A stretch of 59,288 nucleotides of DNA, from assembly GCA_016283275.1 (NCBI GenBank), contig JAEEMP010000119.1:1-59288 (forward strand), written 5' to 3'. This stretch comes from Lachnospiraceae bacterium. Lineage in GTDB: Bacteria; Bacillota; Clostridia; Lachnospirales; Lachnospiraceae. Positions 1-59,288 of the stretch are shown piece after piece (the stretch's first letter is position 1; every line of letters begins with the position of its first letter). Both the position numbers and the translations under genes were made by a program. The notes beneath the pieces were generated by a model. That model was not told the DNA's origin, did not search any database, and saw only the letters and a list, made by a program, of their open reading frames with translations.

Positions 1-1157
1 AACTTCATGATACGATCATACTTTTCGCCTTCAACACCTGCACCTACGCCGAAGAGACGTCCCGATCCGTAATAAGTATCGGATGTGGTGGAATAAAACT
101 GATCCTTAACAGGTATAAAGAGCATACCTTTACCGTCTGCAAGTCTGTCCTGAGTGTTCCAGAAACCTACCTGCCAGCTGTACCAGAATGTGTAAACACG
201 GCCGGAGCTCATCTTTGCACATGCTGCATCCCAGTTCTGAGAACCGGAATCGGGATCTACGAGACCCATCTGGTTTGCCTTCCATAAGAACTTAAGCATC
301 TTGTAGTATGTAGCGTTCTTATCTGTAAGGGGAACAAATGTATTGTCCTTTGTAAGGATTGCGGAACCTTTGATCTTTTCGCCGTACCATGTTGTAAGCT
401 GAACAACGTTTGCGATACCGATCATACCGTCGTTATTGTCCCAATCGGGCCATAATGAGAAACCGTATGCGGGATCTCCGTCCTCGTTGGTAGGATTAGC
501 GTCCTGGATCTGCTTGATCACATCAAGAAGACCGTCAAGGTCTGCGATATCGGGAGCGCCGATCGAATCATAAAGATCCCAACGAAGCATGGGGCTTGAA
601 TAGATAACATCATCCGAGAAGGATGTGGGAGATGTATTTACCATCTCACAAGGAATACCGTAAAGTTTTCCTTCATCGTTGATACCTGCATTGTAGGTTG
701 TGATCTGATCCTCGAATTCCATGAGGTTGCTGCAGTTCTTGAGTTCTGCGGAAATATCCTTGATGAGGCCTGCCTTAACACAATCGTTAAAGTGTGTGGG
801 GTCAAGCACTACGATATCACCGAGGTTACCTGTAGCGGTTCTGGTCTGGTATACAGCATCACCTGCAACCTGAGGAGCAATGATGTTAAGTTCGATATTG
901 AAACGATCCTTAACAACTTTAGCAAACCAACCTGTCTGTGTGCCCTGATAGTTAGCGGCTTCATCATAGATCTCGATAGTAAGAAGCTCATCGGATGATG
1001 CTGAAGCAGTGCTGTCAGTGCTGTCTGTTGTCTGCGTCTGCGTTGAAGCAGCGGGAGTGCCGTCGCTTCCCGAAACTGCGGTATCGCCGCCGCAGGCGGT
1101 AAGCATGGTCGCTACCATTGCCATCGAAAGTAATAATGCAACTACTCTCTTTTTCAT
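1..1157 (-). CDS. Extracellular solute-binding lipoprotein of a sugar ABC transporter (3' end outside window)
   Basis: The C-terminal part of this protein lies beyond the left edge; about 385 residues are visible. It starts at an ATG with an AGGAGGG-type ribosome binding site. It opens with a lipoprotein signal peptide (KK, hydrophobic stretch, lipobox LTAC) followed by a Ser/Thr-rich linker, so the mature protein should be anchored outside the membrane. The body contains the substrate-binding pattern YGIPCE and YGFSLWPDWDN and resembles family 1 (LipO/LplA-like) oligosaccharide-binding proteins. It is the third gene after two permeases, separated from them by about 75 bases, and should deliver an oligosaccharide to them. 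The substrate is not shown by the sequence; arabinose-containing oligosaccharides are inferred from the neighbouring GH51 enzyme and the shared operator type. Confidence 0.9.
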   Translation of the reverse strand, partial: MKKRVVALLLSMAMVATMLTACGGDTAVSGSDGTPAASTQTQTTDSTDSTASASSDELLTIEIYDEAANYQGTQTGWFAKVVKDRFNIELNIIAPQVAGDAVYQTRTATGNLGDIVVLDPTHFNDCVKAGLIKDISAELKNCSNLMEFEDQITTYNAGINDEGKLYGIPCEMVNTSPTSFSDDVIYSSPMLRWDLYDSIGAPDIADLDGLLDVIKQIQDANPTNEDGDPAYGFSLWPDWDNNDGMIGIANVVQLTTWYGEKIKGSAILTKDNTFVPLTDKNATYYKMLKFLWKANQMGLVDPDSGSQNWDAACAKMSSGRVYTFWYSWQVGFWNTQDRLADGKGMLFIPVKDQFYSTTSDTYYGSGRLFGVGAGVEGEKYDRIMK

Positions 1158-1231
1158 AAATACCCTCCTTTTAGAATTATGAAAATAAATAGTGTTTATA
1201 TCTAACGGTTTCCCGCTAAATATCATGTGAG

Positions 1232-2173
1232 TTAACCCTTTACCGCGCCGATCATGATACCTTTTGTAAAGTATTTCTGGAAGAAAGGGTACACAAGTAA
1301 GATGGGAGTTACGACCACGATCGTAACAGTCATTCTTACCGATGTCGCAGTCTGCATCTTGGCCATGGAAGCCGCAATGTTGGCCGATGAGGAACTGCCG
1401 TTTAACAGCGCCTTAATGGAACTTGACTGCGTAATGTACTGATAAAGCACAAACTGAAGTGTATTTAACTTCTTATCCGTAATGTAGATAAGCGTATCCT
1501 GGAATGCATTCCACTGGTTTACCGCCGTAAATATCGCAACGGTGGCAAGTATAGGCTTGATGACCGGAAGTATGATCCTGAAGAAGATCGTCAACGTACC
1601 GGCTCCGTCAATGACCGCCGCTTCCCTTAACTCTCCCGGCGTCGCCTCGATAAATGTCTTACATAAGATCATATAGAACGGGCTTATGGCTGTAGGAAGC
1701 ACATATATCCAGAAGTTGTTTGTAAGCTTAAGGTTGGTCATTGTAATGTAAAGCGGGATGATACCTGCATTAAAGTACATTGTCGCTGCGATAAACCTGT
1801 ACCAGAACTTTCTGCCCCACATATTTTTGCTTGTAAACATGTAGCCTAAGAATGCCGAGGTAAAGACCACCACCAGAGTACCGATGGCTGTTCTGGCAAG
1901 CGATATCTTCGCCGCATCAAAAAGACCTTCAAGCTTCATGACCGAAGCATAGTTTGTTAAATGGATCTCTTTCGGCAGAAAGATTATCTTACCCTTATCG
2001 CTTAAGGTATTTGAGCTTATTGAGTTGATAAAAATGTAGTAAAAAGGATAAACGCAAACAAAAGCAAATATTGAATAAACAATGTATGTTATAACGCTTA
2101 TCAATATATCTCCGAAGGAACGCTTGTAGTGTACCTTGGAAGGTATGTGATCATAATCTTTGTTCTTCTTCAT
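1232..2173 (-). CDS. Carbohydrate ABC transporter permease, MalG/LplC type
   Basis: Inner-membrane subunit of a binding-protein-dependent sugar importer. About six hydrophobic segments are visible, and the cytoplasmic EAA loop reads EAAVIDGAGTLTIFFRIILP, the contact site for the ATPase. The C-terminus KYFTKGIMIGAVKG is typical of LplC/MalG permeases. I chose the start MKKNKDYD because AAGGGGG lies about 8 bases upstream; the open frame extends further but those starts sit on or before the ribosome binding site. It follows the LplB-type permease by 13 bases and precedes the binding protein. No ATPase is encoded here, which is usual for this class, where a shared MsmK/UgpC-type ATPase serves several transporters. 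Confidence 0.93.
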   Translation of the reverse strand: MKKNKDYDHIPSKVHYKRSFGDILISVITYIVYSIFAFVCVYPFYYIFINSISSNTLSDKGKIIFLPKEIHLTNYASVMKLEGLFDAAKISLARTAIGTLVVVFTSAFLGYMFTSKNMWGRKFWYRFIAATMYFNAGIIPLYITMTNLKLTNNFWIYVLPTAISPFYMILCKTFIEATPGELREAAVIDGAGTLTIFFRIILPVIKPILATVAIFTAVNQWNAFQDTLIYITDKKLNTLQFVLYQYITQSSSIKALLNGSSSSANIAASMAKMQTATSVRMTVTIVVVTPILLVYPFFQKYFTKGIMIGAVKG

Positions 2174-2186
2174 ACCCATGCCCCCT

Positions 2187-3101
2187 TTAAATAAATCCTT
2201 CACCGCGCACAAGCTTCGAGAATCCGTTTGTGAGGGTCAGAAGTATGATGCTGACGATGGTCTTTAAAATGCTGACCGCTACGGAAAGTGAGTAGCCGCC
2301 GCTGCCCATTGCCAGGTTGTATACATACAGGTCGAGAACCTGGATGTAATCTTTATTGAAGGAGTTCTGGAATACATAGAACTGCTCCATACCGTTTGTA
2401 AGGAAGTTTGCAAGGTTGAGCATTACTATTACGAAATATGTGGGTAAGATACTCGGTATCGTAATGTGTCGTATAACCTGCATACGGCTTGCTCCGTCCA
2501 CCTTGGCCGCTTCTATCATCTGCTCATCGATACCGGTGATGGCCGCTATATACATGATCGCCGCCCATCCAGCATTCTTCCATGTGAGCCACAGCCATTG
2601 CTTAAAGTAGATATGCTCCGTTGACTTTAAGAAATCTATCGGTCTGTCGATAACATGAAGATTCATAAGTACCGTATTGACAACACCTGTACTGTTAAGT
2701 ACCGAATATGCGATCGAGAAAACTAGTACCCAGCTTATGAAATTGGGGATCGTTGTAACTGTCTGAACGAATTTCTTGAACGGAACGCATTTGATCTCGT
2801 TAAGAAATACTGCGAACATCATGGGGAACCATGAGAACAAAAGGCTCAATCCGCTGATAGCAAATGTATTTCGAAGCACCTGTAAGAGCTGTTTTACCTT
2901 TACCTGGTTCTCAACCATGTATTGAAACCACTTAAGACCCACGAACTTGTCGGGTGTAAGAGCCTGAGGCGGTTTATAATCAAAGAACGCATAAACCCAT
3001 CCGTACAAAGGATAATATGAAAAGAGCAGCACTATTACCAAAAACGGGAGAATATACAGAAATTCCTGATAAGAACGCCATTTTTTCTTTTTCTTAGTCA
3101 T
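2187..3101 (-). CDS. Carbohydrate ABC transporter permease, MalF/LplB type
   Basis: First gene of the transporter operon. The protein starts MTKKKKKWRS, has a first transmembrane helix (LYILPFLVIVLLFSYYPLYGW) and about five more, and carries the EAA loop EAAKVDGASRMQVIRHITIP. It ends with the LplB-type sequence FSKLVRGEGFI. AAGGG lies 9 bases ahead of the ATG. It should pair with the next permease to form the translocation pore for an oligosaccharide. Three LacI-type operator palindromes lie 38-77 bases upstream of the start, so the operon is probably repressed in the absence of its sugar. Confidence 0.93.
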   Translation of the reverse strand: MTKKKKKWRSYQEFLYILPFLVIVLLFSYYPLYGWVYAFFDYKPPQALTPDKFVGLKWFQYMVENQVKVKQLLQVLRNTFAISGLSLLFSWFPMMFAVFLNEIKCVPFKKFVQTVTTIPNFISWVLVFSIAYSVLNSTGVVNTVLMNLHVIDRPIDFLKSTEHIYFKQWLWLTWKNAGWAAIMYIAAITGIDEQMIEAAKVDGASRMQVIRHITIPSILPTYFVIVMLNLANFLTNGMEQFYVFQNSFNKDYIQVLDLYVYNLAMGSGGYSLSVAVSILKTIVSIILLTLTNGFSKLVRGEGFI

Positions 3102-3138
3102 ACCTTGTAACCCTTTCGATACATTGTGACCGAATTAT

Positions 3139-3178
3139 GTAAATCGTTTTATTAAATCGATTTAATAAATCGTTTTAC
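3139..3178. promoter_or_regulatory. Three tandem LacI-type operator-like sites ahead of the permease operon
   Basis: Three near-palindromes centred on CG follow each other with exactly 13 bases between centres (about 3145, 3158 and 3171): TAAATCGTTTTA, ATTAAATCGATTTAAT (perfect palindrome) and TAAATCGTTTTA. They match the CG-centred form of LacI/GalR-family operators. They lie between the start of the permease operon and the GH51 terminator. The rest of this intergenic stretch (3179-3351) is AT-rich and shows no gene or other clear signal. The binding protein is inferred and is not encoded nearby. Confidence 0.6.
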
Positions 3179-3351
3179 TAAATATTACTCTCACGGTATG
3201 TCGGCGTCAATAATTATTTGTCAATTTAAATTAATTTAGTTAAATATTCACATTTTTGATCGGAAATATTTATGAAAAATAACAAGAACAAATTTCAGAA
3301 TTTTACAGCATTTCGCGCGAGTGCGCATCCTCAGCGGAGCGTCTTTTTCCT

Positions 3352-3384
3352 ATAAAGAAAAAACCGTGCGGCATGCCGCACGGT
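3352..3384 (-). terminator. Rho-independent terminator after the GH51 gene
   Basis: A perfect stem, ACCGTGCGGC with its complement, is followed on the minus strand by TTTTTTC. It lies 14 bases after the arabinofuranosidase stop codon and separates that gene from the transporter operon. Confidence 0.88.
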
Positions 3385-3397
3385 AATTTATCTTTTG

Positions 3398-5437
3398 TTA
3401 AAATCTTAAAATACTGAATGTCATTGCGGGAAGCGATACGCTTCCTTCAACGGATACACTCTTCTCTTCCACCTTTGAAGGCTCGGGCATGTTATCGGGT
3501 TCGGGCCCGGCACTCATAAGCGTTAAAAGCTTTGCGTTCTTTTTAATGCCGTTGCCGTTTTCATCGCAAAGCGAAAGCACAAAGTCTTCTTTCTTTGTGT
3601 TGACGGCCTTAAGGATCACCTCACCGTCTTCTTTTTCCGATACGGAAACATATATGCCTTTTTCACGAAGCCCGATCGCCTCATCATCGAGAGTAAGCGT
3701 ATGGCTTCCGAGATTGTTGGCAAAAAGCTTCTGTACGTGATAGTTGGGCGTTAAGTATACCTTATCCGCATCAAACCAGATCATATCGGGTTTCCACTGG
3801 CTGTGTCCCACACGGTTAAATAACGGTGCATAAGATGCAAGCCTTACGACTCCGGCGTTTTTCTCAAAACCTGTCATCATTGCGGCTTCTGCAAGAGCGC
3901 TTTCCATATTGTTGCCGCGATTTTGCGTATGTGTTGCATATTCGCCCGCAAAGACGGCTATATTCCTGTCATAATCATCGTAAAGAGTAACATTTTTGTA
4001 CATCCACTCCGGACTCTTGTAATAATGCTCATCGACCGCATATACAAAATCGGGATTCTCTTTAAGACCGTTTCTGTAATATTCCCATGACTGACCGCCT
4101 GTAGGCATATCGACCGCAGGACCTGCCGAACCAACGATCTTAAATCCGGGATATGCTTTATGAATGGCTTTTTCGAATGCATCGTTTCTTGTGTAAAGAT
4201 TTAAGGTGTCAGTCTCCCACTGTTCGTTACCGACCGCGATCATATCAAGGCCGAAGTTTTCGGGATGTCCCATCTTTGCTCTTAACCCGCCCCAGTATGT
4301 GGAAGTGTCACCGTTGGCAAATTCGATAAGATCGATCGCATCCTGAACGTATTTATCAAACTCGGCACTGTACGGATCCGTAAGTTCGGTCGATCTGAAC
4401 TGACAGGCGACGCCGATGCTAAGTACCGGCAAGGGCTTTGCGCCCAAAAGCTCGCAGAGTAGGAAGAACTCATAAAATCCTATACCGTACGACTGTCCGT
4501 AATGAGAATCTCTTTCACGCTTTGCATCAAGAGACGGATTGCTTCTGTTATCATCAAATGCCCAGAGATTCTGGATATATCTTCTGTCCTTTATAGGACC
4601 CACTGTCTGTTTCCAATAGTAACGGTTGTCAAGGCTTATGCCTTCAACGATACATCCGCCCGGGAAGCGGATAAATCCCGGATTTATGGCTTTCAATGCA
4701 TCAAATATATCTTTTCTGAATATACCGGCGACCGCATTTTCCGGAATAGCCGAGATAAGGTCAAACTCAACGGTACCGGGAGCGCTTAATTCGATAACAA
4801 AGATACCGCCTTTTACATCATCGTTTAATGTAAGCTTTGTCTCGTATCTGACCCACTCACAGGCACATGCGACTTTATCCTTCGGCATCTTCTTAAGCCT
4901 TTGGATCTCAGCCTTTTTACCGTCCCAGTCCACATCGGACGGAACCGTTACGTCTGCAAAAGGCTGGAAAGGGATACGGATCCTTAAGTTAAGCTCCGAA
5001 GAGCACATAACCTTACCCTTCTCCTTGATGCTTACGGTAATGTCTCCGTCAAAATCCACAACCTTTGCATAAAAAGAAACATTTACGGTATCGCCCTTCT
5101 TTAAATAAATACCGTCATAAGCCTTATTGGCAAAACCCTGATCCTCTTCATTCGATGTAAACCTTAAATAATGAGGGTTAACGGGTGAAAGAGGCGTTCC
5201 GCTCACATACCTGAGCGTAGGCATATTTACACTTTTGCTTACGGGCATCCAAGCATAGCCGTTATCCTCTACCGTATAAAAATTTCCGGGATTACCGAAT
5301 GCTTCTTTTGCTTCAAACGATCTGTTCTCGATAAGTTCGGCATACAATCCGCCGTCAGCGGCAAAATTGATGTCTTCAAAGAAAAGGCCTATCATATTTG
5401 GCGAGATATCCTCACCTTTGGTCTTTAAGATTTTCAA
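3398..5437 (-). CDS. Alpha-L-arabinofuranosidase, GH51 family
   Basis: Hydrolase that removes terminal alpha-L-arabinofuranosyl groups from arabinans, arabinoxylan or their oligosaccharides. The N-terminal block GLFFEDINFAADGGLYAELI and the acid/base motif GNEQWE are diagnostic; EYATHT after FAG holds the probable nucleophile Glu. A CBM4/9-like beta-sandwich segment (about residues 60-230) precedes or interrupts the barrel, as in the larger members of the family. There is no signal peptide, so it probably acts in the cytoplasm on imported oligosaccharides. I place the start at a TTG with GGAGG 8 bases upstream; the ATG 21 bases earlier lies upstream of that ribosome binding site. A perfect LacI-type palindrome sits upstream. 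It is monocistronic, with a terminator after it. Confidence 0.93.
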   Translation of the reverse strand: MKILKTKGEDISPNMIGLFFEDINFAADGGLYAELIENRSFEAKEAFGNPGNFYTVEDNGYAWMPVSKSVNMPTLRYVSGTPLSPVNPHYLRFTSNEEDQGFANKAYDGIYLKKGDTVNVSFYAKVVDFDGDITVSIKEKGKVMCSSELNLRIRIPFQPFADVTVPSDVDWDGKKAEIQRLKKMPKDKVACACEWVRYETKLTLNDDVKGGIFVIELSAPGTVEFDLISAIPENAVAGIFRKDIFDALKAINPGFIRFPGGCIVEGISLDNRYYWKQTVGPIKDRRYIQNLWAFDDNRSNPSLDAKRERDSHYGQSYGIGFYEFFLLCELLGAKPLPVLSIGVACQFRSTELTDPYSAEFDKYVQDAIDLIEFANGDTSTYWGGLRAKMGHPENFGLDMIAVGNEQWETDTLNLYTRNDAFEKAIHKAYPGFKIVGSAGPAVDMPTGGQSWEYYRNGLKENPDFVYAVDEHYYKSPEWMYKNVTLYDDYDRNIAVFAGEYATHTQNRGNNMESALAEAAMMTGFEKNAGVVRLASYAPLFNRVGHSQWKPDMIWFDADKVYLTPNYHVQKLFANNLGSHTLTLDDEAIGLREKGIYVSVSEKEDGEVILKAVNTKKEDFVLSLCDENGNGIKKNAKLLTLMSAGPEPDNMPEPSKVEEKSVSVEGSVSLPAMTFSILRF

Positions 5438-5466
5438 ATTTGTAACCTCCACACACAATTCCCTTT

Positions 5467-5502
5467 GTAAAACGTTTTACTATAAATTTACCTTTTGGTC
5501 AA
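5467..5502 (-). promoter_or_regulatory. Promoter with LacI-type operator for the GH51 gene
   Basis: GTAAAACGTTTTAC (5467-5480) is a perfect 14-base CG-centred palindrome. A TTGACC at 5502-5497 could be the -35; 17 bases later the -10 position (TAAAAC) falls inside the palindrome, so a bound repressor would block polymerase. It resembles the three sites ahead of the permease operon. Confidence 0.6.
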
Positions 5503-5552
5503 CACCCTTTTAAAAATTAATATGTCCGAATGTTAAAAATCGCTAATTTTAA

Positions 5553-5584
5553 AAAACGCAGCAGTCTTTTCACTGCTGCGTTTT
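5553..5584. terminator. Terminator after the AfuABC-like operon
   Basis: The hairpin AAAACGCAGCAGT, loop CTTTTC, then the complementary arm, has A-runs on one side and T-runs on the other, so it can work in both directions. It lies 23 bases after the ATPase stop codon. Confidence 0.85.
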
Positions 5585-5607
5585 AAAGTTGATCTTACAG
5601 TAAATTC

Positions 5608-7257
5608 TTAATTGATCTTAAGCGACCCCGCCGATATGCATCTTCCGGATCTTCTGTCGAACAAAAGCACATCGGTACCCTTGATATCAAATTTCTTTTC
5701 TTCGCCGATCTTATATAAGCTGTTTCCGAAGATAACGCCGGTAAGAAGGTAATTACCGACTGCGATCTTTATCGTGCTCTCCATACCTGTGGGCATCGCA
5801 CCGTAGATCGTGCCGTTAACGCTTCCTTCCTCGGTAAGATTTATGCATTCGGGTCTTATACCGAGCACAAAATCTCCGTCCTCAAGCTTCTCTTCCTTGC
5901 GGAGAATGTAATCGTCTTCGACTACTTTGCTTATATGATATTTGAATACTTCGTCCTTGTTGCCCTTTTCGACCTCGTGCTTGTCGGCAAGCATCCTTTC
6001 ACGCTTTAATGCCTCTTCTTTTATCGAGATATCGCGGTCCTCAAACCATTTTGAAAGCTTAAGATCGTCATTTGGCTTAAACTGTGCAGTCATGCCGTCA
6101 AAAAGATTTAATTCTATTACGGAATCTTCTCTCTGAGTGCCCTTCGCTTCCACAAAGTTGATCGAAGGATTGCCCACAAAATCGGCAACAAAGAGGTTGT
6201 TGGGTCTGTTATACACATCAAGCGGTGCGTCGTACTGCTGAAGTACACCGTTATTGATAAGACAGATCTTTGTAGCAAGAGTCATTGCTTCCATCTGATC
6301 GTGGGTTACGTACACAAAAGTGCTGCCGGTCTCAAGATGAAGTCTCTGAAGCTCGTAACGCATTTCAAGCCTTAACTTTGCGTCAAGGTTGGATAACGGC
6401 TCGTCCATGAAAAGAACCTGAGGCCCCGGTGCAAGCGTTCTTGCTATGGCAACTCTCTGCTGCTGGCCGCCCGAAAGTTCTGCGGGATATCTGTCCATGA
6501 ACATACCGATCTTAACGATCCTTGCAACTCTTCTTACGGAAAGATCCACTTCTTCTTTGGACAGTTTTCTTACAACGGTCACAACCTTACCGTCTTTTAC
6601 AACTTCGAACTTTTCGTTTAACTCTTCACCCTTTGCCTTATGTGCGGCTTTGATGCTTTCAAGTTCCTTATCGATCTTTGCGATGGCTTCTTTTGACTTA
6701 CGTACTTTATCGTCACCCTCATGAAGCTTTAAGTTAAACACATCTTTTGCCGAATAACCGGAAAGCGTAAACGCGTCTATAAGCTTAAGCTGAGCCTTCT
6801 TTGCATCGATCTTACCGTTCTTGTCTCTTGATTCCTCGATGTTTTTAACAACATCATCCGGAAATTCTATCGCCTTCTTGATCGAATCAAGCTTCATTGC
6901 CCGGATATCGATCTCCGGCATTTCTTCTTTTATGTTCTTTAAACCGAACGCTATATTGTCGTAAACGGTCATGTTGGGCCACAATGCGTAATTCTGGAAC
7001 AAAAATCCCACTTTACGCTTGTTGGGCGGAACATTTATCCCGTTTGCCGAATCAAACACCACTCTGTCGCCTATCGTGATCTTTCCGGAAGTCGGAGTCT
7101 CAAGCCCCGCGATCATACGAAGCGTTGTGGTCTTGCCGCATCCGGACGGACCGAGCAGTGTTATAAAAGCATTGTCTTCGATGTCGAGATCGAGGTGATC
7201 TACGGCATAGAATTTATCCCATCGTTTTGTAACATCCGTTAATTTGATTTCAGGCAT
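5608..7257 (-). CDS. ABC transporter ATP-binding protein (AfuC/FbpC/PotA type) with a large internal insertion
   Basis: Energy-coupling ATPase of the importer encoded just upstream. Visible motifs: Walker A GPSGCGKT (residues 36-43), Q-loop Gln88, signature LSGGQQQR (261-268), Walker B VLFMDE (281-286), D-loop SNLDAK and H-loop VTHDQ. The C-terminal part has the TOBE/OB-fold features of MalK-type proteins. The distance from Q-loop to signature is 173 residues, against about 50 in MalK-like proteins; the extra segment (about 113-238) is charged, Lys/Glu-rich and partly helical or coiled-coil in character. The reading frame is intact through it. The start has AAGGAAAG upstream. Total length 549 is long for the family (350-380 is common). 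Confidence 0.9.
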   Translation of the reverse strand: MPEIKLTDVTKRWDKFYAVDHLDLDIEDNAFITLLGPSGCGKTTTLRMIAGLETPTSGKITIGDRVVFDSANGINVPPNKRKVGFLFQNYALWPNMTVYDNIAFGLKNIKEEMPEIDIRAMKLDSIKKAIEFPDDVVKNIEESRDKNGKIDAKKAQLKLIDAFTLSGYSAKDVFNLKLHEGDDKVRKSKEAIAKIDKELESIKAAHKAKGEELNEKFEVVKDGKVVTVVRKLSKEEVDLSVRRVARIVKIGMFMDRYPAELSGGQQQRVAIARTLAPGPQVLFMDEPLSNLDAKLRLEMRYELQRLHLETGSTFVYVTHDQMEAMTLATKICLINNGVLQQYDAPLDVYNRPNNLFVADFVGNPSINFVEAKGTQREDSVIELNLFDGMTAQFKPNDDLKLSKWFEDRDISIKEEALKRERMLADKHEVEKGNKDEVFKYHISKVVEDDYILRKEEKLEDGDFVLGIRPECINLTEEGSVNGTIYGAMPTGMESTIKIAVGNYLLTGVIFGNSLYKIGEEKKFDIKGTDVLLFDRRSGRCISAGSLKIN

Positions 7258-7280
7258 ATCTTCTTTCCTTCCTTTCCGTA

Positions 7281-9098
7281 TCAGCCGCCGATTCCTTCAT
7301 CAAGGCTTGCTCCCGTAAGTTTGTTTATAAGTGTGTTGAATATGAGTATCGTGATTATAAGTATTAAATTGATCGCACTCGAGAAAGCGTAAAGTCCCAT
7401 TTCATCGAAGTAATCAAGCGTTGTCGAGAGTATGAAGCCCTGCGTGCAAAGAAGCAAAAACAGTGATAACTCTCTTAAGCAGGTCATGAAAGGAAGCATG
7501 AAACCGCTTATGATCGATGACTTCTGTATCGGGATTATGATGTGCGTCATTCTCTTTATCCATGAAAGATCCTGGATGATCGCCGCCTCTTCTATCTCAC
7601 CGCTCAACTGAAGCATCGAGTTGAGCGCGCTTCTGCTCGCAAACGGTATGTATTTTACTGTTCCGACGATGATCAGAAGTGCATATGTGTTGAAAAGATT
7701 GATCTTTTCATTCGAAAACAGGATAAAGAACGCAGCGCCGACCGCAAGTGAAGGCATAAGATAAGGCAGAAATGCCATATTGTTTACAAAATTCGCCCAC
7801 TTGTTCCTACGGTTCTTTGAAACCGCGTAACCGATAAGTGTTCCGATCGTACCTGCCGTAAGCGCGCATACAACGGCTACGAGCATCGTTCCTTTGAATG
7901 CATGCCAGATGGTCTTGTTGAAAAGTATTCCCTGCTGTCCGAACATCGCACTGTCGTTGTTGCTCTTTGAAGTCCACCACTTTGTGGTGAGCATGCTTAA
8001 GTCCCTTGAATACAGGAAGCTGTAATCGCCGGGGTTAGGCAGGAATGTCTCTATCGCAAAAGAAACTATCGGGTAGATGCTTGTAAAGAACGTGATAACG
8101 ATAAGTACTATCGCAATTACATACTTTCCTACCCTGCCAAGCCCGATCTTTGAAATCTGACCGGATTTACCCGTAACCGTCGTGTAGCTTTTACGGCTCT
8201 TTAAACTCATCTGGTTCATACCGAGTATCAGTATTCCGAATATCATCATGATGATGGCTAAGATACTTGCCTCACCCGTGTACTTTGAGTTTAACGAAAC
8301 ATACTTTGTGGACAGTGTCGTAAGGCCTAAGTAATGCGGTACGGGGTAAGAACCCATCGCACTTCCGAATACCAAAAGGATCGTCGATAAGATCGCGGGT
8401 TTGATCATCGGAAGCGTAACCTTGAACATTATCTTGTGCTTCGGTGTATCAAGGATCGTTGCCGCTTCTTCAAGGTTGGCGTCCATATTTCTGAATATGC
8501 CGCCTATCATGATATAAGCAAACGGTGCGTAGTGAAGTCCTAAAACCACGGCGCAGGGGAAGAGTCCCAAACACCACCACTTCGGCATCGTGATGTTAAA
8601 AAGCGAAGCGAGCAATCCGTTTGATGTACCGGTTATCGCATTTGAGTTAAATAAGTTCTGCCATACAACAGCCAGAGTCCACTGAGGCATGATGTAAGGG
8701 AAAATAAAGATGGAACTTATGTATTTTCTGTATTTCATATCCGTTCTCGTAACAAGGAATGCCACAAGACCGCCGAATATGATCGAGATCGCACATGTAA
8801 GGACCGCTAGTTTTACAGTGTTGAAAAGCGGTGTCCAGAGATTGCCTTTCGCAAGCTTGCTTGTGAAAAGGTCCGTGTAATTGACTATCGAGTGTCCTTC
8901 CGCTCTTTTTGTCAGATATGCATCTATCGTGCCCGGATGTATCTTAAACGTATCCTCAACAATAGCTACTATGGGCGCTATAGTCGAAAAGGTAAGCACA
9001 ATACCGAAAAGAAGCAATATTACGTTTTGCGGCTTAGAGAAGAAGGTTTTTATTTTGTTTAAAAGCACCTTCACGGTGCTTGCCTTAGTCTGCACCAT
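7281..9098 (-). CDS. Fused two-domain ABC permease, AfuB/FbpB type
   Basis: A single 605-residue polypeptide contains two binding-protein-dependent permease domains, each with about six membrane helices; this duplicated form is typical of Fe(III)/AfuB/PotB-PotC-like systems. EAA-loop sequences are EEAATILDTPKHKIMFKVTL in the first half and EEAAIIQDLSWIKRMTHIII in the second. The start ATG has GGGAG upstream. It sits between the binding protein and the ATPase and ends 23 bases before the latter. Iron is the classic substrate for this fold, but the neighbouring HptARS-like sensor genes point to a sugar phosphate or other phosphorylated solute; this is inference. Confidence 0.9.
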   Translation of the reverse strand: MVQTKASTVKVLLNKIKTFFSKPQNVILLLFGIVLTFSTIAPIVAIVEDTFKIHPGTIDAYLTKRAEGHSIVNYTDLFTSKLAKGNLWTPLFNTVKLAVLTCAISIIFGGLVAFLVTRTDMKYRKYISSIFIFPYIMPQWTLAVVWQNLFNSNAITGTSNGLLASLFNITMPKWWCLGLFPCAVVLGLHYAPFAYIMIGGIFRNMDANLEEAATILDTPKHKIMFKVTLPMIKPAILSTILLVFGSAMGSYPVPHYLGLTTLSTKYVSLNSKYTGEASILAIIMMIFGILILGMNQMSLKSRKSYTTVTGKSGQISKIGLGRVGKYVIAIVLIVITFFTSIYPIVSFAIETFLPNPGDYSFLYSRDLSMLTTKWWTSKSNNDSAMFGQQGILFNKTIWHAFKGTMLVAVVCALTAGTIGTLIGYAVSKNRRNKWANFVNNMAFLPYLMPSLAVGAAFFILFSNEKINLFNTYALLIIVGTVKYIPFASRSALNSMLQLSGEIEEAAIIQDLSWIKRMTHIIIPIQKSSIISGFMLPFMTCLRELSLFLLLCTQGFILSTTLDYFDEMGLYAFSSAINLILIITILIFNTLINKLTGASLDEGIGG

Positions 9099-9114
9099 AA
9101 TTGTCTCCCATAAA

Positions 9115-9136
9115 TTCGGGGGCAGAAGCCCCCGAA
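9115..9136 (-). other. Intercistronic hairpin between binding-protein and permease genes
   Basis: TTCGGGGGC, loop AGAA, then GCCCCCGAA forms a perfect GC-rich stem 12 bases after the binding-protein stop codon. On the minus strand it is followed by TTTATGGG and not by a U-run, so it is more likely an mRNA stabiliser or partial attenuator that keeps the binding protein in excess over the membrane subunits. Confidence 0.6.
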
Positions 9137-9148
9137 CCTTATTTTTGT

Positions 9149-10576
9149 TTATTCAGCAGATTCGCTGTACTTTGTAAGTAATTCTATCCAGCTTCCTACG
9201 GTGAAAGAAACCGATGCGCAATATTCGGGATCCTCCAGAACGAGTTCTCCGTTTGTGGTCCACCAGTCATATCCTCTGTCGTTCTTTGCATCGTATACCA
9301 CATTGCCGCTTTCATCGCATCCGCCCTTTGAATGAGCGTATGTGTTTTCAATAGCTTCCGCAACAACAGGGTTTGCAGAGTAACCGCCCATGTCCTTGCC
9401 CCATGCGCTGAAACCGTCTTCGGTACAGGTCATGTATGCTATGAATGCACATGCTGTCCAGGGAAGAGGACTGTTGTCTGTTACAAAGAGATAATGGCAA
9501 TAACCGTAACCGCCGATACCCTTATAACCGTCCTGATAAGCTGCTACTTTGATGTTGTTTACGGAAACGCCCGCGGATTCCTCTACGGAACGAAGCTTTG
9601 AGTATACTAAAAGTCCTGCCTGGTCTGTTGCGGAATCCGTAACAAGTGTGTTGCAGATAGGACCGTCGTCTGTCTGTGCGTTGTAACTTTCAACCCAGAG
9701 TTTGATCCATGCAAGAGCGTATTTGCCGTTCTCGCCGAGGCCGAGATCCGAAGCGTCTGATGCCATTGCATCAATAGTGGTCTTGAAGTATGCCTGTCTG
9801 TCTGCATCAAGTGCATCGAAAGCATCCTTAAGCATTGCTGCGTACTTATCTTCGGTAAGCATGTAAAGGAAGTTCTTACCTACGATCTCGGAATCGATAT
9901 CCATGTAGAGCGCATGAACGTTTTCATCCACGAAATCCCAGCAGTTTGTGTAAACCTTGTCGCCTGTGCAGTTATACATGAATACCTTGTTAAGTGTCTG
10001 AAGAGGAAGATATCCCTTGTATGCATCGGCTGTAGTGTTGTTTGCCTCTGCCCAGTCCTTGGGGATAAACGTATCAAGGATACCGGTCTGTACCATCTTG
10101 GATTCGATCTGGTTGCCGTCCTGGATAAGTGTCATTGCGAATGTTCCGGAATCCTTTAAAGAATCAGCGGAAAGCTGTTCAAAGATCTTGTTGTTCTTGG
10201 GCTGCTGCCATTCAAACTCCATTGTGTATGAAGGATTGATGGACTGTAAATACTCGATGAATAAAGGAAGTGCCGATTTACCGCGGCTTGAGTTACCGAC
10301 GCCGTAGAATGTCTTTCCGTTGGACTCTTCTATTGCCTTGTTGGCAAGTTCTTCAAGGGTCATTCCCTGTGCTTCTTTGATGATCTTCTGTGTCTCTGTG
10401 AGGTTTTCCTCGGGAACATCGGCTACATTGACCGTTTCCGTAGTAGTGGAAGTAACCTCTGTCTTGGGTGCCGTTTCTGTCGAAGCCGGAGCTGCCGGTG
10501 CGGAATCGCCGCATCCTGCGAGCATTGCTACCGAAAGAGTTGCTGCCATGAGCATTGCTACAATTTTCTTTTTCAT
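9149..10576 (-). CDS. Extracellular solute-binding lipoprotein (Fe(III)/AfuA-like class)
   Basis: Starts MKKKIVAMLMAATLSVAMLA with the lipobox LAGC, preceded by AGGAGGG; the longer open frame has no such site. The signal peptide is followed by a Thr/Ala/Pro-rich linker and then a binding-protein fold of about 400 residues with the segment NTLVTDSATDQAG. It is the first gene of a three-gene transporter operon (binding protein, fused permease, ATPase). It should capture the ligand outside the membrane. The ligand is not evident. The gene lies directly downstream of the sensor operon and is separated from it by a terminator-like hairpin, so it may be the target of the AraC-type regulator. Confidence 0.9.
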   Translation of the reverse strand: MKKKIVAMLMAATLSVAMLAGCGDSAPAAPASTETAPKTEVTSTTTETVNVADVPEENLTETQKIIKEAQGMTLEELANKAIEESNGKTFYGVGNSSRGKSALPLFIEYLQSINPSYTMEFEWQQPKNNKIFEQLSADSLKDSGTFAMTLIQDGNQIESKMVQTGILDTFIPKDWAEANNTTADAYKGYLPLQTLNKVFMYNCTGDKVYTNCWDFVDENVHALYMDIDSEIVGKNFLYMLTEDKYAAMLKDAFDALDADRQAYFKTTIDAMASDASDLGLGENGKYALAWIKLWVESYNAQTDDGPICNTLVTDSATDQAGLLVYSKLRSVEESAGVSVNNIKVAAYQDGYKGIGGYGYCHYLFVTDNSPLPWTACAFIAYMTCTEDGFSAWGKDMGGYSANPVVAEAIENTYAHSKGGCDESGNVVYDAKNDRGYDWWTTNGELVLEDPEYCASVSFTVGSWIELLTKYSESAE

Positions 10577-10686
10577 TTTTACCCTCCTGTAAATGTTTGG
10601 TTGCCCTGATGTGTTTTTCACATCCATGATCTGATTATAAAAATCGGGTAAAAATTTTAGAACTGGACAAAACTGTTATTTGTTTA

Positions 10687-10730
10687 AAAAAACCGACATG
10701 TTGCACATTAAAAAATGCAAAATGTCGGTT
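10687..10730. terminator. Terminator between the sensor operon and the transporter operon
   Basis: Outer stem AACCGACAT/ATGTCGGTT with a partly paired inner stem around TTGCA and TGCAA. On the minus strand it is followed by TTTTTAAACA. It lies 24 bases after the response-regulator stop codon. Confidence 0.8.
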
Positions 10731-10753
10731 TGTTTGTGTATTTTTACAAGTAT

Positions 10754-11518
10754 CTAACTTCTGTCCTGATACTCGGAAGGGCTTAATCCAACGAGTTTTT
10801 TGAAGGTCGAAGAAAAATATGTAAGATCCTTATATCCCACCGTTTCGGCCACTTCGTAGACCTTATGCCTGCAGTCTTTTAAAAGTCTCATGGCGGCTCT
10901 TATGCGAAACCTTGTGATATAGGCATTTACCGTATAATCCGTCTCTTTTTTGAACGTATGCGAAAGATGTCCCTCACTTAAGCCTATATGGTCTGCGATC
11001 TTTTTGACCCCGAGATCCTGGTCGGAAAAATGTTCGGCTATATAATCAAGCGCCTCATTGATATATTTGCTCTTTCCGCTTTCCTTGTATGCTTCCTCGG
11101 GCAGGATATCGTCGGAATGCTGTTTTTCCGCGCTTTCTTTTTTGCTGTCAAATTTCTCGATAAGCTTCTTTACCGCTTCCTCAAGTTCACCGTCGGTGTA
11201 CGGCTTTAAAAGGTAATCCATCGCTCCGTATTTTACCGCCCTCTGTGCATACGAAAAATCGCTGTAAGCGGTAAGTAAGATCACCGGAACCTCGTTGCCT
11301 TCGATCCTTAAAGCCTTGAGCATATCAAGGCCGTCCATACCGGGCATACGTATATCCGATATCACAAGATCGGGTTTTAACTTTTCAATGAGCCTTAAAC
11401 CCTCTTCGCCGTTTTCGGCTTCACCCACTACGGCCGCACCTATGGAATTCCAGTCCGTTTCCAATACGACCCCGCGCCTTACCAGCGCTTCATCATCAAC
11501 AATAACTATCTTATACAT
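10754..11518 (-). CDS. Response regulator, receiver plus AraC-type DNA-binding domain (YesN/HptR type)
   Basis: Receiver domain: acidic pair VDDE at residues 8-11, phospho-acceptor Asp in VISDIRMPG (about residue 55), conserved Lys in LLKPY. A linker leads to an AraC-type double helix-turn-helix (about 150-254) with GLSEGHLSHTFKKET and VGYKDLTYFSSTFKK. It should activate transcription after phosphorylation by the kinase whose gene overlaps its start by 8 bases. The likely target is the adjacent transporter operon. The start ATG has GGGAGAGG directly upstream. Length 254 is short for YesN proteins (often 350-540) and matches the HptR size class. Confidence 0.93.
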   Translation of the reverse strand: MYKIVIVDDEALVRRGVVLETDWNSIGAAVVGEAENGEEGLRLIEKLKPDLVISDIRMPGMDGLDMLKALRIEGNEVPVILLTAYSDFSYAQRAVKYGAMDYLLKPYTDGELEEAVKKLIEKFDSKKESAEKQHSDDILPEEAYKESGKSKYINEALDYIAEHFSDQDLGVKKIADHIGLSEGHLSHTFKKETDYTVNAYITRFRIRAAMRLLKDCRHKVYEVAETVGYKDLTYFSSTFKKLVGLSPSEYQDRS

Positions 11519-13220
11519 TCCTCTCCCTTTCAGCAGGTATACGTATGGTGGTCTTGGTGCCTCCTTCGCTTACCGATTCCGCCCTGAGGCCGTATTCCTC
11601 TCCGTAATTTAACTTAAGGATCGTTGATACGTTATATATACCGATGTGCTTTTTCTTTCCGTCTTTATCCTCAAGGGGCTCACCCGCATTGATGATCGTA
11701 AGCTGCTCATCGGTCATTCCGTTTCCGTCATCCGTGACCTCGATGTTTAAAACACCGTCTTCTTCATAGATATTTACAAATATCTGGCCGGAAGCTCTGT
11801 CCCTGAACCCGTGTATTATAGAATTTTCGACTATCGGCTGGATGATAAGTTTGGGCACTATCATGTCCTCAAGCTCCATCGGAACCTCCACATCATAGTC
11901 AAACTTATCCGAAAACCTGATCTTCTGGATATTTACATATGCATCCACAAGCTTAAGCTCTTCGGACAGTTTTATAAATGTTCCGCCGGAAATGGCGGTC
12001 CTTAAGATCGCCGCAAGATCCGAAGAAAGATCCGCTATTACGGGAACCTTGTTGGCCTTTGCCACCCATTTCATAGTATCGAGAGTATTGTAAAGAAAAT
12101 GCGGGTTGAGCTGGGCCTGCATCATCTCAAGATTGGCCTCGTTAAGCTCCTTCTGCTGTTTGACCTGAAGCTCCATATAGGATTTAAGCTCCTTTGTCAT
12201 CTCATCGAAGGTATCCGAAAGAAGCCCGAACTCATCTTCCCTCTTTGAGCTTATGCTTACATCAAGATTACCGCCCTTTGTACTGTTCATGGCATTTACA
12301 AGATTATCCACGGGTTTTGTGAGATTCTTACTCACGATACGCGCCACAAAAATACATATGAGCGCACTTCCCAAAGCAAGCGCCGCGATCACAAGAAGCA
12401 GCGACTTCTTAAAATCTGCGGTAAAGATATTGTTTCTGCCTGCCACGATATACAGTCCGTAATCATCAAGTTCCTCGATCTCGATAAAAAGCCTGTCGCC
12501 TCTTTGTGAAAGCGGTTCACCGTTAAATATCCTCTCACGCACAAGATCACTCATATGGATGCCCTGCGCGGCTGTCGAAGCGTAGACTTCGTCAAAATGG
12601 CTGTCCAGGACCGAAAGTCCGCTTGAAAAATCAAAGCTAACCGAAAGGATCTGTTCAAGCTGTTCTCTTGTGATCTCGGCAACCACATAGCCCAAACATT
12701 CGTCTTCATCGCTAAATATGCCCCTGGCAAGTTCAAGAGTTGCATCATCGTTTAGATAATCCGAACCTTTTAACACGACCGTCTTATCGGAATGGATCTT
12801 TGCCTCACGAAGCAGGCCCCAGTATGTGGGAAGCATTCCGTTTTCCGAAGTCTCGTCGGTAGAATACTTACATATCCCTTCGGCATCATACAGCTTAAAA
12901 TATGCATTGTTCCTAAGCTCCGCTGTGGTCTCGTAAAGGGTTTTGTATACCTTGTTTCTCTCCCACCTGTCGGTTTCGTCTATACCGTCTTTTATGTTTT
13001 TGGTATTTACGATCACCTGCATCACATCATCGGTATCCGAAAGACACTCGGTGATCGCCGATCTTGTCTTTTCAAGGGCAAAGCTTGCGTCTTTTATGTT
13101 TTCCGCACGATTTTGAAGATCAAATACAAATACGAGCAATAGTCCCGATAGTATGAGCGGAATAAGACCTACTACGATAAAAGAAAACAAAAGTTCACGT
13201 TTGAAGGATCTTTTTATCAT
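11511..13220 (-). CDS. Membrane sensor histidine kinase (YesM/HptS type)
   Basis: 569 residues: N-terminal membrane helix (about 10-32), an extracellular sensor region of roughly 240 residues, a second helix (LLLVIAALALGSALICIFVARIV), a HAMP segment, then a His_kinase domain with the autophosphorylation motif AQLNPHFLYNTLDTMKW and an ATPase domain with IVENSIIHG and VTDDGNGM. It should phosphorylate the next protein. The gene overlaps both neighbours (4 bases with the binding protein, 8 with the regulator), so the three are translated together. The sensor is probably controlled by the lipoprotein encoded just before it, as in three-component HptA-HptS-HptR systems; that link is inferred from order. 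Confidence 0.93.
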   Translation of the reverse strand: MIKRSFKRELLFSFIVVGLIPLILSGLLLVFVFDLQNRAENIKDASFALEKTRSAITECLSDTDDVMQVIVNTKNIKDGIDETDRWERNKVYKTLYETTAELRNNAYFKLYDAEGICKYSTDETSENGMLPTYWGLLREAKIHSDKTVVLKGSDYLNDDATLELARGIFSDEDECLGYVVAEITREQLEQILSVSFDFSSGLSVLDSHFDEVYASTAAQGIHMSDLVRERIFNGEPLSQRGDRLFIEIEELDDYGLYIVAGRNNIFTADFKKSLLLVIAALALGSALICIFVARIVSKNLTKPVDNLVNAMNSTKGGNLDVSISSKREDEFGLLSDTFDEMTKELKSYMELQVKQQKELNEANLEMMQAQLNPHFLYNTLDTMKWVAKANKVPVIADLSSDLAAILRTAISGGTFIKLSEELKLVDAYVNIQKIRFSDKFDYDVEVPMELEDMIVPKLIIQPIVENSIIHGFRDRASGQIFVNIYEEDGVLNIEVTDDGNGMTDEQLTIINAGEPLEDKDGKKKHIGIYNVSTILKLNYGEEYGLRAESVSEGGTKTTIRIPAERERNV

Positions 13221-14224
13221 TTTTCTCCTCCGATCGTTTCGTTAAGTCTTTCAATTATCTCTTTTCGGTTCTCTTCGGCCCATAAGATATCGTACTCTAT
13301 TGCCGAAACATTGCTTTTTACGTTTATGTCCTTTCTCACGGAGTGTCTGTAACAATAATCCTGCAAAAGGTTCTGAACGTCGTCGCTCACGGTAAATTCA
13401 AGAAACATTTTTGCATTGTCAAGATGCGGGGCGCCGTTTACTATTGCCGTCCCGTCCGGAAGAACGCTTGTACCGTCTTCGGGATACACCATACCTATCT
13501 GAGCACCCTGCATTATGTATTTTTTTGCTATATCCTCTGTGGTGATGCCGATAAGTTTGCTTCCCGAGACAACAGCCTCGACAGCCTTCGAAGAACCCGA
13601 GCTTAACTCACCCTTTAGATTCTCCCCGAACAGTCTTATCGCTTCGTCACGGTCGTATTTATCTCCGGTGATGTCTATGAGCGTACAAAGCGATGTATAT
13701 GCGCTTCCCGATCTCGAAGGATCGGCAAAAGCGATCTGCCCCGCCCAGTGATTGTTAAGAAGTTCGTGCCAGGTACGCGGTGTGCCGGCCGAATATACAA
13801 GTTTCCGATTGTATATAAAAACTATCGGAAAAGTCGAAAAAACGGTATATTTATCGTCTTTTTGCCTGTAATCTTCAAAAAGTTTATCGGAAACGCTGCA
13901 TTCATATCCGTAAAAGAGATCGGCATATGCGGAAAGTGAGTCCACACCGCCGCCAAACATCACATCGCATTTCGGCGAATCCGACTCTTCCGATATCTGA
14001 TCCAAAAGCTCGTTCGTACCGCCTGTCACGACATCGACCATTATACCCGTTCTGTCCTCAAATTCTCTTACTATCGGGCCGTATATCTCCTCTTTGTGGG
14101 CAGTGTACACCACAAGCTTTTTAGACTCGTCCGCACCAAAAGAAGGTGCGTATACAATCTGCCCGCACCCCGAAAGAACAAGTATGGATATCAATAATAC
14201 CGAAAGAAGCTTTCTTTTAAACAT
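13217..14224 (-). CDS. Binding lipoprotein of a three-component sensor (HptA-like, Fe(III)-type fold)
   Basis: A lipoprotein (signal peptide ending LVLSGC) followed by a Fe(III)-class periplasmic-binding fold: KKLVVYTAHKEEIYGPIVREF near the N-terminus, then GGTNELLDQI, FADPSRSGSAYTSL and GAPHLDNAKMFLEF. About 335 residues. The last bases overlap the kinase start (ATGA), with no permease in this operon, so it probably senses a ligand for the kinase and does not feed a transporter. The start is uncertain: ATG at 14224 fits the signal peptide, while a TTG 18 bases upstream has a weak AAGG site. Its closest functional analogue that I know is HptA of Staphylococcus aureus; the ligand here is unproven. 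Confidence 0.88.
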   Translation of the reverse strand: MFKRKLLSVLLISILVLSGCGQIVYAPSFGADESKKLVVYTAHKEEIYGPIVREFEDRTGIMVDVVTGGTNELLDQISEESDSPKCDVMFGGGVDSLSAYADLFYGYECSVSDKLFEDYRQKDDKYTVFSTFPIVFIYNRKLVYSAGTPRTWHELLNNHWAGQIAFADPSRSGSAYTSLCTLIDITGDKYDRDEAIRLFGENLKGELSSGSSKAVEAVVSGSKLIGITTEDIAKKYIMQGAQIGMVYPEDGTSVLPDGTAIVNGAPHLDNAKMFLEFTVSDDVQNLLQDYCYRHSVRKDINVKSNVSAIEYDILWAEENRKEIIERLNETIGGEK

Positions 14225-14364
14225 GCCAATATAATACCACAAAATAAGCCTTAACGCGTTTTGTATGCATATATTTTTTGAACGATTCCAAATAATCGTT
14301 GTAAAATTAATATCTCGTATGTAAGATATTTTTGTAGAAAATATTTACCCAAGGGGAAAGAACG

Positions 14365-15285
14365 ATGCGTTGTTATAAGATCGGCGAAAAACTTGAGGAA
14401 GTATCCGTAAAATCCTTTAAAAATCTTGATTTTCAGTACGTTGTGATCCTGTCCGAAGAAGAATGGACAAAGAACAAGACCGATTTCGATCTCGGAATCG
14501 AATTGGAAATAAGTCTTTCTTCCATAAACAGTACACGCGCAGAAGTCAACTACGACTCCATAACCGGAAGATTCCACGCAATAGACAGGAACAACTTATC
14601 CGGAAAACCCAAAGACTTCGCTTTTACTCTCGATGAAAAAGGTATCATTTTTATCGATGATGAAGGTCTGTCCGGTGAATTGATCCAAAAGATCGCAATA
14701 AACAAAAAGCTTGTAAATCCGTGTCTTGAGAGGTTCTTATACGACTTTCTCGAACAGATCATCTGTAATGACGCCAACATCTTAAGCGGTTTCGACAATG
14801 CACTCGACGAGATCGAAAAGCAGATATTCAACGGAAAAACCGAAAATGTCCTTAAAAACCTCGCAGATATAAGAAACTCTTTAAGAGACTTTAAGATCCA
14901 CTATCTTGAACTTATAGATGTCTGTCAGGAATTTGAAGAGAACGAAAATCATTTCTTTAAGGACAAGAACGACAGATACTTCCACCTTGTAAACCAGCGT
15001 ATACAGCGGCTTTACGAAAGAGTCATAACGCTTGTGGAATTTACCGTCCAGTTAAGAGAATACTGCCAGACCAAGACCGACGAGCGTCAGAACAAGACTC
15101 TCGCGTTCTTAACTGTGGTATCCGCTATATTCATGCCGCTCACCCTTATCGTGGGCTGGTACGGAATGAACTTTAAGTACATGCCCGAACTTGAGTACCG
15201 ATACGCATATCCTATCCTGTTTGTAATATGCATATTCATCGTTATCGGAAGTATATTCATATTCAAGAAAAAGAAAATACTTTAA
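14365..15285 (+). CDS. corA: CorA-family magnesium/divalent cation transporter
   Basis: Plus-strand gene. The C-terminus has the hallmark of CorA: the first membrane helix ends in GWYGMNFKYMPE (GMN at 267-269), followed by a second helix and a Lys-rich tail. The N-terminal 240 residues form the cytoplasmic alpha/beta and long-helix part that gates the pentameric channel. Length 306 fits the family. AAGGGGAAAG lies just upstream of the ATG. It stands alone, divergent from the HptA-like gene and convergent with the kinase gene, with a shared bidirectional terminator. The upstream 120 bases are too short for a magnesium riboswitch, and I see none. Confidence 0.92.
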   Translation: MRCYKIGEKLEEVSVKSFKNLDFQYVVILSEEEWTKNKTDFDLGIELEISLSSINSTRAEVNYDSITGRFHAIDRNNLSGKPKDFAFTLDEKGIIFIDDEGLSGELIQKIAINKKLVNPCLERFLYDFLEQIICNDANILSGFDNALDEIEKQIFNGKTENVLKNLADIRNSLRDFKIHYLELIDVCQEFEENENHFFKDKNDRYFHLVNQRIQRLYERVITLVEFTVQLREYCQTKTDERQNKTLAFLTVVSAIFMPLTLIVGWYGMNFKYMPELEYRYAYPILFVICIFIVIGSIFIFKKKKIL

Positions 15286-15295
15286 TTTGATCGGT

Positions 15296-15332
15296 AAAAA
15301 AAGATCTGTGAGCTTAAGCTCACAGATCTTTT
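15296..15332. terminator. Bidirectional terminator between corA and the NahK-like gene
   Basis: A perfect palindrome built on AAAGATCTGTGAGC, centred on CTTAAG, is flanked by A-runs and T-runs. The stop codon of the minus-strand kinase gene lies inside the stem. Confidence 0.9.
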
Positions 15333-16432
15333 TCTATTACCGCTTTCATCTTATCCCATTTTCTTTCCATATCTTTGACAAGTTCTATCTGGGTGCGGGC
15401 ACGGTCCAGATTATGACCTTCCCTGTGTACCATAAAATAGGTATCACCCTCAAGATAATCCGTCAGAAATCTCATACCGCACTCAAGCGTCATGGTCTTA
15501 GCTCCGTACGGCATCAATCTTATCTCGTTTTCCGTAAGCGATCCGCCGCTTCCCTCGATATAACCCTTTGCATAGATGTCAAAAAGATCGAGCGACAAAG
15601 AAACTTTTGATAGATCCTTTTCATCTTCCGCCGCCGTATTGGCCCCGAAACGGATCGAGTCGCCGAAGTCGAATATCGAAAGCCCCGGCATGACCGTATC
15701 AAGATCAATCACACAAAGCCCTCTGCCCGTTTCTTTATCGAGCATTATATTGTTAAGCTTTGTATCGTTGTGCGTAACCCTCAAAGGTATCTTTCCTTCC
15801 TTTAAAGCATTTGCGCAATATTCCATATCTTCCTTATGGGTCTTAAAGAATTCGATCTCCTCTTTGGCCGATCCCACGCGGTTGCATATATCTTCTTTTA
15901 CGGCCTTTTCAAAATCTTTATACCTTTTGGGCGTATTATGAAAATCGGGGATCGTCTCAATAAGCTTGGTCGCGTCAAACGAAGACATAAGACCCTGGAA
16001 CTTTCCGAAAGTTACCGCGCTTTGATAAAAATCATCGGCATTTCTGACCTGTTCAAGCGATACCGCATCGGTAATAAACTCATACATGCGCCAATAGCTT
16101 CCGATCGAATCCTTTACGTATGGCTTTCCGTCTTTTGTGTATACAAGGTTTAAGGTCTCCCGTTTGGGATCACCGCCCCGTTCTTTTATCTTTTCTTTTA
16201 AGAAGTCCGTTACCTGCTCAATGTTTTTCATTAAAAGCTCGGGCTCCTTAAATACCTCACGGTTCATACGTTGAAGAATATAACGTATTTCGGCGCCGTC
16301 TTTATCGCACTTTACCAGAAAAGTATCGTTAATGTGGCCGTTACCGTATTTTTCGCAGTATATACATCTGCCTTCCGTCTTGAAAGACTCAAGCGCTTCG
16401 TCTTTTTTTTCGCAAAGTTCCTCACGAGTCAT
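15320..16432 (-). CDS. APH-fold sugar kinase, similar to N-acetylhexosamine 1-kinase (NahK)
   Basis: Aminoglycoside-phosphotransferase-fold kinase of 370 residues. The catalytic loop reads THNDTKLNNIMLD and the metal-binding motif is CVIDLDTVMPG, followed by FDFGDSIRFGAN. The N-terminal GNGHINDTFLV and ILQRMN segments are typical of the NahK-like subgroup, which phosphorylates the anomeric carbon of GlcNAc, GalNAc or related sugars. As the last gene of the operon with a sugar transporter and a Gfo/Idh/MocA oxidoreductase, it probably primes a released monosaccharide for catabolism. The sugar is unknown. AAGGA sits 7 bases before the ATG. Assignment to the fold is firm; the exact substrate is inference. 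Confidence 0.85.
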   Translation of the reverse strand: MTREELCEKKDEALESFKTEGRCIYCEKYGNGHINDTFLVKCDKDGAEIRYILQRMNREVFKEPELLMKNIEQVTDFLKEKIKERGGDPKRETLNLVYTKDGKPYVKDSIGSYWRMYEFITDAVSLEQVRNADDFYQSAVTFGKFQGLMSSFDATKLIETIPDFHNTPKRYKDFEKAVKEDICNRVGSAKEEIEFFKTHKEDMEYCANALKEGKIPLRVTHNDTKLNNIMLDKETGRGLCVIDLDTVMPGLSIFDFGDSIRFGANTAAEDEKDLSKVSLSLDLFDIYAKGYIEGSGGSLTENEIRLMPYGAKTMTLECGMRFLTDYLEGDTYFMVHREGHNLDRARTQIELVKDMERKWDKMKAVIEKDL

Positions 16433-16450
16433 GTCTTAATCCTTATCCTG

Positions 16451-17701
16451 TCAGTTTTCTCTGAATTTATCCATATTGAACACTGTGCCCGTAATACGGG
16501 ACTGTTCTGCCGCATAGGCCATCAAATGGCTCTCAACGGAACGTTCGATACTCGATCTGCTCTCGATCTTACCGTCTTTATTTCCGATAGCTTCAAGGAA
16601 ATCCATTGTAAGACGGTAATCTCCGCCGCCGTGGAATCCTTCTTCGTTGTTGATCGGTATCTTTTTAACTTCTCCTTCATAAAGATAATTGGGAGAATAC
16701 TTTGTAACCGTGATAAAATCTTCGGAATCGTCGCCGATGATATCACCGTTCTCGCACATGACCTTGATGGTACGGTGCATCTTGTTCGTAAGACCGCTTA
16801 AGTGGAACGTTGCGGTAACTCCGTTTTCAAATTCGATGCTCGTAACCTGGTTGTCACATACATTATTGTCGCAGCGGAATACGCATCTTCCGTAAGGGCC
16901 TTCTTTTAGAGCCTTTAAGATACCCTCTTCCGACTGATCTTCGGTAAGCACGAGAGCCGGCCAGTCACCTCTGATCGGAAGATATGCTTTCTTTCCGTCG
17001 AATCTGCAATTCGGTGCGCACGGACATGTTAAGCAGCGGTCCGTTGAACCTATCGGAGCATTCTCTTCTTTGAAATATGAAAGATTGCCGAATGAAGAGA
17101 TCCTCTTGCAGTTACTTCCCACAAGCCAAAGAAGGATATCCATATCATGACATGATTTCTGCATGATGATGGGGCTTGAAAGATCCGAATTGCGCCAGTT
17201 TCCACGCACAAACGAATGTGCCATATGGAAATTACCTACATTCTCGGCATGCTGGATAGTGATTACCCTTCCAAGTTCTCCGGAATCGATGATCTGCTTG
17301 ATCGTTGAAAAGAACCTGGTGTACCTAAGCACATGGCATACAACGATGGTAACACCCTTTTCTCTGGCCTTGTTCCTGATATCGATACATTCCTGTACAT
17401 CCGGAGAGATAGGCTTTTCAAGAAGAATGTCATAACCTATATCTATCGCAGCCATAGCCTGTTTATAATGGTCTCTGTCCATAGTGGCCAAAATGATCGC
17501 ATCCGCTATCTTTCCCTGTGCAAAGAAATCCTTTACATCGGCATATGATCGCTCAACGGGAATATTGAACTCCTTTGCGGCAATATCACGCTTCTCTTTT
17601 GAAATATCAACTACGGCACAGATCTCGGCATTAGCCTTCTCATATGCATATTTTGCGTATATCGTACCGCGTTGTCCGGCACCGATTAATGCTAATTTCA
17701 T
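16451..17701 (-). CDS. Gfo/Idh/MocA-family oxidoreductase with a cysteine-rich insert
   Basis: NAD(P)-dependent sugar or inositol dehydrogenase family. The Rossmann motif GAGQRG is at residues 7-12, the conserved EKP is in DILLEKPISP, and the catalytic-region motif is SCHDMDILLWLVG. Length 416 is longer than the common 330-390. An insert carries CLTCPCAPNC and then CVFRCDNNVC, eight cysteines that could bind a metal; similar Cys-containing segments occur in some Gfo/Idh/MocA proteins of gut bacteria, but I cannot say which metal. The start overlaps the stop of the giant upstream gene (ATGA), with GAGG just upstream, showing coupled translation. It likely oxidises or epimerises a sugar from that enzyme. 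Confidence 0.9.
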   Translation of the reverse strand: MKLALIGAGQRGTIYAKYAYEKANAEICAVVDISKEKRDIAAKEFNIPVERSYADVKDFFAQGKIADAIILATMDRDHYKQAMAAIDIGYDILLEKPISPDVQECIDIRNKAREKGVTIVVCHVLRYTRFFSTIKQIIDSGELGRVITIQHAENVGNFHMAHSFVRGNWRNSDLSSPIIMQKSCHDMDILLWLVGSNCKRISSFGNLSYFKEENAPIGSTDRCLTCPCAPNCRFDGKKAYLPIRGDWPALVLTEDQSEEGILKALKEGPYGRCVFRCDNNVCDNQVTSIEFENGVTATFHLSGLTNKMHRTIKVMCENGDIIGDDSEDFITVTKYSPNYLYEGEVKKIPINNEEGFHGGGDYRLTMDFLEAIGNKDGKIESRSSIERSVESHLMAYAAEQSRITGTVFNMDKFREN

Positions 17702-20700
17702 TTACGTCCTCTTTTCTTTAAAAGAACAGCTCCCGCGGTAAGCAAAGCAGCTCCTGCCGCAACACCGCCCACAGCGGCCTTGTTTACATTGCCCTTTTCA
17801 TCCGGGGTGTCCTCGATATTTTCGACAGGCTTTACTTCTTCAGGCTCTTTTGTCTGCTCGGGTTTATCTGTCTTTTCATCATTGTGTTTAACATCCACAA
17901 CATAAAGTGTGATACTTCCGTCTGCTTCTTCACCCTCGTTTGCAAGGTGGATTATATCCGCACGGATATCTGCTGTATTCATCTTGACGGTAAGGGTGTA
18001 GCTGCCTTCCTTGATATCATTGGGTATGCTTAAGTGCCCTGTTTCACTGCTTCTTCCCGGAAGCCATTTGGTGGTGTCGAAGTCCTGAACTTCTTCATAG
18101 ACTGTATTGCCTGCTTCATCCTTAAGGCTTAAAGTTACCGGGCAGTTATAGTATATGGGCGCAACACCGCTGTTAAGCCAGGTCATGGAAAGTGCGTTGT
18201 CACTTCCGATCGAAAGGCTTTCGGGCTTGGAAATGCTGTAAAGTCCGTATGTATAACCCATATTGCTTACAAGTGTTTCTATGTTGTACAGATAATCGTC
18301 ATATTCGGGATCTCCCACCTTAAAGTCGCAGCCTGAGCACGGGCCGAGCCATGTGGTATGTGAATCCCTTATCTGTGCAAGTACGGCACAGATGTTTTCA
18401 TCAAGTGCATTGGTCCTGAAATCGCCGTTTGCAAATTCGCCGCCCGAGAAATTTAACTTCCACCAGTCGGGCATTGCGCTTGCCGCGATATCTTCTTCCG
18501 TGGAACCGGGCATATCGGTATTTCCGGTTGCTGCCCATTCAAGGAATGTGGGTGTGCCGCCGTCGCTCGTAACACCGAAGATATCGTTGTAAAGACCCCA
18601 GTTATTTTCTGCTGCAAGTGCATACGGCTTACGTATACCGATCTTTACGTTATGGAATGCATCCACATATGCCTGCATATACTGCTGCGCAAGCGCGGGA
18701 TCGGGGAATTCGCCCGTTCCTGTGGGCCAGGTATGGAATTCTGCCCAGTGACCCAAGCTTCCCACTTCCACATACGCTGTAACCTCGGGATCGTCGTAAC
18801 GCTCTGCAAGTGCCTTTATTGCATTTGCATGGTACTCAAGCAGTTTGGGGCTCTTATAGTTTGGTGAAAAACCGCAGCCTCCGAGTAAGTCTTTTATTGT
18901 CTGACCGGTATAGAATGTTCCGGCGCCTTCACCTTCTGCGTTTTCAGCTTCAAGTTCTTCATACAGCCACTCGGGAATGTCCATACGCTTTTCGTCCACT
19001 CCGCCCGGAGCAATATTGGGATTGTCCATGACGAAACGTAATACCATCCTGCAGCCGCTCTTCTTCCATTTTTCGAACTGATACTGCTTTTCTATCGCAT
19101 CAAAAGCGTACTCACCCTTCTTGGGCTCAAACTCGCTCCATTTAAAGTCTACATAGATAAGATTGTGTTCGGAAAGGATGTCATCAACATCTCCTTCAAG
19201 GATATCGGCCCAGCCGACCCAGCCTTTGTAAGGGTTGTTGTGGAAGGTATAATCGGCCTTCGGATAATACATTCCTTCTTCACGGTTTTCTTCTATGGTC
19301 TTTGTGATCGTAAGATATCCCTCTTCGGGAAGTACATACTCACCCTTATTGGCATCTGCGGCGATCCTGACCTTAGCGGGATTTCCGATATCGTCAAGGT
19401 AACACTGCATTAAGACCGCATCACTTTCGTAATACTGATATACGGCCTTTCCGTTTTCGGAAAGTTCATCATCGGCTTTTACTTCAAAAAGCTTTCCGTC
19501 TTTGATCACGTATGAAACGTTCTCTCTGCCCATATAGTTAAAGCCTTCGGCATCGGTCGAGATGAAATAATCGTTCTCTGTTGAAAGGTCACCGTTTCCG
19601 GTAAGCATTGTATAGAGTTTTTCTTCGCTCTTTACACCTATAAGGTTTACCTTGTCTTCATGCTTTGCCATATTGCATACGCCGTTCCAGTCGCCAAAGT
19701 CATAGTCGTCAGCCTTGATATCAAAAGATATCCTGTATTTCGGAACCTTTGCAAAAGAACCGTTATCGGCATCTCTCTTGGGGGTGAAACCTTCGGGAGT
19801 AAGACGTTCGTATGTCGATTCGTCTGTCTGACAGTCGTTACGGTCTATGCAGACATAAAGATCGTCGTTTATAGCTTCCGTAAACTCTTTAAGGCAATCA
19901 AAAGGCACCTTGTATTCTGCGCAGTATTCGCCGGCTTTACCGGTTGCTTTAAAGACTTTTTCATACCCCTCGACATACTGCTTTTTCATGTTCCATTCAA
20001 GAATAACGGGATCCGATGTGTAAAAGATCTCAAGATTTCTGTCATCGCCGTATGAATACCAGTCCTGTATGAGCACATCACCGGTATTGTGGGTTTTATA
20101 TCCGCTGTGGATAAAACCTGTCGAATCATCGTTATCGCAGCCGATGAAAAGACTTGTGGTATAAGAAGCCGATGACTCGGGATCCGTAACACCCTTAATG
20201 TATGTCATTACATAAAGAGCTTCATTGTCACGGAAAGCATACAGATCACCGAGCGTTCCTTCACCGTGTCCTATCGGGGAGATACCCTTCCAGTCGGAGT
20301 CATCGCCGTCGATGCTTACAGAAGGTGCATCTTCGTCGATCGATGCGGTAACTTCAAGGAACCTTACGTTATCCGGATTGTTGATGTCTATATCGGGAAG
20401 GCATTCTCCCTCATCATCAATGCGGACTTTGTAAAGATCAGTGCCGCCCTTTAAATTTTCCGTGGGAATCGCGATCTCAAAACCGTTATCGGATTTATTG
20501 AACGCAGTAGTCGGTGTTCCGGTATCGATCTTCTTTCCGTCCTTGGTTTCGTATATCGTACCGTTTGCCTTAAGTTCATAGGTTGCTTCACTCGTTTCGA
20601 TATATACGGTAAAGTTGTTGCTCAACATCTTGGCGTCGGCATGGATATACAGATTTTCTCTGTCTGTTACAGCCTTAAGATCGATAAGGTTAGAATTCTT

Positions 20701-21405
20701 GTTTATGGCATCGTAAAGGATGCTGTCCCATTGATTGCGGCTTCCCGAAAACTGCTTCGAAGCAAAATAAGCTTCCTGTTCGGCTTCCGTAAGGCCTGCC
20801 ATCTCTTCGGAGATAACTTCTTCATACTTAGGTATCGGAAGGTATTCTCCGGCATTCTCAGGGCAGTTTGCCATATCGGCCCAGTTTGCGACCGTAGCAG
20901 CATGGATGCCTATTGCATCGGGATTGCCCATATCTGCAAGGGGAATTGCAAATTCAAGTGTTTTTTTGTCGGAGGAAAGTCCTCTTTCCACCTGTGCGGG
21001 CGTGCCCTCAAGGCCTTCCCATTCGCCCGAATCGCCTTTATATACATATAGGATGTCCGTTTCCAAAAGATAATCCGCACCGGTAAAGTACAGGTGATTC
21101 GAAACATCCCCGTCAGTGTCGAAGTAAATATGCCAGGTATCAAAATTGGCTGAAGATGATAACTGCATCTTTCCGTAAAGCATACCGTCATAAGTGAATG
21201 CAGACAGTTTGCTTATGATACCGCCGCCGCTGTAGACCGGCGTTATATAATTCCATTCTTCTCCGTCTCCGTCCATCACGAAAGCAAAAGCTTCATCTTC
21301 CGCGGAGCCTTCTGCGTTTGCCGTGATGGCAAACGCAGGGCCGCAGACGGACAGAAGTAACATTAATATTGTCGCTAAGATAGCTGTTAATCTACGTGTT
21401 TTCAT
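17698..21405 (-). CDS. Giant secreted DUF4832-like glycoside-hydrolase-type protein, membrane anchored
   Basis: 1235 residues with a signal peptide (1-31). Four beta-sandwich segments with CBM9-like features follow (about 38-200, 215-350, 360-560, 565-710). A TIM-barrel-like region (about 723-1055) opens with NPYKGWVGWAD and contains FKWSEFEPKKGEY, RFVMDNP, VEVGSLGHWAEFHTWP and SGGEF. After it come a C-terminal beta-domain (1060-1170), a Pro/Glu-rich linker and a membrane helix ending KKRGRK (1209-1235). The barrel resembles DUF4874/DUF4832 proteins, thought to be glycoside-hydrolase-like; candidate acidic residues are E880, E889 and E990. It should act on the cell surface on a glycan whose fragments the co-encoded transporter imports. 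A paralogue is encoded at 31139-35542. The substrate is unknown. Confidence 0.85.
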   Translation of the reverse strand: MKTRRLTAILATILMLLLSVCGPAFAITANAEGSAEDEAFAFVMDGDGEEWNYITPVYSGGGIISKLSAFTYDGMLYGKMQLSSSANFDTWHIYFDTDGDVSNHLYFTGADYLLETDILYVYKGDSGEWEGLEGTPAQVERGLSSDKKTLEFAIPLADMGNPDAIGIHAATVANWADMANCPENAGEYLPIPKYEEVISEEMAGLTEAEQEAYFASKQFSGSRNQWDSILYDAINKNSNLIDLKAVTDRENLYIHADAKMLSNNFTVYIETSEATYELKANGTIYETKDGKKIDTGTPTTAFNKSDNGFEIAIPTENLKGGTDLYKVRIDDEGECLPDIDINNPDNVRFLEVTASIDEDAPSVSIDGDDSDWKGISPIGHGEGTLGDLYAFRDNEALYVMTYIKGVTDPESSASYTTSLFIGCDNDDSTGFIHSGYKTHNTGDVLIQDWYSYGDDRNLEIFYTSDPVILEWNMKKQYVEGYEKVFKATGKAGEYCAEYKVPFDCLKEFTEAINDDLYVCIDRNDCQTDESTYERLTPEGFTPKRDADNGSFAKVPKYRISFDIKADDYDFGDWNGVCNMAKHEDKVNLIGVKSEEKLYTMLTGNGDLSTENDYFISTDAEGFNYMGRENVSYVIKDGKLFEVKADDELSENGKAVYQYYESDAVLMQCYLDDIGNPAKVRIAADANKGEYVLPEEGYLTITKTIEENREEGMYYPKADYTFHNNPYKGWVGWADILEGDVDDILSEHNLIYVDFKWSEFEPKKGEYAFDAIEKQYQFEKWKKSGCRMVLRFVMDNPNIAPGGVDEKRMDIPEWLYEELEAENAEGEGAGTFYTGQTIKDLLGGCGFSPNYKSPKLLEYHANAIKALAERYDDPEVTAYVEVGSLGHWAEFHTWPTGTGEFPDPALAQQYMQAYVDAFHNVKIGIRKPYALAAENNWGLYNDIFGVTSDGGTPTFLEWAATGNTDMPGSTEEDIAASAMPDWWKLNFSGGEFANGDFRTNALDENICAVLAQIRDSHTTWLGPCSGCDFKVGDPEYDDYLYNIETLVSNMGYTYGLYSISKPESLSIGSDNALSMTWLNSGVAPIYYNCPVTLSLKDEAGNTVYEEVQDFDTTKWLPGRSSETGHLSIPNDIKEGSYTLTVKMNTADIRADIIHLANEGEEADGSITLYVVDVKHNDEKTDKPEQTKEPEEVKPVENIEDTPDEKGNVNKAAVGGVAAGAALLTAGAVLLKKRGRK

Positions 21406-21450
21406 CTGTCCTTCTTTTAGGGATCATACCCTTTTGTTTCTGGTAATTGT

Positions 21451-22989
21451 TTAGTGCTGATAACCGTTTGCAGCGAAGTACTCGTCAAGCTGTCTCTGTA
21501 CTTCTGCAACGTATTCGTCGATACCTGCTGCTTTAAGTTCTTCAAGTGCTGCAGGATAACTTGTTTCAAAATCTACATAACCGCACTCGATAGGAGTCAT
21601 ACGAAGGTTGATAACTTCTGTTATAGCGGTCTCGATCTCTTTAACCTTTGAATTGTCAAAGTGGAAAGCGATAACATCGGATGTCTTTGCGTTGTCGTCC
21701 CATTCTTCATATGTCTTGATGAAGTCTTCGGAAACATCTGATGTAAACATTGTGTAGTTTGCGTTACGGAACATCCACTCATAGAAGTAACCTTCGAAAG
21801 CGGGATCCTTTAATGCGATACGGCCGTCAACTACGTCGTAGTTCTCTCCTTCGGGTCCGTAAAGGCAGAAAAGATAATTTTCCTGGCTCTTGTATAACCA
21901 GTTTAAGAACTTCATAGCGCCTGCGGGATTTGCTGCGCTGTAAGGAACACATAATACTTCGCCGCCGCATGCGGTAATGTACTTATCTGCTGTAGGGTTC
22001 AAGAGGTAGCTCTTTAATGTTGCGTTGGGATCGTTTGAACGAACCGATGAAATGATCTCGTTTTCTTTGCCGAGTGAACCTTCTACCCAAAGGTATGTAC
22101 CCTGCTGCATACGTGAATCACGTTCGTTGTAGTTGGTGGTAAGTTCGTCTTTGTAAAGACCGTCGTTGTACATGCTCTGGTTGAACTGTGCAACCTTCTT
22201 GAATGCATCTGTTTCAAAGTAATCGTATGCTTTCTTTGTGTCCTCGCCGTATACTACGGAATCGCCGTATGCACACCATGTATACTGTTCATTCGCAAAG
22301 TTTCTGGTAAGGGGCTTAAAGATGATATCAGCAGGTCCGTTTAATTCGGGATACTGTTCTTTAGCCTTTGTTGCAAATTCCTTTAAGTCATCTGCTGTCT
22401 TGATATCGCTCATTCCGACGCCTTCAAGAACATCTTCTCTTACACAGACAAGCTGGTACATACATGATGAAGGAGCGTAAGCTGAAGGGATACCGTACTG
22501 AACGCCGTCCACAACACCGCCTGCAAGCTGCGATTCGGGAATGACCTTAAGCATGTCGGGGCAGTTCTCAGCGATAAGCTGATCAAGAGGCTGACACTGT
22601 GACTTATTTACCATTGAGGAAAGGTCCGGAAGACCGTCCCAGTAAAGATCTACTACCTGGTTTGCTGCAAGCATGATATCTTTCTGCTCCCAGTACTGAT
22701 CCCAACCCTTGTAGATAAACTCAACCTTGATACCTACTTCTTCAGCAAGACGGGGGTTAAGCTGGTTGTTTACGAAGTTTGCCATGCTGTCCGTCTCTTC
22801 GCCGGGATATAAGATCACAACTGTCGAAACATCTCCCGAAGAAGTGTTTGTGGTGTTTGTTGCGGTGGACGTGGTCGTATTTGAATCTCCACCCGGTGTG
22901 TTTGATGCTGCCGGCTTATCTCCGCATCCTGAAAGCATTGATATTACACAGGTTGCCGAGAGTAAAAGCGCCAATAGTTTCTTTTTCAT
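21451..22989 (-). CDS. Extracellular solute-binding lipoprotein of the first glycan operon
   Basis: Starts MKKKLLALLLSATCVISML with lipobox LSGC and an AGGAGG site 6-7 bases ahead; the longer open frame lacks one. A Thr/Ser/Asn-rich linker follows. The binding domain includes DLYWDGLPDLSSM, DGVQYGIPSAYAP and WEGSLGKENEI-like patterns of family 1 oligosaccharide-binding proteins. About 513 residues. It lies between the permease pair and the DUF4832-like gene in one minus-strand operon, so it should capture the oligosaccharide released at the cell surface. Confidence 0.92.
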   Translation of the reverse strand: MKKKLLALLLSATCVISMLSGCGDKPAASNTPGGDSNTTTSTATNTTNTSSGDVSTVVILYPGEETDSMANFVNNQLNPRLAEEVGIKVEFIYKGWDQYWEQKDIMLAANQVVDLYWDGLPDLSSMVNKSQCQPLDQLIAENCPDMLKVIPESQLAGGVVDGVQYGIPSAYAPSSCMYQLVCVREDVLEGVGMSDIKTADDLKEFATKAKEQYPELNGPADIIFKPLTRNFANEQYTWCAYGDSVVYGEDTKKAYDYFETDAFKKVAQFNQSMYNDGLYKDELTTNYNERDSRMQQGTYLWVEGSLGKENEIISSVRSNDPNATLKSYLLNPTADKYITACGGEVLCVPYSAANPAGAMKFLNWLYKSQENYLFCLYGPEGENYDVVDGRIALKDPAFEGYFYEWMFRNANYTMFTSDVSEDFIKTYEEWDDNAKTSDVIAFHFDNSKVKEIETAITEVINLRMTPIECGYVDFETSYPAALEELKAAGIDEYVAEVQRQLDEYFAANGYQH

Positions 22990-23067
22990 TTGAATTCCTC
23001 CTTTAATCTGTATAAATAAGGCGGTCATGCCGCATTATTTCGTGAATTGGTTGTAAGGTATATGTTT

Positions 23068-23979
23068 TTATTCTTTTACCGCGCCCGTCATGATACCGTC
23101 TACAAAGTATTTCTGAATGAACGGGTACAGGAATATGATCGGTCCTATCGTTATAACTGTTACTGCCATCTTTACGGTTTCCGAAGGAAGCTTGATGTTG
23201 GCCGCGGCTCCCGAAGGAATACGTCCGCTGCTTATGGCGTTGACGTTCGATAAGATGTTGTACAAAAAGTACTGAAGCGGGAACTTGTCTCTGTCGTTTA
23301 TGAACATGAGGGCGTTCCACCAGTCGTTCCAGTAGCACAATGCATACATAAGTCCGACGGTCAGCATTGCGGTCTTGCTAAGAGGAAGCGCGATGCGGAA
23401 ATAGATCTGATAGTAGCTTGCTCCGTCAAGTTTTGCCGATTCGTACAAAGAAACCGGAACCGCGCTGAAATATGTCCTCATAAGGAACATGTTCCATACG
23501 CTGAAGATCGACGGAAGTATAAGGCCCGCATAGCTGTTCATCATGTGATACCAGTTAACGCATACGTAGTACCACGGGATAAGACCTGCCGAGAAGATGA
23601 TCGTAAAGTTGCATATATATGCGATAACGTTCCTGTATTTAAGATCCCTTATCGATATGGCGAAAGCGATCATACTGGTGATCAGCATCGAACCGAAGGT
23701 TCCGACGATCGTTATGCATATTGTTACAACGTACGAACGAAGTATCCTTAAGCCGCTGTGTGCAAACAGGTATCTGTATGTATCAAGCGTCATCTCCCTC
23801 GGGACCGCCGAGTAGCCGAACTTTGTTACTGCCGAGTTATCGGAAAAAGAAACCGACAACACCATTATCAAAGGATAGATACATGCCAAAGCGATAAATC
23901 CGATGAAAAGGTAGGCGAAAAGCTTTACCATGTGATCGCTGGCCGATATTCGAATGTGTTTGTGTTTCTGTGCACTCAT
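23068..23979 (-). CDS. Carbohydrate ABC transporter permease, LplC/MalG type
   Basis: 303 residues with about six membrane helices. The EAA loop reads ESAKLDGASYYQIYFRIALP and the C-terminus is KYFVDGIMTGAVKE, both typical of LplC permeases. The start overlaps the stop of the preceding permease (TGATG), with GAGAGGG upstream. It should form the pore with that partner and work with the binding protein encoded next. Confidence 0.93.
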   Translation of the reverse strand: MSAQKHKHIRISASDHMVKLFAYLFIGFIALACIYPLIMVLSVSFSDNSAVTKFGYSAVPREMTLDTYRYLFAHSGLRILRSYVVTICITIVGTFGSMLITSMIAFAISIRDLKYRNVIAYICNFTIIFSAGLIPWYYVCVNWYHMMNSYAGLILPSIFSVWNMFLMRTYFSAVPVSLYESAKLDGASYYQIYFRIALPLSKTAMLTVGLMYALCYWNDWWNALMFINDRDKFPLQYFLYNILSNVNAISSGRIPSGAAANIKLPSETVKMAVTVITIGPIIFLYPFIQKYFVDGIMTGAVKE

Positions 23980-24887
23980 CAGAACAATCCCTCTCCGTCG
24001 TTAACTTTCTTTGCCAGTTTATTTGATAAGGTTACAAGTATAAGGCCCATCACCGATTGGAAAAGACCAATTGCGGTGGTATATGAGAAGCCCAAAGAAC
24101 GCATTGCCGAATATACGTAAGTATCGATTACGGCCACTTCGTCGTAGAGAAGTGAGTTGTTGCCCACAATACCGTAGATCATACCGAAGTCTCCGAAGAA
24201 GATCCTTCCTATGCTCATGAGCGAAAGCACAACTACCGTAGGCTTAAGAAGCGGAAGTGTGATGCGTGTGATCCTCTGGAAGCGGTTCGCACCGTCCACG
24301 GTAGCCGCTTCATACAGTGACGGATCGAAGTTTGTCATGGCCGCCATATAGATGATCGAGTTGTATCCGCACCATTTCCATACATCGGCGGTTATTATGA
24401 TGCCCTTCCAGTATTTCTTTTCCGCATACCAGCGGATGATGTCGTGGCCGGAATTGGCCAAAAATCTGTTTACTATACCGGTGTCCGTTGAAAAGAACGC
24501 GTATATGATGGCGCCCACAACAACCCATGAAAGGAAGTAAGGGAAGAACATCGCGCTCTGTGTGATCTTTTTAAATACCTTTCCCCTGATCTCGTTAAAG
24601 TTGATCGCGATCATGATCGGTATGATCGTTCCGAAGATAAGACCGAAGAAGTTGATGTACAAAGTGTTGTAGATAACCTTTCGTCCCATTCCGGTGCTTC
24701 CGGTAAAGAAGTATTTAAAGTTCTGAAATCCCACGAACTTGCTTCCGAATATACCGTCCTGAATGTTGTACTCGGTAAATGCCATCCAGATACCTGCCAT
24801 TGGGATGTATGCAAAAAGGATAAGTACCACAAGGGCCGGTATGCACATGATGTAAAGTTGTCTGTTCTTTTTTAGTTCTTTAAACAT
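23979..24887 (-). CDS. Carbohydrate ABC transporter permease, LplB/MalF type
   Basis: 302 residues with about six membrane helices; the EAA loop reads YEAATVDGANRFQRITRITL and the C-terminus is KKVNDGEGLF, the LplB signature. GGAG lies 5 bases before the ATG and directly after the stop of the upstream unknown gene. First permease of the operon; no ATPase is encoded alongside, so a shared sugar ATPase elsewhere in the genome is expected. Confidence 0.93.
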   Translation of the reverse strand: MFKELKKNRQLYIMCIPALVVLILFAYIPMAGIWMAFTEYNIQDGIFGSKFVGFQNFKYFFTGSTGMGRKVIYNTLYINFFGLIFGTIIPIMIAINFNEIRGKVFKKITQSAMFFPYFLSWVVVGAIIYAFFSTDTGIVNRFLANSGHDIIRWYAEKKYWKGIIITADVWKWCGYNSIIYMAAMTNFDPSLYEAATVDGANRFQRITRITLPLLKPTVVVLSLMSIGRIFFGDFGMIYGIVGNNSLLYDEVAVIDTYVYSAMRSLGFSYTTAIGLFQSVMGLILVTLSNKLAKKVNDGEGLF

Positions 24888-24888
24888 A

Positions 24889-26307
24889 TTAGCTCCATGA
24901 CTGAGACATCTTTTTGTATGCCTCTTTGTCTTCCTGTGTGTAATAAACCTTTCCCGATAAAGCTTCGTCTTTTAATATCATCATTCCCGTTGTCATAAAG
25001 CGGATGCCTTTTTTAAGGCATTCCCTTGCTCCCTTCTGAAGAGAGCTTGTGCATTCAGCCTCGGACAGTTTGTTTTTCATGTCCTTGTACAGGTGCACGT
25101 ACAACATTGAGCCGTCCTCTCCGTCGCTGTAACGGAACATCCGATCCTGAACCCTCGGGATATTTCTGTCATCGCTTAGGATGAACCTGAGCCTTTCGTC
25201 GTAGAGCCAGCTCGACGACCAGAATCCCTTCATATCAAGTTCGGGATAGTACTTTTTAAAGAAATCAAGCGCAAGACGCATTGAATTTTCAAGTCTTTCG
25301 GGAGTGTAACCCTCTCCTTCCGGAATATGAAGGGCTATCATGTAATCTCCGTCGTAAAGGACCTGCTTATATTCGTTTTTATCAAGCGTGATCTCTTTAT
25401 TCTCGGTATATCCGACCGGGTTCATGTAATAACCCGTAACATGTTCTTCGTCTTCTGTAAGTGTGGTCTTAAAAGTTCCCTTTTCTTTTGCCTGTCTTGA
25501 TGAATAGAAGTATCCGGTATCGGAAATATCATCCGTATCGGGTTCTTCGGGCTCATTTTCTTCTTCATCGGGGAATCCCCAGGAAAGAAGCTGACCCTCG
25601 GTATCATATGTACAGCCCGCTTCACAGATGCCGATCACTTTTCCCGTTTTAACGCTTCTGTACAGCCTGAACCTTTCACCGTGCGCATAGGGGATAAAGA
25701 GAAATCTGTCCAGAAGGAAGATCGTAAGTGTGTAAAAGTTCATCTTCCACGGCATGTCTTCCACATCTATCCTGCCTTCTTTTTTGTATCTTGAAAGCTG
25801 AAGCCTTAACATCCTGTGAGGGATATCCTCGTAATAAGATTTCGGAATGCCTCTGGCGATCATATCTTTTTCTGCGACCGGTACACACGAAAGCATTACG
25901 AGAAATGCATATGCTTCGTTGTATTTTCCAAGGCAGCCGGGTTTAAGTTCCGTATATCTGTCGATATCGTACTTGTTGCGCATCGAGCACATATCCCATA
26001 CGAAGAATCTTGAGAAGAACAAAACCTTTTCATCGGCTTCTATCCCGGCAAGAGCTTCATCAAGATAACCCTTTTGTTCCTTTGAAAGGTCGTACGGAGC
26101 AAGGAGCTCTTCATATATGTCATGCGGTAAAAGAACGCGGCTTTCATCGGGCACATATAACTCATAAGCTTCGCAAAGATCCTTCGGAAGCTTTTCAAGG
26201 CCCATATATTTCACTAATTCACTGTAGATCGGCTTAGTTGTCATGTTTGTGTTTCGTTGCATTGTTTCGTTATTTGTTTCGTTGTTGCGTAAACATCGTA
26301 TCATCAT
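24889..26307 (-). CDS. Unknown cytoplasmic protein heading the first glycan operon
   Basis: About 450-472 residues, no signal peptide and no membrane helix. I do not recognise it with confidence. The order is an N-terminal helical part (PKDLCEAYELY, MLRLQLSRYKKEGRIDVED), a middle section (PYAHGERFRLYRSVKTGKVI), an acidic Glu-rich loop and a C-terminal part (HIPEGEGYTPERLENSMRLA). It might be one of the GNAT-like acyltransferases seen in gut Firmicutes, but this is a guess. The first 21 codons of the longest frame are encoded by TGTTTCGTT operator boxes, giving the odd NNETNNET sequence. ATG at 26307 has AAGGG almost touching it; an internal ATG at 26244 has no site. The true start is unresolved. 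Confidence 0.75.
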   Translation of the reverse strand: MMIRCLRNNETNNETMQRNTNMTTKPIYSELVKYMGLEKLPKDLCEAYELYVPDESRVLLPHDIYEELLAPYDLSKEQKGYLDEALAGIEADEKVLFFSRFFVWDMCSMRNKYDIDRYTELKPGCLGKYNEAYAFLVMLSCVPVAEKDMIARGIPKSYYEDIPHRMLRLQLSRYKKEGRIDVEDMPWKMNFYTLTIFLLDRFLFIPYAHGERFRLYRSVKTGKVIGICEAGCTYDTEGQLLSWGFPDEEENEPEEPDTDDISDTGYFYSSRQAKEKGTFKTTLTEDEEHVTGYYMNPVGYTENKEITLDKNEYKQVLYDGDYMIALHIPEGEGYTPERLENSMRLALDFFKKYYPELDMKGFWSSSWLYDERLRFILSDDRNIPRVQDRMFRYSDGEDGSMLYVHLYKDMKNKLSEAECTSSLQKGARECLKKGIRFMTTGMMILKDEALSGKVYYTQEDKEAYKKMSQSWS

Positions 26308-26397
26308 TCCCTTTTACTTACAATGTGCGATTTTCACATTTTTTATTTTTAATTTTTGTGTAATATTTGCGAAACGTTTTTTCTTTGTGTTTCGTTA
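26250..26397 (-). promoter_or_regulatory. Cluster of TGTTTCGTT operator boxes ahead of the first glycan operon
   Basis: TGTTTCGTTG (26250-26259), TGTTTCGTTA (26263-26272) and TGTTTCGTTG (26275-26284) are spaced 13 and 12 bases apart. A fourth box, TGTTTCGTTA, is at 26388-26397, and a related GAAACGTTTT lies at 26371-26380. The same box occurs as a perfect inverted repeat in front of the LacI-type gene at 39013, so that regulator probably binds here. The first three overlap the predicted 5' coding region. Confidence 0.65.
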
Positions 26398-26420
26398 ATG
26401 ACGACGGCGTTTTTTGCAAA

Positions 26421-26462
26421 AGAAAAAGCCGTAATAATGATGTTTATCAAAATTACGGCTTT
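26421..26462 (-). terminator. Terminator after the metallophosphoesterase gene
   Basis: The stem AAAGCCGTAAT/ATTACGGCTTT, with a 15-base loop, is followed on the minus strand by TTTTTCT. It lies about 50 bases after the stop of the giant phosphoesterase gene and marks the end of the second glycan operon... the start region of the first operon's own promoter lies just beyond. Confidence 0.82.
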
Positions 26463-26511
26463 ACTTAGTCCCTGACGCGGGACCGATATGCATTCCTTTA
26501 GGGAAGGAAAA

Positions 26512-29500
26512 TTATTTTATTGAGAAATATATCTCTTTTTCGAGATAGTACATTACGGGATCGCCATCCGTTTCTACGATCACGTCGGCCGAAACGATCA
26601 GCTTATAGTTACCTCTCTCGATCGGAAGCTTCTCCTTGGAGTCGAACGGTTTTCCGTAAGTCGTAGTCCCGACTGTATGGAAGGTCAGTTTCGAATAGTC
26701 GATAAATGAAGGATCATTTGTCACAAATCCGTGAAGATTGAGCTCTACCGGCTTTCCGTCATAGACCTTATCTTCCACCATTATACTCTCTATCGTGAGC
26801 TCTTCGAATCCTTCATGAGAATCTCTGTAGCCTCTGTTCCAGATGCCTTCAAAGTCATTTTCCGCATCACCCTTCTTTACCATAAAGGTGTCGTAAAGTG
26901 TAGCATCCTTTGTTGTGGTGTTATATACATACGAATCGTAGATAAGCGTATCTCCGTCAATCTGGATCGCTCCGAACATGGGCTGTCCCTGAAGCTGTAT
27001 CGAGGTTCCGTTACGTGTAAGTTCGCCGTCGGGTCCCATGCTGAATACAGGGTTCACACCGGGATAAATGACCTTATCAAGATAAGGAGCTACCGCATAT
27101 GACTTATTTGCACAATAGTTAATGGTAACATAGTGTGTGCCGTTGGGCTCGAGGTTTGTAATATCTCTTACCTGACCGTTAAACTCATACTTCGGATGAT
27201 CTTCGTCTCTTCCGTCGTATACGACACCGTTCAGCCAGCAGGGCTTATGTCCGCTGTAATAGTTGCCGTCAAAATCCGTACCGTAGAAGTAGGATCTTGA
27301 ACGTGTATAAACGTGATCGTGTCCCTGAAGCACAAGATCGACCTCGTATTCCGCAAAGAGCGGAGGAAGGATATCTCTTAACCAGTCGACCTCTCCGTCA
27401 TTGGTATGATTACCCGTTGACATGAGACCTTTGTGCAGCTGAACGATCTTCCACTTCTTGTCCTTGTACTTCTCAAGTTGTCCCTTAAGCCAGTTATACT
27501 GCGAAGTAAAGTCGATCTCGTTGTTGGTATCGTTTGTGTTGAGGTTGATCATTACAATGTCGTCGCCATACTCAAAGGTATAGCAGCCACCGGTCTTTTC
27601 ATCGATGGTACCGTCGGTGATGATCTTACCCGTATCGGGATGCTTATCTCCCTCCTTAATGTAATCCGCCCATTTAATATCAAATCTGTCCGTAAAGGAA
27701 TACGGCCATTCATCATGATTTCCCGAGCTGGGCATTATAACTGTGTTAAGAAGGTTCTTCTTGGGCTCGCCGAGTCCCCAGTTCCACTGCATCATGTTAA
27801 GATGTGCATGCGAATCATTTGTAAGGTCGCCCGTAAATGCCACAAAGCTGCTGTCGGGGAACATCTTATAACCGCACTCAAGTACCTTTGCCCATCTGGT
27901 ATAACCCGACTGGTTTCCTTCCTGACAGTCCGTAAGATGCAGGAATGTCAGTTTTTCCGTTTCGGCTTCCTCGATCTTGAATGAACCTGTATCGCAAAAA
28001 CCGGTGTCTTTATTGCCCACTCTGAAGTACCAGAACGATCCGGGTTCAAGGTTTTCGATGTGAACCTTATACATATGCCATACGTCACCGCTTACATCCG
28101 TTCTGTCCGTGCCTTTTACGGCGGGAACGGTGATCACGTCAGTGCTGTCCCAGTTCACATCTTCCTTTGCCGTGGAGGCGTCAGCCTTTACATACTGAAG
28201 GATCTGGTCGTTATCGATATGGGCGTATGTAGCCCACGCAAATCCTCTTGAATATATGCCGTCATAATAACTTACGGCAACACCCTGCGGGCAGTCCTCC
28301 TCATTGTAGGTAAATGAGTTTATGAACTTCTTCCATTCCGCACCGTCATAGATATGCATTCCTTGGAGCTTTGAAACGCTTCCGTCGGGACCCACATTTG
28401 CTTTGAATCTCACATACTTGGGTGCTGTCGTAGCAAACTTTCCGTCCTTGTCCGCGGGAAGTTCATAGTAAACGTAATCGCCGGCTTTCTTTGCCGAAGA
28501 GAAGGCAATGTGTCCTGCCGAACCGTCTTCATAACCTATGATAGCTTCGAATTCTTTTATTGTGTCATAATCAAGGCCTTCCCATTTAAGGGCAAACACG
28601 TCGCCCGGGTTGTAAGAAAAGCCGTCATTGTAGGTAAATTCACCGTATAAACGGATCTTTCCGTCCTTTTCGGATCCTTTTGAAGTAACTGTTGCAAAAC
28701 CGCCTTCTTTTACGTCCGCCACATCACAGTAATTGCCTCTTACATTCGTAAAGAGTGCCTTTTCTGTGGGCATAAAATCGGGATCCTGAGAATTGCAGAT
28801 CCAGATCCTGTTGATCACGAATTCTCTGTCAAGCTTACCTGCATCGCCTACAAGCGAAACATTATGTGCTTCTTCCGAATCGCAATATAAGTAAAGTCCG
28901 GTAACGGGCATCTCAACCGTCTTGGATTTATTATCCTTCTTAAGGTTGATCTTAAGTATCTGCTTGTCATCCGTATCAAAGTCGGTATGGCTTCTGTACC
29001 AGATATTACCGCCGTCCGCATCGTTCTTGTTGGCCAGGATAGCCATGGTCATAGCGCGTGCGGGTATAAGTTCGATCCTGAGCTGATCGTATGTATCGTA
29101 ATCGTCATTAACGATATCCACATTGATGTGCGACCAGTTTGCCTTAGCTTCACGCTGATATTTAACAGTGATCGAACCGTCTGCGTTATCCGTAAACGTA
29201 TAGCCGCTTGAAGCAGCCTTGTTGATCTTTGCAAAATGTCCTGTAACAACAGGTTCTTCAATAGTTTTAAGATATTCTTCAAACTGCCCGGCATCATATA
29301 TATGCATGCCTTTGAACTTCAAGGCAATGTCCTCTGCCGAGGTATTCATTTTAAATCTTACATATACGGGTTTCTTTTCACTAAAACATCCTGCGGTGTC
29401 TTCCGGCAGAGTAAAGTATGCATATGAGCCTTTTACAGCCATATTGTTAAGCGTTATATACTCTCCTCCGGATAATCCGTAACCGATGAGCACCTGTGAA

Positions 29501-31146
29501 AATGCGCTCTTGATATCCTCGATGCCTTCATACTCAAAGGCAAATACATCCTTGGAAGAATATGCATATTCTCCGCCGATGCCTTCAAAACGTCCGAAGA
29601 TCCTGGGCTGCTGACCCGCTGCATATCCGACGGTACCAAAACCTCCCTCCGAAACATCGGTAAGGGTTGTATAGCGTTCTCCGTCTATTGTTGTAAACTT
29701 AACTTTATCCGAAAGAACGAAATCGGGATCGTCCTTATCGCAAAGCCATACTTTGTGGATGGTGAAAGATCTCTCACCCAAAGCTCCCAAAGTTGCATCG
29801 CAGTACAGTTTTATCTTATCGACATTAGCGGTAAGATCGACTTTAACGACCTGTCTGCCCGACTTGGGAAGCGTGCTGTGACTTCTGAAACATATGCTTT
29901 CCGTTCCGTCATAAACACCTAAAGTCATGTCGTCTCCGGCGGGTGTTATATCTATACGGAGCTGATCAGCCTTTGTGATATCACAGTCTGTTAAACCGAG
30001 TTTGACTGTATGCCACCATCCGTCACCGGATACATTATTGTATGTGAATGTAACTTCCTCGCCGTTTACCGAAGCAGTATAGCCCGACGAAGTCTCGGAA
30101 ACGTTTACCTTAACGGAAGGGTCTCCCGAAGGTTCTTCGGGCTCCTCTGTCGAAGAGTTCCCTGCAAGCTTGATATCATTTATTATAAGCTGTCTGTTCT
30201 CACCGAGAACATATCCGTCCGGAAGGCTGTCGCCCCATACATTGGGATCGATCCAGAAATAGAGACCCGTAATATCATCCGTAAGGTCATACTCAAGCGT
30301 CTGTCTTTCAGCGCTTAATCTTTCCTTTGCCCAGTGATCCCTTAATTTCTTATCTCCGTCCGCCGTTACAACATAAACTCCCAGTACGATATCATCGGAG
30401 GGCGTTAAATCTATCACAAGTTTTCCATACTTTGAGACATCGCTTCCCGTAACCGAGAAATCAAGTCTGTTCCAACTGCCTTTTTTGTAATCTGCGCTCC
30501 AGCCGCCATCGCCGTTTTCCTCAAATGTGCCGCCGTCCATTGAGACAGCTGCAAACACGGGAGACTCGGATACCGAAGGTTCTTCCGGCTGAGGTGTGGG
30601 ATCGGTCGTACCGTTTTCGGATTCTCTTGAGATCGAAATGCCGTAAAATCCGATGGTATTTCCCGACTGACAGTTATTATTTTTGAAACGTACATACGCA
30701 GGCTGTATCTCACCCGTAAAAATACTTGTCTCGGGGAGCACAAAAGCAGCCTTTTCTTTATCGTTTTCTATAGTACCGAGCTTAATGTAATTGCTTGATG
30801 TATCTTTGCACAGCAATACTTCCGTTCCGCTTAATGCGGTCGTGTAGTTTATTTCCAGTACATCTCCTGCCCGGTATGTATAATCGGAAAGATTGCCTCT
30901 TAATCTGAGTTTCCCGTTATTAGTGCACGAAAACTGAGTGTTATCCGGCTCCGTATTGGTTGCATACCAATCTTCATAAGTTGACTCGAACGAATATCCC
31001 GTGACGGAAGCCACAACTTCCGTCTTGTTTGCGTCTGTGGCTCCGTCCGCATAAGAAACGGTACCCGGGATAAGTCCCAATACCATACCCAGGGAGAGGA
31101 CGAAGGCAAGTATAGAGTTTTTTATTCTTGATAATTTCTTATTCAT
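26512..31146 (-). CDS. Giant secreted metallophosphoesterase (purple-acid-phosphatase-like) with repeated beta-sandwich modules
   Basis: 1544 residues with a signal peptide (about 1-32). The N-terminal two-thirds alternates two repeated module types: one with GDVFA, YVRF and GMHIYD motifs, the other with YDQLRIELIPA and WICNSQDPDF motifs, about three of each, probably carbohydrate- or surface-binding. A fibronectin-like segment as found before purple acid phosphatases follows (GVAVSYYDGIYSRGFAW). The phosphoesterase core has HLTDCQEG, FTGDLTND, SSGNHDE, QLHKG and QGHDHVYTRS, the metal ligands of the calcineurin-like family. A C-terminal MBG-like beta-domain ends the protein, with no membrane anchor. 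Its start overlaps the DUF4832-like gene by 8 bases. It may remove phosphate from the glycan or from teichoic-acid-like or nucleotide substrates. Confidence 0.87.
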   Translation of the reverse strand: MNKKLSRIKNSILAFVLSLGMVLGLIPGTVSYADGATDANKTEVVASVTGYSFESTYEDWYATNTEPDNTQFSCTNNGKLRLRGNLSDYTYRAGDVLEINYTTALSGTEVLLCKDTSSNYIKLGTIENDKEKAAFVLPETSIFTGEIQPAYVRFKNNNCQSGNTIGFYGISISRESENGTTDPTPQPEEPSVSESPVFAAVSMDGGTFEENGDGGWSADYKKGSWNRLDFSVTGSDVSKYGKLVIDLTPSDDIVLGVYVVTADGDKKLRDHWAKERLSAERQTLEYDLTDDITGLYFWIDPNVWGDSLPDGYVLGENRQLIINDIKLAGNSSTEEPEEPSGDPSVKVNVSETSSGYTASVNGEEVTFTYNNVSGDGWWHTVKLGLTDCDITKADQLRIDITPAGDDMTLGVYDGTESICFRSHSTLPKSGRQVVKVDLTANVDKIKLYCDATLGALGERSFTIHKVWLCDKDDPDFVLSDKVKFTTIDGERYTTLTDVSEGGFGTVGYAAGQQPRIFGRFEGIGGEYAYSSKDVFAFEYEGIEDIKSAFSQVLIGYGLSGGEYITLNNMAVKGSYAYFTLPEDTAGCFSEKKPVYVRFKMNTSAEDIALKFKGMHIYDAGQFEEYLKTIEEPVVTGHFAKINKAASSGYTFTDNADGSITVKYQREAKANWSHINVDIVNDDYDTYDQLRIELIPARAMTMAILANKNDADGGNIWYRSHTDFDTDDKQILKINLKKDNKSKTVEMPVTGLYLYCDSEEAHNVSLVGDAGKLDREFVINRIWICNSQDPDFMPTEKALFTNVRGNYCDVADVKEGGFATVTSKGSEKDGKIRLYGEFTYNDGFSYNPGDVFALKWEGLDYDTIKEFEAIIGYEDGSAGHIAFSSAKKAGDYVYYELPADKDGKFATTAPKYVRFKANVGPDGSVSKLQGMHIYDGAEWKKFINSFTYNEEDCPQGVAVSYYDGIYSRGFAWATYAHIDNDQILQYVKADASTAKEDVNWDSTDVITVPAVKGTDRTDVSGDVWHMYKVHIENLEPGSFWYFRVGNKDTGFCDTGSFKIEEAETEKLTFLHLTDCQEGNQSGYTRWAKVLECGYKMFPDSSFVAFTGDLTNDSHAHLNMMQWNWGLGEPKKNLLNTVIMPSSGNHDEWPYSFTDRFDIKWADYIKEGDKHPDTGKIITDGTIDEKTGGCYTFEYGDDIVMINLNTNDTNNEIDFTSQYNWLKGQLEKYKDKKWKIVQLHKGLMSTGNHTNDGEVDWLRDILPPLFAEYEVDLVLQGHDHVYTRSRSYFYGTDFDGNYYSGHKPCWLNGVVYDGRDEDHPKYEFNGQVRDITNLEPNGTHYVTINYCANKSYAVAPYLDKVIYPGVNPVFSMGPDGELTRNGTSIQLQGQPMFGAIQIDGDTLIYDSYVYNTTTKDATLYDTFMVKKGDAENDFEGIWNRGYRDSHEGFEELTIESIMVEDKVYDGKPVELNLHGFVTNDPSFIDYSKLTFHTVGTTTYGKPFDSKEKLPIERGNYKLIVSADVIVETDGDPVMYYLEKEIYFSIK

Positions 31147-34100
31147 TTTCCTGTCCTCCCTTTCTTATCATTTTTCTGTATATCACATATCCTGCAGCTG
31201 CAAGGACTAAGATCATGACTGTGATGGCCACTGCCGGATGAGCCATGATCGCTGCGATCAGGCCGGTATTGGCCGTATTTGTAACAACTGCGGCATCTCC
31301 TTCGCCGGTTTCTTCGTCATTTCCTCCGATTCCGTCTGCAAGAGCCGTCTCACCGTTTTCGATCACAGTCTGCTCATTTTGTTTTCCTGTTTCTGTATTT
31401 TCTACAGTTTCTCCGGCGTTCTCATTCTCTCCGGCGTTTGCATTATTATCAGCCGGATTACCCTGATTATTGCCGCCCTGACTATTAGCTGTGCCGTTTC
31501 CGGGCACTGCAGGCGTTACGGGTGTGGTTACGCCCGAAGCCGAATCCGAAGCTGTTGCGCCTGCACCGGCTCCGGCAGCTGCGCCGCCGCCGACATCGGG
31601 TGTTTGAGGCTTGGGATCGTCTTTACCGCTTCCCGTGGAAGTTAATGATATCTTGTATAAAGGATATCGAAGATCATCTCTTCCGCCTCTGACTGCCAGA
31701 CGTATAGCGGGTTCTTTTGTTTCTCTGTTCGCGATGGCGATCGCAAGAGTGTATTCTCCGGAGGGAACCGAATTTGATACATTCAGCTGTGTATTGACCT
31801 GAGTACGGCCCGGCATCCAGTTTTTGATCCCGCCCGCAACAGTATCTTTATAAACAACTTTTCCCGAACCGTCTATTAAAGAGAACTCTATCGGCCAGTC
31901 ATAATAGAACGGAGCAACACCTTCATTGTTGACCACAAAGCTTACAGGAGTATCCTGTCCGGCGGTCACATTGCTTAATATCTGTACTTTTTCAAGCGCA
32001 AAGTTATATCCCATTGCCTTTTGTGCGGCAAGGATATTTGCTTCATTGACCACTGCAAATATCTCATCGCTCTCCATATTGCAGGGCGAGCAGGGGCCAA
32101 GCCACGAAACGTGGGTATATCTGATCTCGTTGATCGTCTCAACGATCTTGTCATTGTTAAGGTGACGTGTGGGATCTCCGTCCGAGAACTCACCGCCCGA
32201 ATAATTGTACTTCCAGAAATCGGGCATTCTGGATGCAGCCACTTCCTCGGCCGATGCGTGAGGCATATCAACATCACCGTCATTGATATAACTTAAGAAT
32301 GTTGCCGTGCCCTGTCCGTCCAGATAACCTGCACCGAAAATATCGTTAAACAGTCCGAACTTATGTGTTACCGCATAAGGATACGGTTTTCTTAAGCCGA
32401 GCTTTACGTTATGGAAATACTTCGTATAACTTTCCATGTATCTGTCACATGTGGAAGGATCCGGGAATTCACCCGTTCCCTCGGGCCATGTATGCATCTC
32501 TGCCCAGTGTCCGAGACTTCCTATCTGCACAAATGCTGTCATTTCATTGTCATCGAAGTCTTTCGCAAGCTGTTCGATCACTTTGTCGTGATAGCCTATA
32601 AGAAGTTCCGAATTATAGTTGGGCGAAAATCCTGCTCCGCCGAGATTTGCATAATCAACATAGAATGTTCCGGGGTTTTTGATGTTTTTCTTGTTTGTCT
32701 CTTCAACAAGTTCATCATAAAGCCATTTCGGGATATCCATTCTTTGGCTTTCACCGTCGGGCAATCCTTCGGGATTATCCATTACGAATCTTAAGTTTAT
32801 ACGAACGCCGTGAGCTTTCCAGAAATCAAGGTTATACTTTCTCTTGATGCCTTCAAAATCATACTGTCCCTTGACAGGTTCGTATTCGCTCCATCTTACC
32901 GCAAGATAAACAGCGCTTCTGTCAAACATCAGATTGCCGTATTCATATCTGTAGGACGATGTTTTTTCAATTTCCTGATCCGTAAACTCTCCGGCCCAGC
33001 CTACCCAACCCTTGTAAGGGTTGCCAAAGGATGCAAAATCTTCTGTGGGATAGTAATATCCTGCTTCTCTGGCAAATTCAAACTTTGCGCTTACCGACAT
33101 AAGACCGTCCGCAGGGATCGCATGTGTTCCGTCCACACCTCTCCATCCGATCTCGATCTTTTCGGGATTTCCTATATCTTCAAGATAAAGCTGCATTTCG
33201 ATCGAATCATGATAATAATTCATCCAGACATCGACTGCATTCTCTTCATCGATAGTGTTGTCCGCAACTACCGGGAAAAGCTTTGCATCTCTTACGATGT
33301 AATCGATCTTTCTGTATGTGGAGAAATCATAACCCGTTTCTTTTCCCGTGCTTATGTAATATACGTTGACCGTATTAAGCGTTCCCTCTTCGCTTGTGAC
33401 AAGTGTGTAGAGACGATCCTGACTCCTTGTAACCTCAAGATTATAAAGGGATTCTTCGCTTGTGTTCGCCGATTTCTTTGATATGGTATCCCAATCCGCA
33501 AAACTTTCGTCATTTACGGAGATCTTAACACCCACGTTGTATTTGGGAACCAATGCAAATGAAACCTGATCGGCTGCCGTTCCCGGCAAAGTTCCGGTCT
33601 GAAGATCCGGAGCGGATTTATCGACTGCGATATAAAGGTCGCTTGCAACGCTTCCGAGCACCGATTCCATTACATTTATGGGAATGCACCACTCTGCGGT
33701 CACATAAGAACCGTCATCGGATATAACATATTTTTTATATTCAAAACCGTTAAACTCATCACCGATCTTCGACCAGCCTGAAGTTGTACCGCTGAAGAAC
33801 TCAACGTTCTTTACTCCGTTGTCGAAATCATCGGGATCGGTCGTGTTGGACTTCCAGTCCTGAATAAGGAAATCCGCACCGCTTATCTTGATCTTGGGAT
33901 GCTGATATCCTGTTTTGGGATCATCATCGGCATTTACAAGGAAATTGGTGGAAACGGCATAAGAAGTACTCCAGTCTCCCGCTTCGATCCTTGCCATTGC
34001 ATAAAGATGATCTGCATCTCTGAAAGCATAAAGATCGCCCACTGCGCCGCTTCCTGCGCAGATAGGATTTAAGCCTGCTTTAACCCAGTCTTCGTCATTT

Positions 34101-35542
34101 CCGTCAAAATTGATCTCGGGTGCTTTTGTCATGTCGGGAGTTGTGATGCTGTACATCTCTCTTCCCACATTCGGAAGATATCCAAGCTCGCCGTTATTGT
34201 CGTCCATAACGCCGACCCAAAACTCGCCTTCACTCTTGTCGAGTGAGGAAAGAGATACTTTTATCTCTGCGGACAGACCGGTCTTGTATACATCGGCTGT
34301 TCCTATGCTTACCCACGAATCGTTTTCGAACTTGTATAAAGTTCCGTCATTTACGGAAACTTTGTAACCTACCGCATCGGCCTCATCCCAGACATCGGTC
34401 ATATCCTCGCCGTCTTTGTCTGTTGATATAAAGAACTCGGCTTCATCCGAAAGTTCTTCCGCAGATGCATAAGCATAGAGATCGTAACCGTCTGTGACTG
34501 CTTTAAGTTCGATCAGATTGGGCTTTGAGTTTGCTGAATTGTGATCGACCGCAAACCACTCTCCTTCTCTTCCGGAGAAGATCGATTCGCTGATCGCCGT
34601 CGTTGAAGCGGCTTTACTTACTTCAACGGAAAATACCTTCTTTTCCGAGCGTATGTCACTTGAACATTTTACATACAGATTGTAGGTTCCCGGAGAAAGA
34701 AGTTTATCTTTTACAATGAGTCTGTTTCCGTCAATGATAAATCTTCCGTTGTCTTTTCCGTAAAGAACCGATGCGGCAAAGCTGTATCTGTACTGTCCGT
34801 TACCGCCTTTTGCATCAAAAAAGCCAACCGTGCCGCCGGGCATGGTCTCTTCGGAAATAGCATGAAGTTCACCGTTTGCATTGAAAGTAAAACTGCTGAT
34901 AGGCTCTGCGTCCGAAGGCTGATAAGCTTCTTCGGCCGAAGGCGCTTTGATAAGCTGAACCTCTCCTGCCGGATAAGCGCAGAGAATTGTCCAGTCTTTT
35001 TTTGAACATGCGATCTTGACCCTGATGTCATCCTTAACTACAGAGCCGTTTTTCTCAAGAGACGAAAAAGGGAACTTATACTCTGCGAAAGTATTATCCG
35101 CAGTCTTAAAGTATTCCTTCGGCTGAGATCCGCCCCAGCCCCAGGCTCCGCCTTCGCCCGTGTAATAATATAGGTCTGTACCCTGGAACATGTAATCGAT
35201 ACCCGCATTGCAGTATCCGTTTGTATGATCACCGTCCGAATCGATATAGAACTGATCCGCACCGTAATTGTCCAGCGTAGCCAGATCTCTCATGATATAA
35301 AGAGCATCATCCGTTACAAATGCAGCAGCCTGTGAGAAGCCGTCTTCATCGACCACGTACTTGCGCACATAGTCCCAGTCGGTCGCATCTCCGTCCAAAG
35401 TGATCTGAATGTCGCTCTGTCCGGCCGCATCTGCATGCAAAGTTCCCGGCATAAGGCATAAAACCACTGCCAATGCAAGAACCGTTGATAAAGCTCTGTT
35501 CCAAAACCGGTTCAGTTTCCGGTTAAAGTTTCGCTTTTGCAC
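31139..35542 (-). CDS. Giant secreted DUF4832-like protein, membrane anchored (paralogue)
   Basis: 1467 residues starting at a GTG with AGGAGGG about 11 bases upstream. Signal peptide (about 1-40); CBM9-like segments (about 45-200, 320-470, 475-665, 670-820) with a cadherin-like insert at 215-310; a barrel-like region (about 840-1175) with NPYKGWVGWAGE, VRWSEYEPVKGQYDF, RFVMDNPEG, VQIGSLGHWAEMHTWP and SGGEF; a beta-domain; then a Gly/Ala/Asn-rich linker and a C-terminal membrane helix (1428-1456) before KMIRKGG. It is clearly related to the 17698-21405 protein, but Gln1006 replaces the Glu at the matching place (E880 there); E1015 and E1118 are kept. It is co-transcribed with a permease pair and the phosphoesterase. 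Confidence 0.86.
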   Translation of the reverse strand: MQKRNFNRKLNRFWNRALSTVLALAVVLCLMPGTLHADAAGQSDIQITLDGDATDWDYVRKYVVDEDGFSQAAAFVTDDALYIMRDLATLDNYGADQFYIDSDGDHTNGYCNAGIDYMFQGTDLYYYTGEGGAWGWGGSQPKEYFKTADNTFAEYKFPFSSLEKNGSVVKDDIRVKIACSKKDWTILCAYPAGEVQLIKAPSAEEAYQPSDAEPISSFTFNANGELHAISEETMPGGTVGFFDAKGGNGQYRYSFAASVLYGKDNGRFIIDGNRLIVKDKLLSPGTYNLYVKCSSDIRSEKKVFSVEVSKAASTTAISESIFSGREGEWFAVDHNSANSKPNLIELKAVTDGYDLYAYASAEELSDEAEFFISTDKDGEDMTDVWDEADAVGYKVSVNDGTLYKFENDSWVSIGTADVYKTGLSAEIKVSLSSLDKSEGEFWVGVMDDNNGELGYLPNVGREMYSITTPDMTKAPEINFDGNDEDWVKAGLNPICAGSGAVGDLYAFRDADHLYAMARIEAGDWSTSYAVSTNFLVNADDDPKTGYQHPKIKISGADFLIQDWKSNTTDPDDFDNGVKNVEFFSGTTSGWSKIGDEFNGFEYKKYVISDDGSYVTAEWCIPINVMESVLGSVASDLYIAVDKSAPDLQTGTLPGTAADQVSFALVPKYNVGVKISVNDESFADWDTISKKSANTSEESLYNLEVTRSQDRLYTLVTSEEGTLNTVNVYYISTGKETGYDFSTYRKIDYIVRDAKLFPVVADNTIDEENAVDVWMNYYHDSIEMQLYLEDIGNPEKIEIGWRGVDGTHAIPADGLMSVSAKFEFAREAGYYYPTEDFASFGNPYKGWVGWAGEFTDQEIEKTSSYRYEYGNLMFDRSAVYLAVRWSEYEPVKGQYDFEGIKRKYNLDFWKAHGVRINLRFVMDNPEGLPDGESQRMDIPKWLYDELVEETNKKNIKNPGTFYVDYANLGGAGFSPNYNSELLIGYHDKVIEQLAKDFDDNEMTAFVQIGSLGHWAEMHTWPEGTGEFPDPSTCDRYMESYTKYFHNVKLGLRKPYPYAVTHKFGLFNDIFGAGYLDGQGTATFLSYINDGDVDMPHASAEEVAASRMPDFWKYNYSGGEFSDGDPTRHLNNDKIVETINEIRYTHVSWLGPCSPCNMESDEIFAVVNEANILAAQKAMGYNFALEKVQILSNVTAGQDTPVSFVVNNEGVAPFYYDWPIEFSLIDGSGKVVYKDTVAGGIKNWMPGRTQVNTQLNVSNSVPSGEYTLAIAIANRETKEPAIRLAVRGGRDDLRYPLYKISLTSTGSGKDDPKPQTPDVGGGAAAGAGAGATASDSASGVTTPVTPAVPGNGTANSQGGNNQGNPADNNANAGENENAGETVENTETGKQNEQTVIENGETALADGIGGNDEETGEGDAAVVTNTANTGLIAAIMAHPAVAITVMILVLAAAGYVIYRKMIRKGGQENE

Positions 35543-35591
35543 TTTTTCATAACCCTCCTTCTACAAAATACAGTTTATCCTTTTATCCTTA

Positions 35592-36422
35592 TCATCCTTT
35601 GATACCGGTATGTGCCACACCCTCAATGAACTGCTTCTGGAATACGGCAAATATTATGATCAAAGGTATCACGGCCATAAGAGCACCCGCCATTACCCCG
35701 GGGAAATCGGTCACATATTGACCCTGCAGATACGAAAGTGCAGGCGCGAGCGTCATCTTTTCGGTAGAAGTATTGACTACCATCGGCCACATAAGATCAT
35801 TCCATGCAAATCTGAACGTAAGTATTCCCAAAGACACAAGTCCCGGTTTTACAAGCGGAAGCATGATCTTAAGGAATGCCTTGCCCCTGTTGCATCCGTC
35901 TATGTATGCCGCGTCTTCAAGTTCCTGCGGAAGCGATAAAAAGAACTGTCTTAACAGAAAGGTTCCCATCGCCGAAAACAGATTGGGCAGGAACAGTGCC
36001 GGGATCGTATTTAAAAGTCCGAGTCTGTTGATGATACGGTACTGTGGAAGGATAAAGAACGTTCCGGGTACCATCAGGACCGCAAGAGTTGCCGTAAACA
36101 GGATATTCTTAAAAGGGAAATTGATCCTGGCATAGGCATATCCCGACATCGCACAGAATACAAGTTGGGCCGTAACTATGATAACGGCCGAAATGATCGT
36201 ATTTAAGTATATTTTTACAAACGGAAGGCCGGTAAATACATGTTTGTAGCCTTCCCAGTTAATTTTCTCAGGAAAGATCGTCGGCGGTATGCTCAATGCT
36301 TCCGCATTTGTCTTAAATGATGTGAGTATCATCCAGATAAACGGGAAAACTGCGATCAAAACTCCGCCTATCAAAACAGCATATGTTAAAATCCGAGAAG
36401 CTTTTATCTTTTTCGTTTTCAT
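35592..36422 (-). CDS. Carbohydrate ABC transporter permease, MalG type
   Basis: About 276 residues and six membrane helices. The EAA loop reads EDAAYIDGCNRGKAFLKIML, and the C-terminus FIEGVAHTGIKG is typical of MalG-type sugar permeases. The start ATG overlaps the stop of the preceding permease (TAATG), with a GGGTGA site inside that gene, so the longer open frame is not needed. Second permease of the second glycan operon. Confidence 0.93.
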   Translation of the reverse strand: MKTKKIKASRILTYAVLIGGVLIAVFPFIWMILTSFKTNAEALSIPPTIFPEKINWEGYKHVFTGLPFVKIYLNTIISAVIIVTAQLVFCAMSGYAYARINFPFKNILFTATLAVLMVPGTFFILPQYRIINRLGLLNTIPALFLPNLFSAMGTFLLRQFFLSLPQELEDAAYIDGCNRGKAFLKIMLPLVKPGLVSLGILTFRFAWNDLMWPMVVNTSTEKMTLAPALSYLQGQYVTDFPGVMAGALMAVIPLIIIFAVFQKQFIEGVAHTGIKG

Positions 36423-37318
36423 TATTCGTAATTCACCCATTTCTTCTGCATCTTCATCTGGAATACCGTAAGCGTCATAATGATCACAAACAATAATACC
36501 GCAACAGCAGATGCATAGCCTTTCTTGGAATAAGAAAAAGCAGATCGATAGAAATGCATGACTATCGATTGCGTATACTTCATCGCAACGGCTTTCTGAT
36601 CTATCATCATATAGATCTCACCGAAGATCTGAAACGTGGAAATTACAAGCATGATAACTACATAGAAGATTGTGGGAGTAAGTAAAGGAAGTGTGATCTT
36701 GAAAAACTTTTGAAATCCCGTGGCGCCGTCGATCTCGGCAGCCTCGTAATACCCCTTTGAAATACCCTGTATCCCGGCAAGCAGAATGATCATATAATAT
36801 CCGACATTGGTCCAGATCGAAACCGTACATATGCAGAAAAGCGCTGTACTTTTGTCGGAAAGCCATAAATGCGGACTCATGCCCAAAGCATTTAAGATAC
36901 CGTTGAGCACACCGTAATCACCGTTAAAGATCCAGCGCCATACCATTGATACGGCTACGGACATGGTGATCGCCGGGAGAAAATAGATAACACGAAAAAC
37001 AGACAGGCCTTTGACTTTTGCATTTAAAAGAACTGCGATCAGCAATGCAAAAAGCAACGACATGGGCACGATGATAACGACATACTTAAAAGTATTCCCC
37101 AAAGCCTGCCACATTTCCTGATCTTTAAACATCGCAGAGTAATTATCGATCCCCACAAAGCCCAGATCTCTGTCAAATGAGCCGATATTATGAAAACTGT
37201 CTCTTATAACCCTGAAAAACGGGTAAAAATAGAAAATGATAAGACCGATGGTAACGGGGGCTATCATAAATAGCCCCCACATGATCTCGGTCTTTTGCCT
37301 GTGATTTAGTTTCTTCAC
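36422..37318 (-). CDS. Carbohydrate ABC transporter permease, MalF type
   Basis: 298 residues starting at GTG with GAGG upstream. The protein has six membrane helices, beginning LFMIAPVTIGLIIFYFYPFF; the EAA loop reads YEAAEIDGATGFQKFFKITL. It follows the binding-protein gene by about 30 bases and should pair with the MalG-type permease. Unlike the LplB-type permeases elsewhere in the window, it belongs to the common MalF/UgpA-like group, so the two glycan operons carry transporters of different subfamilies. Confidence 0.93.
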   Translation of the reverse strand: MKKLNHRQKTEIMWGLFMIAPVTIGLIIFYFYPFFRVIRDSFHNIGSFDRDLGFVGIDNYSAMFKDQEMWQALGNTFKYVVIIVPMSLLFALLIAVLLNAKVKGLSVFRVIYFLPAITMSVAVSMVWRWIFNGDYGVLNGILNALGMSPHLWLSDKSTALFCICTVSIWTNVGYYMIILLAGIQGISKGYYEAAEIDGATGFQKFFKITLPLLTPTIFYVVIMLVISTFQIFGEIYMMIDQKAVAMKYTQSIVMHFYRSAFSYSKKGYASAVAVLLFVIIMTLTVFQMKMQKKWVNYE

Positions 37319-37347
37319 AACCGCATTACCTCAATTGTATGTGCACA

Positions 37348-38700
37348 TCATTCAGAAGCAAGAAGTGCATCCATCTGTTCTGCTATAGTATCGCAAGCAT
37401 CGTCAAGTGATTTTTCAAGTGAATAAACTTCGATGAGTTCGTTCCAGATGAGATCTCCCCATTCTGCAGCAGTCTTTGATGTAGGATAAGGAACAGACAT
37501 GTTCTGTGCCTCGTCTGCAAAGATAGCCATGTTGTAATCGGGGAAGCTCTCAAAATAAAGTGCTGAGTAATCCTTATGTGAAGGAATGGCTGCGCCGCTC
37601 TTTCCAAGGATCTCGTTTGCTTCGGGACCTGCAAGATATTCACACCAAGCCCATGCAGCTTCGGGATACTTTGTGGAAGCTGAGATACAGTTTGCCTTAC
37701 CGTGGATTACAGATACTCTCTTACCGTTTACGGTAGGAATATATGTACAGTCACATTTGGTCTTGAAACTGTCATCAGTCACGAATGTAGCTGCATACCA
37801 GTCGCCTGCAAAGAGCATAGCGATCTTGCCTGCCATGAACTGCTGATAATCGGGATTTTCGGTGATGGAAGCCTGTGAAGGAGAATAACCTGCCTCCATA
37901 AGATCTACCCAGCACTTAATACCTGCTCTTGTTTCAGGAAGAGAAAATCCTGACTTTGTCTTGTCATCGTTTACGATGTAACCGCCAAACATAGGAACGG
38001 TATTATAGAAACCTGCCTGATCAGCGTAACCTGCTGCGATACCGTAAACACCTGTTGAAGGATTGGTGAGCGCTGCAGCTGCCGCTTTGACATCGTCCCA
38101 TGTCCAGTTTTCATTGGGATAATCCATACCGGCTGCATCAAAGAGCTCTTTGTTGTACCAAAGACCGATCGTATCATAGTCCATCGGGATACCGTAGAAC
38201 TTGCCGTCTACTGTGTAAAGATCGATAAGACCCTGAGGATAATTGGAAAGATCAAGGCTTGAAGAAGCTACAAGATCATCAATGGGTGCTGCAACACCGG
38301 CTGAAGCATATTTACTGATGTTGGGTCCGTTAAGATGGAATACGTCGGCAATAGCACCGCCCGAAGCTGCTGTTTCAAGTTTGGTCCAATACTCACCCCA
38401 TGCCGTCTCTTCAAGAACGATCGATACACCCGGATTGGCTGCCTCGAAGTTTTTCTTACACTCTTCAAGATAAGGTGTCATGGTAGCCTGCCAATAAGCA
38501 TAATGGATCTCGCCTTCGAGATTCGATACTTCTGCCGCAGGAGCTGCATCTTCGCTTGCTGCGGGAGCTGCTGTCTGCTCTGTCTTGGTCTCGGACACAG
38601 GAGCATCCGGTGTCTTTGCTGCTTCATCGCTTCCGCATCCGGCCAATGAAGCAAAAGCCATAGATGCGCAGAGAATTGCTGCTAAAAGTTTTCTTTTCAT
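37348..38700 (-). CDS. Extracellular sugar-binding lipoprotein, family 1 (MalE/UgpB-like)
   Basis: First gene of the second glycan operon. The start MKRKLLAAILCASMAFASLA has GGAGG 8 bases upstream; earlier in-frame starts lie in the promoter region. Lipobox LAGC, then an Ala/Pro/Glu-rich linker. The binding domain shows WGEYWTKLETAASGGAIADVF, DGKFYGIPMDYDTIGLWYNK and LFAGDWYA, standard for family 1 sugar-binding proteins. It should supply the MalF/MalG pair encoded next. Operator-like boxes in the upstream 60 bases suggest control by the divergent LacI-type regulator. Confidence 0.93.
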   Translation of the reverse strand: MKRKLLAAILCASMAFASLAGCGSDEAAKTPDAPVSETKTEQTAAPAASEDAAPAAEVSNLEGEIHYAYWQATMTPYLEECKKNFEAANPGVSIVLEETAWGEYWTKLETAASGGAIADVFHLNGPNISKYASAGVAAPIDDLVASSSLDLSNYPQGLIDLYTVDGKFYGIPMDYDTIGLWYNKELFDAAGMDYPNENWTWDDVKAAAAALTNPSTGVYGIAAGYADQAGFYNTVPMFGGYIVNDDKTKSGFSLPETRAGIKCWVDLMEAGYSPSQASITENPDYQQFMAGKIAMLFAGDWYAATFVTDDSFKTKCDCTYIPTVNGKRVSVIHGKANCISASTKYPEAAWAWCEYLAGPEANEILGKSGAAIPSHKDYSALYFESFPDYNMAIFADEAQNMSVPYPTSKTAAEWGDLIWNELIEVYSLEKSLDDACDTIAEQMDALLASE

Positions 38701-38720
38701 TTCTGTCCTCCCTACTTTTA

Positions 38721-38765
38721 ATGTTTCGTAACAAACACTTTTGTTTACTAAATTACGCAACAACT
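38721..38765 (-). promoter_or_regulatory. TGTTTCGT/TTGCGTAA operator-like boxes ahead of the binding-protein gene
   Basis: TGTTTCGTAACAAACA (38722-38737) is an imperfect palindrome sharing the TGTTTCGT half-site of the LacI-gene operator. GTTGTTGCGTAAT on the minus strand (about 38753-38765) is a second, weaker copy, also seen near 26281-26292. The stretch 38766-38930 is very AT-rich, with further TTTACTAAA and TTCGTTTTG fragments but no gene; it holds the divergent promoters. Confidence 0.5.
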
Positions 38766-38932
38766 TTAACTCATTTTACTAAACAAATCTATTGCACTTT
38801 TTCATAATTTTTCTTTCTTCGTTTTGTTGATTTTTACATAAAGCCCCCTTCTGATGCTACAAATGCGGGCTTATCGTTTTTCACATTTTTAAATGTTCAT
38901 TTTTGTGAATTTTTTTCATGTCTATTTATTGT

Positions 38933-38968
38933 TGTTTCGTTGACAACGAAACATTTGAGCAATATAAT
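38933..38968 (+). promoter_or_regulatory. Consensus sigma-A promoter with a perfect operator palindrome for the LacI-type gene
   Basis: TTGACA (38940-38945), 17 bases, then TATAAT (38963-38968) is a perfect sigma-A promoter. The -35 is the centre of a perfect 21-base inverted repeat: arm TGTTTCGTTG (38933-38942), one central base, complementary arm (38944-38953). A bound regulator would cover the -35, so autorepression is likely. Confidence 0.88.
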
Positions 38969-39012
38969 GATATGGAAATACCGAGACCAATTCTTATGAG
39001 AGAGGGTATAAG

Positions 39013-40032
39013 ATGAGTACAATTCGCGATGTCGCTGCACTGGCAGGAGTATCTCCCGCCACAGTGTCCAGGATACTTAATCACGACACCACATATAAAA
39101 TGACCACCGAGACAACCGAACGTGTTTGGAAGGCTGTTGCGGATCTTGGTTATAAAGCCCCCACTTCCACCCAGAATCAGATGCGCTATGTGCATAAGGT
39201 CAAAGGTTCGGGACCCGTTCAGAAATTCGGATGTATATTAAATGTTCAGGGCGGTAAATACAACGACCCTTACTATCTTTCGATCCTTTCCGGATTCGAA
39301 GAAGCCATTATGAAAAAGGGATATGAAATATCCTTTATCCGTACCAACGAGGAGCTTGAGGATCCAAAGGTCCTGTTCGCAACATTTCAGGAACCGATAA
39401 GCGGTCTTATAATCATGAATACGCTTGAAGATGATACATTCAAATATCTTCAGAATCAGACACCTTATATAGTAGGTATAGATACGGATCATACAAACAT
39501 AGACAATATAGGTTACGACCATTACAATGCAGCGTTCATGGCCGTCCGCCATCTTTTGGAACAGGGATATAAAAAAATAGGATTTATCGGAGGCTTTAAG
39601 GAAAACATGCGTACAAGCCGAAGATACAACGGCTACTATGCCGCTCTCCACTGCTTTGACCTTGAATATAATCCTTCATGGGTCCTTGCAAGTAACTGGG
39701 ATGAAGAAACCTGTGACAAGGCTTTAAGAGAAGCTCATAAGAAGGGAGACCTTCCCGATGCGTACTTTGTGGCTTCGGATTTAATGGCCATATCCGTATT
39801 AAGGACATTGTTTGACTTGGGTGTTTCGGTTCCCAATGATGTTGCCGTTATCGGTCTTTCCAACATAGAAATATCGAAATACAGCAACCCGCCGTTAACT
39901 ACTATCTCCCTTCCCATTCACGAAATGGGCAAAGTTGCGGCCGCAGTTTTATTTGATCGTATTGCAGGTGATGATACGCCAAAGAAAGTGATCACACTTC
40001 CCGCTGAACTTCTTAAGCGTTTCAGTACCTGA
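39013..40032 (+). CDS. LacI/GalR-family transcriptional regulator of the glycan locus
   Basis: Plus strand, 339 residues. The N-terminal helix-turn-helix reads TIRDVAALAGVSPATVSRIL, followed by the hinge region and a periplasmic-binding-like effector domain with YLSILSGFEEAIMKKGYE, GFIGGFKENMRTSRRYNGYY, ASDLMAISVLRTLFDLG and VPNDVAVIGLSNIE. GAGAGGG lies upstream of the ATG. It probably binds TGTTTCGTT boxes found at its own promoter, ahead of the divergent binding-protein operon and ahead of the operon starting at 26307, and responds to a sugar made by that pathway. Effector and mode are inferred; the DNA-binding class is certain from sequence. Confidence 0.95.
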   Translation: MSTIRDVAALAGVSPATVSRILNHDTTYKMTTETTERVWKAVADLGYKAPTSTQNQMRYVHKVKGSGPVQKFGCILNVQGGKYNDPYYLSILSGFEEAIMKKGYEISFIRTNEELEDPKVLFATFQEPISGLIIMNTLEDDTFKYLQNQTPYIVGIDTDHTNIDNIGYDHYNAAFMAVRHLLEQGYKKIGFIGGFKENMRTSRRYNGYYAALHCFDLEYNPSWVLASNWDEETCDKALREAHKKGDLPDAYFVASDLMAISVLRTLFDLGVSVPNDVAVIGLSNIEISKYSNPPLTTISLPIHEMGKVAAAVLFDRIAGDDTPKKVITLPAELLKRFST

Positions 40033-40092
40033 TATGACAAAAGCATCGAAATATAAAAAGTTTCGGCGCATTTTCTCCTTTTTTAATTATGA

Positions 40093-40128
40093 AAAAAGAC
40101 CTTAACTCAATCGGGTTAAGGTCTTTTT
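40093..40128. terminator. Bidirectional terminator shared by the LacI gene and the radical SAM operon
   Basis: The stem AAAAAGACCTTAAC/GTTAAGGTCTTTTT gives A/T-runs on both sides. The last three codons and stop of the radical SAM gene lie within it. Confidence 0.9.
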
Positions 40129-41129
40129 ACGCAATAAGGTGATTCATACAGCTTTTTGTGTACAAAATAATTATATGATCTGCAGCCTCCCGCACAATAC
40201 TCTCCGTATTCGCATTCGGCGCATTTCCCGGTAAGATACTCCGCTTTAAAACCTCTGTTGTACGAAAAACCTTCGGGATCTTCCCAGATTTCACGAAGAG
40301 ACTTTTCACGTAAGTTTCCTTCGTTAAAATGCTCGTCGTACATGGATTCACATCCTCTTACATTACCGACGCTGTCTATCCCCACAGCGGATATCCCCGC
40401 CGAGCAGCCGCGAAAATACGCTTTTCCGCTCAAATTGCCCCTTATGCTTCCTTCTTCCGGCGAAAAATAACCGATATTATCGGCCACGCCGAGCATAAAC
40501 GGCGCTTTGTACATATGACTTACGGTAAAATCGATAACACTCTTAAAATCAAATCTATAGTCCACACTTCCGTCGGAAGCATTCCCCATAGGCGAGCATG
40601 CCTGCAATTGCCAAGCAAATATATCATGCTTAATAAGTTCCTCATAAAGATCGTCAAGGCATGCCGCGTTTTCTTTATTGAGCGTTGATATCACCGATAC
40701 CGGTATGCCCGAATCCGACAGTGCGTCTATGGCATTTAAAGCTCTTTCAAAACTGCCCGGCTGCCTGTATTTATCATGGACCTCTTTTGTGCCGTCCACA
40801 GAGACCGAAACGGATTCGACATTTATCTCTTTAAGATCGTCAAGTATTGACTTTGTGAAAATATAGCCGTTTGTGATGATATTTACCGCTATGCCTCTTT
40901 TGGAAAGCTCACCCGCTATCTCTTTCCAGTCCTTTCGCATAAACACTTCGCCGCCGATAAGCGATACTCTTTCGCATCCAAGCTCGGAAAGCTGCCTTGC
41001 CACATCAAGGCACTCCGCTGTCGAAAGTTCGCAATCACGGGCTCTTCCGGCCCCGGATCCGCAGTATTTACAGGAAAAACAACAAGCCAGAGTGATCTCC
41101 CATACACAGCTTATAAGATCATATGTCAT
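40116..41129 (-). CDS. Radical SAM/SPASM-domain enzyme, putative peptide maturase
   Basis: About 337 residues. The radical SAM cluster motif CCFSCKYC (C-x3-C-x2-C) is near the N-terminus (residues 16-23 from the chosen start), followed by SLIGGEVFMRKDW and VSVSVDGTKEVHDKYRQPGSFERAL. The C-terminus is a SPASM/twitch-type domain with FRGCSAGISAVGID, RGCESMYD, CAECEYGEYCAGGCRSYNYF and a last Cys, for auxiliary Fe-S clusters. Such enzymes modify side chains in ribosomal peptides or metalloenzymes. The start is the ATG at 41129, whose GGAG site lies in the last codons of the VYAGP-repeat gene; the genes overlap by 11 bases. That coupling makes the repeat protein its likely substrate. The chemistry is unknown. 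Confidence 0.9.
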   Translation of the reverse strand: MTYDLISCVWEITLACCFSCKYCGSGAGRARDCELSTAECLDVARQLSELGCERVSLIGGEVFMRKDWKEIAGELSKRGIAVNIITNGYIFTKSILDDLKEINVESVSVSVDGTKEVHDKYRQPGSFERALNAIDALSDSGIPVSVISTLNKENAACLDDLYEELIKHDIFAWQLQACSPMGNASDGSVDYRFDFKSVIDFTVSHMYKAPFMLGVADNIGYFSPEEGSIRGNLSGKAYFRGCSAGISAVGIDSVGNVRGCESMYDEHFNEGNLREKSLREIWEDPEGFSYNRGFKAEYLTGKCAECEYGEYCAGGCRSYNYFVHKKLYESPYCVKRP

Positions 41130-41520
41130 ATGAAACATCTCCGCCGCATTCGGGACAGAATTTATATGATTTTAGCATCCTTGCCCCGCAGTTTCTGCAA
41201 AACTTCGTGGGTTTTCCGGCAAACTCATCAACAGGTTCAAAAGGTTTACTGCCCTCCGGATTAAAAGGATTCCCGTTTTGCTGAAAGAACCCGCCCTGCT
41301 GTTGCTGCATCATAGTCGGACCCGCATATACAAACCCTATAGGACCTGCATAAACTCCTTCCATAATTGCGGGGTTGGGTCTGACCGGACCAGCATAGAC
41401 AAGTCCCGACGGCGCATCGGAGCCTGCCGGTCTTTCCGGACCGGCATACACTTTTTTCATTGTAAAATTCCCATGTCGTTTTGCTCCCTCGGGATATTTT
41501 TCGCCCATTTCATTATTCAT
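41119..41520 (-). CDS. Small VYAGP-repeat protein with C-terminal zinc ribbon; putative radical SAM substrate
   Basis: 133 residues from the ATG that has AAAGGAG upstream. The pentapeptide VYAGP occurs four times (residues 24-28, 41-45, 56-60, 64-68), followed by a Gln/Asn/Gly/Phe-rich stretch and a zinc ribbon (Cys108, 111, 122, 125: CRNC and CPEC). Short N-terminal part, no signal peptide. The repeated identical core in otherwise variable, Pro/Gly-rich sequence, directly ahead of an overlapping radical SAM/SPASM gene, is how multi-core RiPP precursors look; the zinc ribbon could then serve as recognition part. It might instead be a small regulatory or scaffold protein. I do not recognise a named family. 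Confidence 0.82.
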   Translation of the reverse strand: MNNEMGEKYPEGAKRHGNFTMKKVYAGPERPAGSDAPSGLVYAGPVRPNPAIMEGVYAGPIGFVYAGPTMMQQQQGGFFQQNGNPFNPEGSKPFEPVDEFAGKPTKFCRNCGARMLKSYKFCPECGGDVSYDI

Positions 41521-41577
41521 ACCAAACACTCCTTTCCGCTCATGATCATCGATCACGTTATCCCCTTTTTGTTACTT

Positions 41578-41973
41578 TTACTCTCTTACCGTTTTGCTTT
41601 TTATCTTTGAATTTATGAATTCGATGTCACGCTTTGTCCTGAACGCGTCGACAAAATAAGCCATAACAAGAACGATCCCGACATAGATGAACGCCATCCA
41701 GAAATTGCTTTTATAAAACCAGCCCGCGATAAATCCAAACAGCATCACGATCCCCGATGCCGATATATATTTTACCGCATAACAGCCGAGTATGGGAAGC
41801 GTTGTGTACTCATCGATAAAGTAGTTTGCAAGCGATATGACAAACGAAAGAATAAAAAGGCAGATCACAAGTTTTATCTCATCCGTCATTCCGACCCATA
41901 TCATCGACACGGTAAAAACACACAATATCATCAATGCTGCCAGTATGCATGTATCTCTTAATATCCTCTTCAT
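41578..41973 (-). CDS. DUF3021-like small membrane protein paired with LytTR regulator
   Basis: 131 residues with four hydrophobic segments (about 8-26, 33-54, 65-86, 92-108) and a charged tail. Size, four helices and the position right after a LytTR gene (ATGA overlap) fit the DUF3021 family, whose members accompany LytTR DNA-binding proteins in many Firmicutes and are thought to hold or inhibit the regulator at the membrane. The role here is inferred from that pairing. Confidence 0.8.
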   Translation of the reverse strand: MKRILRDTCILAALMILCVFTVSMIWVGMTDEIKLVICLFILSFVISLANYFIDEYTTLPILGCYAVKYISASGIVMLFGFIAGWFYKSNFWMAFIYVGIVLVMAYFVDAFRTKRDIEFINSKIKSKTVRE

Positions 41974-42413
41974 GGGTTTTTCCTCTTAAAGATCTTCTTT
42001 ATGTCCGGCAGATATTTTCTGGATACGATCAGTTTCTCGTCATTGTCCATTACCGCCTCGAGATGGCTGTTTCGCATCTGCCTTATCTCCCTTAAATGAT
42101 CGGTATTCATGATGCATGTTCTTGAAATCCGCACAAGCCCCGTTTCATCCATGACGTTTTCGATATCCGCCATCGCTCCGTCAAACCTGTACACTTCATT
42201 ACGTGTATAAATAAAAAGTTTTCTTTCCACGTTTTCTACGTAATAAAGGTCAGACACGCCGATATTAACGGACCTGTTTTCGCATTTGCCCGTAAAAGAA
42301 AGGTCCATCCTGCCTATCTTTTTGTACAGGCCCTCGACCGATTCATTCCACTCCGGATACTCTATGATGACAGTCAAAGGCTGTCCTTTTACTTCTCGCT
42401 TCTCAATTCTCAT
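41970..42413 (-). CDS. LytTR-domain transcriptional regulator
   Basis: 147 residues. The C-terminal two-thirds is a LytTR DNA-binding domain: DLYYVENVERKLFIYTRNEVYRF, GLVRISRTCIMNTDHLREIR and LIVSRKYLPDIKKIF. The N-terminus lacks a receiver domain, so it is not a classical response regulator and probably depends on the membrane protein encoded next. It overlaps the serine hydrolase gene by 11 bases. Direct repeats 21 bases apart upstream of the operon (43817-43844) are good candidates for its binding site, which would make the operon self-regulated. Confidence 0.92.
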   Translation of the reverse strand: MRIEKREVKGQPLTVIIEYPEWNESVEGLYKKIGRMDLSFTGKCENRSVNIGVSDLYYVENVERKLFIYTRNEVYRFDGAMADIENVMDETGLVRISRTCIMNTDHLREIRQMRNSHLEAVMDNDEKLIVSRKYLPDIKKIFKRKNP

Positions 42414-43746
42414 TTTTCCTTAATTTCCACAGTTTTATTGCTATGGTAAATACAGCGGCGGTCAGTATTATCAGTCCTCCCGTAAAACTGTACGGTGCCC
42501 AGACGAATGCAATATCCTTAAGCTCCGCTTTAAAAACAAGCGGCATCACGATACAGATCGATATAAGAACAGTGACAGACAAAATTCCCGCTACCAACAG
42601 TGTACCACGTCTTTTCACAAAGAGAATAGATATAATTAAAAGAACCCACAATATTGTTACGGCACTGAAAATAAGATCGAACACCGTCCACACGTCGCCT
42701 GCTATCGGCACGGTATCTGCGCCCGAACATACAGCATATATCCCGTTACACAGACTGTCCGTTGAAGCTGCCACGTTCATGTTTGTAAGAACGCATACAC
42801 CGATCTTTTTTTCCTCTGAAAATACAATCCTTGAGGAATAGTTAGGCGTCCCTCCCGAGTGGCCTGTTGTTCCGCTTTCAAACGATTCCCATCCCGAATA
42901 ATAATCACCCGGCTTAATTAATTCCGACTTAACGGCACTTATAAGATCTTTAAACTCTTTTGGGATATCGGTCGAACCGAGCCAGATTCCGATCCATCTT
43001 GCCATATCATTAATATTCGAATAAAAGTAGCCCGCAGGTATCTGCCCCTCGGCGACCTTTATCTCATATCGGAAAGCATGCCGGTATCCGGGTCTTGAAC
43101 CGCGGATAATGCTTGCCCCGTCACCGGGCATCTGCACATATGTGTTTGTAAGGCCCAAAGGGATCAGGATGTTTGTTTCCATGTATTCCCGGTAGCTTAA
43201 TCCCGAAGCCTTTTCGATCACCGCACCTAAAAGGTTATAATTAACGTTTGAATACGAATATCTCTCACCGGGCCTATAGTTTAACTCTTTACCCGAAATA
43301 CTGTCCGCCCAGTCCATGAGAGTCATATCATCCGAAGCGCTCGGAAAAAGTTTTTCGCTGTTTGTATATCCGCTTGTCTGTTTAAGAAGCTGATCGATAG
43401 TGATATCGCAGGCTTCATGCCCGTAAACGGCCGTAAAGCCGGGCAGCAGTTTAGACACCGTGTCGTCTTTTGAAAGTGTTCCTTCGGCGATAAGTTTTTG
43501 AACCGCAAGCCCGGTAAATGCCTTGGTCATCGATCCGATCTGATATAAGCCTTCTGCATCACCGTAAACTTCGGTCTTATCCCCGTCTACGACGGCTACG
43601 CTTACCGCGCGGCATTTGGTCTTTGTCTTAAACTCTTCTATTTGATCCGAAACGTGTTCTTTTACCTCATCCGCGTATGCGTATGCCTTGTCCGCGATCA
43701 AAATCGATATCATCAGCAGCAACGTTATGATCTTTATTCTCTTCAT
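42403..43746 (-). CDS. Membrane-anchored serine hydrolase, beta-lactamase/DD-peptidase fold (class C-like)
   Basis: 447 residues with a signal peptide or anchor (MKRIKIITLLLMISILIADKAYA). Active-site motifs are SMTK (nucleophile Ser), YSN in YSYSNVNYN, and HSGG near TGHSGGTPNYSS. Three C-terminal membrane helices follow (about 335-445). The fold covers penicillin-binding proteins, esterases and D-amino-acid peptidases. It faces outside and heads an operon with a LytTR regulator, a repeat peptide and a radical SAM enzyme, so it could process or sense an exported product, or guard against beta-lactams; neither is shown. The start has GGAGG 8 bases upstream. Confidence 0.9.
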   Translation of the reverse strand: MKRIKIITLLLMISILIADKAYAYADEVKEHVSDQIEEFKTKTKCRAVSVAVVDGDKTEVYGDAEGLYQIGSMTKAFTGLAVQKLIAEGTLSKDDTVSKLLPGFTAVYGHEACDITIDQLLKQTSGYTNSEKLFPSASDDMTLMDWADSISGKELNYRPGERYSYSNVNYNLLGAVIEKASGLSYREYMETNILIPLGLTNTYVQMPGDGASIIRGSRPGYRHAFRYEIKVAEGQIPAGYFYSNINDMARWIGIWLGSTDIPKEFKDLISAVKSELIKPGDYYSGWESFESGTTGHSGGTPNYSSRIVFSEEKKIGVCVLTNMNVAASTDSLCNGIYAVCSGADTVPIAGDVWTVFDLIFSAVTILWVLLIISILFVKRRGTLLVAGILSVTVLISICIVMPLVFKAELKDIAFVWAPYSFTGGLIILTAAVFTIAIKLWKLRKNEN

Positions 43747-43799
43747 AAAAAATTCCTCCATGATCTTTAACGATCATAGAGGAATCAAAAAAACTTCTC

Positions 43800-43844
43800 A
43801 ATATATCGATACGCCGGTTGCAAATTAAGCTGCACATGTTGCAA
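43800..43844 (-). promoter_or_regulatory. Putative LytTR-controlled promoter with two GTTGCAA direct repeats
   Basis: GTTGCAA occurs at 43817-43823 and 43838-43844, exactly 21 bases apart, the two-helical-turn spacing used by LytTR-domain regulators. On the minus strand TATATT (43805-43800) could be the -10; the -35 position is poor (TTAATT), which suits a promoter needing an activator bound next to it. Confidence 0.55.
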
Positions 43845-43845
43845 T

Positions 43846-45522
43846 TTACCACTCGTTGACCATCTTGCCCACATTGATGAAGTGGTCGGCGACTCTTTCC
43901 GCATTGGAAGCAAGGGACATATACTGGGAACCGACGATAGCGGTGCAGATGCCTTCGTTAAGGCGGATGATATGGTTCTCACCCATTCTGGCCGTTATCT
44001 CATCTATCTCGTCCTCGATCCTGTATGCCTCTTCAAGAGCTTCCTTGTCCTGCTCGGTATAAGCCTTGATTATGTTATCGAACAGTTTTTCAATATGCTC
44101 TCTCATATAAGCTATCTCGGATACTGCCGATTCCGAAAAGCCCTGATGCTCGTTTTTGAGCGTGTCGGCGTATTCCATGATGTTTTCGGCGTAGTCTCCG
44201 ACTCTTTCAAGGTCGCTTATCGTATGGAAAGTTGTTGAAACATATTTATGGTCTTTATCGCTTAACGGAAGCTTGGCAAGTTCCACCACGAACTTAACGA
44301 GTTCCTTGTTGATATAGTCGATCTCTTTTTCATTCTTCGCAAACTGTTCCTGCTTGGAAAAATCAAGTTTGGAAATGGTCTCGAGCGAACATATGAAATT
44401 TCGCATCGCAATGTCGGCCATGTTGACGATCTCTTTTTTAAGCTGTGCAACAGCGATAGAAGGCGACTTTAACATGTTGCGGTCGACATAGTAGAGGCGT
44501 CCTTCTTCCTCGGTGTTTTCGTCCTCTTTGTCGGGAATGATCTTTGATACTACATTTACCAGGATACCCGTAAGAGGCAGGAAAATGAACACCGTGATCG
44601 TATTGAACACCGTATGGAACATAGCAAGCTGTATCTGCGGAACGTTAGGGAATAAGTGCTCAAATATGACACCGAAATCGACGTTTCCGCCGGTAAAGAT
44701 CGTGATAAGGAATCCGATGATCAAGAATACGACCACACCGCCCACATTGAAGAATAAGTGGATGAGTGATGTTCTTTTGGCATTCTTGCCGCCGCTCAAT
44801 CCCGCTATCAGCGCCACCACACACGAGCCGATGTTGGAACCCATGGTCAGGTATATGCCCTGATCGAGTGTGATGAGGCCTGTTACGACCATCGTGATCG
44901 CGATCGAGGTCATGACCGATGAACTTTGGATGATCGCAGTAAAAGCTGCACCTACGATGACCAACAGGATCGCATTGCTGATCCCGGCCAAGAACTGTTT
45001 TACCGCATCAAGCTTTGCAAATGTATCCATTGAAGAACTCATCATGGAAAGACCGACAAACAGCATACCGAATCCGGAAAAGATCCCTCCGAAGCGCTTT
45101 ACCTGATCTTTCTTGGCAAATAGCGAGATCATTGCACCGACACCTGCAAATGCCGAAAAAATCACGGTCGTGGAAAGCCTGTTGCTGCCCGTCATACCAA
45201 GAGCAACGATCTGACCGGTTATGGTGGTACCGATATTGGCACCGTATATGACCGTTGCGGCCTGTGTAAGCGTCATAATACCGGCGTTCACAAAACCGAT
45301 GATCATGACGGATGTCGCTCCGGAGCTTTGTATGGCTGCGGTCGTTACCGCACCTATTCCGGCGCCTATAAGTTTATTTCCGGATACTTTTTTGAACAGC
45401 GCCCTCAGTCTGTTTGAACTGAGCGACTCGAGATTGGAGCTCATTGTAGAGCATGCAACAAGAAATATACCTATTCCTGCCAGCATTGACAGGATTGCGG
45501 AAATTATTACCGTAGAACTCAT
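43846..45522 (-). CDS. Na+/phosphate cotransporter family protein with PhoU-like C-terminus
   Basis: 558 residues. The membrane part (about 1-320) has the two inverted Na/Pi repeats with GANIGTTITGQ and MGSNIGSCVV and the paired Gln-Ser-Ser motifs IQSSGATS and IQSSSVMTS that line the transport path. The C-terminal part (about 345-555) is helical and PhoU-like (HTISDLERVGDYAENIMEYAD, EERVADHFINVGK-like end). It should import phosphate with sodium or regulate phosphate entry. GGAGG precedes the start. It lies directly upstream of the LytTR operon but appears to be a separate unit. Confidence 0.93.
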   Translation of the reverse strand: MSSTVIISAILSMLAGIGIFLVACSTMSSNLESLSSNRLRALFKKVSGNKLIGAGIGAVTTAAIQSSGATSVMIIGFVNAGIMTLTQAATVIYGANIGTTITGQIVALGMTGSNRLSTTVIFSAFAGVGAMISLFAKKDQVKRFGGIFSGFGMLFVGLSMMSSSMDTFAKLDAVKQFLAGISNAILLVIVGAAFTAIIQSSSVMTSIAITMVVTGLITLDQGIYLTMGSNIGSCVVALIAGLSGGKNAKRTSLIHLFFNVGGVVVFLIIGFLITIFTGGNVDFGVIFEHLFPNVPQIQLAMFHTVFNTITVFIFLPLTGILVNVVSKIIPDKEDENTEEEGRLYYVDRNMLKSPSIAVAQLKKEIVNMADIAMRNFICSLETISKLDFSKQEQFAKNEKEIDYINKELVKFVVELAKLPLSDKDHKYVSTTFHTISDLERVGDYAENIMEYADTLKNEHQGFSESAVSEIAYMREHIEKLFDNIIKAYTEQDKEALEEAYRIEDEIDEITARMGENHIIRLNEGICTAIVGSQYMSLASNAERVADHFINVGKMVNEW

Positions 45523-45550
45523 GAATCCAGATTCCTCCGAACCTATTTTA

Positions 45551-45581
45551 TGACCCCCCGGGGGACGGGGTCAAGGGGTCA
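45551..45581. repeat. GC-rich palindromic dispersed repeat (copy 1)
   Basis: The ends TGACCCC and GGGGTCA are inverted repeats around a GGGGACGGGG core; AATTTTTTC follows on the plus strand. It belongs to the same family as the copies near 45.6, 52.7, 53.3 and 53.5 kb. It lies between the Na/Pi transporter and the DUF3810-like gene. Confidence 0.7.
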
Positions 45582-45624
45582 ATTTTTTCGCATCACCGTT
45601 CCGGTTTTTGTCCGTTTTCAAAAA

Positions 45625-45654
45625 TGAACCTCTAACCCCGTTCCCATAGGTTCA
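45625..45654. repeat. GC-rich palindromic dispersed repeat (copy 2)
   Basis: The 30-base element has perfect inverted ends TGAACCT and AGGTTCA around AACCCCGTTCCC. Its right end supplies the TGA stop codon of the DUF3810-like gene. Confidence 0.78.
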
Positions 45655-46824
45655 GTAAAGTTTTCCGTCGTAGTACTGCAGCAAAAGATCTACAACACCG
45701 TCGTAATTGTATTCTTTGAGTATATCGGCCTGCGTATTCCAGCCGGCATCTCCTATCTCTTCGATCTTGTCGGCATGATCCTCAAGCGGATGCTCATCAC
45801 GGTCGAACTGTTCTTTCGCTTCACGTACGGCATTGTTAAAATCTGTTCCGACCTGTGGAAGCAGGGAATGTTCTTTGGCATCCGTTAAATAATTCTCCTC
45901 GTTACCGTCGTTAATGCATGCCAGATGATATGCGTCGTCAACATATCCCAATACATAGAAATATGCGGTATAGCGAAGTATGGGATCATCGCTTTCTTTG
46001 CATGCGACAAAAGCTAAGAAATTCGCTTCGTGTTCTTTAAAATAGCCCATATGATGACAGCTTTCGTGTGCGTAAAGCGACGAAAGACGGAAATTATTGA
46101 CATATTTGTTATAAGTCACTTCAAGCGTATAAGGATATGTATACCCGCCTATTCCCATCCAGTGAAGTTCATCGGAACACCATGCCGCCTTGAAGGCCGG
46201 ATAATAACCCTTAAGTCTTTGATATTCTTCGCCGGCAGCGTTCATCGCAACAGATACTTTCCGTTCGACCGTTTCCTTGTCATCGTAGATGATATCCCCT
46301 AACTCGTCACGTGGAACCTTACCGCATTCTTCGTTGATATTGTCCACAAGATAAATATACAGTGTCCCAAGTTCGTCTGTTGTATATTCCCGTGTGGCAT
46401 ATCCGGGCTTTCCTAGCACCGAGCTCCGAAATGTCGTAAGCCACTGCGTTGAATATATTAACAGCACTGAAAGGATAATGATCGTAAGTGTCCTTAAATA
46501 TACGGACAAAAAGGCGGCATAGCCTTTCTTTTTCCCAAGAAATATGCGTAGGATGAGCAACAGAAACGCTGTGATAACAAGTCCCGCTCCGATATACATC
46601 AAAAGCTCACCCAGCGGAAACGGGATGAGCTCTGCAATGCGTGAGAAATGTCTGCAAAAGAAAATATAGATGTGATCGGCGTAAAAATCCGCCCATGATC
46701 TGATATTTGAAAGCAGGATAAAACATACTGTCAAAGCAGTCATAATGATGACTGCCATGCAGAATCGCTTATTGTTACTGTAGTATTGTCTCATACCCCT
46801 GTTTGTTTTCAACCCTTTTCCCAA
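45652..46824 (-). CDS. DUF3810-like membrane protein with HExxH-type motif
   Basis: About 380-390 residues. Three membrane helices in the first third (VIIMTALTVCFILLSNI, LMYIGAGLVITAFLLLIL, TIIILSVLLIYSTQW) are followed by a soluble domain with YAHESCHHMGYFKEHEANFLAFVACKES, which has HExxH and a downstream Glu as in zinc metallopeptidases. The pattern fits DUF3810. Its substrate is unknown. The start is uncertain: a TTG at 46824 has AAAGG upstream, while an ATG 30 bases later has AGGGG too close to it. It follows the diguanylate cyclase gene by 25 bases. A dispersed repeat provides its stop codon. Confidence 0.82.
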   Translation of the reverse strand: MGKGLKTNRGMRQYYSNNKRFCMAVIIMTALTVCFILLSNIRSWADFYADHIYIFFCRHFSRIAELIPFPLGELLMYIGAGLVITAFLLLILRIFLGKKKGYAAFLSVYLRTLTIIILSVLLIYSTQWLTTFRSSVLGKPGYATREYTTDELGTLYIYLVDNINEECGKVPRDELGDIIYDDKETVERKVSVAMNAAGEEYQRLKGYYPAFKAAWCSDELHWMGIGGYTYPYTLEVTYNKYVNNFRLSSLYAHESCHHMGYFKEHEANFLAFVACKESDDPILRYTAYFYVLGYVDDAYHLACINDGNEENYLTDAKEHSLLPQVGTDFNNAVREAKEQFDRDEHPLEDHADKIEEIGDAGWNTQADILKEYNYDGVVDLLLQYYDGKLY

Positions 46825-46849
46825 TCTGGGCCTTTATCTGCCCATTATG

Positions 46850-48355
46850 TCATTCTCTTGTCTTGGCTCCCATAGCCTTAAGTTCCTGCTTGCGCTTATA
46901 CATCATGCTGTCGGCTCTTTCAAAGACATCGTGGATCTGCTCATCTTCCCCGGTCAAAACGGAATGTCCTACAGCAACCACTACCTTGCCCTTTTCGATG
47001 TTTTCTTCGACCTCACGGTTTATCGAAGCAAGAGTTTCATCCATTTTATCATAGCCTCTGTCTTGAAGTATAACGACAAACTCGTCGCCGCCGATCCTGA
47101 ATACGGCTCCGTGAGTGAAATGTTCACATATAAGATCACAGGCATCTTTGATCAGTTTGTCTCCGGCCGCATGTCCCTGAGTATCATTGACGATCTTAAG
47201 GCCGTTTATATCGCAAACCAGCACAGCCAGCCTGTCTTTCAGTTCACCGGAACGTATCTTATCGTTGATCTTGCTCTCATATTCCGAATATGCATGCTTG
47301 TTCCTGACTCCGGTAAGGGAATCGGTGTTTGCCATGCTCTTGAACATTCTGCTGTTCTCCATCTCAGATTCAAGTCTCGCACGTGAAGCCTTACGCGACT
47401 GAAGCAGGAGTATGGTTGCAAAGAGCGCCATCGAAAAGAGCGTTACCATGATTAGGATACGACTGGTAAGATGATTGCTTTCGCTCATCTCACGGAACTG
47501 CTCATGTATTACGTTCTCATGTATAAGGATCGCCATCATCCATCCCGTGTTTGGAACGGGAGCATAACAAAGTGTCTCTTGTGTGCCATCCCACACAAGA
47601 GTCAGATTACCCTCTTTTCCTTCTTCAAAATCTGCCGAAAGTTTTTCCCATGAAGCCGCTGAAATATGATCTTTTGTCTTCTCAAGTATATTGTTACCCG
47701 CTTTTATGGGTCCCAAATCTGTATCGGACAGATTTCCGCCGGTCTTTGTATACAGAGCGAAATATGTGGTACCCTGATCCTCTAAAAGCAACAGATTGCT
47801 GATATCTTTGATGTCTATCATAACGAAACATGCCTTGAACGGTTTACCCATGATTACAAGACCGTCCGTCGGAATAGCAAGGCACAACTGCTTGGATGAG
47901 CCATACATATTAATAGTGCTGACGACTCTCTCGTTCAGTTTATCTGATGAAAGAAAATCATAGCGGCTCCCGCCCGTATAAGTTGTGTACTGGGTATATA
48001 CGATATTATCCTCGTCCACAAGCGCAAACCTGTTAAGTGAAAGAAGCTTTTTGGTATTACCGAGGGAGTTTCTGAGTTCTTCCTGCGAGCTGATATTGCC
48101 GTCTTTTATAACATTGAGCGCCACTTCCATGTGCTCGAAATTGTTATTGATCAGGTTATTGACCGTCCTCGCACGATAATCGGCCATGGCTTCAAGATAA
48201 AACGAACTTACTGCCGCAACAGCATCATCTGTTGTCGATACCGTCGTTCTCGATGCCCATACGGTAATGACTACGAGTATCACCATCACCAATGCACTTC
48301 CTATGATAGCGGTAGATACGAACCCTTTACTAATTCTCTCTTTATCATTTGTCAT
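46850..48355 (-). CDS. Membrane diguanylate cyclase with extracellular Cache-like sensor
   Basis: 501 residues: membrane helix (about 12-34), extracellular region of about 250 residues with Cache-like features (VNNLINNNFEHMEVALNVIKDG, CYAPVPNTGWMMAI), second helix (ILIMVTLFSMALFATILLL), then a GGDEF domain with DSLTGVRNKHAY and the active-site RIGGDEFVVIL. The usual RxxD product-inhibition site five residues before GGDEF is absent (the place reads FTHG). It should make cyclic di-GMP in response to an external cue. Its start overlaps the stop of the sugar-binding lipoprotein gene (ATGA), so the two are made together and probably form a sensor pair. Confidence 0.93.
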   Translation of the reverse strand: MTNDKERISKGFVSTAIIGSALVMVILVVITVWASRTTVSTTDDAVAAVSSFYLEAMADYRARTVNNLINNNFEHMEVALNVIKDGNISSQEELRNSLGNTKKLLSLNRFALVDEDNIVYTQYTTYTGGSRYDFLSSDKLNERVVSTINMYGSSKQLCLAIPTDGLVIMGKPFKACFVMIDIKDISNLLLLEDQGTTYFALYTKTGGNLSDTDLGPIKAGNNILEKTKDHISAASWEKLSADFEEGKEGNLTLVWDGTQETLCYAPVPNTGWMMAILIHENVIHEQFREMSESNHLTSRILIMVTLFSMALFATILLLQSRKASRARLESEMENSRMFKSMANTDSLTGVRNKHAYSEYESKINDKIRSGELKDRLAVLVCDINGLKIVNDTQGHAAGDKLIKDACDLICEHFTHGAVFRIGGDEFVVILQDRGYDKMDETLASINREVEENIEKGKVVVAVGHSVLTGEDEQIHDVFERADSMMYKRKQELKAMGAKTRE

Positions 48356-49428
48356 AATATGTCACCGTAGAGCAGTTCCAACATCTGCGCTGCGTCCTCC
48401 TTGTAGATGATCGTAGTGATCTCATTGGTCAGTTCCGGATAAAGATCACCGGGCAGATTACCGTCAGCGATCTTTACTGCCACCTGAAGTGTATCAAATC
48501 CTATGGAGAAACAGTCCTGAACTCCCAGGCAATAGATCACGCCGTCATTTAAGTATCTTAAAGCTTCCTCATCATGATCCATTCCAACTATCACCGTATC
48601 GCTGCCTCTTTCGGTGATCGCCCTGGCCGCTCCTACGGGATTGCTCATGTTACAACAGATGATCCCGGCAAGATCGGGAGTTTTATCCAATATATCTAAT
48701 GTCAGATTATACGCATTTTCAATGGAATCCATATCATATTCCACGGCTACCGTTTCCATATCCGGATACTTGGCCAACGTATCTTTTGCGCCACGTGCCC
48801 TGTCCTCATGACAGGGTGCACCCACGCTTCCGACCAGTATGGCAACTTTTCCTTTATAATCCAGTTTTTCACACAAAGCCTGCGTCAGGTCTGCCCCATC
48901 CTGGTAATTATGAGTATTTCCGACGTAGGCTATTCTTTTGCATCCTTTAGCTGCGTCGGAACTTGAAAAAGTCATTACCTTACAGCCCTCGTCTATCATC
49001 TCATCGATGACCGGCGATATGATCTCTTCGTCCGCCACATCAACGCCGATAATATCGTAGTCTGCATTTTTCACGCGGGCCAGCCTGTCTTTCTGATCTT
49101 CGGCCGATGCTGCCTCGGGTGCCATATATTCATAAGTTATCGTTATACCCTTTTCAAGGTACTGCCTCTGCGCTTCCTCCATGCCAAGAGCGACCGCATC
49201 CCACCAGGGGTGAACGATCTTGTAAGTGAAATAAAAATTATAGGTATCCTTTTTGGGTACATAAGAATCGAGTTCATGCGCAAAATCGACAGCGCCGATT
49301 ACAGAATTCGTTGATTTTTCTTCTACAGGAACCGGTTGAACCGAAACCTTTTCAGAACAGCTTGAAAGCGGAAGTATGAATGCAATGACCGCAGTTAGAA
49401 AAAATGCGGTCTTCCTGACCATCTTCAT
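48352..49428 (-). CDS. Sugar-binding lipoprotein (RbsB/LuxP-like), partner of the diguanylate cyclase
   Basis: About 358 residues. The lipoprotein signal is VRKTAFFLTAVIAFILPLSSC. The body is a Peripla_BP_4 fold: TYKIVHPWWDAVALGMEEAQ, VKNADYDIIGVDVADEE, GCKRIAYVGNTHNYQDGADL, LAGIICCNMSNPVGAARAI and GMDHDEEALRYL. No permease or ATPase gene is nearby; the only coupled gene is the diguanylate cyclase, so it probably senses a sugar or AI-2-like ligand for that enzyme. The start is placed at the ATG with GGAG 12 bases upstream; an ATG immediately after GGAG is less likely. An extended -10 promoter lies upstream. Confidence 0.9.
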   Translation of the reverse strand: MKMVRKTAFFLTAVIAFILPLSSCSEKVSVQPVPVEEKSTNSVIGAVDFAHELDSYVPKKDTYNFYFTYKIVHPWWDAVALGMEEAQRQYLEKGITITYEYMAPEAASAEDQKDRLARVKNADYDIIGVDVADEEIISPVIDEMIDEGCKVMTFSSSDAAKGCKRIAYVGNTHNYQDGADLTQALCEKLDYKGKVAILVGSVGAPCHEDRARGAKDTLAKYPDMETVAVEYDMDSIENAYNLTLDILDKTPDLAGIICCNMSNPVGAARAITERGSDTVIVGMDHDEEALRYLNDGVIYCLGVQDCFSIGFDTLQVAVKIADGNLPGDLYPELTNEITTIIYKEDAAQMLELLYGDIL

Positions 49429-49488
49429 AACATGAATCATCTCCTTAATCCTTCACACAGAGTATTATCATACCCATCCCCACCGTGT

Positions 49489-49499
49489 ATTATAGCACA
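49489..49499 (-). promoter_or_regulatory. Extended -10 promoter for the sensor pair
   Basis: On the minus strand TGTGCTATAAT includes TGC-TATAAT, an extended -10 (TATAAT at 49494-49489), about 60 bases upstream of the lipoprotein start. No clear -35 is visible. Confidence 0.5.
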
Positions 49500-49510
49500 A
49501 TGTCTGAAGA

Positions 49511-49546
49511 GAAAAATTAACAAACCCGCGGATTATACTCCGCGGG
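49511..49546 (-). terminator. Terminator after the 190-residue-frame lipoprotein gene
   Basis: The stem CCCGCGGA/TCCGCGGG (49525-49532 and 49539-49546) is followed on the minus strand by TTTGTTAATTTTTC. Confidence 0.85.
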
Positions 49547-49599
49547 ATATTGATCACCTGTATTTAAGTTTATGATGCTGTGAACCGGCTTGCCTAATA

Positions 49600-50130
49600 T
49601 CATTTCTTTACAGCATTCGTTATCATTTCTTTAGCTCTGGCAAAGCGTACGCTATCACTGTCTTTATCGTAACCTGCCATATATCCGCCCGAGGTGTTGG
49701 TATCGTCGGTTGTTTCAACGCATATATAATAGCTCGATCCGTCGTAGATAGTTTCTTTTGTAGATGTATCTTCTTTTAACTCCATGAAGTTTACCCTGGT
49801 TAACACATTTACGATGCTTGACCAATCCAGATCGGATATTTCGGATTCAGTTACCGCATATCTGTCCTCAGAAGGTAACTCTCCTGCCAGATAATCATAT
49901 GATTTATCACCTTCGGGATTTATGTCGTATTTTACAACTTTCAAATCGGCAGTAATTACATACATATCAACTGCGCACATCCCGCCGCGATATACCAGAT
50001 AAGTGACTTTGGTCACATCCAAAGGCCCCCTTGAATGTGAATGTCGACCCGATCCGTTGCACGCTGTCAAAGAAAACAAGCCGATCATCATAATAAGTCC
50101 TATAGCAATTGACTTTTTAAACCTTTTCAT
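49600..50130 (-). CDS. Small secreted lipoprotein of unknown function
   Basis: 176 residues from the ATG with GGGAG 8 bases upstream (the longer frame has no site). Signal peptide with lipobox LTAC, then a short Ser/His/Arg linker. The body has TKVTYLVYRGGMCAVDMYVIT and a Tyr/Asp-rich second half (DGSSYYICVETTDDTNTSGGYMAGYDKD). I do not recognise a family. It overlaps the preceding small gene by 14 bases and ends just before a terminator, so the two form an operon. Confidence 0.75.
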   Translation of the reverse strand: MKRFKKSIAIGLIMMIGLFSLTACNGSGRHSHSRGPLDVTKVTYLVYRGGMCAVDMYVITADLKVVKYDINPEGDKSYDYLAGELPSEDRYAVTESEISDLDWSSIVNVLTRVNFMELKEDTSTKETIYDGSSYYICVETTDDTNTSGGYMAGYDKDSDSVRFARAKEMITNAVKK

Positions 50131-50404
50131 AACTATCGCTCCCGCCATTGTTTTTTCCCAGAAAATAATCATTTATGTATCCGCACTCACTCTTTTCCGA
50201 CATTTCCATCCCGGATTCGTAATGCGCATTAAATTCCATATTGATGTCACGGATCTCTTTCTTTCCGTCAATATAATCCCGGTACATTTCAATAAGTCCC
50301 GCGGCACAGCCGTCACATGAACCGTTAATGTTTCCGATCGATTCGGCAACTATCTGTTCGCGCTGCGCTCTGGTCGTATCTTTTATAAGAATCGATGTTT
50401 CCAT
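50117..50404 (-). CDS. Small cytoplasmic protein of unknown function with a CDGC motif
   Basis: 95 residues: METSILIKDTTRAQREQIVAES, then INGSCDGCAAGLIEMYRDYIDGKKEI and FNAHYESG. GGAG lies about 10 bases before the ATG. Similar short proteins with a Cys motif followed by MYxxYIDGxKEI occur, in my memory, in many Clostridia without known function. The CxxC pair could bind metal or be redox active. It is translationally coupled to the lipoprotein gene after it. Confidence 0.75.
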   Translation of the reverse strand: METSILIKDTTRAQREQIVAESIGNINGSCDGCAAGLIEMYRDYIDGKKEIRDINMEFNAHYESGMEMSEKSECGYINDYFLGKNNGGSDSYEKV

Positions 50405-50498
50405 AATCTCATCACTCCACAAACAATCGTATTTTTAATCATACTCAAAAATTCCTTGTACCGCATCGGAAACATTCATAATATCTCCCTAAAAAAAA

Positions 50499-51113
50499 TC
50501 ACTCGTCGAAATACGAACCGGCGGGCGGATCGATCCCTATGCTTTTAAGCATCTTCATGCCGACATCATACATCATCCGGACAGCTTCGTCCTTGGAGAG
50601 CCTGAAACTGTCAAACATCATCATGAGTGCAAGGCCATGGGTATATATGACCGTATCACGCACGACTTTTCCTATCTCTTCGGCAGGAACGTCATACTGA
50701 GATGTCAGCATTTTGAATGCTTCGGCATCAAACTGAAGGTTAAATATGCTTTTATCACTGTATATCTGCTCTCCTACTGTCTCGGTCGTATCGTCGACAT
50801 TTACGAATCTGAAGACATGAGGATGGTCACAAGCGCACGAAAGATAATGCTTTCCCGATATAAAGAACGCTTCGATGGCTTCCCGCCCCTGCATTGCATC
50901 CCCAAGCGGAGCGTACAATTTGGCAGCCGCATATTCAAACAGTTCTTTTTTAAGTTCCGTCATGCTTCCGAATTGCCATGAAACCGGCTGGGTGGAACAG
51001 CCGAGTTTTGCCGCGACAGACTTGATCGCCACGGCGCCTATCCCCGATTCGTCAAGCAGTTCGTACGCCGCTTCCAGTATCATTTCCTTGGTTATCTGTG
51101 TTTTTCTTCCCAT
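50499..51113 (-). CDS. TetR/AcrR-family transcriptional regulator
   Basis: 204 residues. The N-terminal helix-turn-helix is ITKEMILEAAYELLDESGIGAVAIKSVAAKLGCSTQPVSWQFGSMTEL; the rest is the helical ligand-binding domain, with AFFISGKHYLSCACDHPHVFRF and VRDTVIYTHGLALMMMFD. The start is the ATG with AAAGG six bases before it, which follows the stop of the flavin oxidoreductase gene. As last gene of a three-gene operon it probably represses that operon through the 40-bp palindrome at 52294-52333. The inducer is unknown. Confidence 0.92.
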   Translation of the reverse strand: MGRKTQITKEMILEAAYELLDESGIGAVAIKSVAAKLGCSTQPVSWQFGSMTELKKELFEYAAAKLYAPLGDAMQGREAIEAFFISGKHYLSCACDHPHVFRFVNVDDTTETVGEQIYSDKSIFNLQFDAEAFKMLTSQYDVPAEEIGKVVRDTVIYTHGLALMMMFDSFRLSKDEAVRMMYDVGMKMLKSIGIDPPAGSYFDE

Positions 51114-51122
51114 GGTCATCCT

Positions 51123-51773
51123 TTACTTATATGGTCTGTAGCCGATCGGTTTGGTACATCCCCAATTACGGGCCAGCTTTGTGAACATTTTTCTTCCGAG
51201 CGTTGCGAAGATCGTTCCGAGCATTATCCGCATATGTAACGGAAATACTTCATAACCTGTAAAGGCCTTGCACTTATCCGTATTAAATCCGCCGTTTAAA
51301 GCGTATTCACGCCCCATTTCCGTGTACTGTCCGGTAACCCTGTCTCTCATCTCTCCCTCAAAGAATCTTATACTGAAATTATCGCCTTTGACAAGTGTGC
51401 CGCCGTATTCACATCCGAGACGAGCCGTAAGTTTTTTAAGATATTCTTCCCCGCACCTTAACTGTACTCCTTCCGCAAATCCGCTCTGCAGTAAATACGA
51501 TATCTTTGTGCCGTCGTTTTTGGGTGTAAGCGTTTCAAGAAATTCCATCAACAATCCCGGGATACATTCCACATACAAGGGAAGTGCTATCAGTATATTG
51601 CTGTTGGCATAATAAGCGTTTCGTATATCGTCCCATTGTTTTTTGTCCGATATCTCATACTGCTCGAATGTCGTATTGTTTTCGGAAAGTCCCGCAGTGA
51701 ATTTTTCAAGGATCTTATCCGTGTTACTGTACTGCTTTACCCTGGGGCTTCCGTTAATGATCAACACATGCAT
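51123..51773 (-). CDS. NAD(P)H-dependent flavin oxidoreductase, flavodoxin-like fold
   Basis: 216 residues. It begins MHVLIINGSPRVKQYSNTDKIL, the FMN-binding loop of the NADPH-dependent FMN reductase/NAD(P)H quinone family, and has ILIALPLYVECIPGLLMEFLETL and the helical end FATLGRKMFTKLARNWG. GGAGG lies 7 bases ahead of the start, inside the end of the previous gene (13-base overlap). It likely reduces quinones, nitro or azo compounds, as TetR-controlled enzymes of this type often do. The substrate is not evident. Confidence 0.88.
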   Translation of the reverse strand: MHVLIINGSPRVKQYSNTDKILEKFTAGLSENNTTFEQYEISDKKQWDDIRNAYYANSNILIALPLYVECIPGLLMEFLETLTPKNDGTKISYLLQSGFAEGVQLRCGEEYLKKLTARLGCEYGGTLVKGDNFSIRFFEGEMRDRVTGQYTEMGREYALNGGFNTDKCKAFTGYEVFPLHMRIMLGTIFATLGRKMFTKLARNWGCTKPIGYRPYK

Positions 51774-52267
51774 GATACCGCCTCCTTTACCTCATTTTCT
51801 TTAAATACGCCGAGCGACTTGCTGTCAAAATTAAGCGCCGCTCTTTTGCTCCATCTGTCAAGATATTCCCTGTCACCCTCGCCGCGATAGATGATCCCTA
51901 TATTCGTTCTTTGTCTGTAACGCGGTACGTGACGCATCTGACCTTTGACGAATTTTAAGTACATTGTTGCGATCGGGAGTATCCTGTCAAAAATATTCTT
52001 TCCCTTATGATCCAGGAATCCGAGCGCGGTATCCGATATCACCCACAGCTGATCCGCATGTATGATCTTTTTAAGTATTATCTCATAATCATCTTTGATC
52101 GAGCATTCTCCGGGTGTCTTAAGCCAGCAATGATTACATCCTATACAATGGCTGATATTAAGTCCGTAAGCCTCGATCACTTCCGGTTCAAAGCCGCCGG
52201 CAGCGGCCAGTTTCTTTATCTCTTCGGTAACCGATGTATCCGAAGTGGTGTTCACGATCAGAATCAT
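51761..52267 (-). CDS. Flavodoxin-fold NAD(P)H-dependent oxidoreductase with Cys motif
   Basis: 168 residues. MILIVNTTSDTSVTEEIKKLA corresponds to the flavin-binding loop, and CIGCNHCWLKTPGECSIKDDYE is the cysteine motif of the flavodoxin/NADPH-dependent FMN reductase subgroup (as in iron-sulfur flavoprotein-like enzymes). Later comes VISDTALGFLDHKGKNIFDRIL. It is the first gene of the TetR operon and has GGAGG six bases before the ATG. The two flavin enzymes may work together on one xenobiotic or quinone; this is inference. Confidence 0.87.
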   Translation of the reverse strand: MILIVNTTSDTSVTEEIKKLAAAGGFEPEVIEAYGLNISHCIGCNHCWLKTPGECSIKDDYEIILKKIIHADQLWVISDTALGFLDHKGKNIFDRILPIATMYLKFVKGQMRHVPRYRQRTNIGIIYRGEGDREYLDRWSKRAALNFDSKSLGVFKENEVKEAVSCMC

Positions 52268-52293
52268 GTTTTTCCTCCAAAAGTTAATCGCAA

Positions 52294-52333
52294 AATAATA
52301 TAAACGTGTTTATATAAACACGTTTATATTATT
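52294..52333. promoter_or_regulatory. 40-base perfect palindrome, double TetR-type operator over the promoter
   Basis: A perfect inverted repeat of 40 bases centred between 52313 and 52314. It contains two adjacent copies of ATAAAC-2-GTTTAT (52300-52313 and 52314-52327), each a small palindrome. On the minus strand a TTGACA at 52354-52349 is a good -35, and the -10 region (TAATAT or TATAAA, 52331-52324) falls inside the palindrome, 27 bases before the first gene's ribosome binding site. Confidence 0.85.
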
Positions 52334-52384
52334 ATTTATCTCTTCAGTTGTCAATACCTTTTATCATTTGCAGGTGATACCTGC

Positions 52385-52717
52385 CTATTGTCTTAGAAAT
52401 GCACTGTCTTTTTGAGGCATTCCTTCCGTGTCTGATATATAACGCTCTGCTTTCATATGAAGATCATATTTCTCACGCAATTCGGTGATCTCTTTCATCA
52501 TCGGTGATGCATGATGCCGGTCTATTGCCTCCTGGTCTTCCCAGCTGTCTATAAGGAGCACTGTTTCAGGGTCATTAAACGGGAAAAAATACTCATATTT
52601 CAAGTTTCCCTCTTCTGCCCTTATCCTCCCTGCGATACCTGTTCTTTCCATCTCTTCCGCGAACTTTCGAGCGTTCCCATTAACACCCATATAATACAGA
52701 TTAACCGTAATGCTCAT
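52385..52717 (-). CDS. Small antibiotic-biosynthesis-monooxygenase-fold protein (YgiN-like)
   Basis: 110 residues from the ATG with GGAGG 9 bases ahead. MSITVNLYYMGVNGNARKFAEEM, EEGNLKYEYFFPFNDPETVLLIDSWEDQEAIDRHHASPMMKEI matches the dimeric ferredoxin-like ABM fold with the WEDQEAIDRHHASP signature. Members act as quinol monooxygenases or stress-related heme or flavin-free oxygenases. It sits next to the TetR-controlled flavin enzymes but upstream of their promoter, so it is probably a separate unit. Confidence 0.88.
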   Translation of the reverse strand: MSITVNLYYMGVNGNARKFAEEMERTGIAGRIRAEEGNLKYEYFFPFNDPETVLLIDSWEDQEAIDRHHASPMMKEITELREKYDLHMKAERYISDTEGMPQKDSAFLRQ

Positions 52718-52736
52718 CACATACACCTCCCATACA

Positions 52737-53318
52737 TTAATCCTGAACATCTAACCCCGTCCCCAAGGGGTTTTTCTTCGCAAGTTCTTCAAAGAGTTCT
52801 TTTGCCTGATCATATTCAGAAGAATTTTCATCAAATTCATCCATTCCGAGCTTGCCTTCCTCAAATGTCAAAAGTCCATATTTTGCTTCATGTTCCTCGG
52901 GATAAAACTGTCTTTCGGATATGACGACACCATATTTTTCCACAGACAGTATTCTGTAATTATATCCGTAAGCTCCCCTAAAATCCCATCCGTCAAGCGT
53001 ATGGAATTCATCGTTTTCCACATCGTATAAAACAATATCCATTCGTGGCATTCCGCTTCCGAAAAAGATAAATGTGCAAAGATCCTTCACACCGTCACCG
53101 GTCACGTCGTACAGAAAAACATCATCTTCTTCAACAATGCCAAATGAAGTCGGAAAATGGCGGCAATGCTCGTTTAGTTTTGCAACCGCCTCATCATAAT
53201 CATATGGTAAGTTTTGTTTTTCATCAGTAACCCCAATACCTTCACAGCCGGTGAGCATCAAAATGAATAGCAATAATATACTGTTCATAAGGAATATGGG
53301 GTAAAATTTCCTTTTCAT
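52737..53318 (-). CDS. Small lipoprotein of unknown function flanked by dispersed repeats
   Basis: 193 residues. Signal peptide with lipobox LTGC, then a region with VEEDDVFLYDVTGDGVKDLCTFIFFGSGMPRMDIVLYDVEND, a VCBS/EF-hand-like calcium or Asp-rich motif (DVTGDGVKDL). Function unknown. The GGAG site lies 8 bases ahead of ATG inside a dispersed GC-rich repeat; the last codons, reading NPLGTGLDVQD, are encoded by another copy. So insertion or spread of the repeat shaped both ends of the gene. Confidence 0.75.
   Translation of the reverse strand: MKRKFYPIFLMNSILLLFILMLTGCEGIGVTDEKQNLPYDYDEAVAKLNEHCRHFPTSFGIVEEDDVFLYDVTGDGVKDLCTFIFFGSGMPRMDIVLYDVENDEFHTLDGWDFRGAYGYNYRILSVEKYGVVISERQFYPEEHEAKYGLLTFEEGKLGMDEFDENSSEYDQAKELFEELAKKNPLGTGLDVQD
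52744..52770. repeat. GC-rich dispersed repeat (copy 3), in the end of a gene
   Basis: TGAACATCTAACCCC then GTCCCCAAGGGG, same family as copies 1 and 2. On the minus strand it encodes the last residues of the 193-residue lipoprotein. Confidence 0.75.
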
Positions 53319-53324
53319 AACTTA

Positions 53325-53348
53325 AACTCCGTCCCCCGGGTCGTTCAG
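53325..53348. repeat. GC-rich dispersed repeat (copy 4), carrying a ribosome binding site
   Basis: A diverged copy: ACTCCGTCCCCCGGG then TCGTTCA. On the minus strand it ends GGGGACGGAGT, whose GGAG is the ribosome binding site of the lipoprotein gene. The rest of 53349-53470 shows nothing recognisable. Confidence 0.6.
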
Positions 53349-53470
53349 ACATTCCCGTCCTATTTCGATAGCCCTTTCAAGGCAGTCTGCAGACTATGTA
53401 TCTGTAAAGTCTATCGTATGAATATTCTTCATGTATAATATCTCTTTGCATTTTTTGCCCACTATCGTCA

Positions 53471-53509
53471 AAAACTCCACATCCGGTCTTAACACCGATG
53501 TGGAGTTTT
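53471..53509 (-). terminator. Terminator after glgA
   Basis: Stem AAAACTCCACATC with its complement, followed on the minus strand by TTTTTGAC. It ends the glgA transcript. Confidence 0.85.
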
Positions 53510-53539
53510 CATGCTTTTCTCTTAATATATTACCTGTTT

Positions 53540-53568
53540 TGAACCTCTGACCCCGTCCCCAAGGGACC
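53540..53568. repeat. GC-rich dispersed repeat (copy 5), after glgA
   Basis: TGAACCTCTGACCCC then GTCCCCAAGGGACC, lying between the glgA stop codon and its terminator; the closest match to copy 3. Confidence 0.75.
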
Positions 53569-53584
53569 GGGCGGAGCCGGGTGC

Positions 53585-55030
53585 TCAGCCGATGAGCCAG
53601 TCGTACATCTCCTGGTATTTGGATGCGCTGCGCTCCCATGAGTAATCCTGAGCCATTGCGCGGTCCACGAGTTTGTTCCATTCACGCTTTCTGTCGTAGT
53701 AGATACGCTCCGCATTACGTATGCAGGCAAGCATCTCATGCGCATTATAGTTGGTAAAAGAAAATCCGGTGCCGGTGCTCTCATACTCATTATACGGCTG
53801 TACGGTATCCTTTAGACCGCCCGTCTCTCTTACGATCGGGATGGTACCGTAACGAAGCGATATAAGCTGGCTTAATCCGCAGGGCTCAAAGAGCGAAGGC
53901 ATCAAAAATGCATCTGCCGAAGCATATACCTGATGCGCAAGTTCATCGGAATAATAGATATTTGCGGAAACCTTGTCATTGTACTTCCAGTCAAAGTGTC
54001 TGAACATGTTCTCATAACGTTCCTCACCCGTTCCGACTACTACGAACTGGATATTGTCCTGACAAAGCTCGTCCATTATATAAGCAATAAGATCAAGGCC
54101 CTTCTGATCCGTAAGTCTTGAGATAAGACCTATCATCATGGTCCTGGGCTCGGCCTTTAAGCCAAGCTGCTGCTGAAGCTTGATCTTATTTTTTATCTTC
54201 TCTTTTCTGAAGGTGATCGCATTGTAATTGTGTGTGATCTTAGTATCCGTCTCGGGATCGAATTCCTTGTAATCGATACCGTTCACAATACCTCTTAAGT
54301 CGCCTGCTCTCGCCGTTAAAAGACCGTTTAAGCCTTCACCGTAGAAATCGGTAAGTATCTCTTTTGCATAGGTCTCCGATACGGTCGTGATGGCATCGGC
54401 ATATACAAGACCGCCCTTTAAGAGGTTTGCATCCTTATAAGCCTCAAGCTTGTCGGATGTAAAGAAATAATCGGAAAGACCGGTGATGGACTGCACAGCT
54501 TTAACATCCCAGCGGCCCTGGAATTTAAGATTGTGTATGGTCATAACGGTCTTAATATCATGGAAGAACAAGTCCCCGCCGAAACGCTCCTTAAGATATA
54601 CGGGAATAAGACCCGTCTGCCAGTCATGGCAATGGATCACGTTGGGCTGAAATCCGATAAGAGGAAGTGCCGAAAGCACTGCCTTTGAAAAGAACGCATA
54701 TTTCTCTATTTCAAAGAGGACGTCATCGCCGTAAGGCTTTAAGCCGCCAAAATAATATTCACTGTCGATAAAATAATATGTGATGCCTTCAACTTCGGCT
54801 TTAAGGACGCCCACATATTCGTTTTTCCAATTGAAGTCCATGTAGAAGTGTGTTACATACTCCATCTTGTCCTTCATTTCCTGTCTCATGCAGAGGTAAC
54901 GGGGCAATACGACTCTTACATCAAAGTACCGCTTGTCGATACACTTGGGAAGCGATCCGACAACATCGGCAAGTCCTCCGGTTTTGATAAAGGGAACTCC
55001 CTCCGATGCGGCGAAAAGAATCTTCTTCAT
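53585..55030 (-). CDS. glgA: Glycogen synthase (ADP-glucose type, GT5)
   Basis: 481 residues. It makes alpha-1,4-glucan from ADP-glucose. The N-terminal nucleotide-binding motif is KTGGLADVVGSLPK (about 16-29), with HCHDWQTGLIP and the C-terminal domain motif MPSLFEPCGLSQLISLRYGTIPIVRETGGLKDT, which contains the catalytic Glu and the sugar-nucleotide site. Length fits GlgA. No other glg gene lies in the window. GGAGG lies 11 bases upstream. It follows tcdA by only a few bases, so both are probably on one transcript. Confidence 0.96.
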   Translation of the reverse strand: MKKILFAASEGVPFIKTGGLADVVGSLPKCIDKRYFDVRVVLPRYLCMRQEMKDKMEYVTHFYMDFNWKNEYVGVLKAEVEGITYYFIDSEYYFGGLKPYGDDVLFEIEKYAFFSKAVLSALPLIGFQPNVIHCHDWQTGLIPVYLKERFGGDLFFHDIKTVMTIHNLKFQGRWDVKAVQSITGLSDYFFTSDKLEAYKDANLLKGGLVYADAITTVSETYAKEILTDFYGEGLNGLLTARAGDLRGIVNGIDYKEFDPETDTKITHNYNAITFRKEKIKNKIKLQQQLGLKAEPRTMMIGLISRLTDQKGLDLIAYIMDELCQDNIQFVVVGTGEERYENMFRHFDWKYNDKVSANIYYSDELAHQVYASADAFLMPSLFEPCGLSQLISLRYGTIPIVRETGGLKDTVQPYNEYESTGTGFSFTNYNAHEMLACIRNAERIYYDRKREWNKLVDRAMAQDYSWERSASKYQEMYDWLIG

Positions 55031-55033
55031 AAA

Positions 55034-55726
55034 TCAAATATCCTCCGAAATCAAATCTTTAATAATCTCACCCGCTATTATAAGGCCCGCGGCTGACGGG
55101 ACAAAGGATATACTGCCCGGTGCATGTGTATGCGTTTTGACAGGTTCTTCTTTTGAATATAGCACTTTTACATTAAAAAATCCACGCTCTTTACATTCTT
55201 TGCGCATGACCTTCGCAAGCGGACAGACCGACGTTTTTTGGATATCTGCTATCTCGAATCTTGTGGGATCGAGCTTATTGCCGGTACCCATCGATGAAAT
55301 GATCGGTATATCATTTTCTTTTGCCCGCTTTATGATCTCAAGCTTCGCTGTAACGTTGTCCACACAGTCCGTAACATAGTCGTATTTTTTGATATCGATA
55401 TCCCCGGCATTCCCCGGAAGATAAAACATATCGTAATCCTCGACGATTAAATCAGGATTAATATCTTTAAGTCTTTCTTTCATGACTAAAGTCTTCTTAA
55501 GGCCTACGGTCGAATGAAGAGCGATTATCTGACGGTTTATATTAGTTATGTTAACCGAATCGTGATCGACTATCGCTATCCTGCCCACTCCTGCTCTCGC
55601 AAGCGCTTCACATACATAGCCTCCGACACCGCCTATGCCGAAGACGATGACCGACTTGTTATGTAAACTATTAACTTTATCCTCACCGATTATCCTCTCG
55701 GTCCTTTCAAACTGATTCTCAGACAA
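55034..55726 (-). CDS. tcdA: tRNA threonylcarbamoyladenosine dehydratase
   Basis: About 230 residues, E1/ThiF-like fold. It converts t6A37 of tRNA to the cyclic form using ATP. Motifs: ATP-binding VFGIGGVGGYVCEALARAGVGRIAIVDHDSV, NRQIIALHSTVG, DYVTDCVDNVTAKLEII, and SSMGTGNKLDPTRFEIADI. I place the start at TTG (MSENQFERTERIIG), as GAGGGG is 9-10 bases upstream and homologues start here; the longest frame starts 18 bases earlier. It overlaps the membrane-protein gene by 8 bases. Confidence 0.92.
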   Translation of the reverse strand: MSENQFERTERIIGEDKVNSLHNKSVIVFGIGGVGGYVCEALARAGVGRIAIVDHDSVNITNINRQIIALHSTVGLKKTLVMKERLKDINPDLIVEDYDMFYLPGNAGDIDIKKYDYVTDCVDNVTAKLEIIKRAKENDIPIISSMGTGNKLDPTRFEIADIQKTSVCPLAKVMRKECKERGFFNVKVLYSKEEPVKTHTHAPGSISFVPSAAGLIIAGEIIKDLISEDI

Positions 55727-56891
55727 AATACGTAAGCCCCTCAAGCAAAAGAACGAAGTGCCAAACTCCGCTTATCACATGCCATAAATACACCGCACAC
55801 AAAACTGTTATGTAAACCTTGGGCAGGATCGCCGTTCCCGCGAATATCTTCTTTTTGAATATATCTTTTAGGATCAATATCCCTGATTCAAAGAACAGCA
55901 CAAACAACACTATCGAATAGCCCCAGAAGAAGTTTGAATCGCCCGTTCTTGAACCCGTCTCCAGGAAAAAGAACACCTCGGCAAAACCCATGAGCCATAC
56001 AAGGAGGCTGAATGCGTATATCCTGTCCTTAAATGCTTCTTTTATGTGGGTTATGAACACCAAAAGCGGGAATAATACGGAAAGAACAAGTGTGACCTTC
56101 GGATGATCTCCTCTTTGGCTCAATGCGGTAAAAGGACTGATCGCATAGCCGTTTCCCGTGTCGTTTCCGAAAAGGACAAGGCTTTGAAGGATCAAAACCG
56201 CAAATGAAGGTACGACAGTGAGCGCAAAGAAAAATACATCCTTAAACGGCTTTTTCTTCTTAAAAAGATCCCATAAAAGCTCTATTGCCATAACAGGCGC
56301 AAATACCACGAAAAAGCTCGGCTTAACGGCTGTCGAAAGCGTGAGCACCACACAAAAGAGTATGAGCTTTTTAATATTCAGTTTTGAGTCCTTGTAAATA
56401 TCAAGATACAGTATCAGGCACCAGAGTGCAAAAAGCCTCATGACTATATAGGTTGAATTGTGCCACATATTGGCATTCTGATAACCTATATAATGCTGAA
56501 CGTTAAAGGCTTTTACATAAAAGCCCATAACAAAGTTCGCACAGAAAGAGAAAAGATAAATATAACCTTCTTTTATCTTAAGATCGTATGCATCAAGCAC
56601 GTCTTTTGTAAGCCTTACGCACATTACCACGGATAAGCATGTGCAAACGCTTAAAAAAAGCGCGATCAGAATATCGGAAAACGGCAGGAAACTCAGCAAA
56701 AGATACACAAAAGCGGTAAGACTGTAGTAAAATCCGTCATCGACCGCCATGCTCACATGCACCGGAGTGTCGGCCTCAAAACGGCCGGTCACCGGGTATC
56801 TAAGCTGGTTTATGTACAGATACAGGCATAAAGCCATATACAGAAAAAGCGCAATATAATAAATGATCTCGGAAGTTTTTCTGTTCTTCAT
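55719..56891 (-). CDS. Polytopic membrane protein of unknown function
   Basis: 390 residues with about ten hydrophobic helices, starting MKNRKTSEIIYYIALFLYMAL. Between helices are ADTPVHVSMAVDDGFYYSLTAF and YVKAFNVQHYIGYQNANMWHNSTYIVMRLFAL. The overall shape is that of the large GT-C-like/glycosyltransferase or O-antigen-type membrane proteins, but I see no decisive motif and give no function. AAGGA precedes the ATG. It lies between recN and tcdA in the same orientation. Confidence 0.82.
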   Translation of the reverse strand: MKNRKTSEIIYYIALFLYMALCLYLYINQLRYPVTGRFEADTPVHVSMAVDDGFYYSLTAFVYLLLSFLPFSDILIALFLSVCTCLSVVMCVRLTKDVLDAYDLKIKEGYIYLFSFCANFVMGFYVKAFNVQHYIGYQNANMWHNSTYIVMRLFALWCLILYLDIYKDSKLNIKKLILFCVVLTLSTAVKPSFFVVFAPVMAIELLWDLFKKKKPFKDVFFFALTVVPSFAVLILQSLVLFGNDTGNGYAISPFTALSQRGDHPKVTLVLSVLFPLLVFITHIKEAFKDRIYAFSLLVWLMGFAEVFFFLETGSRTGDSNFFWGYSIVLFVLFFESGILILKDIFKKKIFAGTAILPKVYITVLCAVYLWHVISGVWHFVLLLEGLTYFV

Positions 56892-56900
56892 CGATGTTCC

Positions 56901-58571
56901 TTAAACACTTGAATTTTTCAAAAGCTCGCGCGCATTGTTAAGCGCAGCTTCGCTGTTTTCGTCGCCGCCCAAAAGCCTTGCCAGTTCTTTTAACCTTAAC
57001 GCTTCGTCGATGGCGGTTATCGTAGTCTTCGTCTTGCCGTCCGAAACACCCTTTTCAATGACAAAATGCGTATCCGCCATTGCGGCTATCTGCGCAAGAT
57101 GCGTGATCGAAATGACCTGATGACGCTTTGAAAGGACTTTAAGCTTCTTTCCGACGTCGCGCGCCGTTATACCGCTTATGCCCGCATCGATCTCATCAAA
57201 GATAAGAGAATCTATATCGTCCTTGTCAGCAAGGATGGTCTTTATGCCGAGCATGATCCTTGAAAGTTCACCGCCGCTCGCAACATTCTTAACGGGCTTA
57301 ACGGGCTCGCCGGGATTGGTGGAGATCATGAATTCAAGGGAATCCGACCCTGACCTTGCGACATTTGAATAATCGCTGTCTATGTTTACATAAAACTTAA
57401 CATCCAAAAAGTTTAGTTCTTTCAAAGTCTCCGTAAGCTTAAGCGAGAAATCCTCGGAAGCTTCTTTTCTGGCCTCTGTAAGTCTTGTGGCTGCCGAGAC
57501 ATATTCTTTCTTTGCGGCTTCCAGTCTTTCGTTTAGTTTACATAAATATTCATCAAGGTTTTTTAATCTGTCAAGCTCTTCTGTCTTTTCTTCACAGTAT
57601 TTGATGACATCCTCTATGGTACGCCCGAAACGCGACTTTAAGGTATTTAAAAGATCCAGTCTTTTCTCGGTCTTATCTAACTCATCGGGATCGTAATCAA
57701 GCTTATCGATATACTTCGAAAGATCCAAAGAAAAATCACCGAGTATATCTTCCGCTTCTTTTAGCTTATCTTCAAGTTCGGATGCTTTTGGATCAATCGT
57801 CGATACACGGTTTAACGCGTTTATGGCTCTTGAAACAAGAGCGCCCGCATCCTGTCCGCCGTCGCCGCTTATAAGGTTCATCGCCTCATTTGCGCTTTCC
57901 GTAAGCTTTTCCGAAGACTGCATCCTCTTATAGGCTTCTTCAAGCTCCTCGTCTTCTCCCGGGACAAGGTTCGCTTCTTCTATCTCTTTTATCTCGTATT
58001 CAAGTAAGCTTATCTCTCGTTCAAGGCCGTCGGCCTTTGAAAGGGCTTCTTCGTGTTCTTTTAACAGGTTTACATAATTCTCCGCAGCAAAAGAAACCTC
58101 GGAAAGGTTCTTACTTATCTTCTCTCCTCCGTAAGCATCTATCATGTCGCGCTGCCTTACGGTATTTAAAAGCGACTGATGCTCATGCTGTCCGTGGATG
58201 TCGATAAGCTCGCCCGCGAGTTCTTTGACCTGCTTTGACAATACGGTCTCGCCGTTTATCTTGAATATGCTTTTTGACGGTGTGATCTTTCTTTGGATTA
58301 TCACGACATCTTCATCCGATGAGATGTCCATGCTTTTAAGGATCTTACTGATGCGTTCCGAATTTGAGAACACAAGCTCTACACTTGCTTCTTCGGCTCC
58401 GCTTCTTATGATGTCGCCCTCGGCACGCGCTCCGAGCGCAAGATTAACAGACCCAAGAAGAATAGACTTTCCTGCGCCGGTCTCTCCGGTAAGAATATTT
58501 AACCCCTCTGTAAATTCTGTTTCACAGTTCTCGATAAGGGCAAGATTTTTGACCTTTAAACTTTCTAACAT
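56901..58571 (-). CDS. recN: DNA repair protein RecN
   Basis: 556 residues, SMC-like ATPase for double-strand break repair. Walker A GETGAGKSILLGS near residue 30, the Walker A-following LALGARAE, the signature-region NPGEPVKPVKNVASGGELSRIMLGIK, Walker B SLIFDEIDAGISG and the end LARLLGGDENSEAALNNARELL. The middle is a coiled coil rich in Glu/Lys/Leu. Start ATG with AGAGGAT. It follows argR downstream, a conserved order in Clostridia. Confidence 0.97.
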   Translation of the reverse strand: MLESLKVKNLALIENCETEFTEGLNILTGETGAGKSILLGSVNLALGARAEGDIIRSGAEEASVELVFSNSERISKILKSMDISSDEDVVIIQRKITPSKSIFKINGETVLSKQVKELAGELIDIHGQHEHQSLLNTVRQRDMIDAYGGEKISKNLSEVSFAAENYVNLLKEHEEALSKADGLEREISLLEYEIKEIEEANLVPGEDEELEEAYKRMQSSEKLTESANEAMNLISGDGGQDAGALVSRAINALNRVSTIDPKASELEDKLKEAEDILGDFSLDLSKYIDKLDYDPDELDKTEKRLDLLNTLKSRFGRTIEDVIKYCEEKTEELDRLKNLDEYLCKLNERLEAAKKEYVSAATRLTEARKEASEDFSLKLTETLKELNFLDVKFYVNIDSDYSNVARSGSDSLEFMISTNPGEPVKPVKNVASGGELSRIMLGIKTILADKDDIDSLIFDEIDAGISGITARDVGKKLKVLSKRHQVISITHLAQIAAMADTHFVIEKGVSDGKTKTTITAIDEALRLKELARLLGGDENSEAALNNARELLKNSSV

Positions 58572-58613
58572 ATATCCTCTTTAAGCTCTCCCCGGAAATA
58601 AATTGAAAGCAAA

Positions 58614-59066
58614 CTATGAATTGATAAGTTCTTTTATCTTGGCCATGCATATACGGGTATCTTCAACCGTTCTTACTGCCATCATGATGGTGTCGTCACC
58701 CGCGATAGTCCCCACTATCTCGTTAAACTTCATCGAGTCGACCGCTGCGGCGACCGCCATCGCCATACCCGAAACAGTCTTGATCACAAGAATGTTCTGA
58801 GCCATATCTATCGACACAAAACCGTCCTTTAACACTCTTTTGTATTTTGAATCTAGCGTGTGATCCTGACGGTTGTCTACGATATATTTAAGCTTTCCGT
58901 CAGACCCTGTGGCCTTGTACAGATGAAGCGTTCTTATATCTCTCGAAACGGTGGCCTGCGTTACGTTAAACCCCGCTTCGCAGAGCCTTGTCACAAGCTC
59001 TTCCTGCGTATCTATATCGTACTGCGATATAAGTTTAAGAATAGCGTCATGTCTTTGATTCTTCAT
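58614..59066 (-). CDS. argR: Arginine repressor
   Basis: 150 residues. The N-terminal winged helix has TQATVSRDIRTLHLYK; the C-terminal hexamerisation and arginine-binding domain has IVGTIAGDDTIMMAVR. It represses arginine biosynthesis and controls catabolism genes with arginine as co-effector. GGGGAA precedes the start. It lies between the probable nadK and recN, the usual order. Confidence 0.97.
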   Translation of the reverse strand: MKNQRHDAILKLISQYDIDTQEELVTRLCEAGFNVTQATVSRDIRTLHLYKATGSDGKLKYIVDNRQDHTLDSKYKRVLKDGFVSIDMAQNILVIKTVSGMAMAVAAAVDSMKFNEIVGTIAGDDTIMMAVRTVEDTRICMAKIKELINS

Positions 59067-59120
59067 ATCGTTCCCCTGTTTATCTGCGCCGCCGAATATC
59101 CCGCGGCAAACCTTTAACGT

Positions 59121-59288
59121 CTAAGTAAGTTTCCTTGACAGTTTCTCAAGAAAGCTTAAGCTTTCAACGCTCACAAACTTGGTACGCTTGGCGCTTCTTT
59201 TGACCACAAAACTGTCTCCCGAGCTTAATTCAAATCTGTTCGCGGAATCAGCCGATGCCACTGCTTTCTGGGGCATCCCGCCCACAGG
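59121..59288 (-). CDS. nadK: NAD kinase, C-terminal end (5' part outside window)
   Basis: Only the last 55 or so codons are visible. They read ...NRFELSSGDSFVVKRSA KRTKFVSVESLSFLEKLSRK LT and stop with TAG at 59123-59121. The VKRS...TKFV...SFLEKL...L pattern is how NAD kinases of Firmicutes end, and nadK-argR-recN is the common order. The region before it is cut by the window edge, so the start and catalytic motifs cannot be seen. Confidence 0.78.
   Translation of the reverse strand, partial: PVGGMPQKAVASADSANRFELSSGDSFVVKRSAKRTKFVSVESLSFLEKLSRKLT

Follow-up and report, generated by a model that had tools for sequence, protein, structure and literature searches.

The minus strand of the window (the whole stretch of DNA that was analysed, 59,288 nucleotides long) carries five packed genes, in this order:

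42406-43746, minus strand, serine hydrolase of the beta-lactamase family (PF00144)
41973-42413, minus strand, LytTR DNA-binding regulator (profile scan)
41581-41973, minus strand, DUF3021-like membrane protein (PF11457, 20.1 bits, below the cut-off of 24.7)
41122-41520, minus strand, VYAGP-repeat protein of 133 amino acids, the proposed multi-site substrate
40119-41138 (start possibly at 41129), minus strand, radical SAM/SPASM enzyme of 340 amino acids

As the preliminary description had it, the genes are closely packed: three of the four junctions overlap, by 11, 4 and 20 bp with stop codons counted, and the fourth, between the DUF3021-like and VYAGP genes, is a gap of 57 bp. The start of the radical SAM/SPASM gene does overlap the repeat gene, by the last of these lengths; since most homologues begin near an MKYxL-type sequence, its true start may be 41129, the second ATG, where the overlap is 11 bp, instead of 41138. 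Taken as one operon unit, as had also been claimed, the five genes did not hold together. Among 28 other loci (27 distinct), the serine hydrolase, LytTR and DUF3021-like genes were present only in L033, a relative 97% identical to the window locus, and a functional unit of all five genes was therefore rejected. The conserved unit is the last two genes only, a two-gene modification module. An Rfam scan of the window at gathering scores gave no match, and promoter-like sites in the window showed no excess (8, against a shuffle mean of 7.9).

The 133-residue protein contains VYAGP exactly four times and a C-terminal zinc ribbon, both of which had been read correctly in the preliminary description:

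41491-41499, minus strand, N-terminal KYP motif (residues 8-10)
41437-41451, minus strand, VYAGP copy 1 (residues 24-28)
41386-41400, minus strand, VYAGP copy 2 (residues 41-45)
41341-41355, minus strand, VYAGP copy 3 (residues 56-60)
41317-41331, minus strand, VYAGP copy 4 (residues 64-68)
41143-41202, minus strand, zinc ribbon (residues 107-126; C108/C111/C122/C125; PF13240, 27.4 bits, cut-off 25)

When the protein was shuffled 200,000 times, one copy of VYAGP arose in 95 shuffles and two copies in none. Each of the four copies has a Val codon and an Ala codon that it shares with none of the others, so that VYAGP is kept as protein sequence, with no recent duplication of the DNA. NCBIfam and Pfam scans found no Nif11 or NHLP leader on the protein at E ≤ 1. 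The rest of this genome has three matches to the VYAGP DNA pattern; by eye, one falls in the frame of ribosomal protein L13 and one in a peptidase-E-like frame, and the third is in no VYAGP-containing frame of 50 residues.

The suggested link between the repeat protein and its radical SAM neighbour is borne out by the comparison of relatives. A gene with the motif adjoins the enzyme in 33 of the 34 distinct loci of the enzyme clade, with at least two strict copies in 26 and one or only relaxed copies in 7; the remaining locus lies 77 bp from a contig end. Across 19 wide loci with 287 kb in total, a six-frame translation (60 residues or more) showed the relaxed motif in 24 frames, of which 21 adjoin the enzyme, with at least one such neighbour per locus. 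Repeat proteins standing mostly apart from the enzyme, a result set beforehand as one that speaks against the pair, were looked for and not seen: all six repeat-protein matches above 40 bits in 397 genomes of the window's family lie beside the enzyme, and among 16 genomes examined in detail (mostly picked for many raw VYAGP DNA matches, with G266 and G285 included) only the carriers G266 and G285 have VYAGP copies less than 1 kb apart. Repeat-protein matches of any strength occur in 134 genomes, 128 of which have none above 40 bits; the weak ones, among the matches listed, cover mainly zinc-ribbon columns and were left out of the repeat-protein counts. The computed pairing of repeat protein and enzyme is strongly supported.

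The motif itself is constant. In 98 copies it reads V/A-Y-A/M/G/N-G/A-P, with Tyr and the Pro at +3 invariant, Val at -1 in 89 copies, and Ala, Met, Gly and Asn at +1 in 85, 5, 5 and 3 copies, respectively. VYGGP, which is an X-Y-G site, occurs within the same clade in 8 copies (L096-L099, L182, L183). The repeat proteins carry up to ten copies. Of the 24 listed, all have a YP motif and most (19) a zinc ribbon, some of the five proteins that lack the ribbon possibly being cut or frame-shifted. In several relatives the N-terminus looks amphipathic by eye. The motif is also found in otherwise different neighbours of the enzyme, namely a zinc-ribbon protein (L073), short proteins (L074 and L075) and a kinase-FHA protein in which it is present once (L076). 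Modification of a cysteine or of the zinc ribbon was considered and is not favoured, since Cys stands at -2 in only 17 of the 98 copies and the ribbon is missing from those five proteins.

In the enzyme, the radical SAM motif CX3CX2C (C19/C23/C26) and the SPASM cysteines C245, C263, C306, C309, C315, C319 and C336 are invariant in 10 of 10 aligned enzymes, and the matches to PF04055 and PF13186 are above cut-off. The best NCBIfam model is TIGR04103, which we assume to be the same family as IPR026482, with 247 bits (cut-off 725, not reached), and the second is TIGR03913 (GDL maturase); because sub-cut-off matches to TIGR04103 occur in 13 of 14 control genomes, a match to this model alone is not diagnostic. 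An enzyme annotated as TIGR04103, with a Nif11 precursor that ends in ALYGLPPELF, is 36% identical over residues 11-339. Residues that include WQxQ, MGN and IGY form a set that the VYAGP clade conserves and that the other two splicease-type groups mostly keep. It is absent as a set from MftC, PqqE and two other enzymes, single residues of it occurring in an outgroup (W176 in L002). In the computed tree the VYAGP enzymes group with the PlpX (TIGR04103) and GDL (TIGR03913) families and with a clostridial clade. Support for joining the three enzyme groups to the exclusion of the outgroups is only 93/92, and the outgroup branches are long. From these sequence comparisons we propose a splicease-type group composed of TIGR04103, TIGR03913 and the clostridial X-Y-G enzymes, of which the VYAGP enzyme would be a compact member.

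PlpX has been placed in IPR026482 (PMC11002830), and published ketoamide production needed no leader. With the PlpX family the VYAGP enzyme has in common its top model, the residue set, and CX3CX2C with the full SPASM cysteine set. The Nostoc precursor (LYGLP) has Pro at +3 as VYAGP does, and the VYGGP of some clade members matches the X-Y-G sites of the tyramine-excising spliceases. However, the score of the enzyme falls well short of the family cut-off, Tyr is mostly followed by Ala (as in the VYAGP sites of the window) in place of the Gly of published XYG sites, and the substrate candidate is a multi-site zinc-ribbon protein without a Nif11 leader. PlpX works with PlpY, whereas the operon has no separate small gene at the place of PlpY, nor an additional one between or after the enzyme/repeat pair; a partner may be encoded elsewhere in the genome. 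A Pfam scan of the five operon proteins gave no match to an RRE family, and Pfam likewise failed to recognise what is presumed to be PlpY at the Nostoc locus L108.

GDL-type peptides (the GDL/DUF1843 system, TIGR03913) contain XY(A/G/M) in 11 of 11 cases, as in MYAAS, LYAAG, PYGAG, LYGGA, PYGVA, PYGPA and MYMAT, with Ala, Gly or Met after Tyr; these peptides, however, are small and single-site, and the zinc ribbon is found at the C-terminus of the GDL enzyme (L107 and L109, by eye) whereas in the VYAGP system it is on the substrate candidate. In the next (clostridial) clade, an X-Y-G repeat protein stands beside the enzyme in 6 of 12 scanned loci (L058, L059, L063, L089-L091), and the other six have one single MYG, one PYAAP and, in four cases, nothing. 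These enzymes share with the VYAGP enzyme the residue set and the repeated Tyr sites in a neighbouring protein, and identity to L102, the enzyme of L063, is 36% over residues 1-337. In contrast to the VYAGP enzyme, most of them have some 150 additional residues (TPR-like by eye), their sites read KYGYP, xYGVP and YGI, and the carrier in L091 has a chagasin-type inhibitor domain.

We infer that the VYAGP protein is the substrate of the adjoining enzyme, which would recognise a repeated tag, roughly [M/I/F]-x-x-V-Y-A-G-P-E-[M/Y/F]-[M/F], in its neighbour. By analogy to the splicease-type enzymes, the tyramine part of each VYAGP Tyr would most likely be excised and the Val carbonyl fused to the former Tyr carbonyl, giving an alpha-keto-beta-valine (ketoamide) at each site with a predicted loss of 135.07 Da, or about 540.27 Da for the four sites of the window. 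The zinc ribbon and the N-terminal KYP segment might take part in docking or in the work of the mature protein. We expect the product to stay inside the cell as a protein whose backbone carries several electrophilic ketoamides, and not to be a small peptide for export; a role as a multivalent protease-binding or signalling protein is our guess.

Some other radical SAM chemistry at Tyr or Val of VYAGP, such as a C-C or ether cross-link, alpha- or beta-carbon oxidation, epimerisation or Tyr side-chain cleavage, seems rather unlikely: the groups with the same residue signature have XYG or XY(A/G/M) sites and VYGGP is present within the VYAGP clade itself, even if radical SAM/SPASM enzymes catalyse many reactions, Ala usually stands where Gly would be expected, and the TIGR04103 match has the low score and wide occurrence given above. 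We consider it improbable that the VYAGP protein is a partner or scaffold that binds the enzyme through its repeats, with the true substrate elsewhere. The zinc ribbon, the amphipathic-looking N-termini and the single motif inside the kinase-FHA protein of L076 would suit such a role, but a modified site accounts better for the presence of as many as ten copies, for their unvarying Tyr and Pro, and for a motif shared by neighbours as different as those of L073 to L076.

The Val-Tyr pair had been likened to that altered in mycofactocin, and a SPASM enzyme is common to both systems, with Val before Tyr in most copies. This reading was rejected, and a mycofactocin-like modification is hardly credible. 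The MftC model (TIGR03962) reaches 129 bits against a cut-off of 265 and is seventh in the list, a named MftC with 29% identity to the enzyme is without the residue set, and no MftB or MftD was found among the five operon proteins in NCBIfam and Pfam scans. All four VYAGP Tyr residues are internal, whereas the Tyr of the mycofactocin precursor is C-terminal; decarboxylation of an internal Tyr is impossible without chain cleavage.

Excision of tyramine at each VYAGP, if true, would extend backbone splicing to the multi-site modification of a dedicated intracellular protein, by a compact enzyme with a five-residue site in gut and rumen bacteria, and the enzyme would be a candidate tool with which to introduce reactive ketoamides into proteins. 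More tentatively, leader-free backbone splicing of intracellular proteins might be general in Clostridia, with a single enzyme acting on a dedicated zinc-ribbon protein at anything from one to ten VYAGP tags, or on other proteins including a kinase-FHA regulator in apparently early-branching members, and with several keto-beta-amino acids per protein as a functional, non-secreted modification.

The idea of a multi-core RiPP precursor stood in part: several identical sites do lie beside a SPASM enzyme, but the VYAGP protein looks like a protein with several short sites and not like a classical small leader-core RiPP, and no transporter or protease family recurs near the pair in at least 3 of 27 loci. 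Among the papers listed, our literature search found none on the VYAGP system, its single VYAGP match being a gel-chemistry paper. Viral contigs gave 14 pattern matches, none of them a relative; phages had no close relative (best 5 of 18 records at 23-32% identity), nor did plasmids (38% for the best among the matches listed). ABC ATPase frames are present in 6 of the 27 loci, more than 1 kb from the pair.

When gene positions were re-derived in the window, the five closely packed genes lay as the preliminary description had placed them, all on the minus strand between 40119 and 43746:

41122-41520, minus strand: P0001, the 133-residue VYAGP-repeat protein
40119-41138, minus strand: P0002, the 340-residue radical SAM/SPASM enzyme (PF04055 and PF13186), whose start overlaps P0001
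upstream of this pair to 43746, minus strand: P0003-P0005, a DUF3021-like membrane protein, a LytTR regulator and a serine hydrolase

P0001 contains the VYAGP sequence four times, along with a zinc ribbon (PF13240, slightly over its cut-off). At least two copies arose in none of 200,000 shuffles of the protein, and the four copies use four different codons for Val and four for Ala, which points to selection on the VYAGP peptide. The five genes are not supported as a conserved unit: among the loci searched, L033, a 97%-identical relative, was the only one in which the serine hydrolase, LytTR and DUF3021 genes were also seen.

Scanning genome contigs with P0002 turned up 10 loci that share 65-97% identity; the nearest named relatives were MAGs of Lachnospiraceae, which is taken as the window's family. 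Across 397 genomes of that family, a profile built from ten enzymes gave 14 strong matches including the window (543-712 bits), well separated from the next seven (235-301 bits); in other families of the class it added five matches (454-554 bits), and two of those families held six further new enzymes beside five matches already known. Counting L039 and G189, one record occurring twice, only once leaves 34 distinct loci, with the enzyme gene cut in L042 and L183. A motif-bearing gene adjoins the enzyme in 33 of them; the 34th enzyme (L185) begins 77 bases from the end of its contig, where the neighbouring gene cannot be judged. In 26 of the 33, a single protein holds two or more strict copies ([VATI]Y[AGMN][GA]P), and the other seven show a single strict copy or relaxed copies alone (L066, L068, whose frame runs to the contig end, L073, L074, L075, L076 and L187). 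The motif gene usually lies upstream of the enzyme. Exceptions are L074 and L096 (downstream), L075 (downstream, opposite strand) and L097, L098 and L182, where motif genes flank the enzyme. Across 27 loci compared by simple gene finding (frames of at least 70 residues), the enzyme recurred in all, no other adjacent gene family was widely recurrent, and the motif genes fell into several clusters because their spacers differ.

The preliminary description had held that repeat proteins found mostly apart from the enzyme would speak against the pair, and none was seen without it, either by profile in the 397 genomes or in 16 genomes in detail. The repeat-protein profile, which is not fully sensitive (several enzyme-linked proteins were missed or ranked low), matched 134 of the 397 genomes at E <= 1e-6; only six matches exceeded 40 bits, each adjoining the enzyme, and the weaker ones, among those listed, aligned chiefly in zinc-ribbon columns. 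Of the 397 genomes, 334 contain DNA that matches the VYAGP pattern, typically with one or two matches per strand among those listed. Of the 16 genomes examined in full, most of them picked with many raw matches, only the carriers G266 and G285 had copies at most 1 kb apart.

In 98 motif copies from 23 repeat proteins (near-copy L033 excluded), Tyr and Pro(+3) are invariant, with V89/A7/I1/T1 at -1, A85/M5/G5/N3 at +1 and G92/A6 at +2. In the flanks, whose counts include one chance match, the preferred residues are M, I or F (position -4), E (+4) and M, Y or F (+5/+6). All 24 repeat proteins have a YP motif, usually KYP, and 19 of the 24 have a zinc ribbon. Carriers outside the repeat family are a 77-residue zinc-ribbon protein (L073), short proteins (L074, L075) and a kinase-FHA protein (L076); by eye the motif is common to all and little else is alike, the pattern that a modified site should give. 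The L076 protein (L076:9108-10385) has one TVYAAPG site between its kinase and FHA domains, and its gene overlaps that of a VYAGP-clade enzyme (the clade of P0002 relatives); an SPFH/Band_7 zinc-ribbon protein lies nearby, and L097 and L099 also have homologues of it close to their pairs. In L081 (G000 contig C23), a frame that by eye encodes ribosomal protein L13 includes LFVYAGPEHKH, and the shared VYAGPE string is presumably coincidence.

The enzyme itself resembles spliceases, which excise tyramine at X-Y-G sites and leave a ketoamide. The best NCBIfam models for P0002 were TIGR04103, the PlpX splicease family (247 bits; cut-off 725), and TIGR03913, the GDL maturases (221 bits); both were also top for three other VYAGP-clade members and three neighbouring-clade enzymes. 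The TIGR04103 match alone is weak, since sub-cut-off matches occur in 13/14 control genomes. When 46 enzymes were placed in a tree, the VYAGP clade formed one group (100/99) neighboured by the clostridial X-Y-G clade (96/97) and a TIGR04103+GDL clade (100/100). Because the outgroup branches are long, the node uniting the three groups against four other enzymes (93/92) counts as support rather than proof. WQxQ, MGN, IGY and other residues, conserved within the VYAGP clade and for the most part within the other two groups, are absent as a set from the four enzymes compared (MftC, PqqE and two more); W176 singly is also present in L002. An annotated TIGR04103 enzyme on a Nostoc plasmid, 36% identical to P0002 over residues 11-339, adjoins a Nif11 precursor whose C-terminus reads ALYGLPPELF and a protein of 71 residues that occupies the place of PlpY, the partner of PlpX. 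The suggested link to mycofactocin fared worse: the MftC model ranks seventh for P0002, and a named MftC is 29% identical.

Comparable sites occur in putative substrates of related enzymes. VYGGP, itself an X-Y-G site, occurs at some sites of VYAGP-clade members from f18 (8 copies), and GDL-type peptides have XY(A/G/M) in 11/11. Repeated X-Y-G sites were found in enzyme neighbours at 6 of the 12 X-Y-G-clade loci scanned (of 14), namely L058, L059, L063, L091, L089 and L090, the last two with three YGI sites. Of the other six, L106 has a single MYG in an unannotated frame, and a frame with PYAAPDPGP (L060:197-1483) overlaps the start of its X-Y-G-clade enzyme; the scan found no X-Y-G repeat protein by the enzyme in L057 and L092-L094. 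Ala, Gly or Met after Tyr thus recurs across the group, from which we infer that tyramine would also be excised at VYAGP. Two GDL-type enzymes (L107:3935-5359, L109:3881-5431) have by eye a C-terminal zinc ribbon (CxxC...CPHC), with no Pfam zinc ribbon over cut-off, placing it on the enzyme, whereas VYAGP systems have it on the putative substrate.

KYGYP repeats lie beside X-Y-G-clade enzymes at L058:2549-3469, L059:2548-3084 and L063:274-1434, and L091:362-1306 has a chagasin-type inhibitor domain of the I42 type (PF09394, 46 bits) followed by xYGVP repeats; the other three look similar by eye, with no Pfam match. These four suggest that some splicease substrates are proteins that inhibit proteases. 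Since the splicease modification has been employed as a protease-inhibition moiety, according to PMC11002830, and L091 couples such sites to an inhibitor domain, a protease-binding role would by analogy be plausible for the modified protein. The kinase-FHA carrier would be consistent with signalling. An intracellular product is probable, because no exporter or protease gene recurs beside the pair in the 27 loci and no signal peptide is apparent in P0001 by inspection. Judging by titles, abstracts and passages, we found no paper on the VYAGP-enzyme system in the open literature on the motif or spliceases; a survey of 939 predicted splicease systems, cited in PMC10533398, may include the clade.

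At 43751-43786 of the window, a 15-pair hairpin (G-U pairs included; fold z-score -5.5) is followed by a U run and takes in the probable ribosome-binding site of the serine hydrolase gene, making it a possible attenuator or translational switch.
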